Positions 1 through 64,000 of a DNA stretch of 64,000 bases are shown piece by piece. The DNA comes from Desulfogranum japonicum DSM 18378. Its GTDB lineage: Bacteria; Desulfobacterota; Desulfobulbia; Desulfobulbales; Desulfobulbaceae. The notes below the pieces were generated by a model. The model was not told the origin of the DNA. It searched no databases and worked only from the letters and a program-made list of their open reading frames with translations. The first letter of the stretch is position 1; every line of letters starts with the position of its first letter. The position numbers and the translations under genes are program-made. The DNA is taken from NCBI RefSeq assembly GCF_000429945.1, contig NZ_KE386995.1, forward strand, positions 63,238 to 127,237, written 5' to 3'.

Positions 1-1030
1 GCGGCTGGGTGAGAATCTGTACAAAAGCACAGACGTAGCCAGCACCGATGACAGGGGTTAAGCTGGTGATAGGAGCTGCTGCAAAGGCTGAAAATATCGT
101 TGCAGGATGGGCTAAAGCAAAGATAGCGCCAATGGAACTGGGGATACCATTTGCCAGTATCCAGTAAAGTGCATTGGATCCCGCTTCAGTCGCACCCTGT
201 TTTAAACCTATGAGTAGAATAGAGGTAATAATGAGTAGTGGAATGGACCAGCCTGCAACTTTCCACTTGCGAGAGACAGGGGGAATGGTGTTGATCTCTG
301 CCATTCGCTCTTCATTGTTTTCATGGAGCCGTCGTGAGATACCAGCTACATGTCCGGCCCCTACGACGGCAACAATACGTGACCCCTCGGCAGACTTGAT
401 TTTTTCCGCCATATATATGTCACGTTCATCAATGAGAACACGTTTTGTGTCCGGAAAAGTTTGGCCAAGTTCTTCCATGAGCTCGGAGAGAACATCCTTC
501 TGGCGTAACTCACAGAGTTTTTCTTCATCAATCGTGGTACTGTCAAAGAGACTTGCAACCATGGTTGAGAGGAGATACATTTTTTTCCATAATCCTGTTT
601 CTCTCCAAGCTCTTCTCAGGGTTACCCTCACATCGCGATCACATAGATCCACAGGGATGGAAAATGTCTCTGCTGCCCGGGCGGCAGTAAGAAGTTCCGT
701 GCCTGGTGCTATGCCGATCTGACTGCCGAGTTTTTTCTGGTATGCGGAAAGCACAAGATTTACAAATAAGGTTGCCAGTTGCTTATTGCGGATAATTTGT
801 TTCAGATCCAGATTCTTCCAGCTTTTGCTTTCAGAAAGTGCCGTGTATCGTTTTTCATCCAGCTCAATACATACTCGATCAGGTTGTTCATGCTCAATAA
901 TGGACGCTACCAAATCCGCTGACTGCTGGGAAATATGTGCCGTACCAACGAGAAGTATAGTTTTCCCGTCGATATCATGGCAGGTGACGTCTTGTGGATA
1001 GTCGTTATGGTGTTGAGGTTCGTGCGTCAT
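1..1030 (-). CDS. TraB/PrgY-family membrane protein (3' end beyond window)
   Basis: Open from an ATG at 1030 to the left edge with no stop, so the C-terminus is missing. The N-terminal half has the family signature GTAHISQQSADLV near residue 32, then a conserved CIELDEKRY stretch. A second conserved patch, IVAVVGAGHVAGI, sits near residue 225. After about residue 255 the protein becomes hydrophobic (several likely membrane segments, e.g. WSIPLLIITSILLIGL). TraB proteins are named for the enterococcal pheromone-shutdown factor and are related to TIKI/EreA-type metal-dependent hydrolases; the bacterial role is not established. The gene stands alone in front of a 940 bp repeat-bearing gap. Family assignment is firm, function is not. 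Confidence 0.85.
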   Translation of the reverse strand, partial: MTHEPQHHNDYPQDVTCHDIDGKTILLVGTAHISQQSADLVASIIEHEQPDRVCIELDEKRYTALSESKSWKNLDLKQIIRNKQLATLFVNLVLSAYQKKLGSQIGIAPGTELLTAARAAETFSIPVDLCDRDVRVTLRRAWRETGLWKKMYLLSTMVASLFDSTTIDEEKLCELRQKDVLSELMEELGQTFPDTKRVLIDERDIYMAEKIKSAEGSRIVAVVGAGHVAGISRRLHENNEERMAEINTIPPVSRKWKVAGWSIPLLIITSILLIGLKQGATEAGSNALYWILANGIPSSIGAIFALAHPATIFSAFAAAPITSLTPVIGAGYVCAFVQILTQP

Positions 1031-1064
1031 ATTCTACTTTTTAATAAATGATCATTTGCGAAAG

Positions 1065-1231
1065 TTAAGGGTCGCGGAAAATAATACATATCCAAAAAAA
1101 CGTAAGATATCGGTTTGATAACGTCGTCGCGTCAATGGTTCCATACTGGCCCTATTGAGCCCTTGGCACGACGACCTTACCAAATTGAGAGACAAGTAAG
1201 ATTGGATAATTTATTTTTTCCGTGTCTCTAG
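1065..1231 (+). repeat. Repeat A, copy 1 (MITE-like inverted repeat, ~167 bp)
   Basis: Begins TTAAGGGTCGCGGAAAA and ends with a near reverse complement (TTTTTTCCGTGTCTCTAG). About 31 bp at each end pair imperfectly, and an inner pair (around 1112-1138 and 1162-1185) pairs again. Closely similar copies lie at 33131-33298 (opposite strand) and 38753-38919. No coding capacity. Confidence 0.85.
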
Positions 1232-1595
1232 GGCAAGATTCCTCTTTACGTTAGGAAGAATGTTTTTCTTATACATGCGTCAGTGGCAGGCCTATATATA
1301 TTCGTCTCTATGGAGAAGTGAAAACAGGATACGTCCGCAAGAATATAGGCGTGAATTGGTAATAAAGCAAGTCGTAGAGAGTGGCTGGTGTTTGTGAGAA
1401 ATATGCAAGGCATCACAGGACACGCTTGATTTTTCGGAAAGTACAAACAACACTTCAGAACGAAAAATTTTACAGGGGTATAGTCACAGCAAAGACGCTA
1501 AAGCAAGATGTGTAGCAGTGGCGACGGAGTGTTTGCATGTACATGATCTTTGCATTGTATTTCTGTAGTATGTCTAAAATTTTATACTGGGAATA

Positions 1596-1611
1596 TCAGG
1601 TATATACCTGA
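1596..1611. promoter_or_regulatory. Perfect 16 bp palindrome (possible operator)
   Basis: TCAGGTATATACCTGA is fully self-complementary and lies 17 bp from repeat B copy 1. It could bind a dimeric repressor, but no gene starts nearby, so the role is unknown. Confidence 0.3.
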
Positions 1612-1627
1612 AGTAAGATTTGGAGTG

Positions 1628-1785
1628 ACTGCTTACAGTGCCCCTGATCCTTCCGCGACCAGACTGGTTTATGTATGGGACAATACATTACGCCAGCCTG
1701 CTGGCGAAAACCTCAGGTACCCTGAAAGCAGTTACAAATACAGGAAGGGTTCCAGATGTAGTCACTTACACTATGGGGAGTTACG
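1628..1785 (-). repeat. Repeat B, copy 1
   Basis: Read on the minus strand it starts CGTAACTCCCCATAG and ends CTGTAAGCAGT. In between it matches copies at 30897-31049 and 39541-39695, including GGTACCTGAGGTT and CTGGTCGCGGAA. The ends carry a short terminal inverted repeat best seen in copy 2. Confidence 0.8.
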
Positions 1786-1930
1786 ATTTGAAGTATACAT
1801 TGATCGGAGAAAAAAAGTTATTCACGGACATGCTCCAGGAAGGCTGTTCGAGATTACCCTTTTCCCCTGATAGGTGTTTCTTAGGAAAAAGCGTGCTCGC
1901 ACTATTGAGTGGATGGCCGTGTTTATTTTT

Positions 1931-1977
1931 CTAATCTGTCTTGACCTGTGAAAAAAATCTTTCAGACAGCCTCCTAA
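1931..1977 (-). terminator. D-type hairpin abutting the mltD stop
   Basis: On the minus strand the mltD stop is followed at once by GGAGGCTGTCTGAAAG and a run of seven T. CTGTCT at 1935-1940 pairs with AGACAG about 22 bp away. The GACAG..CTCC core recurs at 36745-36788, 41732-41806 and 62728-62745. Plausible 3' processing or termination signal; the stem is short. Confidence 0.4.
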
Positions 1978-3713
1978 CCTTTTTTTATAACCAGTTTAGT
2001 GCCGGGGTGTATCATGTTGTTACCCAGGTTATTCCACTCTCTGATTTGGGAGGCAGAAACTTGAAATTTTTTGGCAATCGTCCAGAGAGAGTCTCCATTT
2101 TGGACTTGATACACCAGTTGAACAGCCGTATCAGGGAGTATGTCATCACTGTTCTTCTCCGAAGAATGTGGATTCTTCTTTTTTGATCCCTGGAGAACAA
2201 TTATAGCCTGGGAGAGGTCTGCCACTTGCGACTCTGGAGAAGCTGACTCAGCCATCTGCACTTGCGGAGCAACTGGAGAGGAATTTGAGAGATACAATGC
2301 TATATGATCACCAGCCCGTATTTTTTTTACATTTCTGATGTTGTTCCATTGCTGAATGATGCGGACAGGAACATCGTATTTTTTTGCGAGTCCGGATAGC
2401 GTTTCCCCTGGTTTGAGTTCATGCAGAAGCATTTGACCTTCTCTTCCAGCCTTTGCGAATCTGCTTTCCGGTGTCTCCCCCTTTTTTAGAAGGATATATT
2501 TTGTCGCTCTATAGGGTATGCGCAGACGCTGTCCTTTTTTCAGAGATGCGGTTCGCAGTTTGTTCGCTTTGAGTAATGTGGTTTTATTGATACGGTATTT
2601 TCTACAAATGCTGCTAAGTGTATCGCCAGAGTAGACGGTGTGTGTTGTATAATCTGTTGTCACCACGGGATGAAGACGTTTGAGGTTTTTGGCAACAAGA
2701 TTATGGGTGCCATGCGGGATTCGCATCGCATATGACTCGTTTCCGGGTGGAGTCTGGTTTTTTCGAAGCTCTGTATTCAGTGTTCGTAACTTTTTTACTG
2801 TGGTGGATGCTGACACTGCAATTGCTTCCAGATCAGTACCTGGCGGGATCGTTATCAGGTCGTATTTCTGGGGTTTCTTGTACTCTATGTCGTTAAATCC
2901 GTACTTTTCTGGGTTTCTTCCAACAATAATTGCAGCAAGCAGTTTGGGAACATAGCGTTTTGTTTCAAGGGAAAGGTGATTGTGGCTGGCAATTTCCCAG
3001 AAGTCCTTGGTATTGTATTTGCGTATGGCTTTACCTATGCGCCCTTCTCCGGCATTATATGCTGCAACGGCAAGATACCAGTCTCCAAATTCATCATATA
3101 AACAGGAGAGGTACTTTATGGCAGCAAGGGTCGCTTTGTTAGGTTCTCTTCGTTCATCTACCCATTTGTTTATACGCAAACCATAAAGTTTCCCAGTGCC
3201 GGGGATAAACTGCCATAGCCCTGCAGCGTGGGCTCTGGAGTATGCGGTGGGATTGTATCCTGATTCGATCATAGCCAGAAAAACCAGGTCTTTGGGGAGG
3301 CCTGCTTTCTCCAGTTCACCTTCTATGAATGTCTGGTATTGTTTTGAACGGGCAAGCCAGTGTGCAAAAGTTTTACGCTGGCGGCCCTGGAACTGGTTAA
3401 TATAAAACTGGACCTGCTTGTTGACGATAACGGGAAAGTCATAGGTGATTTCTCCTGCTGACTTTCCTGCGGCAGGAGCATCCCATGAACCTGTTTTATC
3501 CAGTTCCTGCAATTCTTCAGTCAGTGATGGCTCTGACTCCATGGTAAGGTAGGACAGTTCATCCACAGTAGGGCTGGATTCTTCTTCCTGAAGAGTTTGG
3601 TTGTCTTTGCCTGCACAGGGTTGATAGTTGGGAGCATGGCCTGAACAGGCCGTAAGGGTGGCTAGGCAGACAACTACGACGGCTTGAAGGCAAAAACGTG
3701 CATATATGGTCAT
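1974..3713 (-). CDS. mltD: Membrane-bound lytic transglycosylase D with three LysM domains
   Basis: Cuts the glycan strands of peptidoglycan, leaving 1,6-anhydroMurNAc ends, in the periplasm at the outer membrane. 579 aa. A lipoprotein signal ends in lipobox LTAC (Cys23). The SLT goose-lysozyme-like domain spans about 110-260 with the catalytic Glu at 150 in AMIESGYNP, followed by AAGLWQFIPGT and AVAAYNAGEGR. Three LysM peptidoglycan-binding modules follow at about 357-400, 430-475 and 534-577. E. coli MltD has two LysM, so this is a slightly longer version. It starts at an ATG with GGA five bases upstream. It is divergent from the large PBP gene next door, pairing a wall-cutting with a wall-making enzyme. 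Confidence 0.93.
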   Translation of the reverse strand: MTIYARFCLQAVVVVCLATLTACSGHAPNYQPCAGKDNQTLQEEESSPTVDELSYLTMESEPSLTEELQELDKTGSWDAPAAGKSAGEITYDFPVIVNKQVQFYINQFQGRQRKTFAHWLARSKQYQTFIEGELEKAGLPKDLVFLAMIESGYNPTAYSRAHAAGLWQFIPGTGKLYGLRINKWVDERREPNKATLAAIKYLSCLYDEFGDWYLAVAAYNAGEGRIGKAIRKYNTKDFWEIASHNHLSLETKRYVPKLLAAIIVGRNPEKYGFNDIEYKKPQKYDLITIPPGTDLEAIAVSASTTVKKLRTLNTELRKNQTPPGNESYAMRIPHGTHNLVAKNLKRLHPVVTTDYTTHTVYSGDTLSSICRKYRINKTTLLKANKLRTASLKKGQRLRIPYRATKYILLKKGETPESRFAKAGREGQMLLHELKPGETLSGLAKKYDVPVRIIQQWNNIRNVKKIRAGDHIALYLSNSSPVAPQVQMAESASPESQVADLSQAIIVLQGSKKKNPHSSEKNSDDILPDTAVQLVYQVQNGDSLWTIAKKFQVSASQIREWNNLGNNMIHPGTKLVIKKG

Positions 3714-4033
3714 AAAAATCCGAAGGCGGGAATAAACGGCTAGTAGGTTGAAATCGTATTGTTTTTTTCGTAATCAGCAGTATGATATTGCGCCAATTAA
3801 TTATAATTCCGCTTCTATTACCATTTATCGTAGTGGTTTTTCAAGGAAAATTGTGATGTTATCAAGTCTTTTTTGTGTTGCCCTTCTAAGCTGATACTGT
3901 ATCTGGTATAAGAAGATCGTATACACACCCCCATAGGAAGTGGTTATACAAGAAGACAGAGTGAAGTTACGAGGAACGACGTGTAACCCCCTGTTTTATT
4001 CTGAAGCAGAGTGCCTTAATCAATACAGGAATA
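3714..4033. other. 320 bp divergent intergenic region
   Basis: Separates mltD (minus) from the large PBP gene (plus), so it must hold promoters for both. An extended -10-like element (TGGTATAAG, 3905-3912) faces the PBP gene, but I find no convincing -35. No repeat copy or small gene seen. Confidence 0.4.
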
Positions 4034-7000
4034 ATGCGAAAATTTTTTAAATATACATTGTGGTTTTTTTTCATCCTTTTTCTGCTGGCGGCAATCACAG
4101 CCGCCGGTGGTCTCTATTACCTTGTGGTGGTAGAACCCGGTCCGGAAATAGAAGAAGAATACATTAACAGTATTTTAGGAAGAGAAAGCCCTGTGTTTTA
4201 CAGGGACGGAGAAACAAAAATTGGAGTTCTGTTTGAAGATTACCATCGGCAGTACGTCCCATTTGACTCTATTCCTAAAGATTTTGTTTATGCTATTGTT
4301 GCTGCCGAGGATGGACACTTTTTTTCCCATTACGGTATCGATATCACAGGGATCGGCAGGGCCATGCTTGCCAATATAAAGGCTGGTCGTGTGGTTCAGG
4401 GCGGAAGCACCTTGACGCAGCAGGCAGCTAAAAATCTTTTCAAAAGAGAATCAAGAAGTTACCGGGCAAAACTTAAGGAACTTCTCTACGCCTTGCGCCT
4501 GGAACACCGATACAGCAAAGAAAAAATCCTGGAATTTTATTGCAACCAGTTTTTTGTAAGTGGCAATGGCCATGGTCTTGGCGTGGCCGCGCGATATTAT
4601 TTTGACAAGGATGTTTCTGAACTTAACCTGCTGGAGTGCGCTTTTATTGCAGGAAGCGTTCAACGCCCAAATTATTATAATCCTTTTACAAAACACAACC
4701 AGGCTCATCCTGAAGAGGCTCGCAAAAAAGTCGACAAGCGTGTGCGTTACGTACTTGGGCAGATGTTGGAAAATGGAACCATAACCCGTGAAGCTTATGA
4801 CCGGGTCATAGCCACAGATGTGGCATTTAATAAGGGGAAAATGCGGTTTCGAGTCAACACTGCCATGGATCTGGTAAAGGACGGGCTGAGCTCTTCAGTG
4901 GTAACACAAGCCTTAAGGCAGCATGGAATCTCAAATGTTTCCACTTCTGGCATCCGTGTTTATACCAGTTTGGATAAAGCTCTTAATCAAAAAGCACTGG
5001 AAGCCTTAAGACAGCAGCTATCATACCTGGGAATACGTCTTGAGGGGTATGATCGCACATCGGTGCAAACCGAATATGAAGAGCTTAAATATTCAGGTGA
5101 CAAAGAATTTTTGCCAGGCGCTTTCATGTTTGGAGAAATCGTTGACGCCCCTCTCCCTGATGATGGTGTCGTCTGGGTGTCCTTATCCGATGATGAGCGT
5201 GCTCTGCTCGATCAGAGTGGACTGGATGAAGCTCTAGATGCTTATGTTATGCATGTCCGTGGTCGCTGGCAAAAAGCGACGGCACGGGATAGAAAACAAC
5301 TGATCGGCCAACTCGTAGCAGGAGACAGCATTTATGTGCGGTTGCGAGAGCAGAACGATGACGGTACATGGCTGGTGGACCTTGAAAAGTATCCCTCTGT
5401 AGAAGGTGGTGCCATGGTCTTGCAGAAGGGGATGATTCGAGCCATGGCCGGCGGAATGACCGATCAGTATTTTAACAGAGCTGTTGATGCCAAAAGGTTG
5501 ATGGGCTCCACATTCAAACCTTTTCTATTTGCAGCTGCCATGCAGTTGGGCTGGAGTTCAGTGGATCTGCTGGATAATAGAAGAGATGTGTTTGTTTTCA
5601 TGGACAGGCCATATTTTCCCCGCCCAGATCATCACAGCGATCATGACTTTGTCAGTATGAGCTGGGCAGGGGTAAAATCGGAAAATGTCGCTGCTGTCTG
5701 GCTTGTATATCATTTGCTTGATCATGTGAGCCTGCCGGGACTGCGGGAAATGGCTCAGCACCTTGACATGGCTCCTCGAATTCAAGATGGCAAGAGCGAA
5801 TCTTACGAGCAGTTTCGCAATCGTATCCGCGATCATTACGGTATAGTCATGAATAATGATACGTTCTACAGGGCTGCCTTTGAGAAGGCCAAGAGATCCC
5901 TGCGTGCTGATTTCTATTTCGACGGCCGCATTGAAGATTATCAGAGATTACTTCGGATACACGATGGCGTCAGCTTTGGTCAGTATCAGGAGTCCTTGCG
6001 TACTGCAATGGGGAGAAAGAGGGCAGGCGCTTCAGAACGAGCAGAGTTGTCGTTAAGGCTGGGGCTTTTGCATTTAAATTATGCTTCTCTTGACCAGGTG
6101 AGAATACGGCTTGAGCAGTATAGAAGTTTTATAGAAGCAAAGATCCGCCTGCATGATTCTTTTCTTCCTGACTATTCCCAGCCTCTTCCTTCCCGTCCTG
6201 AAGGTTTTTTGGTCAGAGATGGCTCGGGTAGAGTTCATTATACGTTGCGCTCTCCTTTGCCTGATGATTGGAATATTGTTTCCATTGATAGGATAGTGGA
6301 ATATGTCGGCTCTCTGGATAGACAACAGCAGGAAAGGTTTTGGCAGAGGATACAGCTTGAAGAGAGTGTCACCTATGAGAGTCTGGTTCAGTTTACCAAT
6401 CAAATAGCTGTTGAAGAGAGCGCATTGCGTAATAAACGCGCATATTCCCTGGAAGTTTTGAGTGAGGTTCGTGACTACAGGGTTATGCTCGGGCTCCGTT
6501 ATCTTATCAGCCTCGCGCGACAGTCCGGAATAGAGAGCGAACTGGAACCCGTCCTATCTTTTCCGCTGGGCTCCAATGTAATCACACTTTTTGAAGCCAC
6601 GCGGATGTACGAAACCATTATTACTGGAAAGCGCTATCAGGTCGGAGCTGCAGCCGAGATGACCGAACAGCTGGCCGGAGAAAGTGGAAGTGCGCCGGGA
6701 AAGGCGATAATTGAGCGTATTGAAGCTCCTGACGGCGAGGTTATTTATGCCTATAATGGAGAAAGTAGGTCGGTTTTTGATGAAAAGGTTGCTATGGGCA
6801 TAACCGATATTTTGTACAATACTGTGCGTTATGGCACTGGCAGGTATGCAAGTGATCATGTTCGCCTGCACAGTGATAACATTGACAGAGAACAGGAGTT
6901 GGAAGCTCTGGACGTACCTGTTCCCCTGCTGGGAAAAACCGGTACCGCCAACAGGTACCGCAATGCTGCCTTTCTGGGTGGTGTTCCTGTGCTTACCGGT

Positions 7001-7411
7001 GCGAACAGTTCTCATTTGACTGTGGATGAGGGATATACCATAGGAGTGTATATCGGCTACGATGAAAATGCCTCAATGGTTCGCAAAAATAACCGAATCA
7101 GTGGCTCGCAGGGTGCTCTTCCTGCCTGGTCTGCCATAGCTGATGCTGTGTTGCAGATAGAGGCGACAGGTGATAAAGTCGATCCCATAGACCTTTCTTT
7201 TAATGGATTGAACCTTCAGTATTCCAATTCCGGCCAGGTGTTTGTGGTAGTTGATCCTGACGCTGGCGGAAAGCCCGTTGACGGAGCATCACCTTTTCAA
7301 GGGAATCTTGCTCCACAGGTTCCAAGCTGTTTGGCATATGGTCATGCTACCCTTGACGGACATTTTGAGCCAAAACGATTCTTTCTTCCTTATTGGAAAA
7401 ATACTCCGTGA
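4034..7411 (+). CDS. Oversized class A penicillin-binding protein
   Basis: Bifunctional peptidoglycan synthase of the inner membrane, 1125 aa against the usual 650-850. One N-terminal membrane segment (about 8-32). GT51 glycosyltransferase domain about 65-250, with catalytic Glu92 in AAEDGHFFSHYG and GGSTLTQQ near 123. Transpeptidase motifs are complete: SxxK at 492-495 (GSTFKPF), SxN at 549-551 (SEN), KTGT from 968. The gap between SxN and KTG is over 400 residues, including a charged, helix-like stretch at about 575-805 that I cannot match to any domain. Preceded by AGGA four bases before the ATG. Likely peptidoglycan synthesis in a specialised setting; catalytic residues suggest it is active. 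Confidence 0.88.
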   Translation: MRKFFKYTLWFFFILFLLAAITAAGGLYYLVVVEPGPEIEEEYINSILGRESPVFYRDGETKIGVLFEDYHRQYVPFDSIPKDFVYAIVAAEDGHFFSHYGIDITGIGRAMLANIKAGRVVQGGSTLTQQAAKNLFKRESRSYRAKLKELLYALRLEHRYSKEKILEFYCNQFFVSGNGHGLGVAARYYFDKDVSELNLLECAFIAGSVQRPNYYNPFTKHNQAHPEEARKKVDKRVRYVLGQMLENGTITREAYDRVIATDVAFNKGKMRFRVNTAMDLVKDGLSSSVVTQALRQHGISNVSTSGIRVYTSLDKALNQKALEALRQQLSYLGIRLEGYDRTSVQTEYEELKYSGDKEFLPGAFMFGEIVDAPLPDDGVVWVSLSDDERALLDQSGLDEALDAYVMHVRGRWQKATARDRKQLIGQLVAGDSIYVRLREQNDDGTWLVDLEKYPSVEGGAMVLQKGMIRAMAGGMTDQYFNRAVDAKRLMGSTFKPFLFAAAMQLGWSSVDLLDNRRDVFVFMDRPYFPRPDHHSDHDFVSMSWAGVKSENVAAVWLVYHLLDHVSLPGLREMAQHLDMAPRIQDGKSESYEQFRNRIRDHYGIVMNNDTFYRAAFEKAKRSLRADFYFDGRIEDYQRLLRIHDGVSFGQYQESLRTAMGRKRAGASERAELSLRLGLLHLNYASLDQVRIRLEQYRSFIEAKIRLHDSFLPDYSQPLPSRPEGFLVRDGSGRVHYTLRSPLPDDWNIVSIDRIVEYVGSLDRQQQERFWQRIQLEESVTYESLVQFTNQIAVEESALRNKRAYSLEVLSEVRDYRVMLGLRYLISLARQSGIESELEPVLSFPLGSNVITLFEATRMYETIITGKRYQVGAAAEMTEQLAGESGSAPGKAIIERIEAPDGEVIYAYNGESRSVFDEKVAMGITDILYNTVRYGTGRYASDHVRLHSDNIDREQELEALDVPVPLLGKTGTANRYRNAAFLGGVPVLTGANSSHLTVDEGYTIGVYIGYDENASMVRKNNRISGSQGALPAWSAIADAVLQIEATGDKVDPIDLSFNGLNLQYSNSGQVFVVVDPDAGGKPVDGASPFQGNLAPQVPSCLAYGHATLDGHFEPKRFFLPYWKNTP

Positions 7412-7611
7412 TTTGATGTTGTGGGTGTTGGTGACGAGCGACGTTTGAACGCGCTGGAAATAAAGGAAAGTATCTTCAACGCGGTTTTTTTTGGCGCAGG
7501 AAGGGGACAAGCAAGGGCATGTTGGGAGGTAGAATATCAAGACGTTGATCTAACTCTTTGAAATTGTATGGTTGTGTTTCTCTGGAATGCAGATTGCTAT
7601 GAGAAATACGG

Positions 7612-7627
7612 ATACAACCGGTTGTAT
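7612..7627. promoter_or_regulatory. Perfect 16 bp palindrome upstream of the EF-hand gene
   Basis: ATACAACCGGTTGTAT is perfectly self-complementary and ends 27 bp before the ATG at 7655. A related half (TTGTATGGTTGTG) lies about 50 bp further upstream. Good candidate operator for the small secreted protein; the cognate regulator is not in view. Confidence 0.4.
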
Positions 7628-7654
7628 GAACCAACAATGTAAGAGGAGTTTGTC

Positions 7655-7876
7655 ATGATACGAGTATTTTTTAGCTGTTGTTTTGGATTGCTCTTTATCA
7701 CGGGTGGCAGTGTCGTGGCTGGGGATTTGCACTCAGCTTTGGATATTGATAAAGACGGATATGTCACAGCTCACGAGGCGGAGGTTATGCCGGAATTGAT
7801 AGAGCAGTTTGCAGTTCTTGATGCCAACAGGGATGGTAAACTCGATGCAGCTGAATTAAGTTTGTTTAATGGGTAA
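7655..7876 (+). CDS. Small exported EF-hand calcium-binding protein
   Basis: 73 aa. An N-terminal signal peptide (about 1-22, ending VVAG) is followed by two canonical 12-residue EF-hand loops: D30-E41 (DIDKDGYVTAHE) and D56-E67 (DANRDGKLDAAE). Both carry acidic ligands at positions 1, 3, 5 and 12 and Gly at position 6, so both should bind Ca2+. AAGAGGAG is well placed before the ATG. It looks like a minimal periplasmic or secreted calcium buffer or sensor. It sits alone after the large PBP gene, 243 bp away. No enzymatic domain; partner unknown. Confidence 0.82.
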   Translation: MIRVFFSCCFGLLFITGGSVVAGDLHSALDIDKDGYVTAHEAEVMPELIEQFAVLDANRDGKLDAAELSLFNG

Positions 7877-8358
7877 AGCCATAGTTCTTCATCTATGCAG
7901 GGAGCATCCCGAGGAAAATTGAGCCAGCCGGTGCGAGTTGTTGTTTTCTATCGGCTTTCACTGGCTGTCAGCTTGGAGGCATCCCTTCTGGTCTTGTTGC
8001 GTGGCTGTTGTCCCAAAGCGGTCAGGTAGCGTAGTTTCTTAGCTGCTATGCATTGGTCCTTCCGCGGGAACTGTGCTGCTTTTTCGGTATTTTCTTACAG
8101 AAAGCGATTGTCCCTCCTTGTATTATCTGATATCCTTTCGCAAATTTTCAGACTAGTTCCATTGTCGTGAATGGTTAGTACGTGGAGATTGTAGGCTCAC
8201 TGCTGTCCTGTGGGCTGACGCTGTAATTCCTTTTTTTCCTGTATTTTGTTTTGCATAGTGATCTGATAAGCTGAATCAATACCAGTATTGAGATTGGATT
8301 GCTGTCGTCTACTGGAAACCTGATCAAAGAAATCGTTGACTAGAAGATACTATCTGCC
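7877..8358. other. 482 bp gap, no gene recognised
   Basis: No repeat A or B copy, RNA gene or convincing coding frame. AGCCAG and CTGGCT around 7922-7975 could form a weak long-range stem. A promoter for the lipoprotein gene must lie here but no clean -35/-10 pair is visible. Confidence 0.5.
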
Positions 8359-10137
8359 ATGCCTATTCTTGTAACTGTTCGTTATATAGTCTTTTTCGCT
8401 TGTTTTTCTCTGCTCTTGAATGGTTGTGTTGCCCAGAAAAGTTCGGTGCAGCCATATGAGGCCAGGCAGCAGCGAGAAGCTGCTCTGCAAAATGCAGGTC
8501 TGGAGCAGCAGTACCGTATAAAGACAAAACAACAAAATGAGGAAACTGCGTCAGCCGAGAAAATCAAGGACGTTTTGATGCCGACGATGAAGCTTATAAA
8601 TGATCGAATTTATGAGTATGAACAAAAACTTGATGCCTTGAATGCTCTGAAGAGCAGCTTGTCAGAGAAAGATGTTTCTCAGGATACTCTTGATCAGCTT
8701 GATAGTTGCGGCAGGTCTCTAAAGGATATTCTGGTTGAGTACAATGCTTTGAATCAACGTCTTCTTCAAAAGACCGAATTAGAGGCTGCTCAACTTATTG
8801 CTGGAGAATCTTTACTGAGAATCAGCGAGAGAGATATCGCATTTCTGGAAAGTGACTGTAAGTCACTGATGGTCAGCCCTTCGGAAATGACACCACAGGG
8901 AATGAGTCAACCCGTATTGCGCAATCTGCATAGAGAGGAAATACAGTTAAAAGAGTCATTTGCAGCAGGCGATTATGAGCTGGTCGTTACATCGTACCAG
9001 GATCTTCCCTTGGATGATGGTCAAAAGCCGTCCTTTGATGCGACGTATTTATATGGACAGGCCTTATTGAAGACCAGACAGGAAAATAAAGCCAGGGAAG
9101 TGTTCATTGAACTGCTGGAAACCATTCGGAGGCAGGACCAGGCCTTATGGGAGTTCCGTCTCGAGCAATTGATAGGTGATCTGGAATTTGGTTTAGGGTC
9201 GTATGTTCAGGCAAGGGAAAGATATCGTGAGATTCAAAAAACCTATAAAGATCTGGAGAGTAAAAATAATTGGGCTGAACAGCAACTGAATGCACTAGAG
9301 TTATCGAGTCGTCAGAGTGATGAAGTCAGTGACTATGCGGCACTGTTGAAAAATTTTCTTGCTTATAATCCGGAACGTGATGGGTATGTAGTTGTGCAGC
9401 AGGCTCAGAGCTATCTGGAAAAACATCCCTATTCTCCTGTGGCATCAAGTGCTGATCAATTATTGGCAATGGCTCAGCTTGAGGCTGACAAATGGTTGAA
9501 TCAGGTTTTGAAAAAAGCAGATTCCCTGGCCAAGCAGGGAAAATATCAGGAATCCCAACTGTTACTGGAAAGAGTCCCCAGAAATATCATCCCTCCCGAT
9601 AAGCAGGAGTCCATACGTCGTAAGAGCGAGCAACTGATAACTGCAGAATCCATTGCCGTGGAAACCAGCCGGCTTGTCGAGGAACAGGAACTCCAGGAAC
9701 AATGGAATGATGCGATGGGCCTGTTGGAAACCAGAAACTACGATCAGGCCATAGAAAAATTTACAGCCCTGCGAACAACTTCATATGGTGAAAAAGCCAC
9801 TGCCAAGGTCGATGAAGCAGCAAAACTGGCCGCAGAAGCTGATCGTCGCAGAGCTTCTGATCTTTTTGTCCGGGCCAAGCGAACCAACGATGTCGAGAGT
9901 AAGAAAAAGCTGCTTTTCACATCAAGAAAATTGCTGCAGGATATTCTGATAAAATATCCACAAGCCGGGCTGTCTGACAAGGTTAAGCGACATCTGCAGA
10001 GTGTGGAGCAGGAGATTCAAAGTATCGATCCGACCCTTCTCAATATGCCGACAACCGTCGGTGGAGATATCTACCTCGATAATGAGGTACAGAAACAACC
10101 TGTGGCAGCAGATGAAAGTCCTTTATCCGGTGAGTAA
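8359..10137 (+). CDS. Outer-membrane lipoprotein with helical/TPR-like repeats
   Basis: 592 aa, not recognised as a named family. A lipoprotein signal ends in LLNGC (Cys23), and the residues after it do not suggest inner-membrane retention. The mature protein is almost entirely helical and charged: a coiled-coil region to about 190, then TPR-like stretches (e.g. LYGQALLKTRQENKAREVF near 235 and NYDQAIEKFTALRTTSYGEKA near 460). The C-terminal region (about 500-560) resembles the helical repeats of YbgF/BamD-type scaffolds. It is followed 42 bp later by a membrane-anchored coiled-coil gene and then a terminator, so the two are probably co-transcribed. Likely an envelope scaffold; no catalytic motif. 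Confidence 0.7.
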   Translation: MPILVTVRYIVFFACFSLLLNGCVAQKSSVQPYEARQQREAALQNAGLEQQYRIKTKQQNEETASAEKIKDVLMPTMKLINDRIYEYEQKLDALNALKSSLSEKDVSQDTLDQLDSCGRSLKDILVEYNALNQRLLQKTELEAAQLIAGESLLRISERDIAFLESDCKSLMVSPSEMTPQGMSQPVLRNLHREEIQLKESFAAGDYELVVTSYQDLPLDDGQKPSFDATYLYGQALLKTRQENKAREVFIELLETIRRQDQALWEFRLEQLIGDLEFGLGSYVQARERYREIQKTYKDLESKNNWAEQQLNALELSSRQSDEVSDYAALLKNFLAYNPERDGYVVVQQAQSYLEKHPYSPVASSADQLLAMAQLEADKWLNQVLKKADSLAKQGKYQESQLLLERVPRNIIPPDKQESIRRKSEQLITAESIAVETSRLVEEQELQEQWNDAMGLLETRNYDQAIEKFTALRTTSYGEKATAKVDEAAKLAAEADRRRASDLFVRAKRTNDVESKKKLLFTSRKLLQDILIKYPQAGLSDKVKRHLQSVEQEIQSIDPTLLNMPTTVGGDIYLDNEVQKQPVAADESPLSGE

Positions 10138-10179
10138 AGCTACATTGACGAGAGCTATTAATTAAGGAGTGAGCACACA

Positions 10180-11070
10180 ATGGAGAAAAACCGAAATCTG
10201 AAGATTGGAGCCCTGATTGTCTTGCTGGTAATTTGGTCAATCTGGGGTGGTGTGAACAGTCGAAACGCGAAAACTTATAAGCTTGAACTAGAGGCAGCCC
10301 ATCAGGAGATTGCCGCACTTCAGGCAGAGACGAAACCTGCTGCGCCTGTCGTCGAAGTTGATAAGGTCGGCTCGTCTCTGACTAAAGAAGCCCTGGAACA
10401 ACTTAAACAAGAGAATGAAAAACTGCACAGCGAATTGAAGAAAATGCACCATGCGGTAAAGCAGATGCAGAAAGCCCGTGAAGAATTAGTGGCTCTCCGT
10501 AAGGCATCTCAACGCCATGCAGCAGTTATAACTCAAAAGGAAGCCTTGATCGGCAAACTTGAAGAAGCGTTGAAAGCTGAGTCTGAAAAAGACAGCAGTA
10601 CTGAAACTATGGTGGAGCAACTGAATCAAAAACTGACAGCCTGTGCCACCGCGCTTGCGGAAACCAGGGACAAACAGGCCCAGCAGGCGAGTCAGGTAAC
10701 CGAGTTGAAGCAACAACTTGCAGTAGCGCAGGAAAACTTGGCTGCAAACGAAGAACAGTCAGATGCCTGCGGGGACAGCGGCAGAGAACGGTTGAGCAGA
10801 TTGGCCATTGACTATGAAACAGCCCAGGCTCAGATTATCGGACTGGAAAAAATTGTTGAAGAGAAAAATGCAGCCCTTGCAGAAACCAGTAGAGAACTGG
10901 ATAGAATTAAGATCAATATGGATGTTCTCTTAGGCAAAATTTCAGATCAACAGGATATTCTTCAAGAGCAGGAACAGGAAAATCTTGAATTGGTAAAGGA
11001 GCTGACTCTCAAAAACAAGAAACTTGCCGACTTGGAGGACCAGCTTAATCAGACTCCTCTTCAGGAGTAG
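10180..11070 (+). CDS. Single-pass membrane protein with long periplasmic coiled coil
   Basis: 296 aa, unrecognised. Residues 8-24 (KIGALIVLLVIWSIWGG) form one membrane segment or uncleaved signal anchor with a basic N-terminus, leaving the rest in the periplasm. Residues about 32-290 are nearly continuous heptad-like coiled coil rich in Glu, Lys, Gln and Leu. Only two Cys appear in the middle (SACG-like and TACAT contexts). GGAG lies upstream of the ATG. It follows the lipoprotein gene and precedes a strong terminator, so the pair forms a unit that could bridge inner and outer membranes. Function unknown. Confidence 0.7.
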   Translation: MEKNRNLKIGALIVLLVIWSIWGGVNSRNAKTYKLELEAAHQEIAALQAETKPAAPVVEVDKVGSSLTKEALEQLKQENEKLHSELKKMHHAVKQMQKAREELVALRKASQRHAAVITQKEALIGKLEEALKAESEKDSSTETMVEQLNQKLTACATALAETRDKQAQQASQVTELKQQLAVAQENLAANEEQSDACGDSGRERLSRLAIDYETAQAQIIGLEKIVEEKNAALAETSRELDRIKINMDVLLGKISDQQDILQEQEQENLELVKELTLKNKKLADLEDQLNQTPLQE

Positions 11071-11120
11071 TCAAACAGCCTGTCCGAAATTATGCGGGAG
11101 ATTTTTTCCCAATAGAATAC

Positions 11121-11154
11121 AGACAAACAGGAGCAACTATGCTCCTGTTTGTCT
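11121..11154 (+). terminator. Rho-independent terminator
   Basis: A perfect 14 bp stem, AGACAAACAGGAGC / GCTCCTGTTTGTCT, with a 6-base loop and a T-rich tail closes the lipoprotein/coiled-coil unit. Confidence 0.85.
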
Positions 11155-11727
11155 ATTTTATCCTTCCAAAGTACATATTTCGTGTGGGTATTTTGCCTCA
11201 TAATCGGTGGAATGCCATCCGTGAAGCTATCTCTTGTGACTGATCACAGACACTCCACGAAGTCTCCTGCTAGTCACTTATCTCTCTGAACGATCGCGAT
11301 TTCACCCATAGATAGGCTTATGGAGTCTGCGCTTATCTGCGAAAAATCGCGCTTGTTAAAATATGCAGCACCTGTGGGCAGTTACACAACCATATGTATG
11401 CAGTCTAATTTATCGTATATTCGGGGTCTGTACTTACTTGGATTTGTGAAAAAAAACTCATTCCTTGACAGACACTCGTTAGCCTGGTTTGTCTTCAGAG
11501 ACGATTTTTTTTGAATGCACCCTTTTGAATGGAGTTTTTGAGATTGATGAAGTATGTCTGAACGTATTGATTTTGCGTGCTAAAGTGGTGGTAAAAATGC
11601 AGGGGTAAACGATGGAAAGCGAAGTTGGCAGCTTTCCAGTCATTGACAAAGTTAAGCGTGTCGCTTACTTCTGTGTCAACTTTATTCGCTTGGAGCAGTG
11701 AATAACCAACTCTGATAGGAGGCGGGA
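11155..11727. other. 573 bp structured intergenic region
   Basis: No convincing gene. It holds three separate dyads: 11295-11351 (CGCGATTT / AAATCGCG plus inner pairing), 11613-11638 (TGGAAAGC / GCTTTCCA) and 11643-11680 (arms TTGACAAAGTTAAGCG and its imperfect complement). The last also contains a promoter-like TTGACA-17-TACTTC upstream of the hydrolase gene. A small RNA or a regulatory leader is possible. Confidence 0.45.
11643..11671 (+). promoter_or_regulatory. Possible sigma-70 promoter inside a dyad
   Basis: TTGACA at 11643-11648, 17 bp spacer, TACTTC at 11666-11671, upstream of the hydrolase ATG at 11728. The -35 is also one arm of a long imperfect inverted repeat ending at about 11680, so a regulator could occlude it. 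Confidence 0.35.
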
Positions 11728-12321
11728 ATGACTAAGATACATGAAAATACTATAAAGTTACAGCATTGTGAAATTCATTATCTTTCTGCAGGTCCTGCAG
11801 ATGGCCCTGTGGTTGTTCTATTACACGGTATGAAGTTCAAAGCTGAAACGTGGCAGCAACTAGGAACCTTGGAGTATCTTGCAGGTCTGGGGCTGAAGGT
11901 TCTGGCTGTGGATATGCCAGGTTTTGGTAAAAGTCCGGCGTGTGATCAGGTACCCGTGGAGGTTCTTGCAGAATATATACAGGCCCTTGATTTGCCAACT
12001 GTCACCTTGATAGGGCCTTCCATGGGAGGGCGTATCGCTTTGGAGTTTACTCTGCAGCATGGCAGACTGATTGACAGACTGGTACTTGTAGGGGCTGTAG
12101 GGGTAGAAGAGAATCGTCAGGAACTTCATAAGATACAGCAAGCTGTACTTATTCTCTGGGGTGAGCAGGACCAGGTATCTTCTCCTGCAATGAGCGATAT
12201 TTTGCTGAAAGAAATAGTTAATTCCGAGCGCATCTTTTTTGTAAATGCACCCCATCCGTGTTATCTGGATCAACCAGATAAGTGGCATGCAGAGTTGAAA
12301 AAATTTTTGTGTAAACAGTAA
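11728..12321 (+). CDS. Small alpha/beta hydrolase (ABHD14/CIB-like)
   Basis: 197 aa cytosolic serine hydrolase with no cap domain. Oxyanion-hole motif LLHGMKF near 31-37; nucleophile elbow GPSMGG with Ser98; acid Asp148 in WGEQDQ; likely catalytic His176 in APHPCYL. Length and layout fit the small ABHD14/CCG1-interacting-factor-B-like hydrolases; substrate unknown. An AGGAGG Shine-Dalgarno lies 5 bases before the ATG. It is the first gene of a run (topB, rsfS, thrC, phosphorylase, mtaD) spaced by 50 bp or less, so it may be in one transcript with them. Confidence 0.8.
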   Translation: MTKIHENTIKLQHCEIHYLSAGPADGPVVVLLHGMKFKAETWQQLGTLEYLAGLGLKVLAVDMPGFGKSPACDQVPVEVLAEYIQALDLPTVTLIGPSMGGRIALEFTLQHGRLIDRLVLVGAVGVEENRQELHKIQQAVLILWGEQDQVSSPAMSDILLKEIVNSERIFFVNAPHPCYLDQPDKWHAELKKFLCKQ

Positions 12322-12344
12322 GAAAAAAAGAACGGACAGTATTC

Positions 12345-14816
12345 ATGGGAAAAACACTCATCATCGCTGAGAAGCCCAGTGTGGCAGGAGATATCGTTAA
12401 AGCATTGCCTGGTAAATTTACCAGGAGCAAGACTCATTTTGAAAGCGATGACCATATTGTATCCTATGCTGTTGGCCATCTGGTATCCATTGCTTATCCA
12501 GAAGAAATCAACCCTGATTTTCAGAAATGGACGTTGGATAACCTGCCGATTTTACCGGAACAGTTTCCTTTGAAAGTTCTTCCGGGAACCAAGGCGCAGT
12601 ACAATGCCCTCAGTAAGTTAATTCGGCGACGCGACGTGGACGTCATTATAAATGGATGTGATGCCGGGAGAGAGGGTGAGTTGATTTTTAAATATATTTT
12701 AAAACAGGCTGCAACTCGATCGATCACTGGAAAACAGATTCAGAGGTTATGGCTTCAATCCATGACCCAGGATGCCATACGTCAGGGATTACAGGATTTA
12801 CGAGATGATGAAGAGATGCAGCCTTTGGAGGATACGGCATTATGTCGTTCCGAAGCTGACTGGCTGATAGGCATTAATGCAACCCGTGCATTAACCTGTT
12901 ATAACTCTCGTTTTGGTGGATTTCGCAAAACCCCTTGCGGCAGGGTGCAGACGCCAACGCTATCCATGTTGGTGAAACGGGAAGAAGAACGAAGAATTTT
13001 TAAACCGACTCCGTATTGGGAGTTACATGCTACTTTTTCCTGTGACGATATTACCTACCAGGGTGTATGGATTGATCCTGAATTCAAAAAAAATGAAGCG
13101 GAACCCCATGGTCGACAGAATCGGATATGGGAAAAGGGCAGGGCTGAAGATATTTTTTCCCTGTGTAAGGGAAAGCCGGCAGCCATACAGGAAACGAAGA
13201 AGAAATCAACGCAGGGAGCACCGCCTCTCTATGATCTGACGTTGATGCAGCGCGAGGCGAACAGTCGTTTTGGCTTTTCTGCTAAGAATACGCTGGGGCT
13301 TGCACAGGCACTGTATGAAAAGCATAAGCTGATCACCTATCCCCGTACAGACAGCCGCTGTTTACCGGAAGATTACCTCCCAACTGTCAAAGAAGTCCTT
13401 GGGCAACAGTGTAAATGGCAGTTTGGAATTTTTGCCGGCGAAATTTTACAGCAGAAGTATCTGAAAAAGGATAAACGCATTTTTAACGATAAAAAAATCA
13501 GCGATCACTTTGCTATTATCCCAACTTCAAATCTGCCTGCGACCCTGTCTGAACCGGAAAGCAAGATTTATCAGATGGTTGTACAGCGATTTTTGGCTGT
13601 TTTTTTTCCCCCGGCCGTTTTTCATAACACCAGGAGGCTATCTCTGGTAGAAAAGGAAACATTTCTCACAGAGGGCAAAATTCTGGTAGAGCCTGGCTGG
13701 AAAAAAGTCTACGGCAGTACAGGTGGAGATGGTGAAGATAAAGCACTTCAGCCTCTTCCGGACGGCAGACCAATTGTTTGCAGCGAGATAGATATGCAGG
13801 AGCATGAAACCAAGGCTCCACCGAGGTTTAATGAGGCAACTCTGCTTTCGGCCATGGAACATTCCGGTAAATTGGTTGATGATGAGGATCTCGCAGAAGC
13901 AATGAAAGAGCGAGGTCTGGGAACACCCGCTACCAGGGCAGCCATAATCGAAAAACTGTTGAATGAAAAGTACATTGTTCGAGAACAGCGCGAGTTGGTT
14001 CCCACGGGAAAGGCTTTCGAACTTCTCTCTCTTCTCACTGCCAGAAGTATAGACGTTTTGGCCTCCCCTGAACTTACTGGAGAGTGGGAGTATAAACTCA
14101 ATCAGATTTTAAAGGGAAGCATGACCCGTGAACAATTCATGGCTGAAATCCGCAAAATGACAGCCGGTATTGTGGAAAAAGTTAAAAGTGGGGAAGAGGG
14201 GAGCAAACACGAAGCAGCGTTTTCGCCGGTTGATGGGCGCAAATTTTTTGAAACAGCAACCGCCTTCGAGTCTGAAGATAAAAAATTGATGATTCGTAAA
14301 GTGCTTGGGGGCCGCATTATGAGCGAGGATGAGGTTGTCAGGCTTATACAGGGGGAAACCCTGGGGCCGTATGATGATTTTCGTTCTAAAAAGGGCAAAC
14401 CATTTACTGCCGCGGTAAGAGTTAATAATTCAAAAGTCGAATTTTTATTTGCAGATTCAACTGAAGATCTCGATATAGAGGAAATTAAAAAACAGGGTTC
14501 TTTGGGAACCTCGCCCGCTGATCAGACAAAGGTTTATGAAACACCGGTTGGTTTTCTTTCTGAATCGGCTCTTAACGGCGATAAGGAAAAGGGATTGAGA
14601 ATTTCAAAAGTAATCCTTGGCAGGAGAATTGATCGGGAACACATCGAACAACTGCTCAGTAAAGGTAAAACTGAGCTTATAAATGGATTCATATCCAAAA
14701 GGAAAAAACCTTTTGACGCCTTTCTTTTGCTGGACAAGAAGGGCAAAATAAGTTTTGAGTTTCCTCCAAGAGGTAAAAAGAAACCTGCTCAAAAGAAGGC
14801 TGAGAATAAGGCGTGA
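12345..14816 (+). CDS. topB: DNA topoisomerase III (type IA)
   Basis: Relaxes and decatenates DNA by a single-strand passage mechanism. 823 aa. Toprim domain starts LIIAEKPSVA; acidic motif DAGREGELIF near 105; active-site Tyr332 in LITYPRTDSR. The catalytic core ends by about 610. The tail has two copies of the topoisomerase C-terminal repeat (about 627-705 and 727-805, each with a GR(I/R)-to-FxSKxxKPF layout), then a Lys-rich end. No zinc-finger cysteines, as usual for TopB. Starts 23 bp after the hydrolase gene; Shine-Dalgarno weak. The next gene, rsfS, is 46 bp away. Confidence 0.95.
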   Translation: MGKTLIIAEKPSVAGDIVKALPGKFTRSKTHFESDDHIVSYAVGHLVSIAYPEEINPDFQKWTLDNLPILPEQFPLKVLPGTKAQYNALSKLIRRRDVDVIINGCDAGREGELIFKYILKQAATRSITGKQIQRLWLQSMTQDAIRQGLQDLRDDEEMQPLEDTALCRSEADWLIGINATRALTCYNSRFGGFRKTPCGRVQTPTLSMLVKREEERRIFKPTPYWELHATFSCDDITYQGVWIDPEFKKNEAEPHGRQNRIWEKGRAEDIFSLCKGKPAAIQETKKKSTQGAPPLYDLTLMQREANSRFGFSAKNTLGLAQALYEKHKLITYPRTDSRCLPEDYLPTVKEVLGQQCKWQFGIFAGEILQQKYLKKDKRIFNDKKISDHFAIIPTSNLPATLSEPESKIYQMVVQRFLAVFFPPAVFHNTRRLSLVEKETFLTEGKILVEPGWKKVYGSTGGDGEDKALQPLPDGRPIVCSEIDMQEHETKAPPRFNEATLLSAMEHSGKLVDDEDLAEAMKERGLGTPATRAAIIEKLLNEKYIVREQRELVPTGKAFELLSLLTARSIDVLASPELTGEWEYKLNQILKGSMTREQFMAEIRKMTAGIVEKVKSGEEGSKHEAAFSPVDGRKFFETATAFESEDKKLMIRKVLGGRIMSEDEVVRLIQGETLGPYDDFRSKKGKPFTAAVRVNNSKVEFLFADSTEDLDIEEIKKQGSLGTSPADQTKVYETPVGFLSESALNGDKEKGLRISKVILGRRIDREHIEQLLSKGKTELINGFISKRKKPFDAFLLLDKKGKISFEFPPRGKKKPAQKKAENKA

Positions 14817-14862
14817 TGCAAAACACGCAGATGGCTGACCGCAGGAATTTATCAGAGAGCAT

Positions 14863-15255
14863 ATGAGACAGTTAAAAAAAGAACATAGAGAAAAAAGCGG
14901 TCTGGAGCTTGCCGCTCTTGCAACTCAGGTTGCGTTGGACACCAAGGCAGAAGATCTGGTTGTAATGGATGTTCGGGGTATTGCTTCCTTTACAGATTTT
15001 TTCGTCGTTATGAATGGACGTTCCACCCGGCACGTTCAGGGGCTTGCTGAAGCCATTGAACAGGAACTGCGGTCCAAACGGGTGAGCAGTAAGCATAGTG
15101 AAGGAATGCGGGAAGGGAAATGGGTCCTGCTTGATTTCAGTGATATCGTTGTGCATATTTTTTATCATGAAAGCAGGCAGTTTTATGATCTTGAGGGGCT
15201 CTGGCATGATGCTCCCAGGCTGGACCCGGAAACGTTAATACGAGATCACTTATAA
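14863..15255 (+). CDS. rsfS: Ribosomal silencing factor RsfS
   Basis: 130 aa, normal for the family. Binds L14 (uL14) on the free 50S subunit and blocks subunit joining when nutrients are short. Conserved core present: DLVVMDVRGIASFTDFFVV, then GKWVLLDFSDIVVHIF and a C-terminal YDLEGLWHDA near 105. Usually found beside nadD or rlmH; here it sits between topB and thrC with short gaps (46 and 36 bp), suggesting read-through transcription. Confidence 0.93.
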   Translation: MRQLKKEHREKSGLELAALATQVALDTKAEDLVVMDVRGIASFTDFFVVMNGRSTRHVQGLAEAIEQELRSKRVSSKHSEGMREGKWVLLDFSDIVVHIFYHESRQFYDLEGLWHDAPRLDPETLIRDHL

Positions 15256-15291
15256 GGGTATCAAAACCACTACAATAAACGAGACTGGCAG

Positions 15292-16683
15292 ATGAAATAT
15301 ATCAGCACTCGAGGTGAAATCGAGCCCATAGGGTTCTGTGATGCTGTAATGATGGGGTTGGCCAGAGATGGAGGATTGCTTCTCCCTAGTGCCATTCCCC
15401 AGATCAGCGAAACATTGCTGGATACCTGGCAACGACTGACATACCAGCAGTTGGCTACGGAGATCCTTGATCTTTTTAATGATGATATACCCAAACATAT
15501 CCTTGAGGACATGGTGGAGCGATCTTATGCCTCTTTTGACCATCCCCATGTAACTCCCATGACGGAAAAGGGAGGGTTGTATATTCTTGAACTTTTCCAT
15601 GGACCCACTCTGGCATTTAAAGATGTTGCCCTGCAGCTTCTCGGCAATCTGTTTGAGTACCAGCTCGCGCAGAAAGGCGGATTTATGAATATCCTCGGCG
15701 CGACATCGGGGGATACAGGAAGTGCTGCAATTTATGGCGTTCGAGGGAAAAAAGGTATAAACATCTTTATTCTTCACCCCCATGGCAGAACCAGCCCGAT
15801 ACAGGCCCTGCAGATGACCACGGTTCTGGATCCCAATGTGTTCAATGTTGCGGTAAAAGGAACTTTTGACGATGCGCAGTCCATAGTCAAATCTCTGTTT
15901 AGTGATCTACCGTTTAAGGATGCCTATCATCTTGGGGCGATCAACTCAATCAACTGGGCACGGGTGCTGGCACAGGTTGTCTATTATGTTTACAGTTATC
16001 TCAAGCTCCGCAAACTGGGACATAAACACGTCGATTACTCAGTACCCACAGGAAACTTCGGGGATATATTTGCCGGTTATGTGGCTCGAAAAATGTTGCC
16101 CCAGGGGTGTATTCATACACTTATACTGGCCACCAATGCCAATGATCTGTTAACGCGGTTTGTTCTGCACGGCGACTATTCAAAGGGAACCGTTCAGGCC
16201 ACATCCAGCCCTTCCATGGATATTCAGATAGCATCCAACTTTGAACGCTATCTGTATTATCTCCGGGATGAGGACGGCTCCAGGGTAAAGGCTGACATGG
16301 AACAGTTTACAGCCACAGGTACTCTTGATCTTTCAGGGCTAACAGAGCGTGTTGCAGGTGATTTTCGATCTACTTCGGTTAGCGAAGAACAGACGGTGGA
16401 GACTATTCGTTCTTTTTATGAACAGGAAAAATATCTCCTCGACCCCCATACCGCCGTGGGCGTGAAAGCTGCCTGGGATTGCAGAGATGCAGATCGCCCG
16501 GTGGTTTGTCTGGCAACAGCCCATCCTGCAAAATTTGGTCAGGCCGTTCTCCAGGCTATTGGCAAAGAGCCTGAGTTGCCTGTGGCTCTGAAAGGGCTTG
16601 CGGAGAAGGAGAGCAGGTGTTCGGTAATGGAAGCTGACGAGGCATCCATACGTTCCTATATTGAGGCAAACGCTATCCAATGA
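15292..16683 (+). CDS. thrC: Threonine synthase
   Basis: Converts O-phosphohomoserine to threonine with PLP. 463 aa, the longer fold-type II form typical of proteobacterial and fungal ThrC. The PLP lysine is Lys110 in FHGPTLAFKDVALQ; phosphate-binding GATSGDTGSA follows near 150. PTGNFGDIFAGY near 255 is also conserved. Its stop overlaps the ATG of the downstream phosphorylase by four bases, a sign of translational coupling. A free ATG at 15292 with a weak Shine-Dalgarno (GAGAC) was taken as the start. Confidence 0.95.
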   Translation: MKYISTRGEIEPIGFCDAVMMGLARDGGLLLPSAIPQISETLLDTWQRLTYQQLATEILDLFNDDIPKHILEDMVERSYASFDHPHVTPMTEKGGLYILELFHGPTLAFKDVALQLLGNLFEYQLAQKGGFMNILGATSGDTGSAAIYGVRGKKGINIFILHPHGRTSPIQALQMTTVLDPNVFNVAVKGTFDDAQSIVKSLFSDLPFKDAYHLGAINSINWARVLAQVVYYVYSYLKLRKLGHKHVDYSVPTGNFGDIFAGYVARKMLPQGCIHTLILATNANDLLTRFVLHGDYSKGTVQATSSPSMDIQIASNFERYLYYLRDEDGSRVKADMEQFTATGTLDLSGLTERVAGDFRSTSVSEEQTVETIRSFYEQEKYLLDPHTAVGVKAAWDCRDADRPVVCLATAHPAKFGQAVLQAIGKEPELPVALKGLAEKESRCSVMEADEASIRSYIEANAIQ

Positions 16684-17513
16684 TTCATATGGAGCAGTAT
16701 CGTCAACATGTTGAAGAGGCTGTGGCCTTTTTACGCGGTAAACTGGAGCTTACCCCTGCTGTTGTGATACAGCTTGGCACAGGATTGGGTGGTTTTGGAG
16801 AAGTGCTGCAGAATCCGCAGGTCATTCCCTATGGAGAAATTCCACATTTTCCTTTGTCAACGGTGGAAAGTCACAAAGGAAACCTGATCTGCGGGCGTCT
16901 GGGAAGTTTTGATGTAGCTGTTCTTCAGGGACGCTTTCACTACTATGAGGGCTACTCCACCCGTGAAGTCACTTTTCCCATCCGTGTCCTTTCGCAGCTT
17001 GGAGTTGGCAAGGCGATTATCACCAACGCCAGTGGCGGGCTTGACGTCAGGTTTAATCCCGGCACGATCATGATCATGCAGGATCATATCAACCTGCTCC
17101 CTGAAAATCCCCTGCGCGGCCCCCATATAGAACAATGGGGAGATCGTTTCCCCGATCTTTCTCAGGCATATTCTCCGCGACTTCTTAAACTGGCAGAGCA
17201 GGTTATAACAAAGATCGAGCTTGCCGATACAGCTGTTGGAACCTATGTCTGTATTCCTGGACCCAGTCTGGAAACACCAGCTGAAACGCGTTATCTCAGG
17301 ATGATAGGTGCAGATGCCGTGGGAATGTCTTCTGTTCCGGAAGTCATCGTAGCCAACCAGGCTGGCATGGAGGTAATGGGCCTTTCCGTTGTTTCCAATG
17401 TCAATGATCCTGATAATTTTCAACCCATTCTGCTGGAAGATATTGTTCAGGCGGCGCAAGATGCCGGTGAACGATTGAAGCAGCTGATTGTTGCATTACT
17501 TGAGGAAATATAG
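16680..17513 (+). CDS. Purine nucleoside (methylthioinosine-type) phosphorylase
   Basis: 277 aa member of the trimeric PNP/MTAP family, which cleaves purine nucleosides with phosphate. GTGLGGF (33-39) and ITNASGG (114-120) belong to phosphate and base sites; PGPSLETPAE near 193 and VGMSSVPE near 214 are the family signature. The base-recognition segment reads SNVNDPD (239-245): an Asn there goes with 6-oxopurines (inosine, guanosine, methylthioinosine), whereas MTA phosphorylases have Asp. Overlaps thrC by four bases and ends 2 bp before mtaD. Together with the deaminase it could salvage methylthioadenosine via methylthioinosine; plain inosine/guanosine salvage is the alternative. Confidence 0.88.
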   Translation: MIHMEQYRQHVEEAVAFLRGKLELTPAVVIQLGTGLGGFGEVLQNPQVIPYGEIPHFPLSTVESHKGNLICGRLGSFDVAVLQGRFHYYEGYSTREVTFPIRVLSQLGVGKAIITNASGGLDVRFNPGTIMIMQDHINLLPENPLRGPHIEQWGDRFPDLSQAYSPRLLKLAEQVITKIELADTAVGTYVCIPGPSLETPAETRYLRMIGADAVGMSSVPEVIVANQAGMEVMGLSVVSNVNDPDNFQPILLEDIVQAAQDAGERLKQLIVALLEEI

Positions 17514-17515
17514 AC

Positions 17516-18847
17516 ATGGCTTCACAGTCTGTGGATCTTATAGTTACCGGACGCTACCTTTTGACTATGGATGCGCAGGCAACGGTGATAGAAAATGCGG
17601 CGCTGGTTATTGACCAAGGGAAAATCATTGACCTTGGCAAGCGTGAAGAACTGTTGCTGCAGTATCAGGCAACGAGACTGCTGAAGGAAGAGCACGGCCT
17701 GATCATGCCGGGGCTGGTAAATGTTCATACCCACGCAGCCATGGCCTGTTTCCGCGGATTGGCTGACGACCTGCCGTTGATGGAATGGCTGCAGGACTAT
17801 ATTTTCCCCGTGGAAGCTGCCCTGACCGGTAATATGGTCTATACATCCAGTCTGCTCTCCATGTGTGAAATGATCAAGTCAGGTACCACTTCGTTTTGTG
17901 ATATGTATCTGTTTGCCGGTGAAGTCGGCCGTGCTGCTGAGAAAGCGGGGATGCGCTCCTGGATAGGCGAGGTGTTATATGATTTTCCTTCTCCCAACTA
18001 CGGAGACTTGGAAAATGGATTTATCTATACCGATGAACTGCTTCAACAATACAGTGGGCATGACCTGATCACTGTTACCATTGATCCTCATTCGGTATAT
18101 ACCTGTTCTCCTGATCTACTCAGGCGGCTGGGGAAGCTGGCTGAGAAGAACGATGCTCTGTACAATATACATCTTTCTGAAAACGATGACGAGGTACGCA
18201 CCTGTAAGGAACGATATGGTTGCTCCCCTGTGGAGCATTTGGAAAAGCTCGGTCTTCTACAGGGTAATGTACTGGCTGCCCACTGTGTCAAAGTAACCCC
18301 GAGTGAAATAGCACGTATGGCTGAAAAAGGCGTTGCTGTTGCCCACTGCCCGGAATCCAATATGAAATTAGCATCCGGGTTTGCACCGGTCGGTGATATG
18401 ATCGAGAACGGTCTGACCGTCGGTATCGGAACTGATGGTGCTGCTTCAAATAATGATGTGGATATGTTCGGAGAGATGAACACCGTGGCCAAAATACATA
18501 AAATGGCAAGGTTAGATCCCACAGCCATGGATGCTTACACCACTCTTTATGCCGCAACCATGGGTGGCGCGAAAGCTCTTCATGCTGACCGTGCTATCGG
18601 CAGTTTGGAGAAGGGAAAGCAGGCAGACTGTATTATCCTGGATCTTAACCAGCCTCATCTGACTCCTCTGTACTCACCGATATCGCATCTCGTATATGCA
18701 GCACGGGGATCGGATGTGCTGCATTCTGTTATTCAGGGAAAGGTGGTTATGGAAAACCGAAAAGTTCAGACCCTTGATGAGAGAGAACTACTGGAAAAGA
18801 TGCAACTTATGGGCCGAGAGATCAGAAAGCTGCGTAAAGCCGGTTGA
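17516..18847 (+). CDS. mtaD: 5-methylthioadenosine/S-adenosylhomocysteine deaminase
   Basis: 443 aa cytosolic amidohydrolase. It deaminates MTA and SAH (some members adenosine) to the inosine forms. The metal-binding HxH is His71/His73 in VNVHTHAAMACFRG; further ligands and catalytic residues lie in NIHLSENDDE and GIGTDGAASNNDVDMFGEM. The tail (ADCIILDLNQPHLTPLYSPISHLVYAA) is characteristic of MtaD rather than guanine or chlorohydrolases. GAGGAAA precedes the ATG by 9 bases. It directly follows a phosphorylase whose base site fits the product of this enzyme. Its stop codon lies inside the next promoter's -35. Confidence 0.92.
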   Translation: MASQSVDLIVTGRYLLTMDAQATVIENAALVIDQGKIIDLGKREELLLQYQATRLLKEEHGLIMPGLVNVHTHAAMACFRGLADDLPLMEWLQDYIFPVEAALTGNMVYTSSLLSMCEMIKSGTTSFCDMYLFAGEVGRAAEKAGMRSWIGEVLYDFPSPNYGDLENGFIYTDELLQQYSGHDLITVTIDPHSVYTCSPDLLRRLGKLAEKNDALYNIHLSENDDEVRTCKERYGCSPVEHLEKLGLLQGNVLAAHCVKVTPSEIARMAEKGVAVAHCPESNMKLASGFAPVGDMIENGLTVGIGTDGAASNNDVDMFGEMNTVAKIHKMARLDPTAMDAYTTLYAATMGGAKALHADRAIGSLEKGKQADCIILDLNQPHLTPLYSPISHLVYAARGSDVLHSVIQGKVVMENRKVQTLDERELLEKMQLMGREIRKLRKAG

Positions 18848-18873
18848 CAGCAATTGTTTCCTGATGCTATTAT
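18844..18873 (+). promoter_or_regulatory. Sigma-70-type promoter for tatA
   Basis: TTGACA (18844-18849), 18 bp spacer, TATTAT (18868-18873). The -35 overlaps the mtaD stop codon. It lies 50 bp before the first tatA start, giving the tat genes a promoter of their own. Confidence 0.6.
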
Positions 18874-18922
18874 TACCTTCCTTTAGTGGAGTTACGTTAA
18901 TTTTTTCGTAGAGGTGTCCCCC

Positions 18923-19105
18923 ATGTTCGGACTTGGTATGCCGGAGTTAATTATTATTCTGGTGATTATTGTAATTATTTTTGGAGCCGGGAAACTTCCT
19001 GAAATCGGAAGTGGTATCGGCAAAGGCATTAAAAATTTTAAAGATGCGACCAAACAGGACGAAGAGCCGAAATCCATAGATAACGATTCCGACAAGCAGG
19101 CCTGA
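18923..19105 (+). CDS. tatA: Sec-independent translocase protein TatA/E (copy 1)
   Basis: 60 aa. TatA oligomers form or weaken the membrane for twin-arginine substrates. Short N-terminal membrane helix ([21 protein letters not shown]), the [10 protein letters not shown] hinge, an amphipathic helix ([16 protein letters not shown]) and an acidic tail. I start at the ATG at 18923 with GAGGTG six bases upstream rather than the in-frame GTG at 18914, because family members begin MFGLGxPE. No tatB or tatC is nearby, so those must lie elsewhere. Confidence 0.93.
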
Positions 19106-19136
19106 TGGCTGAACAGCCATAGCGCCTTTTTGGCGT
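19105..19136 (+). promoter_or_regulatory. Tandem hairpins between the tatA genes
   Basis: ATGGCT/AGCCAT (19105-19120) and GCGCC/GGCGT (19122-19135) form two small stem-loops between the paralogues. They may protect or attenuate the message so that the two subunits are made in different amounts. Confidence 0.35.
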
Positions 19137-19167
19137 GGCAGGACAGAATTCCTTCTGGAGGGATATA

Positions 19168-19413
19168 ATGTTTGGACTGGGAACACCAGAATTACTTATC
19201 ATATTTGCTATAGCTTTTCTCGTCTTTGGTGGTAAAAAACTTCCAGAGCTTGGTTCTGGGCTGGGAAAAGCCATCGGGAGTTTCAAGCGCGGTTTGCATG
19301 ACGTAGAAGAGGCAGGACGGGATGTAAAAAACAGCTTGCCCGGTGTCAAAGAGGTTACTGAAATACGTGGAACTGTGGAAAAAGCCAGAAAAATTACAAA
19401 TGTGTTAAGGTGA
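19168..19413 (+). CDS. tatA: Sec-independent translocase protein TatA/E (copy 2)
   Basis: 81 aa from the ATG at 19168, which has GGAGGG five bases upstream; an in-frame upstream GTG was rejected. Same layout as copy 1 (MFGLGTPELLIIF, FGGKKLPELGSGLGKAIGSFKRG), with a longer tail (VEEAGRDVKNSLPGV...). The two proteins are similar at the N-terminus, consistent with tandem duplication. Followed 58 bp later by a strong terminator, so the two tatA genes form a bicistron. A TatB-like role for the longer copy is possible but not shown. Confidence 0.92.
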   Translation: MFGLGTPELLIIFAIAFLVFGGKKLPELGSGLGKAIGSFKRGLHDVEEAGRDVKNSLPGVKEVTEIRGTVEKARKITNVLR

Positions 19414-19471
19414 CCTGGGTATTTTGTTGAATTTCCAATATTCTCACTAAAATACTCCATAGATTGACCAA

Positions 19472-19501
19472 GGACGCCTACATAGTGCGTCCTTTTTTTT
19501 T
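19472..19501 (+). terminator. Rho-independent terminator after tatA
   Basis: GGACGC / GCGTCC stem with a 9-base loop followed by nine T. Confidence 0.88.
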
Positions 19502-19572
19502 CTCCGTGTTTGGGGTCATAATTACCCGACATCTGGTATCTGGTTGTTTTGAGGGCAAATTTCCCTTTGTTC

Positions 19573-19601
19573 TTGACAACTTGCCACTTGTTCTGTAATT
19601 T
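19573..19601 (+). promoter_or_regulatory. Sigma-70-type promoter for the glutamate synthase operon
   Basis: TTGACA at 19573-19578, 17 bp spacer, TAATTT at 19596-19601, about 130 bp before the first glutamate synthase start. No other feature is apparent in the 19414-19736 gap apart from the terminator. Confidence 0.55.
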
Positions 19602-19736
19602 TCTTCCCTTGCAATCCAGATACGTTTCGAGTGACGTCCGCCAGTCACGGAATTACGCCTGCTTGTATTGATTTTCTCCAGTTGTCCTGGGTGAAAGAAA
19701 TCCGCATCACAAAGAAAGACTTTTCAGGAGTAACGC

Positions 19737-20882
19737 ATGTGCCGATTAGCTCTAAAAAGCGCAGATGAACCATTTTCTCCATACGAAATGCTCATGGCTA
19801 TGGAAGCCATGCAGGAAGGGTATGATGGGAGCGGGCTTGGTTTATTACTGCGCGGCATCGAGTTTGACGACTTCAAATTGAAGCCCAATCACGTCATTCT
19901 CTCAGGAATCGCCCATACAGAAAACGCTCTGCAGCGTATGGCCGATTTCATGGGAGAAAGTGGATATGAATTAAAATATCAGCATGAGTTCGATATGCGA
20001 CCCGGCATTATCGAGACTCGAAATCGAAAACGCTTTAAATATGTGGTGCGTGTCTATAAGACGCCCGACTGGAGTAACCTGACTCAGGATGAGCAGGAGC
20101 TGAGACTTACTGAAACCAGGCTGGCCTTGCGTAAAAACGGAGAGGATCACGGCGGTGATTTAACAATATTTTCTCTATGGTTTGATGTCATCATGATTAA
20201 AGAGGTCGGCTGGCCTCTGCAGATCGGTGATGGCCTCGGCCTGGATGATGATCGTATCAAGGCCCGTGTCGTAATGGCCCAGGGCCGCCAGAATACCAAT
20301 TACGGTATCAATCTGTATGCCTGCCATCCCTTTTTCATTCAAGGGATTTCCACTATGACCAATGGTGAGAATACAGCGTTTATTCCTATCAAGGAGTACC
20401 TGCTTGGTCGTCATATTCCAGGATATCTCGGGTATCACAGTGACTCAGAGGTGTTTACCCATATTTTGCACTATACAACCAAGGTACTCAAGCTTCCTCT
20501 GGAGGCATACAAGCACGTTATTACGCCGTTAAAAACAGAGGAATTGGATCATCATCCTCAAGGGGATTTTCTTAAAGGACTGAGAACAGCATGCAGACGT
20601 CTGATCATTGACGGTCCCAATGCAATTATCGGTACCCTGCCGGATGAAACCTGCATGCTGGTAATGGATCAGAAAAAACTTCGCCCTGCAACTGTTGGTG
20701 GACGTCCTGGTGCATGGGCAATAGCTTCCGAGATGTGCGGTGTTGATGCGTTAGTCCCAGATCGCGATCCTGCCCTTGACTTCCAACCTATGCGGGAACA
20801 TACAGTTATTATTCCACCAGAAAGAAAGGAACTTAAGATATGGTCTCAGTTCGATCCATTTACAATACCCCAAGCAGCTTAA
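19737..20882 (+). CDS. Glutamate synthase, glutamine amidotransferase subunit (split type)
   Basis: 381 aa class II glutamine amidotransferase. It releases ammonia from glutamine for transfer to 2-oxoglutarate on the FMN subunit encoded next. The N-terminal nucleophile is Cys2 (MCRLALKS), exposed after Met removal. Later motifs include NTNYGINLYACHPFF and the PDETCMLVMDQKKLRPATVGGRPGA-type end. In most bacteria this domain is the front of a 1500 aa GltB; here it is a separate gene, as in archaea and many anaerobes. AGGAG lies just before the ATG. It overlaps the next gene by 43 bp, strongly suggesting coupled translation. Confidence 0.9.
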   Translation: MCRLALKSADEPFSPYEMLMAMEAMQEGYDGSGLGLLLRGIEFDDFKLKPNHVILSGIAHTENALQRMADFMGESGYELKYQHEFDMRPGIIETRNRKRFKYVVRVYKTPDWSNLTQDEQELRLTETRLALRKNGEDHGGDLTIFSLWFDVIMIKEVGWPLQIGDGLGLDDDRIKARVVMAQGRQNTNYGINLYACHPFFIQGISTMTNGENTAFIPIKEYLLGRHIPGYLGYHSDSEVFTHILHYTTKVLKLPLEAYKHVITPLKTEELDHHPQGDFLKGLRTACRRLIIDGPNAIIGTLPDETCMLVMDQKKLRPATVGGRPGAWAIASEMCGVDALVPDRDPALDFQPMREHTVIIPPERKELKIWSQFDPFTIPQAA

Positions 20883-22480
20883 CCTATCATGATCTTCCTT
20901 GGATTATTACGCACAGGGAAGATCGCTGCACGCTGTGTGGTCAATGTACAGCTGTTTGCCCTGTAGGTGCAATTTATCTGACCTATCGCAGGCAGCGAGT
21001 GCCAAAATTGGATGTACTCAAAAAGCAACGTGGCAATGAGTATCGGCATTTTGTAGGCATCAGGCAACAGACAGACGTCAGCAAACGTTGTATAGGTTGT
21101 GGAATGTGCTCCATGGTTTGTCCCAATGAGGCCATTGGACCACATCCAAATACCAATGAAAACCGCTCAGCCTTTGTTCGCAGTCAGAAAGGTGACGCCT
21201 TTAAGCGTGGCGGTCGTAGAAATGCTCCAGGTAAAACCATTCTGGATCGTATTTCTTTTGATCGTATTTCCATGCTGACAGATCCTGCACTGGATGCAGG
21301 GCGTCATGAGTTTAACTACAATACGATTCTCGGTCGAATACTGCCTCCTGAAGAGTATCTGAAACGTAAGGCCTCCGGAGAATGGATTCCGCCTACGCGG
21401 GAGATTTTCCCTTTCATCATCGGTTCCATGTCTTTTGGTGCACTGTCTCCGAACATGTGGCTTGGGCTTCTTCAGGGTGTTGCCTACTGTAATGAGGTAC
21501 TTGGCATACCAGTTGTCATGGCCACAGGTGAGGGCGGGTGTCCGCCGTGGATCCTCAAAAGCCCATTTTTGAAGTATATCATCTTGCAGATTGCTTCCGG
21601 TTACTTTGGCTGGGATGAGATTATCCGGGCTATTCCCGAGATGCAGTGCGACCCGGCAGCCATTGAAATCAAATACGGGCAAGGTGCAAAACCCGGTGAT
21701 GGCGGATTGCTAATGTGGTTTAAGGTCAGTAAACTGATTGCCAGACTTCGGGGGGTACCCGAAGGTGTTGACCTGCCATCTCCTCCAGTTCATCAGACGC
21801 TTTACTCGATTGAGGAGAGTGTCATGAAGATGATTCAAACCATGTCAATGGCCTTTGGTTTCAGAGTGCCTGTTTATCCGAAAATCTCAGGGTCTACTTC
21901 TGCTAAAGCGGTGCTGAACAATCTGGTCCGCAATCCGTATGCCGGTGGCTTGCTTATTGACGGAATCGACGGTGGCACTGGTGCGGCCTATGATGTGAGT
22001 ATGGAGGCAACAGGCCATCCGATAGCTTCAAATCTAAGGGAGTGTTATCTCGATCTCGTTGCCCAGGGCAGGCAGAATGAGATTCCACTGTTTGCAGCTG
22101 GCGGAATAGGCAAAAACGGCAATGTTACCCAGAATGGTCTGGCTATGATTATGCTCGGAGCATCCGGAGTGCATATAGGTAAATATATCATGCAGTCTGC
22201 TGCGGGTTGTCTCGGCAACGAGATGGGACGGTGTAATGTCTGTAACGTGGGCATCTGTCCAAAGGGTATAACCAGTCAGAATGAAAAACTGTTCAGACGT
22301 CTTGATCCCGATGATGTGGCTCAACGCGTTGTTGATACATTCATGATGATCCGTACCGAGACCAAGAAAATTATGGCCCCGTTGGGAAGATCACAGAGTC
22401 TGCCCATTGGAATGTCTGACGCTCTTGGAATAGATGATGCCGATGCTGCTGAACGGCTTAAAATTAACTATATCTGTTGA
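20840..22480 (+). CDS. gltB: Glutamate synthase FMN subunit with N-terminal 2x[4Fe-4S] ferredoxin domain
   Basis: 546 aa. Residues 25-100 form a bacterial ferredoxin module with two CxxCxxCxxxC(P) motifs (Cys30/33/36/40 and Cys84/87/90/94). The rest is the FMN-binding (beta/alpha)8 synthase domain: KISGSTSAKAVLNNLVRNP, GIDGGTGAAYD, LFAAGGIGKNG. The [3Fe-4S] cysteines sit in CNVCNVGICPKGITSQ near 470. This subunit makes glutamate from 2-oxoglutarate and ammonia. Its own ferredoxin domain suggests electron entry through iron-sulfur clusters. It overlaps both neighbours: 43 bp upstream, while downstream its stop lies 12 bp before the next ATG. Confidence 0.92.
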   Translation: MVSVRSIYNTPSSLTYHDLPWIITHREDRCTLCGQCTAVCPVGAIYLTYRRQRVPKLDVLKKQRGNEYRHFVGIRQQTDVSKRCIGCGMCSMVCPNEAIGPHPNTNENRSAFVRSQKGDAFKRGGRRNAPGKTILDRISFDRISMLTDPALDAGRHEFNYNTILGRILPPEEYLKRKASGEWIPPTREIFPFIIGSMSFGALSPNMWLGLLQGVAYCNEVLGIPVVMATGEGGCPPWILKSPFLKYIILQIASGYFGWDEIIRAIPEMQCDPAAIEIKYGQGAKPGDGGLLMWFKVSKLIARLRGVPEGVDLPSPPVHQTLYSIEESVMKMIQTMSMAFGFRVPVYPKISGSTSAKAVLNNLVRNPYAGGLLIDGIDGGTGAAYDVSMEATGHPIASNLRECYLDLVAQGRQNEIPLFAAGGIGKNGNVTQNGLAMIMLGASGVHIGKYIMQSAAGCLGNEMGRCNVCNVGICPKGITSQNEKLFRRLDPDDVAQRVVDTFMMIRTETKKIMAPLGRSQSLPIGMSDALGIDDADAAERLKINYIC

Positions 22481-22491
22481 TCGCGAAGATT

Positions 22492-24852
22492 ATGAGTGAA
22501 GCAAATTCAAAAACGATTACCGTCCTCGGAAAAGACGAGCGCAACCGAAGACTGAGCTCCAAAATCTTCGAGGAAGAAGTACGTGGTGCAGCTGAATCCT
22601 GTGATCGCCTCATCCTTGAGTCTTTTGGTCAGCATAATGTCGGAATGCGACTCGGCTCATTGGAACGCCCGATTCATATTACCGTCCGAGGGCCTGTTGG
22701 ACAGCGCCTTGGCTGCATGGGTATGCCGGGAGCAACCATTGTCTGCGAAGGTGCAGCCTCCGATGACGTGGGATACCTGAATATCGGTGCTGACATCATT
22801 GTTAAAGGTGATGCAACCAATGGTGTCTGCAACGCTATGGCTGCCGGGCGTGTTATGATTGGTGGTTCGATTGGTGCGCGCGGTTTAACCATGACCAAGT
22901 GGAATCCTGAATATGCACGTCCCCAGATGTGGGTGTTGGGATCCGTTGGTGATACCTTTGCAGAATTCAACTGTGGTGGTTTGGGAGTAGTCTGCGGTAT
23001 CGAGCCCAAAAATGCTGACAACGTGCTTGGCTACAGGCCATGTGTTGGCATGGTTGGTGGCAAAATCTATTTCCGCGGGAAAACCGATGATTCCTATTCC
23101 AAAACCAATGCCAAGCTGAGCCCTCCTTCAGATGAAGACTGGCAATGGTTGATGGATAATATGCCCGAGTATCTGGAAGCCATTGGTCGGTCAGAATTAC
23201 TCGAAACCCTCAGTGTACGCGAAGAGTGGAATGTATTAGAAGCCATTACGCCACAAGAGCGTGCATTGATGTTCTCCGGGCCCATGCCCATGGAAGAATT
23301 TCGTCGCAGGATATGGGATCAAGGCTTTGGTGGGGGAGACCCTTTACGTGATCTTGCCCCAGGTCTTGAAAGAGAGGTGATTGGCGTTGTCGAGAGTGGA
23401 GAGTTTCGTCGTAAAAAACCGTATTGGGCAAATAGAGACTCTGCCGCTCCCTGTACATTCTACTGTCCTATTCACATTCCAACCATAGACCGTCTGCGCA
23501 TGATTCGGGAAGGACGAAACGAAGAAGCATATGAAATGTTACTACGTTACACGCCTTTTCCAGCATCTGTGTGTGGAACCATCTGTCCAAACCTCTGTAT
23601 ACAGAACTGCTCCCGTGAAAAGATAGACTACAGTATTGATGTATCAGTTCTTGGGCGTGCCGTTCGTTTGGTGGATCCTCCCGAGCATGAGCCGGACACT
23701 GGGAAGAAGGTCGCAATAATCGGTGGTGGACCCGGCGGTATGGCAGTGGCATGGCATCTCGCTTTACACGGAGTGGAGGCTCACATTTTTGAGCGTTCCA
23801 ATGTGCTCGGAGGTAAGCTTGCCCAGACTATCCCATGGGAAAGACTTTCCAAAGCTGTTTGGGAGATGGAAATTGACAGGTTTGTTAAGAACGATAACAT
23901 CCATGTAAATCTCGGTGTTACTTTGTCCAAGGATAAAGTGGAAGAGCTCAAGAAAGATTTCGATTACGTGGTTATCGCTGTTGGAGCCCATCAACCTCGA
24001 ACCATTTCTTTCCCCGGTCATGAGAAGGTTATTCCTGCGTTAGACTACCTTAAAGCTGCGAAAAGTGATACGCCGATGGTCACAGGAAAACAGGTAGTGG
24101 TTATCGGTGCTGGAAACGTTGGCTGTGACGTTGCTGCCGAGGCATATCGTTTGGGAGCAGATCAGGTTACTTTGATCGATATCCAGAAACCAAGCGCCTT
24201 TGGTAAAGAACGAGATATAGTTGAGTCTTTAGGCGGTGTCTTTAAATGGCCAGTCATGACTCGTGAAGTTACCGATGAAGGGGTATGGCTTGATGATGAC
24301 AGCCTGTTACCTGCACAGACTGTCATTATTTCCATTGGCGATGTGCCCACGATGCCATTTCTTCCGGAAAGTGTGGAAGTCGTTGATGTTGCCGGCGGAT
24401 CATGGATCAAAACCGATGATGCCGGACGCACCAGCGACGACAGGATACTTGCAGTCGGTGATGTTGAAAAGCCAGGATTGGCAACCAATGCTCTGGGTGC
24501 TGGAAAACGGACAGCTGAATATATTGTAGCAACGATCAGCGGCGAAGACTGGCTGCCGTTTAATAAACGCTTGATTCAATATGAATCATTGACCACAGCC
24601 CATTATGATCCTGAGAGAGATCGAGGTGTCACTGAGGCCCAACAGGCAGCTCGCTGTCTGAGCTGCGGCTCGTGTCGCGATTGTCATCTTTGTGAAACCA
24701 TCTGTCCTACCAACGCGATCTCCAGACAGGAGAAAGTTACCGGTGCAGACGGTGTAAATTATGAATATGTCTCAGATGACAATAAGTGTATCGCCTGCGG
24801 CTTTTGTGCTGATACATGTCCTTGCGGCATCTGGGTGATGCAACCCTTTTAG
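22492..24852 (+). CDS. gltD: Glutamate synthase GXGXG domain fused to NAD(P)H-linked GltD, with C-terminal ferredoxin motif
   Basis: 786 aa from the ATG at 22492; an in-frame TTG at 22477 was rejected. Residues about 40-220 are the GXGXG beta-helix normally at the C-terminus of GltB (GCMGMPGATIVCEG, GRVMIGGSIGARG). From about 300 it is GltD: a Cys-rich iron-sulfur segment (CPIHIPTIDRLR, CGTICPNLCIQNC), an FAD site (VAIIGGGPGGMAVAWHL) and a second nucleotide site (VVVIGAGNVGCDVAAEA). Two more [4Fe-4S] motifs close the protein (CGSCRDCHLCETICP and CIACGFCADTCPCG). It passes electrons from a pyridine nucleotide to the FMN subunit. Last gene of the operon, before a terminator. Confidence 0.92.
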   Translation: MSEANSKTITVLGKDERNRRLSSKIFEEEVRGAAESCDRLILESFGQHNVGMRLGSLERPIHITVRGPVGQRLGCMGMPGATIVCEGAASDDVGYLNIGADIIVKGDATNGVCNAMAAGRVMIGGSIGARGLTMTKWNPEYARPQMWVLGSVGDTFAEFNCGGLGVVCGIEPKNADNVLGYRPCVGMVGGKIYFRGKTDDSYSKTNAKLSPPSDEDWQWLMDNMPEYLEAIGRSELLETLSVREEWNVLEAITPQERALMFSGPMPMEEFRRRIWDQGFGGGDPLRDLAPGLEREVIGVVESGEFRRKKPYWANRDSAAPCTFYCPIHIPTIDRLRMIREGRNEEAYEMLLRYTPFPASVCGTICPNLCIQNCSREKIDYSIDVSVLGRAVRLVDPPEHEPDTGKKVAIIGGGPGGMAVAWHLALHGVEAHIFERSNVLGGKLAQTIPWERLSKAVWEMEIDRFVKNDNIHVNLGVTLSKDKVEELKKDFDYVVIAVGAHQPRTISFPGHEKVIPALDYLKAAKSDTPMVTGKQVVVIGAGNVGCDVAAEAYRLGADQVTLIDIQKPSAFGKERDIVESLGGVFKWPVMTREVTDEGVWLDDDSLLPAQTVIISIGDVPTMPFLPESVEVVDVAGGSWIKTDDAGRTSDDRILAVGDVEKPGLATNALGAGKRTAEYIVATISGEDWLPFNKRLIQYESLTTAHYDPERDRGVTEAQQAARCLSCGSCRDCHLCETICPTNAISRQEKVTGADGVNYEYVSDDNKCIACGFCADTCPCGIWVMQPF

Positions 24853-24873
24853 TACCGGTTGCTGAGATGGTTG

Positions 24874-24908
24874 AAAAGCCCTTCCCGTTAACGGGAAGGG
24901 CTTTTTTT
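24874..24908. terminator. Bidirectional terminator
   Basis: Arms AAAAGCCCTTCCCG and its complement pair perfectly around a TTAA centre with seven T on plus and four T on minus. It ends the glutamate synthase operon and the convergent small gene, whose stop codon it touches. Confidence 0.9.
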
Positions 24909-25179
24909 ATTTCTTCATGAACCGTAACATTATCTTATATTTTCTAACATCTAGATCTTTAGGCAAATGCATGCCGTTTGGAATTAGGATTGTCAAAACC
25001 CGTCCGTTGTGAGGATCTTGACGAAATTGTTTCCGTCTTTCCTTTCCTGAAGGACCACTGATTGTTTTACGAGGCTGACGTATATCGAGTATTTCAGCTT
25101 CCAGCATTGTTGCGCTGGACGTGGGTTTGTTGACAGGCGTACCCACCGGCTGTACTTCGCCTATGATAATGTCGACCAT
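24907..25179 (-). CDS. Small hypothetical protein
   Basis: 90 aa, basic, no signal peptide or membrane segment, family not recognised. Supported as a gene by a strong GGGAGG five bases before the ATG and by sharing the bidirectional terminator at its stop. The sequence starts MVDIIIGEVQPVG, is Lys/Arg-rich from residue 35, and has a hydrophobic patch (RVLTILIPNGMHLP) near 60. No Cys or His cluster. It is transcribed towards the glutamate synthase operon. Confidence 0.6.
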   Translation of the reverse strand: MVDIIIGEVQPVGTPVNKPTSSATMLEAEILDIRQPRKTISGPSGKERRKQFRQDPHNGRVLTILIPNGMHLPKDLDVRKYKIMLRFMKK

Positions 25180-25495
25180 GGAATCCTCCCGGGGCTATTG
25201 TCTCTCTTACTTATCACTTGGCCTGAGATTGCATGTTGAAGGGTAATCTTTTATACGTAGTTAATGCATATTCAATGCCAAAAAATAATGTGTCTCTGCT
25301 TTTCAGGGCGTGCATCTTTTGCAGAGAATAACGCAATCTGCCTTGGTCTGCACACTATAGAAGTAAATATGTTGTGTATGCGAACAAGGTCAGACAATGT
25401 ATACCGTATCAAGAGTGCTACGGCTAGATTTTAAGCTGCATTGCCCCATTGAAACAGTCATGAGAAAGAGCTGGAAGGCAACAGGTTAGGATAGT
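25180..25495. other. 316 bp gap, nothing recognised
   Basis: Lies between two minus-strand genes and should hold the small gene's promoter. No inverted repeat, repeat family copy, RNA or further coding frame seen. Confidence 0.5.
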
Positions 25496-26047
25496 TTATT
25501 CTTTCTGCGGTTCTTCTTCAAGTGCTTCTTGGTTACTGTTTGATTGCCCCTGGGGTAACGGCTTCCACCCCTCCAGAGCAAGAAGCTTTTGTTTTGCATC
25601 AATGCCTGCTCCAAAACCTGTGAGACTGCCGTCACTGCCAATGAGGCGATGGCAGGGAATGAGGATAAGCAATGGGTTGTTATGTGCAGCTCCACCCACG
25701 GCTCTGGCTTTGTTTTTTCCTCCTAGTGACGCGGCAAGCTGCCCATAGCTTTTTGTCTGTCCGTATGGAATACGTAAAAGTTGGTCCCAGACTTTTTTCT
25801 GGAAGGCTGTACCCCGATAGTGAATGGGTAGAGAGAACTCTTTACGTTTTCCTTTAAAATATTCAGTAAGTTGGCGAACTGCCTGCATGAGTTGAGGTTG
25901 TTCTTCAGCAAAGACTTGCCTGCTTTGTTGTATGAATTTGTTGGCGTGGGCATCATTGGCATCGACCAGAGTCACAAAACGAATGCGATGGCCTTCCACA
26001 CCAATAGCCAGAGTTCCAATGGGAGATGTCAGTAAGGTGTGGATCAT
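25496..26047 (-). CDS. ogt: Methylated-DNA-protein-cysteine methyltransferase
   Basis: 183 aa. Repairs O6-alkylguanine by irreversible transfer of the alkyl group to its own cysteine. The acceptor is Cys132 in LILIPCHRLIGSDG; the DNA-binding helix-turn-helix and Asn hinge are in QKKVWDQLLRIPYGQTKSYG (about 83-102) and ARAVGGAAHNN. The N-terminal domain is short and Ogt-like, with no Ada zinc-site cysteines. The tail after about 162 is low-complexity (Gln, Glu, Asn), beyond the usual end. AGGGAT precedes the ATG. Confidence 0.94.
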   Translation of the reverse strand: MIHTLLTSPIGTLAIGVEGHRIRFVTLVDANDAHANKFIQQSRQVFAEEQPQLMQAVRQLTEYFKGKRKEFSLPIHYRGTAFQKKVWDQLLRIPYGQTKSYGQLAASLGGKNKARAVGGAAHNNPLLILIPCHRLIGSDGSLTGFGAGIDAKQKLLALEGWKPLPQGQSNSNQEALEEEPQKE

Positions 26048-26229
26048 GAATTTATCCCTTTAGGTGTGGTTGCGGAAAAGTCATATCCCATGAAGTGTGG
26101 GCATATAAAATACTATACTCATTTTCAACTATAATGTCACAGGGTTGAGCTCGATTATCTGGCACCCCACGGTTTTAGAGAAATTTTCACCAGCACCACT
26201 CTGTGTTAGGTCTGCCAGCCTTGACAATC

Positions 26230-26757
26230 CTAGCTACTCAGATGTTTGAGTAATTCTTCCTCCAACCGCAATTGTATTTGTAGCACTTTTCCGGATGCAC
26301 ATGTCAGTTCCTCGAGTCTACTATTGCCAAGGTGATGGGCTATGTGCAGGCAGTTGTAGTTCAGGCAGAAAATAGGTTTTACTTTGAACTCGCAACCACA
26401 TGGACCAAGGTATGGGCAACTGTCTGCATCGGTTTCATGCATCGTCGGCATACAACCAATGAGCATATTGGAGATAAGTTGCAGAATATCTGTATTGTTC
26501 CCCATAAACATGCTGCAGCAACTTCCTCCGGGCTTACCAGCACACATGGTGCATATCAGCCCCAACTGCTGTTTTTCCATGTATTGGGCCAGGTCGGAGG
26601 TTTCCTGAATAAGGGATGTAAGTAAGGGGGATATGGTTGCTTGCTGTTGTAGAACTGGTCCGTATTCCTGAAACAACGAAATCGCACGAGCGTATTTCTG
26701 GGGAAGACTGAGGGATTCATTTTCCCAGAAAAGGGATTGTTGTTTTTTATTGGCCAT
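26230..26757 (-). CDS. Cys-rich protein, possible YkgJ-type metal-cluster protein
   Basis: 175 aa cytosolic protein with a dense cysteine array at about 69-145: CTMCAGKPGGSCC, GCMP, CPYLGPCGC and IFCLNYNC. The spacing is reminiscent of YkgJ-like zinc/iron-chelating domains but not a textbook match, so this is tentative. The N-terminal third (about 1-65) is helical, as is the tail. It starts 3 bp after the stop of the upstream PBP gene, so both are on one message. A metal-binding or redox role is inferred only from the cysteines. Confidence 0.6.
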   Translation of the reverse strand: MANKKQQSLFWENESLSLPQKYARAISLFQEYGPVLQQQATISPLLTSLIQETSDLAQYMEKQQLGLICTMCAGKPGGSCCSMFMGNNTDILQLISNMLIGCMPTMHETDADSCPYLGPCGCEFKVKPIFCLNYNCLHIAHHLGNSRLEELTCASGKVLQIQLRLEEELLKHLSS

Positions 26758-26760
26758 AGT

Positions 26761-28599
26761 TTAGTGCCCAGAGGTCTGCTGCATGAATGCTTTCCACACA
26801 GGGGCAGCAGCTTGGCCTCCGGTTTCTTTGTTGCCGAGTGTATCGTTTCGGTCGTGGCCAAGCCAGACCCCTGCCAACATATATGGTGTATACCCTATGA
26901 ACCAGGCATCGGTATTTCTATCAGAGGTTCCTGTTTTACCGGAGGCATGTCTGATGCCTTTTGCGAGGGTACCTGTACCTTGAGTAATAACCTGCGTCAG
27001 AATGGAGTTTATCGTTTTTGCTGTACGGGGTTGCAGGATTCTGACAGGGTGCGGTTGCGGCCAGGGTATATGTTGCCCCTTGTGAGTTCGAATGGATGTT
27101 ATTCCCACCGGTGCTATATAGGAACCGTTGTTGGCAAATACGGTATAACTTGCTGTCATTTCGAGGAGGGAAACCGGCGAAGCTCCAAGAGCCAGGGTTA
27201 GTTCAGGAAGTAGTTCGGAGCTGATTCCAGAACGTTGGGCCAGTTGAATTACTCGCTGGACTCCAACCTTTTGCAGCAGCTTGATGGCAACGATATTGCG
27301 TGAGTGAACGAGTGCGTTTGCAAGAGTTGTTGGCCCGAGATACCGGTTATCGTAATTTTTAGGGCTCCAGGTAGTGCCGTTGCTATTACGAATGGAAAAG
27401 GGAGAATCATTGATTGTATCTCCCGGTCGCATGCCATGTTCAAAAGCAGCAGCAAAGACGAACGGTTTAAAGACCGATCCTGGCTGTCTGTTAGCTCGCA
27501 GGGCACGATTGTACTGGCTTTGGTTAAAATCAGTTCCTCCGGCCATGGCCCGAATGCGTCCAGTCCTTCCTTCAAGGGCAACCAGCGCACCTTGAGGCCT
27601 GGATTTTTCCGGATGGCGTTTTTTTATACGACTTACTCCCTGGCGAAGGGCTGCTGCCGCAGCCAGCTGCATCTGACTGTCCAGGGTGGTCATCACTGTC
27701 ATTCCTTCTTCATACAGTTGTCTTGAAGAGTATTTTGTTGCCAGAAGTTCTCGGATATATTGTGTGAAGTATCCGTTGTTCGACTGTGACGCAACCGCAT
27801 TGGCATAGGTTATATTTTGCGCATAGGCCTGCCGTGCCATCTCCGGGCTGATTAAACCGTCTTCAGCCATTCGATTGAGTACGTATCTCTGCCGGGCTTT
27901 TGCAGCTTCCGGGTTTTTTAACGGAGAGTAACGGCTGGGCGACTGGGGCAATCCCGCCAGCATGGCTATTTCACTGAGGTTTAATTGTGCGGCCTTTTTC
28001 CCAAAATATGTTCGTGCTGCAGCTTCCACACCATAGGCACCCTGACCGAGATAAATTTCATTCAGATAAATGTAGAGGATTTCATCCTTGCTCAGCATCG
28101 TATCAAGCCTGTAGGCAAGGACGGATTCCGTGAACTTACGGAAAAACGTTTTTTCCCTGCTTAACATCAGGGCTCTGGTTACTTGCTGGGTGATGGTAGA
28201 ACCACCCTGGCTGCGTTTTCCTGAGCGCAGGTTATTTATCGCTGCCCTGGCGATGGACCACATATCCAACCCGGAGTGGTGATAAAAACGACTGTCTTCT
28301 GCTGACACAAAGGCTTTTGGGAGAAGCGCCGGCATTTTCGTCAATGGAATCTTGATTCTGTTCATTGATCCCATCATATCGATCTGTCGGCCCTTGCGAT
28401 CAAGGATGATTGTGGCTACTTTGGGACGATAATCGTAGGCTGAACGGACATCAGGAATGTCCAGCAGTATAAACCATGCCAGTCCGCTGCCTATAAGTGT
28501 TGTCGCGAGTAGTGCCATGATGAGCAGAAAACCGTTGATCTGCACATGGTTGCAATTTTTTGGAAACTGTTTTTTTTTTCGAGGGCGTTTGGTAGACAA
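26761..28599 (-). CDS. mrcA: Penicillin-binding protein 1A
   Basis: Bifunctional peptidoglycan glycosyltransferase/transpeptidase, 612 aa, anchored by one membrane helix (about 23-46) after a basic tail. GT51 domain: Glu101 in SAEDSRFYHHSG, GGSTITQQ near 122. Transpeptidase: SxxK 375-378 (PGSVFKPF), SRN 433-435, KTGTS from 555. Shorter than E. coli PBP1a because it lacks the OB-fold insert. The start used is a TTG at 28599 with no clear Shine-Dalgarno; the next ATG would cut into the membrane helix. Co-transcribed with the Cys-rich gene behind it. Confidence 0.93.
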   Translation of the reverse strand: MSTKRPRKKKQFPKNCNHVQINGFLLIMALLATTLIGSGLAWFILLDIPDVRSAYDYRPKVATIILDRKGRQIDMMGSMNRIKIPLTKMPALLPKAFVSAEDSRFYHHSGLDMWSIARAAINNLRSGKRSQGGSTITQQVTRALMLSREKTFFRKFTESVLAYRLDTMLSKDEILYIYLNEIYLGQGAYGVEAAARTYFGKKAAQLNLSEIAMLAGLPQSPSRYSPLKNPEAAKARQRYVLNRMAEDGLISPEMARQAYAQNITYANAVASQSNNGYFTQYIRELLATKYSSRQLYEEGMTVMTTLDSQMQLAAAAALRQGVSRIKKRHPEKSRPQGALVALEGRTGRIRAMAGGTDFNQSQYNRALRANRQPGSVFKPFVFAAAFEHGMRPGDTINDSPFSIRNSNGTTWSPKNYDNRYLGPTTLANALVHSRNIVAIKLLQKVGVQRVIQLAQRSGISSELLPELTLALGASPVSLLEMTASYTVFANNGSYIAPVGITSIRTHKGQHIPWPQPHPVRILQPRTAKTINSILTQVITQGTGTLAKGIRHASGKTGTSDRNTDAWFIGYTPYMLAGVWLGHDRNDTLGNKETGGQAAAPVWKAFMQQTSGH

Positions 28600-28715
28600 C
28601 GGATTAGAGAAATTGTAGTGTTGTGGTTTTTTCGTAATAGTCTGTCAGATGTATTTACCATGAACCTTTTTTTTGCGCATCTGCAAAGCTTGCATATGCG
28701 GAGTGTGATGTCACC

Positions 28716-30623
28716 GTGGCCCGAATTCGAATTCTTTCTGAGCAGTTAGCAAACCAGATCGCAGCAGGTGAGGTGGTGGAACGCCCGGCTTCTGTGGTAA
28801 AGGAATTACTTGAAAACAGCGTTGATTCAGGTGCAAATCGTATCGATGTGAACATAGAAGGGAGCGGTGTGCGACTGATTCGCGTGATTGACGATGGATG
28901 TGGCATGATGGAGGATGATGTTTTGTTGTCACTGGAGCGGCATGCGACTTCAAAACTGCAGGAGGAAAACCAGTTATCCGCCATAGCCACGCTTGGCTTC
29001 CGTGGGGAGGCTATCCCGAGCATAGGTTCGGTTTCACGAATGACCATCATCAGCCGCACCCATGATCGGGACACGGGAACCAGGGCCGAAATTCGTTACG
29101 GAACTTTGCACCATGTACATGAAGAAGGATGCCAGAAAGGAACCACCGTCGAAGTCCGCCATCTGTTTGGTAACATGCCTGCTCGTAAAAAATTTCTCAA
29201 ATCAGCCCGTACAGAAAGTTTTCATGTGGAAGAGGCTGTGAAAAATCAGGCGCTTGCCTGCCCTCATATCGGTTTTTCCCTGCTGCATGATGGGCGAACC
29301 GTGTTTGAGTATCCCGAAGGCGGAGATCTGGAATCTCGTCTTCGCGATGTTTTTTCCTATGATGCGCCACTGTTATCCCTTGAGCATACAGGGGCCTCTG
29401 CAGGGAATAGTCAGGTTGTTGTAGGAGGCTACATCTTGTTGCCTGAGTCGACTCCTTCCAGCAAGGCGCGGCTCCGCATACTGGTCAATGGACGCCCGGT
29501 TCAGGACAGTATGATACGGCATGCAGTTTCTGAGGGATTACAGGGATTCCTCATGAAGGGTTACCAACCGGCAGGTGTGGTGACCCTTACTCTATCACCG
29601 GATCAGGTAGATGTTAACGTCCACCCGGCTAAACGGGAAATTCGTTTTCGTCAGGCTCAGGATGTACGCAAGCAGATTACTTTGGTGGTGGCAAAAAGTC
29701 TGGCAAAGTACCAGGAGCAGACCCGCAAACAACTTTTTTCCGTACCCGACCAGACGGAGCGTGCAGATCAAACAGACAGAAGAGAATTTACTGTTGCTGA
29801 GCAGGTTCCTGAAATGCGGCCACAATTATTGCGTTGGCCCGAGCATACCGGAGCAGATACGCGAAAACGAGAATCATTGACATCCCGGCCAGGCGGACCT
29901 GTGCACAAGATGTCTTCTGCAGATACAGAAACAGGCACAAATGCATGCAGGGAAAAGAGTCCGCAACTGCAGAAAGCCGAAATTGAAACAGAGAGTAGAG
30001 GATCAGGCTCATCTGAAAGAGTCGAATCAGAATGTTATCAGGGGCTCAGGGTAATCGGTCAGTTGTTTTCGCTTTATATCCTTTGTGAACGGAATGGTGA
30101 ATTGGTCGTTATAGATCAGCATGCTGCCCATGAACGCATCCTTTACGGCCAGTTTCTTGAGGCGTATCTCAGCAAAGATGTTCCCCAACAGTCACTGCTG
30201 TTTCCAGTGACTGTTGAGTTAGGTCCAGACCAGATGGAAATGATGGAAAAGTATCAGGCGGAAGTAGAACGTTTGGGGCTGGAGGTGAAATATTTTGGTG
30301 ATACCACCTGGGTAATTACATCTGTTCCAGCTTTAGTAAGTATTCTTGAGCCGGTGACTGTGCTTACCGATATACTCGATGGACTGAGAGATAGCGGGCC
30401 ACAGCGGGGGCATATTCCTGCCGGGCTGGACGCAAAACTGGCGTCCATGGCCTGTAGGGCGGCTATAAAAGCTGGTGACAGCCTCTCGCCCAGAGAAATT
30501 GTTGAACTGCTGAGTCGGATGGAGCAAAGTGAATTTTTTTCCCATTGCCCCCATGGCCGACCGGTGATGAAGGTTTTTTCCGCAGCCGATATTGAAAAAT
30601 GGTTTCACAGGCATGGCGGCTGA
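28716..30623 (+). CDS. mutL: DNA mismatch repair protein MutL
   Basis: 635 aa, GTG start. N-terminal GHKL ATPase: ELLENSVDSGA, DDGCGM, TLGFRGEAIPSIG and VNGRPVQD; hydrophilic linker about 345-440; C-terminal dimerisation domain. The C-terminal part carries the markers of nicking MutL: DQHAAHE from 467, ACRAAIKAGD and CPHGRP near 609. However, the last residue of the DQHA(x)2E(x)4E motif is Gly478 instead of Glu. Other metal-ligand candidates (His469, Glu473, CPHGRP) remain, so activity is uncertain. It stands alone, without mutS or miaA, in front of a repeat-bearing gap. Confidence 0.95.
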   Translation: MARIRILSEQLANQIAAGEVVERPASVVKELLENSVDSGANRIDVNIEGSGVRLIRVIDDGCGMMEDDVLLSLERHATSKLQEENQLSAIATLGFRGEAIPSIGSVSRMTIISRTHDRDTGTRAEIRYGTLHHVHEEGCQKGTTVEVRHLFGNMPARKKFLKSARTESFHVEEAVKNQALACPHIGFSLLHDGRTVFEYPEGGDLESRLRDVFSYDAPLLSLEHTGASAGNSQVVVGGYILLPESTPSSKARLRILVNGRPVQDSMIRHAVSEGLQGFLMKGYQPAGVVTLTLSPDQVDVNVHPAKREIRFRQAQDVRKQITLVVAKSLAKYQEQTRKQLFSVPDQTERADQTDRREFTVAEQVPEMRPQLLRWPEHTGADTRKRESLTSRPGGPVHKMSSADTETGTNACREKSPQLQKAEIETESRGSGSSERVESECYQGLRVIGQLFSLYILCERNGELVVIDQHAAHERILYGQFLEAYLSKDVPQQSLLFPVTVELGPDQMEMMEKYQAEVERLGLEVKYFGDTTWVITSVPALVSILEPVTVLTDILDGLRDSGPQRGHIPAGLDAKLASMACRAAIKAGDSLSPREIVELLSRMEQSEFFSHCPHGRPVMKVFSAADIEKWFHRHGG

Positions 30624-31100
30624 ATGTATTTCACCGTTACCAGCATCCACTATCGTACGATCAGGCTTTACTCCTTGACCAGCTATGGCGAGAAGACCGG
30701 GTTGAACGAACCTGGAATACTGGATAAACGGTTACAGTTATCGGATTGTGCCTGTTTTTTTCATAGTCCTATGAACAGTTACGAATATAATTAGGTAGTC
30801 GGATAGCACAGGGAAAGGTATAATTTTTCATTTATATCTTTTTTTCCGTCCATTAGTCGCAAGTGCGGCGAATGCCGTATAGGGACGGTTTGTAATCGTA
30901 ACTACTCACAGAGGAGACGGATAAGTTTGAAAGTCTCCCTTCTTTGTAACTGATTACAGCGTACTTGAGGTTATGGCAGGCTGGTGCAGCGTATCGGATT
31001 ATACCTGAGCCTGCCTGGTCGCGGAAAAATCAGGCGCGCTGTGAGCAGTTTTTTTAATCAATAGTAGACATGGCCAGGAGCCATGTGGAGGAAAGTGGAC
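30624..31100. other. 477 bp gap between mutL and hisD
   Basis: Contains a long-range dyad (CCGTCC 30846-30851 / GGACGG 30883-30888) directly followed by repeat B copy 2. No gene, RNA or clear promoter seen. Confidence 0.6.
30897..31049 (+). repeat. Repeat B, copy 2
   Basis: Best-preserved copy. Terminal inverted repeat ACTACTCACAG (30901-30911) / CTGTGAGCAGT (31039-31049), one mismatch. Aligned end to end with the copy at 39541-39695, sharing ATCAGGCGCGCTGTGAGCAG at the right end. It ends 50 bp before hisD. Confidence 0.85.
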
Positions 31101-32408
31101 ATGCTTGAAGGTATAAAAGCATCCAGCGAACAGGGAAAACAATGGAGACAAAAACTCCTGCAACGTTTTGTTGAGGCAGATCCGGAATGCAGTAAAATCG
31201 TCGCGGATATTATCCATGCGGTACGTACCAGGGGAAATAAGGCTGTGTTGGAGTATACCCGACAATTTGATGCTCCAGAACTCCAGCTTGAGCAGATGAA
31301 AGTCACTGAAGAGGAATTTGATCGTGCTGCAGCAGAGGTTTCTGATGAATTCATGGAAACTTTGCATCTGGCTATTCAGCGGATTACAACATTTCATGAG
31401 CGGGAAATGGAAGACTCCTGGATGCTTACCCGAGAGGATGGAGCCATTACCGGTCGCATGGTGCGTCCTGTTGATTCTGCCGGGCTCTATGTGCCAGGCG
31501 GACAAGGGGGAACGACACCGCTGGTTTCTTCTGTATTGATGAATGGTATTCCTTCTGCCATAGCAGGTGTGGAACACCGGATATTGGTGACCCCGCCAGG
31601 CAGGGATGGAAGTATCAATGCAGCTTTGCTGGTGGCTGCAAAAGAGATCGGTATTACAGAAGTATACAAGACAGGTTCCGCATGGGCGATCGCTGCCTTG
31701 GCCTATGGCACGGAATCCATACCAAGGGTGGATGTTATTGTCGGCCCAGGCAATCAGTATGTCACTGAAGCGAAACGTCAGGTTATGGGGCGGGTACGCA
31801 TAGACATGATTGCCGGCCCCAGCGAGGTGCTCATTGTGGCGGATGAAAGCGGTGATCCCGCCTTTATTGCTGCTGATATGCTTGCCCAGGCCGAGCATGA
31901 CTCCCAGGCTTCCGCGCTTCTGGTAACCACTTCAAAAAAACTGGGATCTCTGGTTGCAGAGGAACTTGAGAAACAGCTTCAGAAGCTGCCCAGAAAAGAT
32001 ATTGCCCGCCAGGCTCTTGATAACCATGGATTAATCATGATTGCCGATGACCTTGACCAGGCTATAGAACTTGCCAATGAGATCGCCATTGAGCATCTGG
32101 AACTGCAGGTTGAAGATCCCTGGCTTGTTTTGCCCCGTATCAGACATGCCGGAGCTGTTTTTCTTGGCAATTATACACCAGAGGCAGCAGGAGATTATGT
32201 GGCTGGTCCAAACCATGTGCTGCCTACCATGGGTACCGCCCGTATCTCATCGGCGCTGGGTGTTGAAACCTTTCTGAAAAAGAGTTCAATTATTTCATAC
32301 AGTCGGCAGGCGTTGCTCGATGATGCTGATCATATCCAGCGTTTGGCTGCTCTGGAAGGGCTGACAGCCCATGGACAGTCGGTGGCCATCCGTGTCGCAA
32401 AAGGTTGA
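31101..32408 (+). CDS. hisD: Histidinol dehydrogenase
   Basis: Zinc- and NAD-dependent oxidation of L-histidinol to histidine, the last step of histidine synthesis. About 435 aa. Conserved PVDSAGLYVPGG, VGPGNQYVTEAKR and AGPSEVLIVADE stretches, then QAEHDSQA (zinc/catalytic Glu-His) and IAIEHLEL near 330. I prefer the ATG at 31101 because GGAGG lies 9 bases upstream; an ATG at 31083 would add six residues but has its AGGAG only two bases away. No other his gene nearby. Overlaps rsmG by 38 bp if that gene starts at 32371. Confidence 0.95.
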   Translation: MLEGIKASSEQGKQWRQKLLQRFVEADPECSKIVADIIHAVRTRGNKAVLEYTRQFDAPELQLEQMKVTEEEFDRAAAEVSDEFMETLHLAIQRITTFHEREMEDSWMLTREDGAITGRMVRPVDSAGLYVPGGQGGTTPLVSSVLMNGIPSAIAGVEHRILVTPPGRDGSINAALLVAAKEIGITEVYKTGSAWAIAALAYGTESIPRVDVIVGPGNQYVTEAKRQVMGRVRIDMIAGPSEVLIVADESGDPAFIAADMLAQAEHDSQASALLVTTSKKLGSLVAEELEKQLQKLPRKDIARQALDNHGLIMIADDLDQAIELANEIAIEHLELQVEDPWLVLPRIRHAGAVFLGNYTPEAAGDYVAGPNHVLPTMGTARISSALGVETFLKKSSIISYSRQALLDDADHIQRLAALEGLTAHGQSVAIRVAKG

Positions 32409-33048
32409 ATCCCTGCTGGTCAGGGGGATAGAGCAACTTGGCCTGAAAGAATTGGAAAAGGCTGTTCCCGGGTTACTCATCTATATCCGGGAACTCAAAA
32501 AATGGGGTCAACGAATTAACTTGATTGCACGGGAGAGCAGTGATCAACAGATTGTTGAACACCATTTCCTTGATTCCCTTTCCCTGCTTTCCCTTGTCGA
32601 TTTCCAATCTTCTGACACCAACCTGCTTGATGTGGGCACTGGTGGTGGTTTCCCGGGTCTTGTTCTTGCAGTTTCCTGTCCTCAGGCAAAGTTCACACTG
32701 GTTGAACCTAGGCAGAAGAGGGTGGTGTTCCTGCGGCATATTATTCGTACCCTGCAGCTTGAAAATGTGCAGGTATATGGCAAACGGCTGGAACAGGTGC
32801 CTGAGATTCAGGGCGCGCATGTCACCCATGTGACCAGCAGGGCAGTAGCTCCCCCCCTTGAGTTTCTGGAGATGGTTGAACCGCTCATGCATACAGGGTG
32901 TCAGGCTGTTGTTATGATGGCCAGGGAAGAGCGCTACAATGAACTTGCTGATCAGCAGAACCGTTTTTCTGTAGTAAGGACCGTCCGACTGCAGTTACCT
33001 CTGAGCGGTGCTCAGCGAATTCTTGCATTGGTACGTGCTTCTCTCTAA
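32371..33048 (+). CDS. rsmG: 16S rRNA (guanine527-N7)-methyltransferase RsmG
   Basis: 225 aa SAM-dependent methyltransferase acting on 16S rRNA G527; loss gives low-level streptomycin resistance in other bacteria. Motif I LLDVGTGGGFPGLVLAV (85-101), then FTLVEPRQKRVVFL and HVTSRAVAP. WGQRINLIA near 45 matches the family. The start is uncertain: ATG 32371 inside hisD or GTG 32392; neither has a clear Shine-Dalgarno, and coupling to hisD translation is likely. Confidence 0.93.
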   Translation: MDSRWPSVSQKVESLLVRGIEQLGLKELEKAVPGLLIYIRELKKWGQRINLIARESSDQQIVEHHFLDSLSLLSLVDFQSSDTNLLDVGTGGGFPGLVLAVSCPQAKFTLVEPRQKRVVFLRHIIRTLQLENVQVYGKRLEQVPEIQGAHVTHVTSRAVAPPLEFLEMVEPLMHTGCQAVVMMAREERYNELADQQNRFSVVRTVRLQLPLSGAQRILALVRASL

Positions 33049-34566
<1,518 letters not shown>

Positions 34567-34578
34567 TAAGAGGCACAC

Positions 34579-35502
34579 ATGGCAAGTAAAAAGAATATCA
34601 TACTTATCAGCAACCACTGTTCGGAGCCTTTGGCAAGAAAGGTTGCAACTCAGCTTGGTATTCCGTTTACGGAAATGCTTACCAAAACGTTTGCTGACGG
34701 AGAGGTACACCACGCCTTTCCGAAAGAGATTGCCGGGAAGCATATTGTCATTATCGGTTCCACTCCTAATGATGCAGCTCACCAGGAATTGATGGACCTG
34801 ATAGCCGGTGCCAGATATTGGAACGCTTTGTCTGTGAATGTGGTTATTCCTTTTCTTGGCTACTCAACCATGGAACGTGCTAAACCCGGTTCAGGGGAAA
34901 TCCCGAAAGGGATAACTCGCACCCGGCAGATTTTTCGTACCCGCCCAGATTATGTAGCCTTTATTGACCTGCACTCAGAGGCAGTCCTCCATGCCCATGC
35001 GGGTGAGATAAGTACCCAGCATCTGTGGACTGAGCAGTACGCCGCAGAAAAGATCAGGGAGCTTAAGCTGCAGGATTATGTCCTGGTTTCCCCGGATTAT
35101 GGTTTCAGCAAGCGGGTGGCGAGGTTGGCAGGTATTTTGGACTGCCCCCATACTGCAGCCAATAAGGATCGCTATGATGTGGATAAAACTATCGTGGGAC
35201 AGCTTTCCAGTGCAGTAAAAGGAAAAACAGCCATTATCTGCGACGACATGATACGGACCGGAGGCTCCATGCTGCAGACAGTTGAACGTTGTATGGAAGC
35301 AGGTGCTGTGGGGGTGGCTATCATGGCCACCCACCTGGTTCTGGCAGGGAACTCCAGAGAGCGGTTTAAGGAAAAGGGAATTCACTGCATCATTGGAGCT
35401 GATACGTACCCGGAAACTCATACAGATGATCTGCGGCAGGTCTACTCGGTAGCTCCTCTTATTGCCGAAGAACTCAGATCCTATCTGCGAATAAAGAAAT
35501 AA
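34579..35502 (+). CDS. Divergent ribose-phosphate pyrophosphokinase-like protein
   Basis: 307 aa of the PRPP synthetase family (ATP + ribose 5-phosphate to PRPP). Present: tandem phosphoribosyltransferase-like folds, IPFLGYSTMER, FIDLHSEAV, and the PRPP loop CDDMIRTGGSM near 217. Divergent: the usual ARQDRK..R.PI flexible loop is replaced by STMERAKPGSGEIPKG, DLHxxQ has become DLHSEA, and the DKRR segment reads NKDRYD. It may be a variant Prs, a paralogue with another substrate, or a regulatory homologue. AAGAGG precedes the ATG. Lies between leuB and asd; PRPP also feeds histidine synthesis, and hisD is 2 kb upstream. Confidence 0.8.
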   Translation: MASKKNIILISNHCSEPLARKVATQLGIPFTEMLTKTFADGEVHHAFPKEIAGKHIVIIGSTPNDAAHQELMDLIAGARYWNALSVNVVIPFLGYSTMERAKPGSGEIPKGITRTRQIFRTRPDYVAFIDLHSEAVLHAHAGEISTQHLWTEQYAAEKIRELKLQDYVLVSPDYGFSKRVARLAGILDCPHTAANKDRYDVDKTIVGQLSSAVKGKTAIICDDMIRTGGSMLQTVERCMEAGAVGVAIMATHLVLAGNSRERFKEKGIHCIIGADTYPETHTDDLRQVYSVAPLIAEELRSYLRIKK

Positions 35503-35523
35503 TTGCAAAAGGATAGAAAAGTA

Positions 35524-36642
35524 ATGAAAAAAGTTGGTATTGTTGGCTGGCGAGGCATGGTAGGTTCCGTACTCATGGAGCGTATGCGTGCAGAAGATGA
35601 TTTTCAGGGGTATGAAGCCCGTTTTTTTTCAACTTCTCAGGCAGGTCAGGCCGGCCCCACAGTAAATGGAACCACCTATGAGCTGCTGGATGCCCGGAAT
35701 GTTGATCTGTTACATGATCTGGATGTAATTGTTTCCTGTCAGGGAGGAGATTACACTGCTGAAGTCTATCCCCAGCTTCGTGCAAAAGGATGGCAGGGCT
35801 ATTGGATTGATGCTGCTTCAAAACTGCGCATGGAAAAAGACTCCATCATTGTTCTCGATCCGGTCAACAGCAAAGTCATTCAACAGGGGTTGGCTGGCGG
35901 CATAAAGGATTATATCGGTGGCAACTGCACTGTTTCTCTCATGCTGATGGCTCTTGGCGGTCTTTTTGAACAGGGTTGGGTGGAATGGATAAGCTCACAG
36001 ACTTACCAGGCTGCTTCAGGTGCTGGTGCGAAAAATATGCGTGAGCTGGTTGAGCAGATGCGAACAATTGGCGAAAACGCTTCATATCTTTTAGATGAAC
36101 CTGCCACAGCCATATTGGATATTGATCGCAATGTGACCGACACCCTGCGGTCACCTATTTTCCCAACCTCTCAATTTGGAGCATCACTCGCAGGCAGTTT
36201 GATTCCATGGATCGACATTCCCATGGAAAATGGGCAGACCAGAGAAGAGTGGAAAGGAATGAGTGAAGCAAATAAGATCCTCGCCACTCCTGGACAACCC
36301 ATTCCAGTAGATGGAAACTGCGTTCGTATTGGAGCAATGCGCTGCCACAGCCAGGCATTTACTATCAAACTCAAACAGGACATCCCTCTTGCTGATATCG
36401 AGCAAGCGCTTGACAGCCACAATCAGTGGTCTTTTTTGGTCAGCAACAATAAAGAAGCAACGCTCAAAGATCTGACACCGGCAAGGGTAACCGGAACATT
36501 GGATATCCCTGTGGGCAGGGTCCGTAAAATGAGTATGGGAAATTCCTATCTTTCCGCCTTTAGTGTTGGAGACCAGCTTCTCTGGGGAGCTGCAGAACCT
36601 CTGCGAAGGATGTTGAAAATAGTTCTCGAATACCTTGATTGA
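35524..36642 (+). CDS. asd: Aspartate-semialdehyde dehydrogenase
   Basis: 372 aa. Reduces aspartyl phosphate to the semialdehyde, the branch point to lysine/diaminopimelate, threonine and methionine. N-terminal NADP site [18 protein letters not shown]; catalytic Cys135 in [13 protein letters not shown]; later [14 protein letters not shown] and [12 protein letters not shown]. This is the Gram-negative (E. coli-like) subtype. ATG at 35524 has GGA upstream; a TTG at 35503 was rejected. ThrC, a later enzyme of the same pathway, is 20 kb upstream. A hairpin (CCCCCTGTT / AACAGGGGG, 36660-36698) follows. Confidence 0.94.
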
Positions 36643-36659
36643 TATTTAGCAGTTGTTTT

Positions 36660-36698
36660 CCCCCTGTTTTCTTTTCGTTCAATATAGGGAACAGGGGG
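36660..36698 (+). terminator. Possible terminator after asd
   Basis: CCCCCTGTT pairs with AACAGGGGG across a 21-base loop, 18 bp after the asd stop. No T tail, so it may be an mRNA-end hairpin rather than an intrinsic terminator. Confidence 0.45.
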
Positions 36699-36744
36699 GT
36701 ACGAAGTTTCATAAAAACAAACCTTTCGACTAGATATACACACG

Positions 36745-36788
36745 CTAGGAGTCTGTCGGAAAAGTGCTTTCTCCGAAAGACTCTTAGG
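36745..36788. terminator. D-type hairpin between convergent genes
   Basis: CTAGGAGTCTGTCGGAAAAG faces CTTTCTCCGAAAGACTCTTAG across two bases: a near-continuous stem of about 20 bp. It overlaps the stop codon of the minus-strand GGDEF gene, so it probably terminates or stabilises that message and the asd message. Confidence 0.65.
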
Positions 36789-38484
36789 GTTTAGGCCCTT
36801 TCATGTAGCTGATATATCTGTTTTTTCCATCCTGTTTGGCTTGAAACATCGCCTGGTCTGCCTGCCTGATTAGCTGATCTGCCATGGTGCCATCCGAGGG
36901 AAAAATTGAAATTCCTATGCTGACACTTACCTCCACTGACAGTTGCAGTTCCTGCATTCGCTGTTGCAGTGTATAACATATTTTGTCAGCAACACTTGTG
37001 GCATCTTCCTCCCATTTCATGGCAGGCAGCGCGATAACAAACTCATCTCCTCCCCAACGACATATAAGGTCCGAGTCACGCAGGCAATGAACCAAGGTCA
37101 GGCTGACAACTCTTAAAACCTGATCTCCCATTTCATGGCCGAATTGGTCGTTGACATTTTTAAAGTTATCCAGATCCAGAAACAGAATGCCGACAAGAGC
37201 GTTTTCCCGCTTCGCCCGCCGAAAACACTGCTCAAGGAGATTGTGGAATAAATGCCGGTTGGGTAACCCTGTAAGGCAGTCATGATGTGCCAGGTGTTCC
37301 AGTTCCTGGCGTATATCCTGGAGGTCAGTGATATCGTGCAGAGAAATTACTGCACCAAGATTTTCTCCATGGTTGGTCTGCATGGGGCATCCGCTGGCTC
37401 GTAGAGATCTGCTGGTTCCATCTTCATTTATTAGCAGTATTTCCTGATTTCGTACGGTTTGTCCCTCAAGCGCACGATAAAGCGGAAGTTCTTTGGCGGT
37501 GAGCAGCCTCTTGGCATCAGGATGGAGTAGACGATAGTGATGGGCCCATTGCTCAAGTGGGATATTTTTTAGCGTACATCTATGCATTTCCTGGGCAGCC
37601 CGGTTGAACAGCGTCAGGTTCCCTGCAGCATCACAGGCAATAATACCATCTGTGATATTGTCCAGAACAGCTTCCTGTACTTTCTGCTGATACATTACCT
37701 CCTGCTCAGCCTGTTTGAGCAGACTGATATCTAAAAAATACCAGACTCTGCCAAGATATTTTCCCCCACTGCGAACAGGATAGGTGTGGCGGTAAAAGAC
37801 CCTTCCATCCTGCAGATAGATTTCATCTGTGCTGACAACATTGTGCTCACGGTACAGTCTCTGTACGGTTTCGAGAAACTCATCAGGTTTTTGTACCTGT
37901 TCGAGAATCAGCTGTAGACTCTCTTCATTATTTTTGTTCTGAACAATCTGTTCGGGTATGGACCACATTGTAAGAAATTGCCGGTTGAACGACAGCATTT
38001 CCATTTTTTCGTTTACCAGGAGTATACCCGCAGGGTTATGGTGGTACTGCGCTTGGAGAAGATGATATTCCCTGCAGCCGGTAAGGCATTCCATGGGGCG
38101 ATTTTCCTGCTGTAGCACAAGCAATATAACCTTGGTATGAGGTTGCGAAAGGCAAAGGTTAAGCATGGTACCGTTGGCAAGTTTGCTTACAAAGTCCAGT
38201 TCTTGAGTACTTTCAGAATCAGCATGTTGTCTGATATGGTTTTCTGCACTGAGGCGGTAGTCGTGGTGCAGATAGTCAGGGAAATAGCAGCTTAGTCCTG
38301 GTGAAAAATGAAGCAGAACAGCAGCCTGATTGTTGATGAGGCGAATATGCAGGTTCGGCTCAAGAATAAGAGCTGGAACAGGAAGAGTTTGCAGTAACTG
38401 TTCAGCCGAGAAGGGGAGAGGGTCATCTACAGCTTTTGTCTGATCGGGTTTCAGGGGCTTTGCAACTACACTGCTACGATCCAT
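36784..38484 (-). CDS. PAS-domain diguanylate cyclase
   Basis: 566 aa, no membrane segment. Three PAS-like regions (about 30-130, 140-260 and 270-395; the second ends with RVWYFLDISLLKQAEQE) precede a GGDEF domain at about 400-560. The active site RWGGDEF is intact, and an RxxD inhibitory site (RDSD) lies five residues before it, so it should make c-di-GMP under product feedback. HHDCLTGLPNR and LDLDNFKNVND mark the domain start. No phosphodiesterase domain. Signal sensed by the PAS domains unknown. Single gene with a 645 bp upstream gap. Confidence 0.92.
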   Translation of the reverse strand: MDRSSVVAKPLKPDQTKAVDDPLPFSAEQLLQTLPVPALILEPNLHIRLINNQAAVLLHFSPGLSCYFPDYLHHDYRLSAENHIRQHADSESTQELDFVSKLANGTMLNLCLSQPHTKVILLVLQQENRPMECLTGCREYHLLQAQYHHNPAGILLVNEKMEMLSFNRQFLTMWSIPEQIVQNKNNEESLQLILEQVQKPDEFLETVQRLYREHNVVSTDEIYLQDGRVFYRHTYPVRSGGKYLGRVWYFLDISLLKQAEQEVMYQQKVQEAVLDNITDGIIACDAAGNLTLFNRAAQEMHRCTLKNIPLEQWAHHYRLLHPDAKRLLTAKELPLYRALEGQTVRNQEILLINEDGTSRSLRASGCPMQTNHGENLGAVISLHDITDLQDIRQELEHLAHHDCLTGLPNRHLFHNLLEQCFRRAKRENALVGILFLDLDNFKNVNDQFGHEMGDQVLRVVSLTLVHCLRDSDLICRWGGDEFVIALPAMKWEEDATSVADKICYTLQQRMQELQLSVEVSVSIGISIFPSDGTMADQLIRQADQAMFQAKQDGKNRYISYMKGPKP

Positions 38485-38752
38485 AGTTTCTCTCCGGTGA
38501 TCCCATTATGGATGAGGTTCAGTGAAAAACAAGCTGTTTTTCCCATGCTATCATATTAAGGTAATTGTGTGAAGATTCATTCATAACCTAATATTCATAT
38601 GCGTTAATATGTGTACATTTTACGTAGTGGCTATTTGCCGATTGATCTGTTACTGGAAGGTTATACAGAAAAAGCAATAGAAAGGCATGTCGGGACAAAA
38701 GAAAATGTTCTTTATGAAAGTATGACTTACTGGTAAATACAAAGAAGCATTG

Positions 38753-38919
38753 TAGGGTCGCGGAAAATAATACATATCCAAAAATTGCGCAGGATATCGG
38801 TTTGGTAACGTCGTAGCTTCAATGGTCCCATACTGGCCGTATTGAGCCATTGACGCTACGGCGTTACCGAGTTGAGAGACAAGCAAGATTGGATACTTTA
38901 TTTTTTCCGTGTCCCTTAA
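38753..38919 (+). repeat. Repeat A, copy 3
   Basis: AGGGTCGCGGAAAATAATAC at the left, GTGTCCCTTAA at the right. The inner arms GGTAACGTCGTAGCTTCAAT and its imperfect complement (CATTGACGCTACGGCGTTACC region, 38848-38868) pair well. Same length as copies 1 and 2. Confidence 0.87.
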
Positions 38920-38952
38920 CAAAAGAATATGCAATGTAATTACCCCGAGTGC

Positions 38953-39092
38953 ATCTGCTCTGTAGTCATCTTGGCTTATGTATGATCCCATACGCTTACG
39001 CCAGCCTGCTTGCGCAAACTTCAAACACCCTATAATACGTTTTAATTACAGGGAAATTGTCAAGTCTAGCCGCTTCTCCTCTGGGTAGTTAC
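38953..39092 (-). repeat. Repeat B, copy 4 (diverged)
   Basis: Read on minus it begins GTAACTACCCAGAGGAG and continues GTTTGAAGTT..GCAGGCTGGCGTAA, matching copies 1 and 2; the far end is degraded. Its left end, with flanking bases, makes the dyad AGTTAC/GTAACT 37 bp before the next gene. Confidence 0.7.
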
Positions 39093-39129
39093 TCACGTAA
39101 CTATGTACACTATAAACAAAGAGTAGCCA

Positions 39130-39555
39130 ATGAGTCATGTCTTTACATACGGTTCTTTGATGTTCCCCCAGGTCTGGAATCGTGTGGTACAGGGAAGGTA
39201 CAATGCCCAACGGGTAGCATTGAGAGGTTTTGAGCGAAAATGTGTCAAAGGAGAAGAATATCCCGTCATTCATCCTGTTGATGATACCTGGTCGTTAGTA
39301 CAAGGGGTGCTGTATAGAGATGTTGGTGAAGAGGATTTACAGCGCCTGGATGTCTTTGAGGGCGAGTATTATCAACGGCAGACCAGGATGGTTATGTCAG
39401 AAGGTGGATATGTGGAGCCCGCGGAAGTATACGTGGTGCACGAGGATTTCACCCATATAATCGATCACAGGCCATGGGATGTGGAGCGTTTCAAGGAACA
39501 TGGGATACAAAAATTCTTGCAGCTGTATGTAGGATTTGAACGTAACAATTCATAG
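39130..39555 (+). CDS. Gamma-glutamylcyclotransferase/AIG2-like protein
   Basis: 141 aa, normal for the GGCT-like fold. It starts with the substrate-loop motif FTYGSLM (5-11), and the likely catalytic Glu is in LDVFEGEYY (about 76). Members release 5-oxoproline from gamma-glutamyl amines or dipeptides; the substrate is not deducible here. The last four codons and the stop lie inside repeat B copy 3, so the C-terminus was reshaped by the repeat or the repeat inserted at the gene end. Copies of repeat B in opposite orientation sit on both sides. Shine-Dalgarno weak. Confidence 0.85.
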   Translation: MSHVFTYGSLMFPQVWNRVVQGRYNAQRVALRGFERKCVKGEEYPVIHPVDDTWSLVQGVLYRDVGEEDLQRLDVFEGEYYQRQTRMVMSEGGYVEPAEVYVVHEDFTHIIDHRPWDVERFKEHGIQKFLQLYVGFERNNS

Positions 39556-39695
39556 GGGAGTCGGATCAGCTTGAAACTCCACAGTGAATTGGTTACAGGG
39601 TACCTGAAGTTATCACAAGCAGGTAGGTACAGCGTATTGGATTATTATAGGTAAGCCCGGTCGATCGTGGAAAGATCAGGCGCGCTGTGAGCAGC
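39541..39695 (+). repeat. Repeat B, copy 3
   Basis: CGTAACAATTCATAGGGGAG at the left, CTGTGAGCAG at the right, matching copy 2 along its whole length. It starts inside the cyclotransferase gene and ends 6 bp before the lolD stop, filling the whole space between the convergent genes. Confidence 0.85.
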
Positions 39696-39700
39696 TACTG

Positions 39701-40378
39701 TTAAACAAGATGACCACTCTCCAGGGTGAGCGTACGGTCAAGGGCCTGGGCCAATTCCATGTTGTGGGTTACCATCAGCACGGATAGGTCAAAGCTGTCT
39801 GAGAGTTCCTGGAGGAGTTCAAAAACCATCTGTCCACTGCCTGCATCCAGGTTACCGGTGGGTTCATCAGCCAGGAGTAATGCCGGCTGGAGGATGAGAG
39901 CCCTGGCCAGTGCTATGCGTTGCTGCTCTCCGCCAGAGAGTTCTCCACTTCGATGATCAGCCCTTTTTGCCAGTTGTATCCTTTGCAAAAGTTCCATTGC
40001 TCTATCTCTGAGAATCGCTTTATTCTGTCCCTGGATAAGCCCCGGCATCATGATATTTTCAAGCGCTGTGAATTCGGGCAAAAGGTGATGAAACTGGAAG
40101 ATGAAGCCGATGTTGCTGTTGCGATGTGCTGCCAGAGACGCCTCTGGTTGCTGATGGAGTTCCTGCCCTTTAAACAGTATACTTCCGTGATCTGCTGTAT
40201 CAAGGGTTCCCAGGATTTGCAGCAAAGTGGTTTTGCCTGACCCCGAAGCGCCGACAATGGCAACCATTTCACGTTTCAGAAGCGTGAGGTTTACTCCATT
40301 GAGTACCGTGATGATGTTGTCACCGTTGCGGTATGATTTAGAAACCTCTGTGGCCTGAAGGAGTGTGTTGCTATTCAT
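39701..40378 (-). CDS. lolD: Lipoprotein-releasing system ATP-binding protein LolD
   Basis: 225 aa ABC ATPase. It powers release of lipoproteins from the inner membrane to LolA. Walker A GASGSGKTTL (42-51), signature LSGGEQQRIALARAL, Walker B LLLADEPTGNLD, and the LolD-typical FQFHHLLPEFTALEN Q-loop segment. Overlaps lolC by 8 bp. Its stop is next to repeat B copy 3, where the lysS-lolC-lolD series ends. Confidence 0.94.
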   Translation of the reverse strand: MNSNTLLQATEVSKSYRNGDNIITVLNGVNLTLLKREMVAIVGASGSGKTTLLQILGTLDTADHGSILFKGQELHQQPEASLAAHRNSNIGFIFQFHHLLPEFTALENIMMPGLIQGQNKAILRDRAMELLQRIQLAKRADHRSGELSGGEQQRIALARALILQPALLLADEPTGNLDAGSGQMVFELLQELSDSFDLSVLMVTHNMELAQALDRTLTLESGHLV

Positions 40379-41597
40379 AGGTCAATGCCTCTGCAGGGCG
40401 TACCTGCGATGCTTTCCAGGAAGGATAAAGAGTCGCCAGCAAGGTGATCAGCATGGCGGATAGGGCTATCAGGCTCACGTCAAAGGGAACAACCTTTATA
40501 GGCAGAGTAGACATGGGATACACATTGCTGGGTAGTTCAATGAACTTATATCGCTTGAGAAGAGCACACAGGCCCAGGCCGCTCAATACCCCAAGAGTTG
40601 TACCGCAAATGCCGATCACCATGCCCTGATAAAAGAAAATACGCATAATGGAGCGGGTTGTTGCTCCCATGGATTTAAGGATGGCAATATCGCGATTCTT
40701 TTCCATGACCACCATAATCAATGCGCTGATGATATTGAGTGCGGCAACCAGGATGATCAAATCTAACGCAATGAAGATGCCAGCCTTTTCTAATTTAAGA
40801 GCAGCAAACAGATTCTGGTTTATACGCATCCAGTCCCGTACACTATAACTGGCTCCCAGAGCAGATCCAATGGCTGCTGCAGTCTGGTCGGCTCGGTCAA
40901 CGTCACGGACCTTGACCTCGATGCCATGGGCTCCATTGTCAATGCCTGCCAGGGTGCGGGCTGTGGTAATATTGGTAAATCCCATGGTGGAGTCATATTC
41001 AAACATGCCTGTTTCGAAAATTCCGGTAATCAGACAGGTCTTTATCTTTGGGAGCACCCCCATGGGAGACAACGGACCATTGGGCGAAATAAGGCGTAGC
41101 TTGTCTCCGGGCATCACGCGCAGTCTGCGGGCTAATTCTTTGCCAATGATGATTGCGGGAAAGTCCAGATTTTTATCAAGGTCTTTTAGATGACCATGCT
41201 TCATGACCTGGTCAATGGTAATGACGTTGACTGCTGAGGCGGGATCGATACCACGCAACACCATTCCACTGGAACCTGCCTGGGAATTGACCAAAACCTG
41301 CCCGTAGACATAGGGTGTGGCGGCAATAACTCCGTCTGTTTTTTCAATGGTACTGATGGCCTTTTCCGGCTCTGCAATGGTACCATGATAGGATTGAACC
41401 AACACATGGGCATTGAGGCCGATTATCTGATCACGCAGTCCCTCTGTAAAGCCGGTATAGACGCTGAGAACAACTATCAGCGCCAGTACTCCCACTGCAA
41501 CGCCAAGAACGGATATGACAGTGATCAGAGAGATGAATTTTTGTTTTCTTTTGGCCCGCAGATACCGCCTGCTGACAAACCATTCAAAAGAGGCCAT
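40371..41597 (-). CDS. lolC: Lipoprotein-releasing system permease LolC/E
   Basis: 408 aa inner-membrane subunit. One membrane helix at about 22-48 (KFISLITVISVLGVAVGVLALIVV region), a periplasmic domain, then three helices (about 270-300, 315-345, 370-395) of the MacB/FtsX fold. Conserved start FVSRRYLRAKRKQKFISLIT and EKNRDIAILKSMGAT coupling segment near 305. A single LolC/E gene suggests a homodimeric LolF-like permease, unless a second copy lies elsewhere. Upstream lysS is 229 bp away across hairpins. Confidence 0.93.
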   Translation of the reverse strand: MASFEWFVSRRYLRAKRKQKFISLITVISVLGVAVGVLALIVVLSVYTGFTEGLRDQIIGLNAHVLVQSYHGTIAEPEKAISTIEKTDGVIAATPYVYGQVLVNSQAGSSGMVLRGIDPASAVNVITIDQVMKHGHLKDLDKNLDFPAIIIGKELARRLRVMPGDKLRLISPNGPLSPMGVLPKIKTCLITGIFETGMFEYDSTMGFTNITTARTLAGIDNGAHGIEVKVRDVDRADQTAAAIGSALGASYSVRDWMRINQNLFAALKLEKAGIFIALDLIILVAALNIISALIMVVMEKNRDIAILKSMGATTRSIMRIFFYQGMVIGICGTTLGVLSGLGLCALLKRYKFIELPSNVYPMSTLPIKVVPFDVSLIALSAMLITLLATLYPSWKASQVRPAEALTYE

Positions 41598-41691
41598 TAT
41601 TGCTGCCCTGGAAGGAGGAAGTGATCTTTAAAAACACATGCTTCGGAGAACGTGTTTTGTGAACTTTATATCTGCTGTATTGTAAATGGAA

Positions 41692-41724
41692 GGGACAATA
41701 CACTCGTAATGTGTGTATTGTCCC
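41692..41724. terminator. Perfect 12 bp stem-loop between lysS and lolC
   Basis: GGGACAATACAC / GTGTATTGTCCC with a 9-base loop, lacking a T tail. Adjacent to the D-type dyad at 41732-41806. Together they may end or attenuate lysS transcription before lolC. Confidence 0.55.
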
Positions 41725-41731
41725 AAAGGAC

Positions 41732-41806
41732 TTGGAGTCTGTCGGAGAAGTTTTTTCATCATTGGTGTTCTTTTCAGAAGCAATGCCAATTCTCGGAGGC
41801 CTCCTG
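41732..41806 (-). repeat. D-type dyad downstream of lysS
   Basis: TTGGAGTCTGTCGGAGAAG (41732-41750) pairs imperfectly with TTCTCGGAGGCCTCC (41790-41804) around a 40-base spacer. The left arm matches the hairpin at 36745-36788 over about 17 bases. Confidence 0.5.
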
Positions 41807-41826
41807 GCTCGGTTTTGAAATGCGGC

Positions 41827-43314
41827 TTAGTCTCGAGCTTCCGGTTTGAGATGTGGAAAAAGAATGACGTCGCGAATAGAAGGTGCATCGGTGAGAAGCA
41901 TTACCAGGCGATCGATGCCTATACCCTCGCCAGCAGCTGAAGGCATGCCATACTCGAGAGCCCGAACATAATCGCGGTCAAGAACAGGATGAATTTCTTC
42001 ATCATCACCACGTTCGTTGATTTGCTTTTCAAAACGTTGGAACTGATCCACAGGGTCGTTCAATTCGCTGAATGCGTTTGCTATCTCCCTTCCGGTGATA
42101 AACAGCTCAAAACGGTCAGTGACACTGGGGTCTTCTTCATTTCTTCTGGCCAAAGGCGATACTTCAGTGGGGTAAGAGGTGATGAAGGTGGGATCGATCA
42201 GCTTCTCTTCAACAAGTAGCTCAAAAAGCTCGGTTTTTGCTTTACCAATGCCTGCTTCAGGCTGCAGTTCGATGCCTTTTTCTTTAACCAGTTCAAAAAC
42301 CTTCGCATCATCGGCAAGGATGGCCGGATCCACTTTACCTATTTCAACCAGTGCCTGATCCATTGTCAACCGTTTCCAGGGTGGGGCGAGGTTGACTGCT
42401 GTCCCCTGATAAGTAATTTCCATGGAGCCGGTAACCTCAGCAGACAACCAGGAAACCATTTCCTCGGTCAGGTCCATGAGGTCATGGTAGGTGGCGTAGG
42501 CCTGATAGAATTCCAGCATGGTAAACTCGGGATTATGCCGGGTTGAGAGTCCCTCGTTTCGAAAGTTTCTATTAATTTCGAAAACACGTTCAAAACCACC
42601 AACCAGAAGCCTTTTCAAATACAGCTCAGGTGCAATGCGCAGATAGAGATCCATATCCAGGGCATTGTGATGTGTTTTAAACGGCTTGGCGGTCGCACCT
42701 CCGGGGATGGGTTGCATCATTGGTGTTTCCACTTCCATGAAACCGCGATTATTGAGAAATTCACGAACCAGCCGAATGATTTCAACACGTTTTTGAAAGG
42801 TTTCCCTGGTTTCGGGATTCACGATCAGATCCAGATAGCGCTGACGATATCTGGTCTCCACATCTGTGAGACCATGAAACTTTTCAGGCAGAGGCCGCAG
42901 GGATTTGGTAATCATGGCCAGTTCGCGGGCTTCAATGGAAGTCTCGCCAGTTTTGGTTTTGAACAGTTTGCCCACAACCCCTACGATATCGCCCACGTCC
43001 CATTTCTTAAACAGGGCAAAGTTTTCGTCTCCCAGCAGGTCTTTGCGGGCATATATCTGTATGCGTCCTGAGCTGTCCTGGAGATGAAAGAAGGCTGCCT
43101 TGCCAAACTTTCGCATGGACATGATGCGGCCGGCCAGACGATAGGTTTTACCGCTTTCGTCGTGGGCCTCAGGGCTCAGGTGCTCCCCTTGCGGCAGTAT
43201 TGCAGCAATATGATGGGGATTTGTAAAACTGTTGCTGAAAAGCTTAACGCCTGCTTCTGCAAGTGTTTCTGCTTTTTCTCGTCGTTGTTTGAGCAGGTTA
43301 CTTGTTTTTTCCAT
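41827..43314 (-). CDS. lysS: Lysyl-tRNA synthetase (class II)
   Basis: 495 aa, usual length. N-terminal OB-fold anticodon-binding domain (RLAGRIMSMRKFGKAAFFHLQD) and class II core: motif 2 FEINRNFRNEGLSTRHNPEFTMLEFYQAY split by its loop, motif 3 GIGIDRLVMLLTDA near the end. I start at ATG 43314 (MEKTSNLLKQRREKAETL); the open frame extends 71 codons further but that part is not LysS-like and has no start signal. Shine-Dalgarno weak. rlmD is 79 bp upstream and lolC downstream; the lysS-lolCD order is common in deltaproteobacterial lineages. Confidence 0.95.
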   Translation of the reverse strand: MEKTSNLLKQRREKAETLAEAGVKLFSNSFTNPHHIAAILPQGEHLSPEAHDESGKTYRLAGRIMSMRKFGKAAFFHLQDSSGRIQIYARKDLLGDENFALFKKWDVGDIVGVVGKLFKTKTGETSIEARELAMITKSLRPLPEKFHGLTDVETRYRQRYLDLIVNPETRETFQKRVEIIRLVREFLNNRGFMEVETPMMQPIPGGATAKPFKTHHNALDMDLYLRIAPELYLKRLLVGGFERVFEINRNFRNEGLSTRHNPEFTMLEFYQAYATYHDLMDLTEEMVSWLSAEVTGSMEITYQGTAVNLAPPWKRLTMDQALVEIGKVDPAILADDAKVFELVKEKGIELQPEAGIGKAKTELFELLVEEKLIDPTFITSYPTEVSPLARRNEEDPSVTDRFELFITGREIANAFSELNDPVDQFQRFEKQINERGDDEEIHPVLDRDYVRALEYGMPSAAGEGIGIDRLVMLLTDAPSIRDVILFPHLKPEARD

Positions 43315-43393
43315 CAGAATAAAATAGTGGATCGTTGGGAATATGTATGGAGTATATAAAAAGCAGTATACATAGTGCGTCAACAGGCAGATG

Positions 43394-44677
43394 TCAATTT
43401 TTTTCCAGAACTGCCACCGATTCGATATGGTGGGTCTGAGGAAACATGTCCACCGGAAAAATGTCCCTGCAATGATACCCGGATGTCGTGAGTACCGCCA
43501 GGTCCCTTGAAAGTGTGGCCGGATCACATGAAATGTAGATTATGCAAGCAGCATTGCCTTGTGCCAATGTGTGCGCATTTTCTTTGCCAAGCCCTTGTCT
43601 TGGAGGATCCAAGACAATTGCGTCATAGTTGGTGTGTTGTTTTGTCTGTAAAAAACTGACAACATTTTTGGCTGTAAATTTACATGATTCATCGCACTGC
43701 ATAAGCTGGGCATTGGTCTGGGCCCACCCTGTACTATGCCTGTTATGCTCCACACCGTGCACGTTGCAGCCGGCAAGGGTAAGGGGGATGGAAAAATTTC
43801 CTGTGCCGCAAAAGAGGTCCAGAAGGGTACCTGGCTGTTTTTGACGGAGAATATTGACAATCAGGTTAACCATGTGCTCATTCTGGGATGCGTTAACCTG
43901 GAAAAAACAGTTGTGGTCCCAGTAAAGGGTGTAGCTGAGAGTATCAAGACGAAATTTCTGCCCCATTCGCAGGGCGCCTTTGTGAATGTCTCCATCCTTG
44001 GGCCGTTTTTTGGAGAAGACATGATCGGTGATTGTCTGCAGTGAATGGAGTTGTTTCCTTGCTGTTATTTCCCGGCCAAAATCAACAACCATGCAGATGT
44101 CGCCATTTTCGGGGGACTGTATGATTTCAACTGCTCTGCATGTAGAGAGAACCTGCCTGCATTCTCCGTTGTGCAGGAGTTTATCCAGTGCCTGGTTGAT
44201 ACCAGATGGTGCCAGCGGGCAGGCGGTAATGGGAACAATCCGGTTGCTGGAACAGCGGTGGAACCCTATATCACCCTGTTGGCTGCAATGCAGGCGTATT
44301 TTATTACGATATCCGTATGGTAAAGGAGATGGAAGTGTCGGGTGTACAGTTATAGCGGTCGTCTGGATACCCGCCCGTGTCAGGCTTTCCAGGAGAATTT
44401 CTCGTTTGATCCGTAGTTGCTCGTTATATTCCGCATGCTGTAGACTGCATCCCCCGCAGATTGTGAAATAAGGGCAGGGCGGCTCTTTTCGTAATGGCGA
44501 AGGATGGCTGATGGAGATGGGGTCTGCTGTTATGTGTCCCCGGAATCGTTTTGTTTCCCGGATATGTACCTGTTCACCGGGCAAAACATGGGGGACCATG
44601 GCTACCATACCGTCCTTAAGGTAGCCTAAACCTTTGCCACCTGTTATAATTTTTTCTATCTTGATGTGATATTCCAT
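43394..44677 (-). CDS. rlmD: 23S rRNA (uracil-5-)-methyltransferase, RumA/RlmD family
   Basis: 427 aa from the ATG at 44677, which has GAGG six bases upstream (an ATG two codons earlier overlaps that site). N-terminal TRAM domain; [4Fe-4S] cysteines in CPYFTICGGCSLQH near 70; SAM motif LLDLFCGTGNFSIPL near 290; DPPRQGLG; nucleophile in YISCDPATLSRDLA near 388; base Glu in HHIESVAVLE near the end. Makes m5U in 23S rRNA; the exact site (747 or 1939) cannot be told. Divergent from the response regulator gene. Confidence 0.92.
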   Translation of the reverse strand: MEYHIKIEKIITGGKGLGYLKDGMVAMVPHVLPGEQVHIRETKRFRGHITADPISISHPSPLRKEPPCPYFTICGGCSLQHAEYNEQLRIKREILLESLTRAGIQTTAITVHPTLPSPLPYGYRNKIRLHCSQQGDIGFHRCSSNRIVPITACPLAPSGINQALDKLLHNGECRQVLSTCRAVEIIQSPENGDICMVVDFGREITARKQLHSLQTITDHVFSKKRPKDGDIHKGALRMGQKFRLDTLSYTLYWDHNCFFQVNASQNEHMVNLIVNILRQKQPGTLLDLFCGTGNFSIPLTLAGCNVHGVEHNRHSTGWAQTNAQLMQCDESCKFTAKNVVSFLQTKQHTNYDAIVLDPPRQGLGKENAHTLAQGNAACIIYISCDPATLSRDLAVLTTSGYHCRDIFPVDMFPQTHHIESVAVLEKN

Positions 44678-44700
44678 GTGCATCCTCTACTGAATTCTTT

Positions 44701-44728
44701 CTCTCAGCCTGTTTAACAGGTTAGAGAG
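44701..44728. promoter_or_regulatory. Dyad between divergent rlmD and response regulator genes
   Basis: CTCTC..CCTGTT / AACAGG..GAGAG is a nearly perfect two-part inverted repeat in the 76 bp gap. Its position suggests an operator acting on one or both genes, possibly autoregulatory. Confidence 0.4.
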
Positions 44729-44753
44729 GGGAAAGGAAAAGAAAAAACATACC

Positions 44754-46115
44754 ATGAGTCAGGCTGTAGAACCAAAGGTTAAAGTGCTGGTTGTTGATGA
44801 TGAACAGGTACACCGTTTCATGCTTACCTCCCTTTTCAAAGACTGGGGCTGGGAGAGTGAAGAGGCTGATGACGGAATTACAGCTGTGGCAGCTGTTGAG
44901 GAGGGGCCTTTTGATGCTATTTTGATGGATGTGCGCATGACCAATATGGACGGTATGGAGGCTTTGAAGCGCATTCACACGATTAATCCGGCCATTCCTG
45001 TGGTTATTATGACTGCCTTTTCCTCCATTGATTCTGCTGTGGCTGCCATGAAAGAGGGTGCCCATGATTACCTGACCAAACCCTTGGATTTTGATAAATT
45101 ACGTCGAACTCTCGAAATCGCCATGGGGCACAGGCAGCAGGTTGAGGAAGACACGGCTGTGGGACATCCCTTTGGAGAAGAAAACAGCAGGATTATCGGG
45201 CGCTCCCAGGTTATGCAGGATTTGTGGACAATGATTATGCAGGTTGCGCCCACAGAAGCCACTGTGCTTATACATGGCGAGTCCGGAACTGGAAAGGAAC
45301 TTGTGGCTGCGGCCCTGCATCATAACAGTCTGCGTAACACTGGACCTCTGGTCAAGGTTAACTGCGCAGCTTTGGCTGAAACATTGTTGGAATCAGAACT
45401 GTTTGGCCATGAGCGTGGTGCTTTTACCGGTGCTGATAGAAGAAGGGAGGGGCGTTTTATACAGGCCCAGGGCGGCTCTTTGTTCCTGGATGAAATTGGA
45501 GAAACTTCCCAGGCCATGCAGGTTAAATTGTTACGTGTTTTGCAGGAACATGAGCTGCAGCGAGTCGGTGGTCAGGAGACCGTGAATGTGGATGTCCGAA
45601 TTATAACGGCAACCAACAGAAGACTGGAAGATGAAGTTGCAGCCGGCAGATTTCGTGAAGATTTGTACTATCGTCTGAATGTAGTCGTGTTGAAAGTACC
45701 TCCACTAAGGGAACGACACGGAGATATTCCCTTGTTGACGGAATATTTTTTGCATAAATTCGCCGCAAAGAATGGTCGACAGGTGAGTGGCGTAACGCCA
45801 GAATGCATGGATGTGCTTAACCGATATCCCTGGCCGGGAAATGTTCGTGAATTGGAAAATTCCCTGGAACGTGGGGTGATTCTCATGCGTGGTGAATATC
45901 TGGAGACCGCAGGCCTCCCTGAAGCTATTCAAAGGTGGGCTGGGACCAACGAGCCGCAAGAGGTGGAACGCCCAGCAACATTGAAAGAAGCTGAAAAGGC
46001 ACTCATTCTTAAAACCCTGGAAGAAACCGGCGGTAACCGCAGTGAAACTGCACGGCGTCTGCAGATAACCAGAAAGACGCTGTTAAATAAGTTGAAAAGC
46101 TATGATATTACATAG
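44754..46115 (+). CDS. Sigma-54-dependent response regulator (NtrC/ZraR type)
   Basis: 453 aa. Receiver domain 1-125 with phospho-acceptor Asp59 (ILMDVRMTNMDG); AAA+ domain about 145-380 with Walker A GESGTGKE near 175 and the sigma-54 contact loop GAFTGA near 225; C-terminal Fis-type helix-turn-helix (GGNRSETARRLQITRKTLLNKL). All elements for phosphorylation-controlled sigma-54 activation are intact. No histidine kinase gene is within the window, so it is an orphan here. Target genes unknown. Confidence 0.93.
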   Translation: MSQAVEPKVKVLVVDDEQVHRFMLTSLFKDWGWESEEADDGITAVAAVEEGPFDAILMDVRMTNMDGMEALKRIHTINPAIPVVIMTAFSSIDSAVAAMKEGAHDYLTKPLDFDKLRRTLEIAMGHRQQVEEDTAVGHPFGEENSRIIGRSQVMQDLWTMIMQVAPTEATVLIHGESGTGKELVAAALHHNSLRNTGPLVKVNCAALAETLLESELFGHERGAFTGADRRREGRFIQAQGGSLFLDEIGETSQAMQVKLLRVLQEHELQRVGGQETVNVDVRIITATNRRLEDEVAAGRFREDLYYRLNVVVLKVPPLRERHGDIPLLTEYFLHKFAAKNGRQVSGVTPECMDVLNRYPWPGNVRELENSLERGVILMRGEYLETAGLPEAIQRWAGTNEPQEVERPATLKEAEKALILKTLEETGGNRSETARRLQITRKTLLNKLKSYDIT

Positions 46116-46307
46116 TGGCTTGTCCAGAACTTTTGGGTTTTACCCACTTTTAGGCAGGCAAAGAATGAGAATCCGGAAAGATCATTTCTGCACAGGGGCA
46201 GGTTTATTGCGTATCTGGTCGTATCCATGTTCTCTGAACAGCAGGTGTCGTAGCTGGCTATATTTTGTATTTACTTGAAAAAAATCTCTTTTTGTCTGTT
46301 GAGGATC

Positions 46308-48998
46308 ATGGCTCAAAACGAAATTACAACGTGTTCTTCCAGTGACATCCTGCGTATATCTTACGATATCTGCAGATTCTTGATATCTGAGAGGGATCTC
46401 CCCTCCCTGCTGCAGGGGGTTTGTGATCGTTTTGTGTCTGACAATCAGCATCTCTGGGCCCTGGTTGTTCTTGTTGATTTTGAATCAGGAGGCATGGTTA
46501 CCGCCGAATGTGGACTGCAGGAACATTTTCCTTCCATTATGGAGGCACTGAAAGCAGGGGAATTGCCATGGTGCGGGAGTCAGATTTTTGGCAAGTTGGA
46601 TTCCATGTCTCTCCAGTGTCAGAAAGAAGGTTGTCGTTTTTGCAGCATGATGCCGCCACATGAGGAAGCGAGTATTTGTGTGTCCATACACTGTAACGAA
46701 ACCTTGAACGGTTTTTTTATTATACAGCCCACAGTTACTGTGGTGGATGAACATGTTTTCACTCTTTACAGGGAAATTGGAGAAGCTCTGGGGAGCGCTC
46801 TAAGAAAATTGGTTTCAGAAGAAGCCGCCCGGCAACGTGAAGAGCATCTGTTCCTCATGGAAGAACGCTATGAACTCGCTCTCTACGCCTCCCAGGCAGG
46901 GCTGTGGGATTGGAATATAAAAACCGGAGAGATGTATACCAGTCCGAATCATAAACGTCACCTGGACTATCGAAATGAAAACGGCAGGCTGTCAGGTGGT
47001 ACGGTAGCTGAGCAGAGGTTTATTCACCCGGATGACAGGGAGAGGGTACTCTCCATCCTCAATGATCACCTTGAAGGGAACTCTGAAGAGTATCGCATTG
47101 AATACAGAGTGAAAAGTGATAGTGGTGAATGGGAATGGTTTTTGGATCGAGGCAGGGTGGTTGAACGGGATGAAAAAGGGCAGCCCGTCCGCATGACTGG
47201 TACTCACCAGAATATTACTTTGCAGAAAAGAAGGGAACAGGCCATGGCATCCATACAGCAGCAACTGCATGATGCCGTAAGCAATGAACGTACCTTCCTG
47301 CAGACAGTGATTGATAGTGCGGGAGATCCTGTTATTGCCATAGATACCAGCTATAACGTATTGCTTGCCAATCAGGCAGCCGCCAAACTGGCGCAGAAGG
47401 CCATACCGGCCAGCAGTATGCAGGGAAGAAAATGTTATGAACTGCTATGTGGAAGAAAGCAGCCCTGTACCAACGATGCTTACCCCTGTCCGATACAAGC
47501 CATGGGGCAGCATGGCATACAGATTAAATTGCTCCATAATCAGTATCATGGCAACGGAGTGAACAATACCTTTGAACTGGATGTATCTCCTCTGCTTGAT
47601 CGCCAGGGCCAATTGTATGGAGTCATAGAGGTCGCACGGGATGTTACCGACAGATTGCGGGTGGAGGAGGAACTCAGGGAAAGCCAATCCCGCCTGTATC
47701 GACTTGCCCACCATGATACCTTGACCGGGTTGCCCAACAGATTGCTCTTCAAAGACCGTTTGAATCATTCCATTGATAAAGCAAAACGCAACTCGGGTAA
47801 GGTTGCAGTTCTTTTTCTGGACCTGGATCGATTCAAAACCATAAACGATACGCTGGGGCACGATGTTGGTGATGAACTGCTGATCGAGGTTGCCCGGAGA
47901 TTACAGAACCTGTGCCGGATTGCGGACACCGTTGCCAGGCTGGGAGGTGATGAGTTTGTTTTTATTCTGGAGGATATCATCAATAAAGATGGTGCTGCCA
48001 CTGTTGCCCGAAAAATAATTGCATCCATAACCCGTCCTTTTGAACTCAACTCCCATACTCTTGCTGTGTCCACCAGTATCGGCATAAGTCTGTACCCCGA
48101 TGATTCGCAGAATAAAGACGAAGTGGTCAAGTGTGCAGATGTCGCCTTGTATGAGGCAAAAGAATCCGGGAGAAATGCCTATCGCTTTTATGCAGGGCAG
48201 ACGGGTTCACAGCGACTTGAACAGCGTCAGTTGGAAACTACATTGTTGCGGCAGGCGCTGCAGGAAAATCAATTCTGTATGCTTTTTCAAGCGTTACATG
48301 ATTTGCCGCAGGCTACAGTAGTCGGGTATGAAGGGTTATTATGCTGGATGCACCCTGAACGGGGCCTGCTCATGCCTGAAGAGTTTTTTCCGCTGGCCCA
48401 GGGAAGTGATCTTTTAATGGAGCTGGAGTGTTTAGGCCTGGACAGCATTGCTCATGCTTTACAGTATTGGCAGGAGCAAGGTGTCTGTAAGCAGATGTCT
48501 GTAAGTTTGAATGTCACACTTGAAAGCCTGCATCATCCAGCGTTTGCCGCAAAGGTCAAACAAAAAACAGAGGAGTTTTCAGTTCTTAAGGGCGCATTGG
48601 AACTGGAATTCCAGGAACAGCTTCTTGTGGATAAACAATCGCCCTGTCTTGCTGAACTTCGAGAACTGACTGCGGCTGGCGTACGGTTGGTTGTAGATAA
48701 TTTTGGTCTCGGCGAGATTTCGTTGCAACGGTTGCAGCAAATCCCCCTGCATGGATTGAAACTACATCCTCATCTGCTTGAAATCCGTCATGCGGATCAT
48801 GGTGATGTGCACCTGATAGAGACCATAACAACACTTGCCCATAAGCTTGACAGGAAAGTTGTTGCGCAGGGCGTAAGCAACCGACAACAACATAATCTTG
48901 CCATCAGCAATGGGTGTGACCAGGCACAGGGAATGTATTATTCTCAACCTGTGACCCGTGATAAGGTTCTGCATGCGTTATTGAAACAAGGTGTTTGA
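46308..48998 (+). CDS. GAF/PAS-GGDEF protein with degenerate EAL domain
   Basis: 896 aa from ATG 46308 (GAGG three bases upstream; an earlier in-frame TTG rejected). N-terminal GAF-like sensor with CQKEGCRFC near 110; PAS about 195-315 (AGLWDWNIKTGE); second PAS with a Cys pattern (CYELLCGRKQPC) about 330-450; GGDEF about 465-620 with intact RLGGDEF and RxxD I-site (RIAD). EAL region about 640-890 is eroded: EGLLCW for EALxRW, SVSLN for SVNLS, DN for DD in the metal site, and AQGVS for AEGVE. It should synthesise c-di-GMP; the EAL part is probably a non-hydrolytic sensor. Confidence 0.9.
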   Translation: MAQNEITTCSSSDILRISYDICRFLISERDLPSLLQGVCDRFVSDNQHLWALVVLVDFESGGMVTAECGLQEHFPSIMEALKAGELPWCGSQIFGKLDSMSLQCQKEGCRFCSMMPPHEEASICVSIHCNETLNGFFIIQPTVTVVDEHVFTLYREIGEALGSALRKLVSEEAARQREEHLFLMEERYELALYASQAGLWDWNIKTGEMYTSPNHKRHLDYRNENGRLSGGTVAEQRFIHPDDRERVLSILNDHLEGNSEEYRIEYRVKSDSGEWEWFLDRGRVVERDEKGQPVRMTGTHQNITLQKRREQAMASIQQQLHDAVSNERTFLQTVIDSAGDPVIAIDTSYNVLLANQAAAKLAQKAIPASSMQGRKCYELLCGRKQPCTNDAYPCPIQAMGQHGIQIKLLHNQYHGNGVNNTFELDVSPLLDRQGQLYGVIEVARDVTDRLRVEEELRESQSRLYRLAHHDTLTGLPNRLLFKDRLNHSIDKAKRNSGKVAVLFLDLDRFKTINDTLGHDVGDELLIEVARRLQNLCRIADTVARLGGDEFVFILEDIINKDGAATVARKIIASITRPFELNSHTLAVSTSIGISLYPDDSQNKDEVVKCADVALYEAKESGRNAYRFYAGQTGSQRLEQRQLETTLLRQALQENQFCMLFQALHDLPQATVVGYEGLLCWMHPERGLLMPEEFFPLAQGSDLLMELECLGLDSIAHALQYWQEQGVCKQMSVSLNVTLESLHHPAFAAKVKQKTEEFSVLKGALELEFQEQLLVDKQSPCLAELRELTAAGVRLVVDNFGLGEISLQRLQQIPLHGLKLHPHLLEIRHADHGDVHLIETITTLAHKLDRKVVAQGVSNRQQHNLAISNGCDQAQGMYYSQPVTRDKVLHALLKQGV

Positions 48999-49114
48999 TA
49001 CAAAACCATGGAGGAAAGTGGAGGCTGTGCGCGGGAAATTCCCTTTGACTGATTGTATATATGGGACTGATGTAGCTCACGTACGTTGCCATCTTTTTTA
49101 TGCTCAGTTGACTC

Positions 49115-49164
49115 TGTCCAGAGGTTGTGGTAAGAGCACACGTCTATGTGCATTGATCTGGACA
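49115..49164. other. Nested inverted repeat upstream of the aminotransferase
   Basis: TGTCCAGA / TCTGGACA enclose a second pair GCACA / TGTGC. It lies 100 bp before the aminotransferase start in a 265 bp gap, with no T tail. Could be a leader structure or operator. Confidence 0.35.
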
Positions 49165-49263
49165 CGAATCCTGTAAGGTCGGTTTACAGTATTGCAATGA
49201 TCTGTGGCAGGGCCTGGTCGTGTTTGTATTCCTTTTATTTCAATTTTTCTACATCAGGCTAGT

Positions 49264-50574
49264 ATGCGAACCAATATAGTTCATATCGGAGCTGGAGAGC
49301 TCAACTACGAAATCCGTAATATCGTTCAAGTTTGTGAACGCCTCCAGAAAATGGGCGTGGAAATCAACTGGGAAAATATCGGCGACCCGGTAACCAAAGG
49401 CGAAACAGTTCCAGCCTGGATGAAAAATCTTGTCAGTGAAGCCGTCCAGGAGGATGCTGCCTATGCATATAGCCCGACAAAAGGAATGTTGGCAACGCGT
49501 CAGTACATAGCTGAAGGGACCAATAGCAAAGGCGGCGTACAGATTGATGCGGATGATGTCATTTTCTTTAATGGGCTTGGTGATGCCATTTCAAAGGTCT
49601 TTGGTTTTCTGAAAAGAACCGCAAGGGTAGTTGTTCCAACGCCCAGTTATACAACCCATTCTTCCGCTGAAGCTGCCCATGCAGGTGCTGAACCAGTGAC
49701 CTATATCCTGGACCCGAACCATAACTGGTACCCGGATCTGGAAGATATTGAAAATCATATCAAATATAATCCTGCAGTGGCGGGAATTCTGATTATCAAT
49801 CCAGATAATCCAACCGGTGCCGTATATCCGGCAGAAGTGATTCGCTCGATTGTTGAAATTTGTGAGAAAAATGATCTTTTCATTATTTGTGACGAGATCT
49901 ATCAAAACATGACCTATAACGGTACGGTGGCAGCCCCACTATGTACGGTAATAGGGGAGAAGGTCCCGGCGCTTTGCATGCGTGGTATTTCCAAGGAAAT
50001 GCCCTGGCCTGGTGCCCGTTGTGGATGGATAGAAGTGTATAACAGCCACAAAGATCCCATGTTTGATATGTATGTACAGTCTATCCTGAATGCAAAAATG
50101 CTGGAGGTCTGCTCCACAACATTGCCACAGATTGTGCTGCCCAGGATCAAGGAGCACCCTCTGTATCATTCGTATCTGCAAGAGCGAATTGAACGTTATG
50201 AGAAACATTCCAACATTGCATACGATATTTTAAAAAATGTAAAAGGTCTTTTGGTCAACAAAACAAATGGAGCTTTTTACATGAGTGCTGTTTTTGAAGA
50301 GGGAATTCTCAACAGTCAGCAGTTTCTGCCCATTGATAACAAAGATGCTCGTGAACTGGTGGAAACCCTTGTGTCCGGTCCAGGCGTGGAGCCCGATAAA
50401 CGATTTGTATATTACCTTCTTGCCTCTACAGGCATCTGTGTCGTCCCCTTATCTTCATTTGCCACTGAACTGCATGGCTTCCGTATAACACTGCTTGAGC
50501 CCTGTGAGGAAAAATTCAGGAAAATCTTCGAGACGATAAGTGAATGTATTCAAAGATATCTGGAATCTGCTTAA
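49264..50574 (+). CDS. Class I/II PLP-dependent aminotransferase
   Basis: 436 aa from ATG 49264; a GTG 20 codons earlier has unrelated sequence and was rejected. Fold-type I features: YSPTKGMLATRQYIA, INPDNPTGAVYP, ICDEIYQNMTYNG, PLP lysine Lys244 in RGISKEMPWPGARCGW, and the C-terminal Arg in GFRITLLEP. The subgroup is close to aspartate/tyrosine aminotransferase-like AspB enzymes that start at an NYEIRNIV element. Exact amino acid substrate not deducible. Stands alone before a 460 bp gap. Confidence 0.85.
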   Translation: MRTNIVHIGAGELNYEIRNIVQVCERLQKMGVEINWENIGDPVTKGETVPAWMKNLVSEAVQEDAAYAYSPTKGMLATRQYIAEGTNSKGGVQIDADDVIFFNGLGDAISKVFGFLKRTARVVVPTPSYTTHSSAEAAHAGAEPVTYILDPNHNWYPDLEDIENHIKYNPAVAGILIINPDNPTGAVYPAEVIRSIVEICEKNDLFIICDEIYQNMTYNGTVAAPLCTVIGEKVPALCMRGISKEMPWPGARCGWIEVYNSHKDPMFDMYVQSILNAKMLEVCSTTLPQIVLPRIKEHPLYHSYLQERIERYEKHSNIAYDILKNVKGLLVNKTNGAFYMSAVFEEGILNSQQFLPIDNKDARELVETLVSGPGVEPDKRFVYYLLASTGICVVPLSSFATELHGFRITLLEPCEEKFRKIFETISECIQRYLESA

Positions 50575-51034
50575 TCTTGCGTTCTTATAAGCATATTCTG
50601 TTGCATCTGCCGTTTGCCCGGAATAAAGCCGTATCTGACCCTGGTAGTGCGGCAGGTGCTGTAAATGTGCCTGCAAGTTTTTTTCATTGTAATGCTTAAC
50701 AGGCTTGCCCTTTTCCTGGTCATCTTTCAGTGCTACCTTTATCGTTCCTGAAAAGCGAATAACCGGCTGTGGGCATGAAGAAAACAAATTCTGCCTGAAG
50801 AGTAGGTTCCGACGGAATAATGAGGAGCTATTTATCTGGAGTTGCAGAGGGTTTTTCCTTGGTAAAAGGGTTTTTGCTCCCCTTGACACCTCTTTTTACC
50901 ATACTTAATGTTGCCAGCAGATTTGACCCGGCCTTGTTATTTGAGAACTCACGAGTGAATCGACAGCAGGGCTGAGTGTTCATGGAAGACAAATATTCAA
51001 TTGAGTTGTGAGTTTGTAGAAAAGGGAGATAGAG
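50575..51034. other. 460 bp gap before grpE
   Basis: No CIRCE element, no gene. A minus-strand frame overlapping the end of the aminotransferase lacks any ribosome binding site and is taken as a shadow. Best promoter is at 50883-50911. Confidence 0.55.
50883..50911 (+). promoter_or_regulatory. Sigma-70-type promoter for grpE-dnaK
   Basis: TTGACA (50883-50888), 17 bp spacer, TAATGT (50906-50911), 124 bp before grpE. CTTGACA..CCATACT could also be read as a poor heat-shock sigma-32 match with wrong spacing. Confidence 0.4.
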
Positions 51035-51613
51035 GTGGTAGAGGAGCATAAAGAACAACAACCTGTGGAAGAGGAAGGAGCAACGCGTGTTTCTGAAGAC
51101 TCGGACGACGTGAACGGTGCTGCAGAGGAGGCAGTTGAACCTTCTGGCGAGGATTTGAAACAGAAGCTTGACGAAACACAGGATAAACTGCTTAGGGTTG
51201 CAGCCGAGTTTGAAAATTTCAAAAAGCGGATGGAGCGGGAACAGGCTAAACTCATTAAGTATGCCGGAGAAAATATCTTACGGGAGTTGCTTACAACGCT
51301 TGATAATCTTGATCGTGCCATAGAGCAGGGACAGGCTGATGCCGGTGATGATACAGCGAAGCTTCAATCCATGCTTGAGGGACTTGATCTCACCCAAAAA
51401 GGGTTGGTGGCAGCTCTGGAAAAATTTGGTGTTGAAGCATTGGATTCCGTAGGGCAACCTTTTAATCCGGATGAGCAGGATGCCCTGACCATGGAAGCTC
51501 ATGACACAATCCCAGCGAACCACGTGGTTCGGGAATATGCAAAAGGATACCGATTCAAGGATCGCGTGCTGCGCCACGCACAAGTTGTAGTATCGAGCGG
51601 TCCGGCAGCCTAA
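51035..51613 (+). CDS. grpE: Nucleotide exchange factor GrpE
   Basis: 192 aa, GTG start with GGGAG six bases upstream. Promotes ADP release from DnaK. Acidic N-terminus (about 1-45), long dimerising helix (DLKQKLDETQDKLLRVAAEFENFKKRMEREQ), then a four-helix and beta domain with FGVEALDSVGQPFNPDEQDAL and YRFKDRVLRHAQVVVS. The next gene is dnaK, 117 bp on. hrcA, usually upstream, is absent here. Confidence 0.95.
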   Translation: MVEEHKEQQPVEEEGATRVSEDSDDVNGAAEEAVEPSGEDLKQKLDETQDKLLRVAAEFENFKKRMEREQAKLIKYAGENILRELLTTLDNLDRAIEQGQADAGDDTAKLQSMLEGLDLTQKGLVAALEKFGVEALDSVGQPFNPDEQDALTMEAHDTIPANHVVREYAKGYRFKDRVLRHAQVVVSSGPAA

Positions 51614-51730
51614 AAATACATTTCATCTGCTGCTTTACCAGGGACCTTTCAGGTAAGTGGTCGCGGTGTGGACACATCATTAATATATATATCGTTAGAT
51701 TTTATTATATAGGAGACAGGAGAACGAATT

Positions 51731-53662
51731 ATGGCAAAAATCATAGGAATTGACTTGGGTACAACCAACTCTTGTGTATCCATCATGGAGGGTGGTGATC
51801 CCAAAGTCATCGAAAATAGCGAAGGCAACAGAACTACTCCATCCATCGTTGCTTTCACTGATAATGGTGAGAGGTTGGTTGGTCAGGTGGCAAAGCGCCA
51901 GGCTGTAACCAATCCTACCAGGACACTTTTTGCAATCAAGCGACTGATCGGAAGAAAGTTTACCGATGCTGAAGTGAGGAAATCTGTTGACGTAAGTCCG
52001 TTTAAGATCATTGAGGGCCCTGGTGGTGATGCCGTCGTTGAGGTAGAAGGTAAAACATACACCGCTGCGGAAGTTTCAGCCATGATCCTTGGTAAAATGA
52101 AACAGACTGCTGAGGAGTATCTCGGTGAGCCGGTGACCGAAGCTGTTGTCACAGTGCCCGCTTATTTTAATGATGCGCAGCGCCAGGCAACTAAAGACGC
52201 TGGTAAAATCGCCGGACTGAATGTACAGCGCATCATCAATGAGCCGACAGCTGCATCTCTTGCTTACGGTCTGGACAAGAAAGGCGAAGAAAAAATAGCT
52301 GTGTATGACTTGGGTGGCGGTACCTTTGATGTGTCCATCCTGGAGATTGGTGATGGTGTTTTTGAAGTGAAATCCACCAATGGCGATACCTTTCTCGGTG
52401 GTGAAGACTTTGATATGCGCATTGTTAACTGGCTTGCAGATGAATTCAAGCGTGAGCAGGGTGTTGATCTGCGCAATGACAAAATGGCGTTGCAGCGCCT
52501 GAAAGAGGAAGCGGAAAAGGCTAAAAAAGAGCTTTCCTCTGCCATGGAGACCGATATAAACCTGCCGTTTATCACCGCAGATGCTTCAGGACCCAAACAC
52601 CTGAACATCAAGCTGAGTCGTGCTAAACTTGAGGCACTGGTTGAAGATCTCATCGAGCGTACAGCCGGTCCTTGTATGACAGCTTTAAAAGATGCAGGGT
52701 TAAGTGCTTCCGACATTGATGAGGTTATCCTTGTGGGTGGTATGACCCGTATGCCAAAAGTGCAGGAGAAGGTCAAAGCTATTTTTGGCAAAGAGCCTCA
52801 TAAAGGCGTAAACCCGGATGAAGTGGTTGCCATTGGCGCTGCTATTCAGGGTGGTGTACTACAGGGTGATGTAAAGGATGTTCTCCTGCTTGACGTCACC
52901 CCATTGTCTCTGGGAATTGAGACGCTGGGTGGTGTAATGACCAAACTTATTGAGAAAAACACCACGGTTCCCACCAAAAAGAGCCAGGTTTTCTCCACAG
53001 CTGCCGATAACCAGCCTGCAGTTTCCATCCATGTGCTCCAGGGTGAACGTGAGATGGCCCAGGATAATAAAACCATTGGCCGATTCGAATTGGCTGATAT
53101 TCCTCCGGCGCCGCGAGGTGTTCCTCAGATCGAAGTAGCCTTTGATCTTGATGCCAACGGTATTCTGCATGTATCTGCGAAGGACCTCGGAACCAATAAA
53201 GAGCAGTCCATTCGTATTACAGCCTCTTCAGGATTGTCCGAAGAAGAGATTGAAAGGATGAAAAAGGATGCTGAACTGCATGCAGAAGAGGACAAAAAAC
53301 GCAAAGAACTGGTCGAAGCAAAAAATAATGCTGACTCCATGGTGCACATGACTCAGAAGAGCCTGACAGAGTTGGGTGATAAAGTTGATGCTGAGACAAA
53401 GGCCAATGTTGAGCGCGAAATTGAAAATCTCAAAAAAGCCATGGAAGGTGATGACGTTGAGGCTATTAAGTCTGCAACCGAGGCCTTGACTCAAGCTTCC
53501 CATAAACTTGCTGAACTGATGTATGCCCAGGCATCACAAGATAAGGGTGGTGCCGGCGGTCCTGGTGCAGGAGCGGGCGGAGCCGGTGCTGCAGGTGGTG
53601 CCAAAAAAGGCGGTAACGACGATGATGATGTTGTAGACGCTGATTTTGAAGAGGTAAAATAA
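51731..53662 (+). CDS. dnaK: Chaperone protein DnaK
   Basis: 643 aa Hsp70. ATPase domain: [44 protein letters not shown]; interdomain linker [16 protein letters not shown]; substrate-binding domain; helical lid; Gly-rich tail ending in acidic [24 protein letters not shown] precedes the ATG. dnaJ does not follow; trpS is next after a strong terminator, so dnaJ is elsewhere. Confidence 0.97.
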
Positions 53663-53694
53663 GATATTTTATCTTTGACATTGTTTGTCGGATC

Positions 53695-53728
53695 ATGGGA
53701 GTGCAGTTTTCTGCACTCCCATTTTTTT
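53695..53728 (+). terminator. Rho-independent terminator after dnaK
   Basis: ATGGGAGTGCAG / CTGCACTCCCAT, perfect 12 bp stem with a four-T loop and about eight T after it. Confidence 0.9.
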
Positions 53729-53892
53729 TGATTTTGCGCTATACATTGAACTCAAATACCCCGCATTTCCCATGGCTCTTTTTGGATACATGTTTAACTG
53801 CCTGTAAAGCAGAGTGTTTTTCAGGCAAATGTGAAAATGTTACCCTACGGGGCGAGCAGATTTTCACTACCTCTTTTGTTACCGAACATTTG

Positions 53893-53985
53893 TAGGTAAG
53901 CTTGGACTCCGGTTGTTCACTACAGTTGCATGTCCGGTGCTTTGCGTCTACTGTAAAAAATGCTTGTGAGAAATCCGGAAGAATA
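53893..53985. repeat. Repeat C, copy 1
   Basis: Similar to 55065-55158: GACTCCG, then GCGTCTACTGTAAAA and CTTGTGAGAAATCCGG against GCATCTACTGCAAAA and CTCGTGAGAGATCCAGG. Contains a small dyad TACAGT / ACTGTA. Lies just upstream of trpS. The open frame through it is not part of TrpS. Confidence 0.6.
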
Positions 53986-54018
53986 TGCACCGTTAACTTC
54001 AACATTTACGCAATACAG

Positions 54019-54987
54019 ATGAAACGAATACTATCAGGCATTCAGCCTTCAGGTAAGCTACATATTGGTAATTATTTTGGAATGATGCAGGCTATGATTC
54101 GCCATATGGATTCTTCGGATCTGTATGTTTTTATAGTAGATCTGCATGCACTCACCTCTGTACATGATAGGGACAGGTTACGAGAAGGTACTCTAGAAGC
54201 AGCTGCAGATTTTCTGGCTCTTGGGCTGGATCCTGACAAATGCATTTTTTGGGTACAGTCTGATGTGCCTGAAGTCTGTGAGCTAACCTGGATGTTGTCC
54301 ACTCTGACCCCTATGGGCCTTTTGGAGCGTTGCCATTCGTATAAAGATAAGATTGCAAAAAATATTCCAGCCAGCCACGGGCTGTTCTCTTATCCTGTGC
54401 TGATGGCAGCTGATATCCTGCTTTACCAGGCAGAGGTTGTTCCAGTTGGAAAAGACCAAAAGCAGCATCTCGAAGTTGCCAGGGATATTGCTATCAAATT
54501 CAACAATGCATTTGGGGAAACCTTTGTCGTGCCTGAGCCGGCTATAAGTGAGTCAACAGCTATCGTTCCAGGGCTTGATGGCCAGAAAATGTCTAAATCA
54601 TATGGCAATACTATTCCCATATTTATGGATGAAAAACCGTTGCGCAAGGTGATCATGTCTATCCAGACAGATGCAACTCCTGTTGATGAGCCCAAGGATC
54701 CCGATACATGCAATCTGTATGCGCTTCTTAAACTGTTTGCTTCTCCGGAAAAGATGGAAGAAGTACATGGCCTGTACGTTAATGGTGGCGCGGCCTACGG
54801 GTATTTGAAGCAGGACTTGTTTGAATTGATTAACGAGTATTTTAAAAGTGCGCGTGCCAGAAAAAAAGAACTGTTGGATAATCGTGACTATCTGCGTCAG
54901 GTTTTAGCTAAAGGAGCTGAAAAGGCACGGGAGAAAGCCTCTGTGACGCTGGATCTGGCCAGGGATCGGATGGGGCTGAAGTATTGA
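54019..54987 (+). CDS. trpS: Tryptophanyl-tRNA synthetase
   Basis: 322 aa class I synthetase, starting at ATG 54019 (MKRILSGIQPSGKLHIGNYFG). HIGH motif appears as HIGN, KMSKS as KMSKS in GQKMSKSYGN near 195. The frame is open for 39 codons upstream, but that stretch is repeat C sequence and TrpS proteins start with this xRILSGIQPSG element. Shine-Dalgarno weak. Bracketed by the two copies of repeat C, monocistronic by position. Confidence 0.95.
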   Translation: MKRILSGIQPSGKLHIGNYFGMMQAMIRHMDSSDLYVFIVDLHALTSVHDRDRLREGTLEAAADFLALGLDPDKCIFWVQSDVPEVCELTWMLSTLTPMGLLERCHSYKDKIAKNIPASHGLFSYPVLMAADILLYQAEVVPVGKDQKQHLEVARDIAIKFNNAFGETFVVPEPAISESTAIVPGLDGQKMSKSYGNTIPIFMDEKPLRKVIMSIQTDATPVDEPKDPDTCNLYALLKLFASPEKMEEVHGLYVNGGAAYGYLKQDLFELINEYFKSARARKKELLDNRDYLRQVLAKGAEKAREKASVTLDLARDRMGLKY

Positions 54988-55064
54988 CGGTTGTCTTCTT
55001 TGATCACCGACACGCGGGTGGTGTATGCTCCATCCGCGTGCCGGTTTGGTTGCCTGCCATTTGC

Positions 55065-55158
55065 AGTGAAGCGTATAGACTCCGAGGTTTACTCGGGCTA
55101 GACGTGTGGTGCCTCGCATCTACTGCAAAATATACTCGTGAGAGATCCAGGCCAGAAA
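55065..55158. repeat. Repeat C, copy 2
   Basis: Partner of 53893-53985, downstream of trpS in the same orientation. Preceded by an imperfect dyad (ACACGCGGGTGG / CCATCCGCGTG, about 55010-55039) that may end the trpS message. Confidence 0.6.
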
Positions 55159-55180
55159 TTTTTCTAAAAACGTTTCCGGC

Positions 55181-56227
55181 TTACTGCTTTACATCAACCA
55201 GTTCCACATAGAATACAAGCCATGCATTCGGTGGAATGATGCCATTGCCTGCACCGCGCTCGCCATAGGCAAGATCTGGAGGAAGGATAATGGTCCGCTC
55301 TTCACCTTTGTGCATATCCAGGAGCGCCTCGTCCCATCCCGGAATAACCCTGCCTGTTCCTACAGGAAATTCAATGGGTTCCTTACGCTGATAGGAACTG
55401 TCAAACTTACGATAGTTGGCAAGGAGTCTACCGGTGTAGTGCACACTGACTATATCTCCCTTGGACGGTTTGGGGCCGTTGCCTTCTTTTTCAACCTGGT
55501 AGTACATGCCTGAACGGGTTCTGCGTGCTTCAGGCCATTTTTGCTGTATTTTCTTTTTGAGTTGTTCAAGTTCCTTTTGCTGGCTTTCTTTTTCTTTATC
55601 GCTAATTTCAGACAGTGCCTTGTCAAAGGCCTCCTGATCAGTTTTAAACGCCTCCGCTTCTTTGCCAACGCGGATGATTTCTATGTGCTGAATTTTATCT
55701 CCCTGCTGAATTGCGTTAACAACATCCTGCCCTTCAACAACTTTACCAAAAACAGTATGTTTTCCATCCAGGTGGGGAGTGGGGAGATGGGTAATGAAGA
55801 ATTGGCTGCCGTTGGTTCCGGGCCCTGCGTTAGCCATGCTGAGAATACCTGGGCTGTCGTGTTTGAGGGATGAACGAATTTCATCTGGGAAAGTATATCC
55901 CGGGCCACCTGTCCCTGTTCCCAGTGGACATCCACCCTGGATCATGAAATTGTTGATGACCCGGTGAAAGGTGAGTCCATCGTAGAATGGTTTACCCAAG
56001 GGCTTCTCTGAACCACCGAGGTGCAGGGTACCTTCTGCCAGGCCAATAAAATTGATAACAGTGAGTGGTGTTTTGTCGTAATACAGCTCAAGCAGTATGT
56101 CGCCCTTTGATGTATTGATTTTTGCATATAAACCGTCTTTCATTTCCTTTTCCTCTGCTGCGGAGAGTGTCTGCCCTGCATAGATACAACACAGAAGGAC
56201 GAGCAGTATGCTCAGCAGTTTCCTCAT
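55181..56227 (-). CDS. Exported cyclophilin-FKBP fusion peptidyl-prolyl isomerase
   Basis: 348 aa from ATG 56227 with AGGAG six bases upstream; an upstream ATG at 56281 lacks this and would precede the signal peptide. Signal peptide about 1-22. Cyclophilin domain about 32-188 with [13 protein letters not shown] and [10 protein letters not shown] charged helical linker (190-232, [21 protein letters not shown] region) leads to an FKBP domain 240-346: [29 protein letters not shown] and [14 protein letters not shown]. Two unrelated prolyl isomerase folds in one periplasmic chain. Single gene. Confidence 0.92.
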
Positions 56228-56556
56228 AACAATCTCCTTGTTTGAGTAGATAAAATTAATAAGTATTTGGCGTGTATTCACTCAGAATCAACAGTATACT
56301 AATACAAGTACACAGAGTATATACAGGAAAACCGAGATGAATGCGAGGTTGCTAACAAATCATGGATAAAGATGTCAATGAAAATTGAGACGAAATGATT
56401 CCTGTGTTCGGTCGGGAGTCGCTATATCTACTGAAAGTAAAAAAAAGGGCCATTATTTCCGTATTGAGTGGAAACGTTATTGACTCTCTTTGTGTAAGTT
56501 GGTTTAATAGAGAGTTTTTATCGAAGTCACAAAACACCGACGCTACTGTGGAAAAA

Positions 56557-57891
56557 ATGATATACTGGGCGTATGGTTTCATCGGAACCACAGGGTATTG
56601 CATCCTTCGCCTGCTGCTACCTTTACTCCTGCCACTTGGAGGGCGATATTTCTCTGCCCTTGATCAACGGCTTGGGATTTATACAGAAGATTTGGGCAAA
56701 AGTGGGCAAACCTCTGTCAGGATCTGGCTGCACGCATCATCGGTTGGTGAAGTGCAGGCAGCAGCCACACTTGTCGATGCACTGTCTCAAGCTTATAGTG
56801 GTATTGAATATATTCTCACCACCACTACTGTGCAGGGCTGTGCGCATGCGCAGAAAAAAATGCCCCATGGGGTCACATGTCTCCTGGCTCCTTTGGATGT
56901 ACCGGTTATTGTCCGCAAGGCTCTTCACGCATTGGTTCCGGATATCTATATTTGCCTTGAAACTGAACTTTGGCCCGCCATGCTTAAAGAGGCCCAAAAA
57001 AAAGGTGTGGTTACCGGCATATTGAATGGACGCATCTCTGAGCGCTCTTTTCGAAGCTATCTCAAGTGTCGAAAGGTCTTTGCCAGTATCCTCGGTGGAG
57101 TTCAGCGCATTGCCACTATATCTGCAGACGATGCTGACAGATACCTCAAGCTCGGCGTCAATGAAAACCGTCTCAGTGTCTGTGGAAATATAAAAAATGC
57201 TTCCTCTGAAACCAATGAGCCCACAACTGTGCGCGAAAACCATCGGCGGTATCTGCAGATACAAACTGAACGTGTTTTGATTTGCGGCTCCACCCATGGA
57301 AATGAAGAGGAACAGCTGTTGCAGGTTTTCAATCAATTGCACCTGCAGCATGACCTTGTCCTTATTCTTGCTCCCCGTCATCTGCAAAGACTGGACGATG
57401 TGGAAAAAACAATAGCCCGTTACAACTTTGCCTGCCAAAAGTATAGCGAACTTACCAATGAACAACGCACCAGCTCCGTTATTCTGCTTGATACCATGGG
57501 TGATCTGGCAAAGATATACAGCGCCGGTGATTTCATATTTTGCGGAGGCAGCCTTGTACCATGTGGAGGGCACAATATTATGGAGGCAATCAGGTGGCAG
57601 CTTCCTGTGTATTATGGCTCCAGTATGGAAGATTTCATGGAGGCCGCTTCGCTGGCTGAAAATGCAGGATGTGGCTTCCGAGTCGTTGATAAGGATGCCT
57701 TGCTGAGAATTCTCAAAGAACACATGGCTGATCCCCGGATGTACAGACAAATATGTAAACAGGCTCAAAAGCTGATGAACCACAGGAATGAGGTGGTGAA
57801 AAAGCAGGTTGATGTTGTAGGTCTTCTTCTGCAGGAGGTCGCTGCGATGTACAAGCAACACTCGTCCATTTCACAACAGGTGAAAGGGTAA
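56557..57891 (+). CDS. waaA: 3-deoxy-D-manno-octulosonic acid (Kdo) transferase
   Basis: About 444 aa from ATG 56557; the open frame begins 54 codons earlier but that part lacks similarity. Transfers Kdo to lipid IVA at the inner membrane. N-terminal membrane anchor (about 10-30); WLHASSVGEVQAA with the catalytic Glu; LETELWPAMLKEAQ; C-terminal CMP-Kdo site FIFCGGSLVPCGGHNIMEA. Proves a lipopolysaccharide-type outer membrane. The next gene, carA, starts 22 bp on, so the three genes probably form an operon. Confidence 0.93.
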   Translation: MIYWAYGFIGTTGYCILRLLLPLLLPLGGRYFSALDQRLGIYTEDLGKSGQTSVRIWLHASSVGEVQAAATLVDALSQAYSGIEYILTTTTVQGCAHAQKKMPHGVTCLLAPLDVPVIVRKALHALVPDIYICLETELWPAMLKEAQKKGVVTGILNGRISERSFRSYLKCRKVFASILGGVQRIATISADDADRYLKLGVNENRLSVCGNIKNASSETNEPTTVRENHRRYLQIQTERVLICGSTHGNEEEQLLQVFNQLHLQHDLVLILAPRHLQRLDDVEKTIARYNFACQKYSELTNEQRTSSVILLDTMGDLAKIYSAGDFIFCGGSLVPCGGHNIMEAIRWQLPVYYGSSMEDFMEAASLAENAGCGFRVVDKDALLRILKEHMADPRMYRQICKQAQKLMNHRNEVVKKQVDVVGLLLQEVAAMYKQHSSISQQVKG

Positions 57892-57913
57892 TTTTTATAG
57901 AATGGTGTAGACT

Positions 57914-59026
57914 ATGAAAGCATTGATAGGTTTGGAGGACGGCACAGTTATATCCGGGTACTCGTTTACCGGGCCAGGTGAAGCTGTGGGAGAGATTGTG
58001 TTTAATACCAGTATGAGTGGTTATCAGGAGGTATTGACTGATCCTTCCTATACCGGTCAGCTGGTAACCATGACCTATCCCTTAATTGGCAATTATGGTG
58101 TTAATGAAGAGGATATGGAATCAGCAGCTGTATTCCCTCGAGCCTTTTTGGTACGTGAGTATCAGGCATTTCCCAGCAATTTCAGGGCAAGCGCAACCTT
58201 GGCTGATATGCTGAAAAAATATAATGTGCTTGGAATAGAAGGGATTGACACCCGAATGATAACCAGGCTGATTCGAAAAACCGGAGCCATGAAAGCCGCT
58301 ATCTCCACAGAGGATCTGGATGGTGAATCCCTTGTCAAAAAAGCGCAGGGATGGGCCGGCCTTGTCGGGCGGGATATGGTTACCAGAGTGAGTTGCAAAG
58401 AACCCTACTTTTGGAGTCCCCAGGGGCCGGCAGCTGTTCAACTGGGAAATAGGGATCCTGAAAAATATCGGGTTGTTGCTTTTGACTTTGGAGTAAAATA
58501 CAACCAGTTACGTCTGCTCAGCGACTATGGATGTCAGGTCATTGTTGTTCCTGCCACCACCAGCGCTGAGGAAGTTCTGGCACTTGAACCGGACGGAGTT
58601 TTCCTCTCCAACGGTCCCGGTGACCCGGCTGGCGTGGAAGGGGTGGTGAATAATCTGAAGCAGTTATTAGGTAAAAAACCGATTTTCGGCATCTGCCTCG
58701 GGCATCAGATGCTCGGACTTGCCTACGGCGGAACAACCTATAAACTGAAGTTCGGCCACAGGGGCGGCAATCAGCCCGTCAAAGACCTGACCACTGGAAA
58801 AGTGGAGATCACCTCCCAAAATCATGGTTTTTGCGTTGATCCCGACAGTCTGCCCCCTGAAGTGGAAGTCACCCATATCAATCTCAATGACGGCAGCCTT
58901 GAAGGAATGCGGCACACCAGGTACCCTGCCTTTTCTGTCCAGTATCATCCCGAGTATGCTCCAGGTCCCCATGACGCAGAATATCTTTTCCAGCGTTTTA
59001 TTGACCTTATGAAAGAGTCTTGTTGA
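57914..59026 (+). CDS. carA: Carbamoyl-phosphate synthase small subunit
   Basis: 370 aa. Hydrolyses glutamine and channels ammonia to CarB, for arginine and pyrimidine synthesis. N-terminal domain [16 protein letters not shown]; class I amidotransferase with nucleophile Cys in [13 protein letters not shown] (near 258) and the His/Glu pair in [10 protein letters not shown]. No operator or leader seen in the 22 bp before it. carB starts 31 bp downstream. Confidence 0.96.
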
Positions 59027-59057
59027 TTACCTCAGCCACAGTCACGGTTATACGATT

Positions 59058-62000
59058 ATGCCAAAACGAACAGATATAAAGAAAATTCTTATCATAGGAT
59101 CTGGGCCTATCATCATCAGCCAGGCCTGCGAGTTCGATTATTCGGGAGCGCAGGCTGTTAAAGCACTTAAGGAAGAAGGGTTTGAGGTTGTCCTGATCAA
59201 CTCCAACCCAGCTACCATTATGACTGATCCCGGCCTTGCTGACCGCACCTATATTGAGCCTATTACTCCTGAATGCGTGGCCAAGGTGATAGAAAGGGAA
59301 CGTCCTGATGCGCTTCTGCCAACACTTGGTGGTCAGACTGGCCTGAATACAGCCATTAAAGTTGCCAAGATGGGGGTATTGGAAAAATATAACGTGGAAT
59401 TGCTCGCTGCAAATATTGACGTTATCCAAAAGGCTGAAGGGAGAGAGGAATTTCGCGATGCCATGCGAAAAATTGGCCTAAAGGTTCCTGAATCCGCCAT
59501 TGTGCATACCATTGAAGACACCATGGCAGAGGCCGAGCATATCGGTTTCCCCATCATTGTACGTCCCAGCTTTACCCTGGGGGGAACCGGTGGCGGGGTT
59601 GCCTATAACAAAACCGAACTTAGGGAACTTGCCACTGCAGGCCTGGATCTCTCCATGACCAATGAAATCATGATCGAACGTAGCCTCCTGGGCTGGAAAG
59701 AATATGAGCTCGAGGTCATGAGGGATAAAAACGATAATGTGGTCATTATCTGTTCCATCGAGAATGTCGACGCCATGGGTGTTCACACCGGTGATTCAAT
59801 TACCGTTGCCCCCGCACAGACACTCACAGATCGTGAATATCAGGAAATGCGTGATGCCGCCATTGCCATTATTCGTGAGATCGGAGTGGAAACCGGAGGG
59901 TCCAATGTGCAATTTGCCGTTAATCCCGAAGACGGCGAGTTGATGATCATTGAAATGAACCCAAGGGTGTCACGTTCTTCAGCCCTGGCATCAAAGGCCA
60001 CAGGTTTCCCCATTGCCAAGATAGCTGCTAAGCTCGCTATTGGCTATACCCTTGATGAGATTAAAAATGATATTACCAGGGAAACCTACGCTTCTTTTGA
60101 GCCTACCATTGATTATTGCGTAGTCAAAATCCCGAGATGGACCTTTGAAAAGTTTCCAGAGGCGGAAGATATCCTGAGTACGGCGATGAAATCCGTGGGC
60201 GAAACCATGGCCATCGGACGTACCTTTAAAGAGGCATTCCAGAAAGGCATGCGTTCTCTGGAGATTGGACGTATGGGATTTGGTTTTGACGGCAAGGATA
60301 ACATGAGCGGCATGCATCAGGATGACCTCGACAAGGGGTTGAACCGGCCAAATTCCAAACGAGTCAGTTATGTGTTCGAAGCTCTTCGCCGCGGAATGTC
60401 TTTGGAGCGTATTTACGAGTTGACCAGTATAGACCCTTGGTTCCTGCATAATTTCAGGCAGATTATCGAAAAAGGAAAGGAGCTTCGGGAAATCGGCTTC
60501 AGTCGGTTGGATCATGAAAGCCTTTACCGGGCCAAACAGTACGGATTTTCTGACGTGCAGCTTGCACATATAACCGGTACCTCCGAGAATGATATTCGGG
60601 CGTTGCGTCAGGATAAAAAAGTTGAGCCGGTATATAAACTTGTCGATACATGTGCTGCAGAGTTTGAATCATATACCCCGTATTATTATTCCACCTATGA
60701 GCAGGAAGATGAGGCCAGAACCAGCGACCAGAAAAAAATTATGATTCTGGGTGGCGGGCCAAATCGTATCGGACAGGGGATTGAGTTTGACTATTGCTGC
60801 GTACATGCAAGCTTTGCTCTGCGTGAGATAGGTGTGGAATCCATTATGGTTAATTCCAATCCTGAAACGGTTTCCACAGACTACGACACCTCTGATAAAT
60901 TGTATTTTGAACCTCTCACCAGAGAAGATGTGCTGAATATCATCGAACGGGAAAAACCGGATGGTGTCATTGTGCAATTTGGCGGGCAAACACCTCTTAA
61001 CCTTGCTGTTCCGCTGCATAATGCAGGAGTACCCATCATAGGAACATCTCCTGACGCCATTGACCGGGCTGAAGACAGAAAACGTTTTCAGCAGTTATTG
61101 CAGAAACTGGGTCTGCGTCAGCCTGCCAATGGAACTGCACGCTCACTGGAGGAGGCGCTGGCCGTTGCTGAGAAAATTGGGTTTCCTGTGGTTATGCGAC
61201 CGTCCTATGTTCTTGGTGGACGTGATATGCGTATCGTTTATAATGAAAAAGGAATACGCGATTTTATGAATCTACCAGGGATGGCAGGCGGTGAGTTCCC
61301 TGTACTCCTTGATCAGTTTCTGAAAGATGCCATTGAGGTCGACGTAGATGCTGTCTGCGATGGGAAAGTGACAGTGATAGGCGGTATTATGGAGCATATC
61401 GAGGAAGCCGGTATTCATTCCGGTGACTCGGCCTGCGTGTTACCACCCCACACCCTGTCTCCTATCATGGTTGATGAAATCACCAGGGCCACAAAAGATA
61501 TGGCTGCTGAACTCGGTGTTATAGGATTGATGAATGTGCAGTATGCCGTGAAAGGGGATGTTCTTTATGTATTGGAGGTTAATCCTCGAGCTTCCCGTAC
61601 CGTGCCTTTTGTAAGCAAAGCCACAGGTGTACAGCTGGCAAAAATCGCCACCAAGGTGATGATGGGGATGACCCTTGAAGAATTAGGCTTTACCGAAGAA
61701 GTCCGTCTCGATCATTGGGCAGTTAAAGAAGCTATCTTTCCTTTTGATCGTTTTGAAAATGTTGATACCCTGCTTGGGCCTGAGATGAAATCCACAGGTG
61801 AGGTTATGGGGATGGACGAAGACCTGGGTCAGGCACTGGTCAAGGCACAGATGGCCGGTGGCGCTAAGCTGCCACTTGAAGGGACTGTCTTTTTGTCTGT
61901 TCGCCATAGTGACAAGAATTCTGTCATCCCTGTTGCCGGAAAACTGCATGATCTTGGTTACAAAATCCTGGCAACAAAGGGAACCGCTGAAAAATTAAAA

Positions 62001-62279
62001 TCAGTAGGCATCCCTTGTGTTGAGGTGAATAAAATTTCCCAGGGACGTCCACACATCCTTGATAAGATTGAAGATGGTGAGGTGCAGTGGATCTTAAACA
62101 CTTCGGCCGGCAATCGAACCACCGAGGATTCGTACACCATTAGGAGGGCCGCGTTGGATTATCATATTCCGTATTCCACTACCATTACTGGTGGTGGAGC
62201 GATGGCCCGTGCACTGGAATCTTTGCGGTCCAAGGATGTACAGGTCAAAACTGTACAGGAATACGCCCAAAAGCGATAA
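59058..62279 (+). CDS. carB: Carbamoyl-phosphate synthase large subunit
   Basis: 1073 aa, the full two-lobed enzyme. First ATP-grasp lobe ([16 protein letters not shown] near 175) makes carboxyphosphate; the second ([16 protein letters not shown] near 715) phosphorylates carbamate. Duplicated [16 protein letters not shown] and [30 protein letters not shown] elements show the internal duplication. C-terminal MGS-like allosteric domain about 935-1073. Cytosolic partner of CarA. The 600 bp after it hold no gene. Confidence 0.97.
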
Positions 62280-62881
62280 CCTTGATTTTTTATGAATTTT
62301 TGGAAAAACGGGTTGACCTCTGAACCGAGGAACTTTACTTTGCAATGCTTATAAAAGATGCTGATTTGGTTTGCATGTCAAAGACATCACTTGTTTGCTT
62401 GACCGAATTGCCGGCCATGGGCATTGTTGGCGGGCACGGCAGTTGCGCTTAGCTGCCATGCCCTATGAATATAACTATGGCAAGGTTACTCATCGGAAAT
62501 GAGGGATAGAGCTGTGAAGAAGTATTTGACTGAGTGCAAAGAAGTATTACTATTACAATACCGTTACTATGAGTGGTGCCTGTCCGGATAATCTTTGCCC
62601 AGGAAATTGCCTGGGAATAGGTATTTTTCCTCAATCAAGCTGTTTTAGAAAAATACGCACAGTCATGTCGTTACTATTACTCGCATTATTTTTTTAAAAT
62701 AAGCCTGAGCCGTGGTAAAGGGCATTCTCGGACAGCCTCCTGGGAGATTTTGCCTGTTTTTATTCAGGTGAAGCAGAGACGTGAAACAGCTGTTTCCTGA
62801 TGGACACTGAGAATCGTTGACCACCAACACAGTGAACAATCGTTTTACCTGAGGTAAGACAAGCACTATTGGAGCTATTTT
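62280..62881. other. 602 bp gap before ftsH
   Basis: No convincing gene; tilS, the frequent neighbour of ftsH, is not here. Two dyads: 62432-62463 (GGGCACGGCAG / CTGCCATGCCC, one mismatch) and 62598-62615 (CCCAGG / CCTGGG). A D-type core (CTCGGACAGCCTCCTGG) lies at 62728-62745. Probably the ftsH control region. Confidence 0.55.
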
Positions 62882-64000
62882 TTGAATACCTTCTATAAAA
62901 ATTTTAGTATGTGGCTGGTCATTGGCGTGACCATGATTTTACTTTTTAATCTGTTCAGTAAACCGCACCCCGGCGGGAACTCGATAACCTACAGCGAGTT
63001 CTGGGATAATGTCGAAAGCGGTGCGATTGAAAAAGTGAACATTCAGGGGGAGAAAATTACAGGCACAGGACCTGATGGTCGGCCGTTCTCCACCGTTGCC
63101 CCTGATGATACTGAGCTTATTCCCATGCTCAGACAGTCCAAAGTAGATATCTCTGTAAAGGAACCGGAAGAAACCCCTTGGTACTATGCCGCATTTATTT
63201 CCTGGTTTCCCATGTTGCTGATAATCGGTGTATGGATTTTCTTCATGCGTCAAATGCAGATGGGTGGAAAAGGCGGAGCCCTTTCCTTCGGAAAAACAAG
63301 GGCAAAACTGCAGGGTGAAGGGGAAGTCAAGGTCACATTCAAGGATGTGGCAGGCATTGATGAGGCCAAAGAAGAACTTGAAGAAATCATTGATTTTCTT
63401 CGAGACCCGCAAAAATTTACCAAACTCGGCGGTCGTATACCCAAGGGTGTCCTGCTGGCTGGTCCTCCGGGTACCGGTAAAACTCTGTTGGCAAGAGCCA
63501 TAGCAGGTGAAGCTGGTGTACCGTTCTTTACCATATCCGGTTCTGATTTCGTTGAGATGTTTGTTGGCGTTGGTGCGTCACGTGTCAGAGACCTGTTCAA
63601 TCAGGGAAAGAAAAATGCTCCTTGTATCATATTTATAGATGAGATCGATGCAGTGGGACGCCACAGAGGTGCCGGGCTCGGTGGTGGGCACGATGAGCGT
63701 GAGCAGACTCTGAATCAGCTTCTGGTTGAAATGGACGGGTTTGAGGGGAATGACGGAGTCATCATTATTGCTGCCACTAACAGACCGGATGTTCTGGATC
63801 CGGCTCTGCTGAGACCCGGCCGTTTTGATCGCCAGGTTGTTGTACCTGTTCCGGATGTGAAGGGCAGGGAGCAGATTCTTGCAATCTATGGTAAAAAAAC
63901 CAAGCTCGATCCTGATATAGATATGGCTGTCATTGCCCGTGGAACACCCGGTTTTTCAGGTGCTGATCTGGAAAATCTTGTTAACGAAGCCGCATTGATG
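62882..64000 (+). CDS. ftsH: ATP-dependent zinc metalloprotease FtsH (3' end beyond window)
   Basis: Membrane-bound AAA+ protease that degrades misfolded membrane proteins and regulators. 373 residues visible. TTG start at 62882 with GGAG seven bases upstream, giving the typical [24 protein letters not shown] first membrane helix; second helix about 105-122. AAA+ domain: Walker A GPPGTGKT, Walker [12 protein letters not shown], second-region-of-homology [22 protein letters not shown]. The HExxH protease site lies beyond the edge. Confidence 0.95.

Follow-up and report, generated by a model that had tools for sequence, protein, structure and literature searches.

We have analyzed a stretch of 64,000 nucleotides (hereafter the window) in which a small gene of the GGCT/AIG2-like type lies between a lolD-like gene and a PAS-GGDEF gene, with one copy of a short repeat, family B, at each side and, beyond the first of them, a copy of another repeat, family A (Table 1). 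The gene asd is found ~2.5 kb away from the GGCT gene. The layout that an earlier note had read from the sequence proved to be right in its essentials: there are exactly 37 bp between the end of the minus-strand copy B4 (39092) and the ATG of the gene (39130), the plus-strand copy B3 starts inside the fourth-last sense codon (39542) and the stop codon (TAG, 39553–39555) is within the repeat. The block is slightly wider than had been indicated (38936–39698 instead of 38953–39695). As for the GTAACT ends that were said to face the gene, the inner end of B4 reads GTAGTTAC on the plus strand, while B3 starts with GTAACA, an imperfect copy. At the inner end of B4 (39086–39107) a short inverted pair, AGTTAC-TCAC-GTAACT, was noticed by eye.

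Table 1. Features of the locus and other repeat copies in the window.
Feature	Position	Strand	Description
Repeat A copy	1068–1229		
B copy	1625–1784	-	flanks TTCAAATC / TCCAAATC, 7/8 matching
B copy	30898–31053	+	flanks 3/8 as placed; a 1-base shift is needed for good pairing (by eye)
Repeat A copy	33130–33297		
PAS-GGDEF gene	36784–38484	-	other neighbor of the GGCT gene block
Repeat A copy	38753–38920	+	168 bp, MITE-like; terminal inverted repeats AGGGTCGCGG.../...CCGTGTCCCT; 15 bp from B4
B4	38936–39092	-	decayed copy of MITE family B (~160 bp), with its left end (GTAACT) towards the GGCT gene; 74.1% to consensus
GGCT/AIG2-like gene	39130–39555	+	141 aa; PF06094
B3	39542–39698	+	decayed family B copy in the space where the GGCT gene and lolD converge; 77.3% identity with the consensus; flanks ATTTGAAC / TGTTAAAC, 5/8 matching
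lolD-like ABC ATPase gene	39701–40378	-	stop codon 2 bp from B3

The product of the gene is gamma-glutamylcyclotransferase-like, as had been supposed. It matches the PF06094 profile over residues 4–117 with 62.2 bits (cut-off 22.8; E 8.7e-17), and its sequence is similar to those of AIG2-like proteins of solved structure (PDB 2jqv and 2g0q). Both a YGSLM and an FEGxYYxR motif are present, which would have a role in the putative cyclotransferase activity. The protein terminates in GFERNNS, and GFDR or a similar ending is found in several relatives. By this comparison of sequences it is complete, the homologous part being intact up to the GFER/GFDR-like end of several relatives, and only the last residues and the stop codon of the gene are supplied by B3. 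The gene itself is ordinary. Its codon use, which the earlier note had proposed to examine, was not decisive as a sign of foreign origin: the codon score was the lowest among the 31 ORFs of the window, yet it fell at the 6th percentile of background segments of the same length, i.e., within their range, and GC3 was mid-range.

Repeat B is a transposable element, a hairpin MITE of ~160 bp with an 8-bp target duplication. The consensus, made by hand, has 160 bp and ends in GTAACT and AGTTAC; positions 50–160 form one long hairpin (predicted fold −77 kcal/mol, and −44 for B3) and positions 1–48 constitute an extra left part. Several matches begin near position 48–50 of the consensus, and a shorter form of ~112 bp probably exists. 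A first-look alignment comprised 29 genome loci (among them L030, which is the window copy B1) and the four window copies, with the minus-strand loci unturned. The duplication was scored in 43 full-length copies of this genome with distinct flanks, drawn from the best-scoring loci and from the regions with close pairs and hence not a random sample; B3 was among them and B4, whose right end is too worn, was left out. The 8-bp flanks of these copies agreed at 71.2% of the positions versus 31.0% (sd 2.5) in re-paired controls, and the next largest excess among lengths from 2 to 12 was 31.2% versus 26.0%, at length 10. The copies nearer to the consensus had better duplications (Spearman 0.43, p 0.004). 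The duplication and its better preservation in consensus-like copies identify B as a transposable element, so that the mobility attributed to the repeats from the start was well founded. Among the characters by which MITEs are recognized, B is short, has inverted terminal repeats, has no coding capacity (judged from its length) and duplicates a target of fixed length (8 bp, against the permutation control); ends in common with a transposase-bearing element were found at one side only (14/16). When the block or one young B copy was compared with known RNA families only matches below the gathering scores were obtained, and in the parts of the literature on bacterial MITEs and IS66 family ends available to us we found no description of repeat family B.

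The family is abundant in this genome. A B pattern of 22 bases, allowing 3 mismatches, matched 129 times (70 on the forward and 59 on the reverse strand) and its reversed control never, confirming that the B repeats of the earlier note are real, and searches with the whole consensus returned 232 and 261 loose first-look candidates (40 and 3 of them scored). The family accounts for these dispersed repeats. At the level of the order, 44 of 242 genomes (this one included) had a B match at 1e-4, with 443 and 523 first-look candidates in two of them (G236 and G237, 3 scored in each). An exact 25-mer of the B core had 0 matches in a broader collection of genome contigs, but B was found when the order was searched with the entire consensus. 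The distribution was seen to be patchy (L018, L105, L106), with up to 91% identity in another family (G237), and it may reflect either transfer or parallel bursts. Within the genus, B had a single match in one of the six other genomes, some of them incomplete, and A had none. Repeat A is a MITE-like hairpin family of ~165 bp, with 264–271 first-look candidates in the genome, 40 of which were scored and are 90–100% identical. Its ends, inspected by eye, suggest a possible TA-type duplication.

A source of transposase for B may be sought in the IS66 family. There are four matches to the IS66 transposase profile (PF03050) over the cut-off in the genome, all fragmentary or with a stop, and TnpB (PF05717) was not found in it, which fits the single-ORF ISBst12 group. 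At two contig ends, C59 (L099, near 324–338) and C78 (L098, near 1340–1355), the same IS66 transposase end is followed, just past the stop codon, by a terminal repeat that reads inwards GTAACTGATCACAGGG and equals the right end of B at 14/16 positions; it was seen with two different outer flanks. These resident fragments, known from the last ~105 aa and one end, are a candidate parent of B, alike at the right end and seen from that one end. B is a non-autonomous hairpin with IS66/ISBst12-type ends, presumably mobilized in trans by an IS66-type transposase.

We have compared the site with the corresponding regions of relatives. In G001 the prs-asd and lolD-lolC/E stretches are collinear with ours and the lolD-asd gap is ~250 bp, containing neither the GGDEF nor the GGCT gene. 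In G002, lolD and a GGDEF gene are ~345 bp apart without a GGCT gene, and in G006, where the lolC/E-side stretch is collinear, there was no GGCT match within the 20 kb examined around lolD. In 18 neighborhood loci of relatives, these three included, neither A nor B had a match. In the comparison of the lolD-GGDEF interval that the earlier note had suggested, both gene and repeats were missing in G001 and G002, and their absence from the collinear site indicates that the gene is accessory here. The absence of the repeats says little, since in the six other genomes of the genus B is matched once and A never. The relatives are also distant (lolD identity 62.9–69.6%; 68.0% for G001 and 62.9% for G002), so that the arrival of the gene cannot be dated.

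Homologues of the GGCT protein were detected at 1e-10 in 83 of the 257 genomes of the class (own genome included), the strongest matches, 40–50% identical, being in families f12 and f4. The genome itself has a paralogue at C9:61853 that is only 33% identical. A copy of repeat A lies ~0.65 kb downstream of this other GGCT-like gene, just before the window (L064, 3907–4074). The gene proper was not found in the six other genomes of the genus, some of them incomplete; four had a relative with 29–33% identity and two had no match. In a tree of 38 rows, i.e., the gene and 37 fetched homologues including the paralogue (a sample that is not exhaustive), the gene fell into a group (support 96/94) with 16 rows from f12 and f4, separate from its own paralogue and from the rows of the genus. 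The phylogeny, which had also been proposed as a check, thus places the gene with other families of the same order, and transfer within the order is likely. A plasmid or phage origin was considered and discarded, as tblastn at 1e-5 matched none of 72,556 plasmid records and none of 50,697 phage records. In the broader collection of genome contigs 10 stretches matched a pattern for close relatives and 0 were confirmed.

The gene could instead be ancestral at this site and have been lost in the relatives, the MITEs being later arrivals of no relevance to it. That the nearest relatives belong to other families of the same order is compatible with this, as is the mid-range GC3, and in four genomes of one genus (g43; L072, L073, L075 and L079) a relative of the gene is found directly upstream of asd, a gene that is also close by in our genome. 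The order is nevertheless reversed (GGCT then asd in g43, asd then GGCT here) and in a wider stretch of three of these four genomes, on short contigs, no other gene of the GGDEF-lolD neighborhood was found. With four genomes of a single genus and the reversed order, we judged the case for a shared ancestral linkage to asd weak. The lack of the gene in the other genomes of the genus and its codon score, lowest in the window if within the background, also speak against ancestry, and several losses would be needed. We regard this explanation as unlikely.

Another alternative is that the B copies have been domesticated, B4 as a promoter or leader of the gene and B3, with convergent genes at its two sides, as a terminator hairpin. 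B3 does sit exactly between GGCT and lolD, and the predicted folds given above would suit such a role. Simple consensus scans of 38485–39720, however, revealed no promoter-like site on the strand of the gene and no terminator-like site, and both copies are decayed. A function of this kind for the repeats seems to us rather improbable.

The least probable of the explanations considered, and one to which we give very little credit, is a composite MITE transposon, in which the inverted B copies, with their right ends outermost, would have moved the GGCT gene into the lolD-GGDEF space as one unit of ~760 bp whose ends have since decayed. It is close to the two-ended mobile cassette imagined in the earlier note, a reading that the results did not sustain. 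The copies face each other in inverted orientation, gene and repeats are jointly absent in G001 and G002, as the insertion of a unit would also produce, and there are published precedents, as far as the sources describe them, in the MITEs around cargo of Acinetobacter (PMC6382973) and in a MITE-like composite with a resistance gene (PMC3189936). Against this, no target duplication was found outside both copies, which is weak evidence in copies as old as these. The outer flanks of the block agree at 4/8 positions, a value reached by 20% of the re-paired controls (5/8 once, with shifts of up to two bases), and the flanks of B3 itself match better. The identity between the two copies, 64.7%, is typical of the window, where the five other pairings give 62.7–71.8%. 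Nor was the unit seen elsewhere: the 5.8-Mb draft genome yielded a single gene of this kind, no second copy of it was found with B, and the 4.3 kb surrounding the paralogue (L064) contained no B match.

The other close pairs of B copies point in the same direction. The outer flanks of the eight pairs tested agree at 1–3 of 8 positions, none exceeding 3/8, while in four of them at least one copy has its own duplication of 7–8 of 8. A fifth, L053, has one of 8/8 if the end of the copy is placed one base differently, and for the remaining three the best own match was 5/8 (L060), 3/8 (L057) and 2/8 (L052), the ends being incomplete in two. These flanks favor separate insertions of B in general, something that in a pair as old as B3 and B4 is not provable. 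The flanks of B3 agree at 5/8 across the junction between the gene and lolD (the best of five pairings tried; 7.6% of re-paired controls reach 5). If they are a decayed duplication, the GGCT gene already adjoined lolD when B3 arrived. Those of B4 agree at 2/8, i.e., there is no target duplication, and its separate insertion is thus not demonstrated. An inversion of the gene segment between the B copies received no support either, the swapped flanks pairing at 1/8 and 4/8, and an integron gene cassette seems unlikely by eye, the copies being mutually inverted and without the attC core.

We have also considered whether a gene boxed by B copies is in itself exceptional, using 100 of the 129 pattern matches. 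Pairs of neighboring copies within 3 kb of each other numbered 11 versus 5.0 expected under a uniform model. B copies may thus be linked beyond chance, though a preference for intergenic DNA could account for the excess of close pairs. There are three further facing pairs among these matches, 1.5–2.2 kb apart, which enclose an Abhydrolase-like gene, whose score falls just short of the Pfam cut-off, together with a glutaredoxin gene, an Nramp gene with an unassigned gene, and a pyridine-nucleotide-disulphide oxidoreductase gene; in two of the three, one or both copies are without the left part, so that the B4-B3 layout is not reproduced exactly. If copies fall only between genes, as in a toy model, the number of single genes expected to be boxed by a facing pair is 0.8 with 129 copies and 2.7 with 232, and under the uniform model the probability of at least one facing pair 300–800 bp apart is 0.30–0.68. 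Given these chance models and the ordinary genes within the other facing pairs, the boxed arrangement needs no special cause.

The explanation that we prefer, and consider well supported, is that an accessory GGCT gene arrived by transfer or relocation and that two B MITEs and one copy of repeat A were inserted around it independently. A lineage-specific gene of GGCT/AIG2-like type would have come between lolD and the GGDEF gene, and the three repeat copies would have entered, each on its own, the small intergenic spaces at either side of it. B3 would have inserted at the extreme 3' end of the gene, to which it now contributes just the terminal codons. The B copies and the accessory gene are both real and their co-occurrence is most likely ordinary, nothing found here showing that the B copies moved the gene. 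Were the composite transposon true after all, a pair of full MITEs without transposase would have served as the ends of a unit, and an IS66-type MITE family extending over a whole order could move accessory genes in trans. The example is instead a caution that genes flanked by MITEs should not be called cassettes without a test of the duplications. A useful further outcome is the hairpin MITE family itself, which has well-defined limits, ends of the IS66/ISBst12 type and a clear duplication of 8 bp, and is matched across many families of one order.

Two kinds of described systems resemble the arrangement found here. In Acinetobacter, copies of a MITE surround cargo and in one described case the flanking copies are identical (PMC6382973), and a MITE-like composite that mobilized a resistance gene is cited in PMC3189936. 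Like in the Acinetobacter composites, two MITE copies stand here at either side of cargo, although B3 and B4 have diverged from each other and no convincing outer duplication was found. In ISPa75-fosZ and other tIS66, according to the available description (PMC12888890), the passenger gene is part of a single complete IS that also has its transposase genes. An IS66-type element, a single extra gene and ends that begin with GTAA are common to those and to our locus, where in contrast neither the B copies nor the DNA between them contain a transposase. As a repeat family, B is short, non-autonomous and bears terminal inverted repeats like MITEPsy1 (PMC3189936) and MITECca01, which is derived from IS982 and has 169 copies, mostly intergenic (PMC9769881); from what is described of them, these have other IS parents, and B has matches in many genomes of the order as well. 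There is also a close likeness to ISDge4 of Deinococcus geothermalis, a member of the ISBst12 group of the IS66 family for which a direct repeat of 8 bp is given, together with the terminal inverted repeats GTGACTACTCAGCA and GTAACTGCTCAGCA (PMC12898284). Unlike that element, B is without transposase, has ~160 bp and is mostly one long hairpin. Its consensus begins at the left with GTAACTACTCA and has GTAACTGCTCA at the right end, matching those repeats at 10 and 11 of 14 positions with the same A/G asymmetry, so that GT(A/G)ACTACTCA at the left, GTAACTGCTCA at the right and the 8-bp duplication are common to both.
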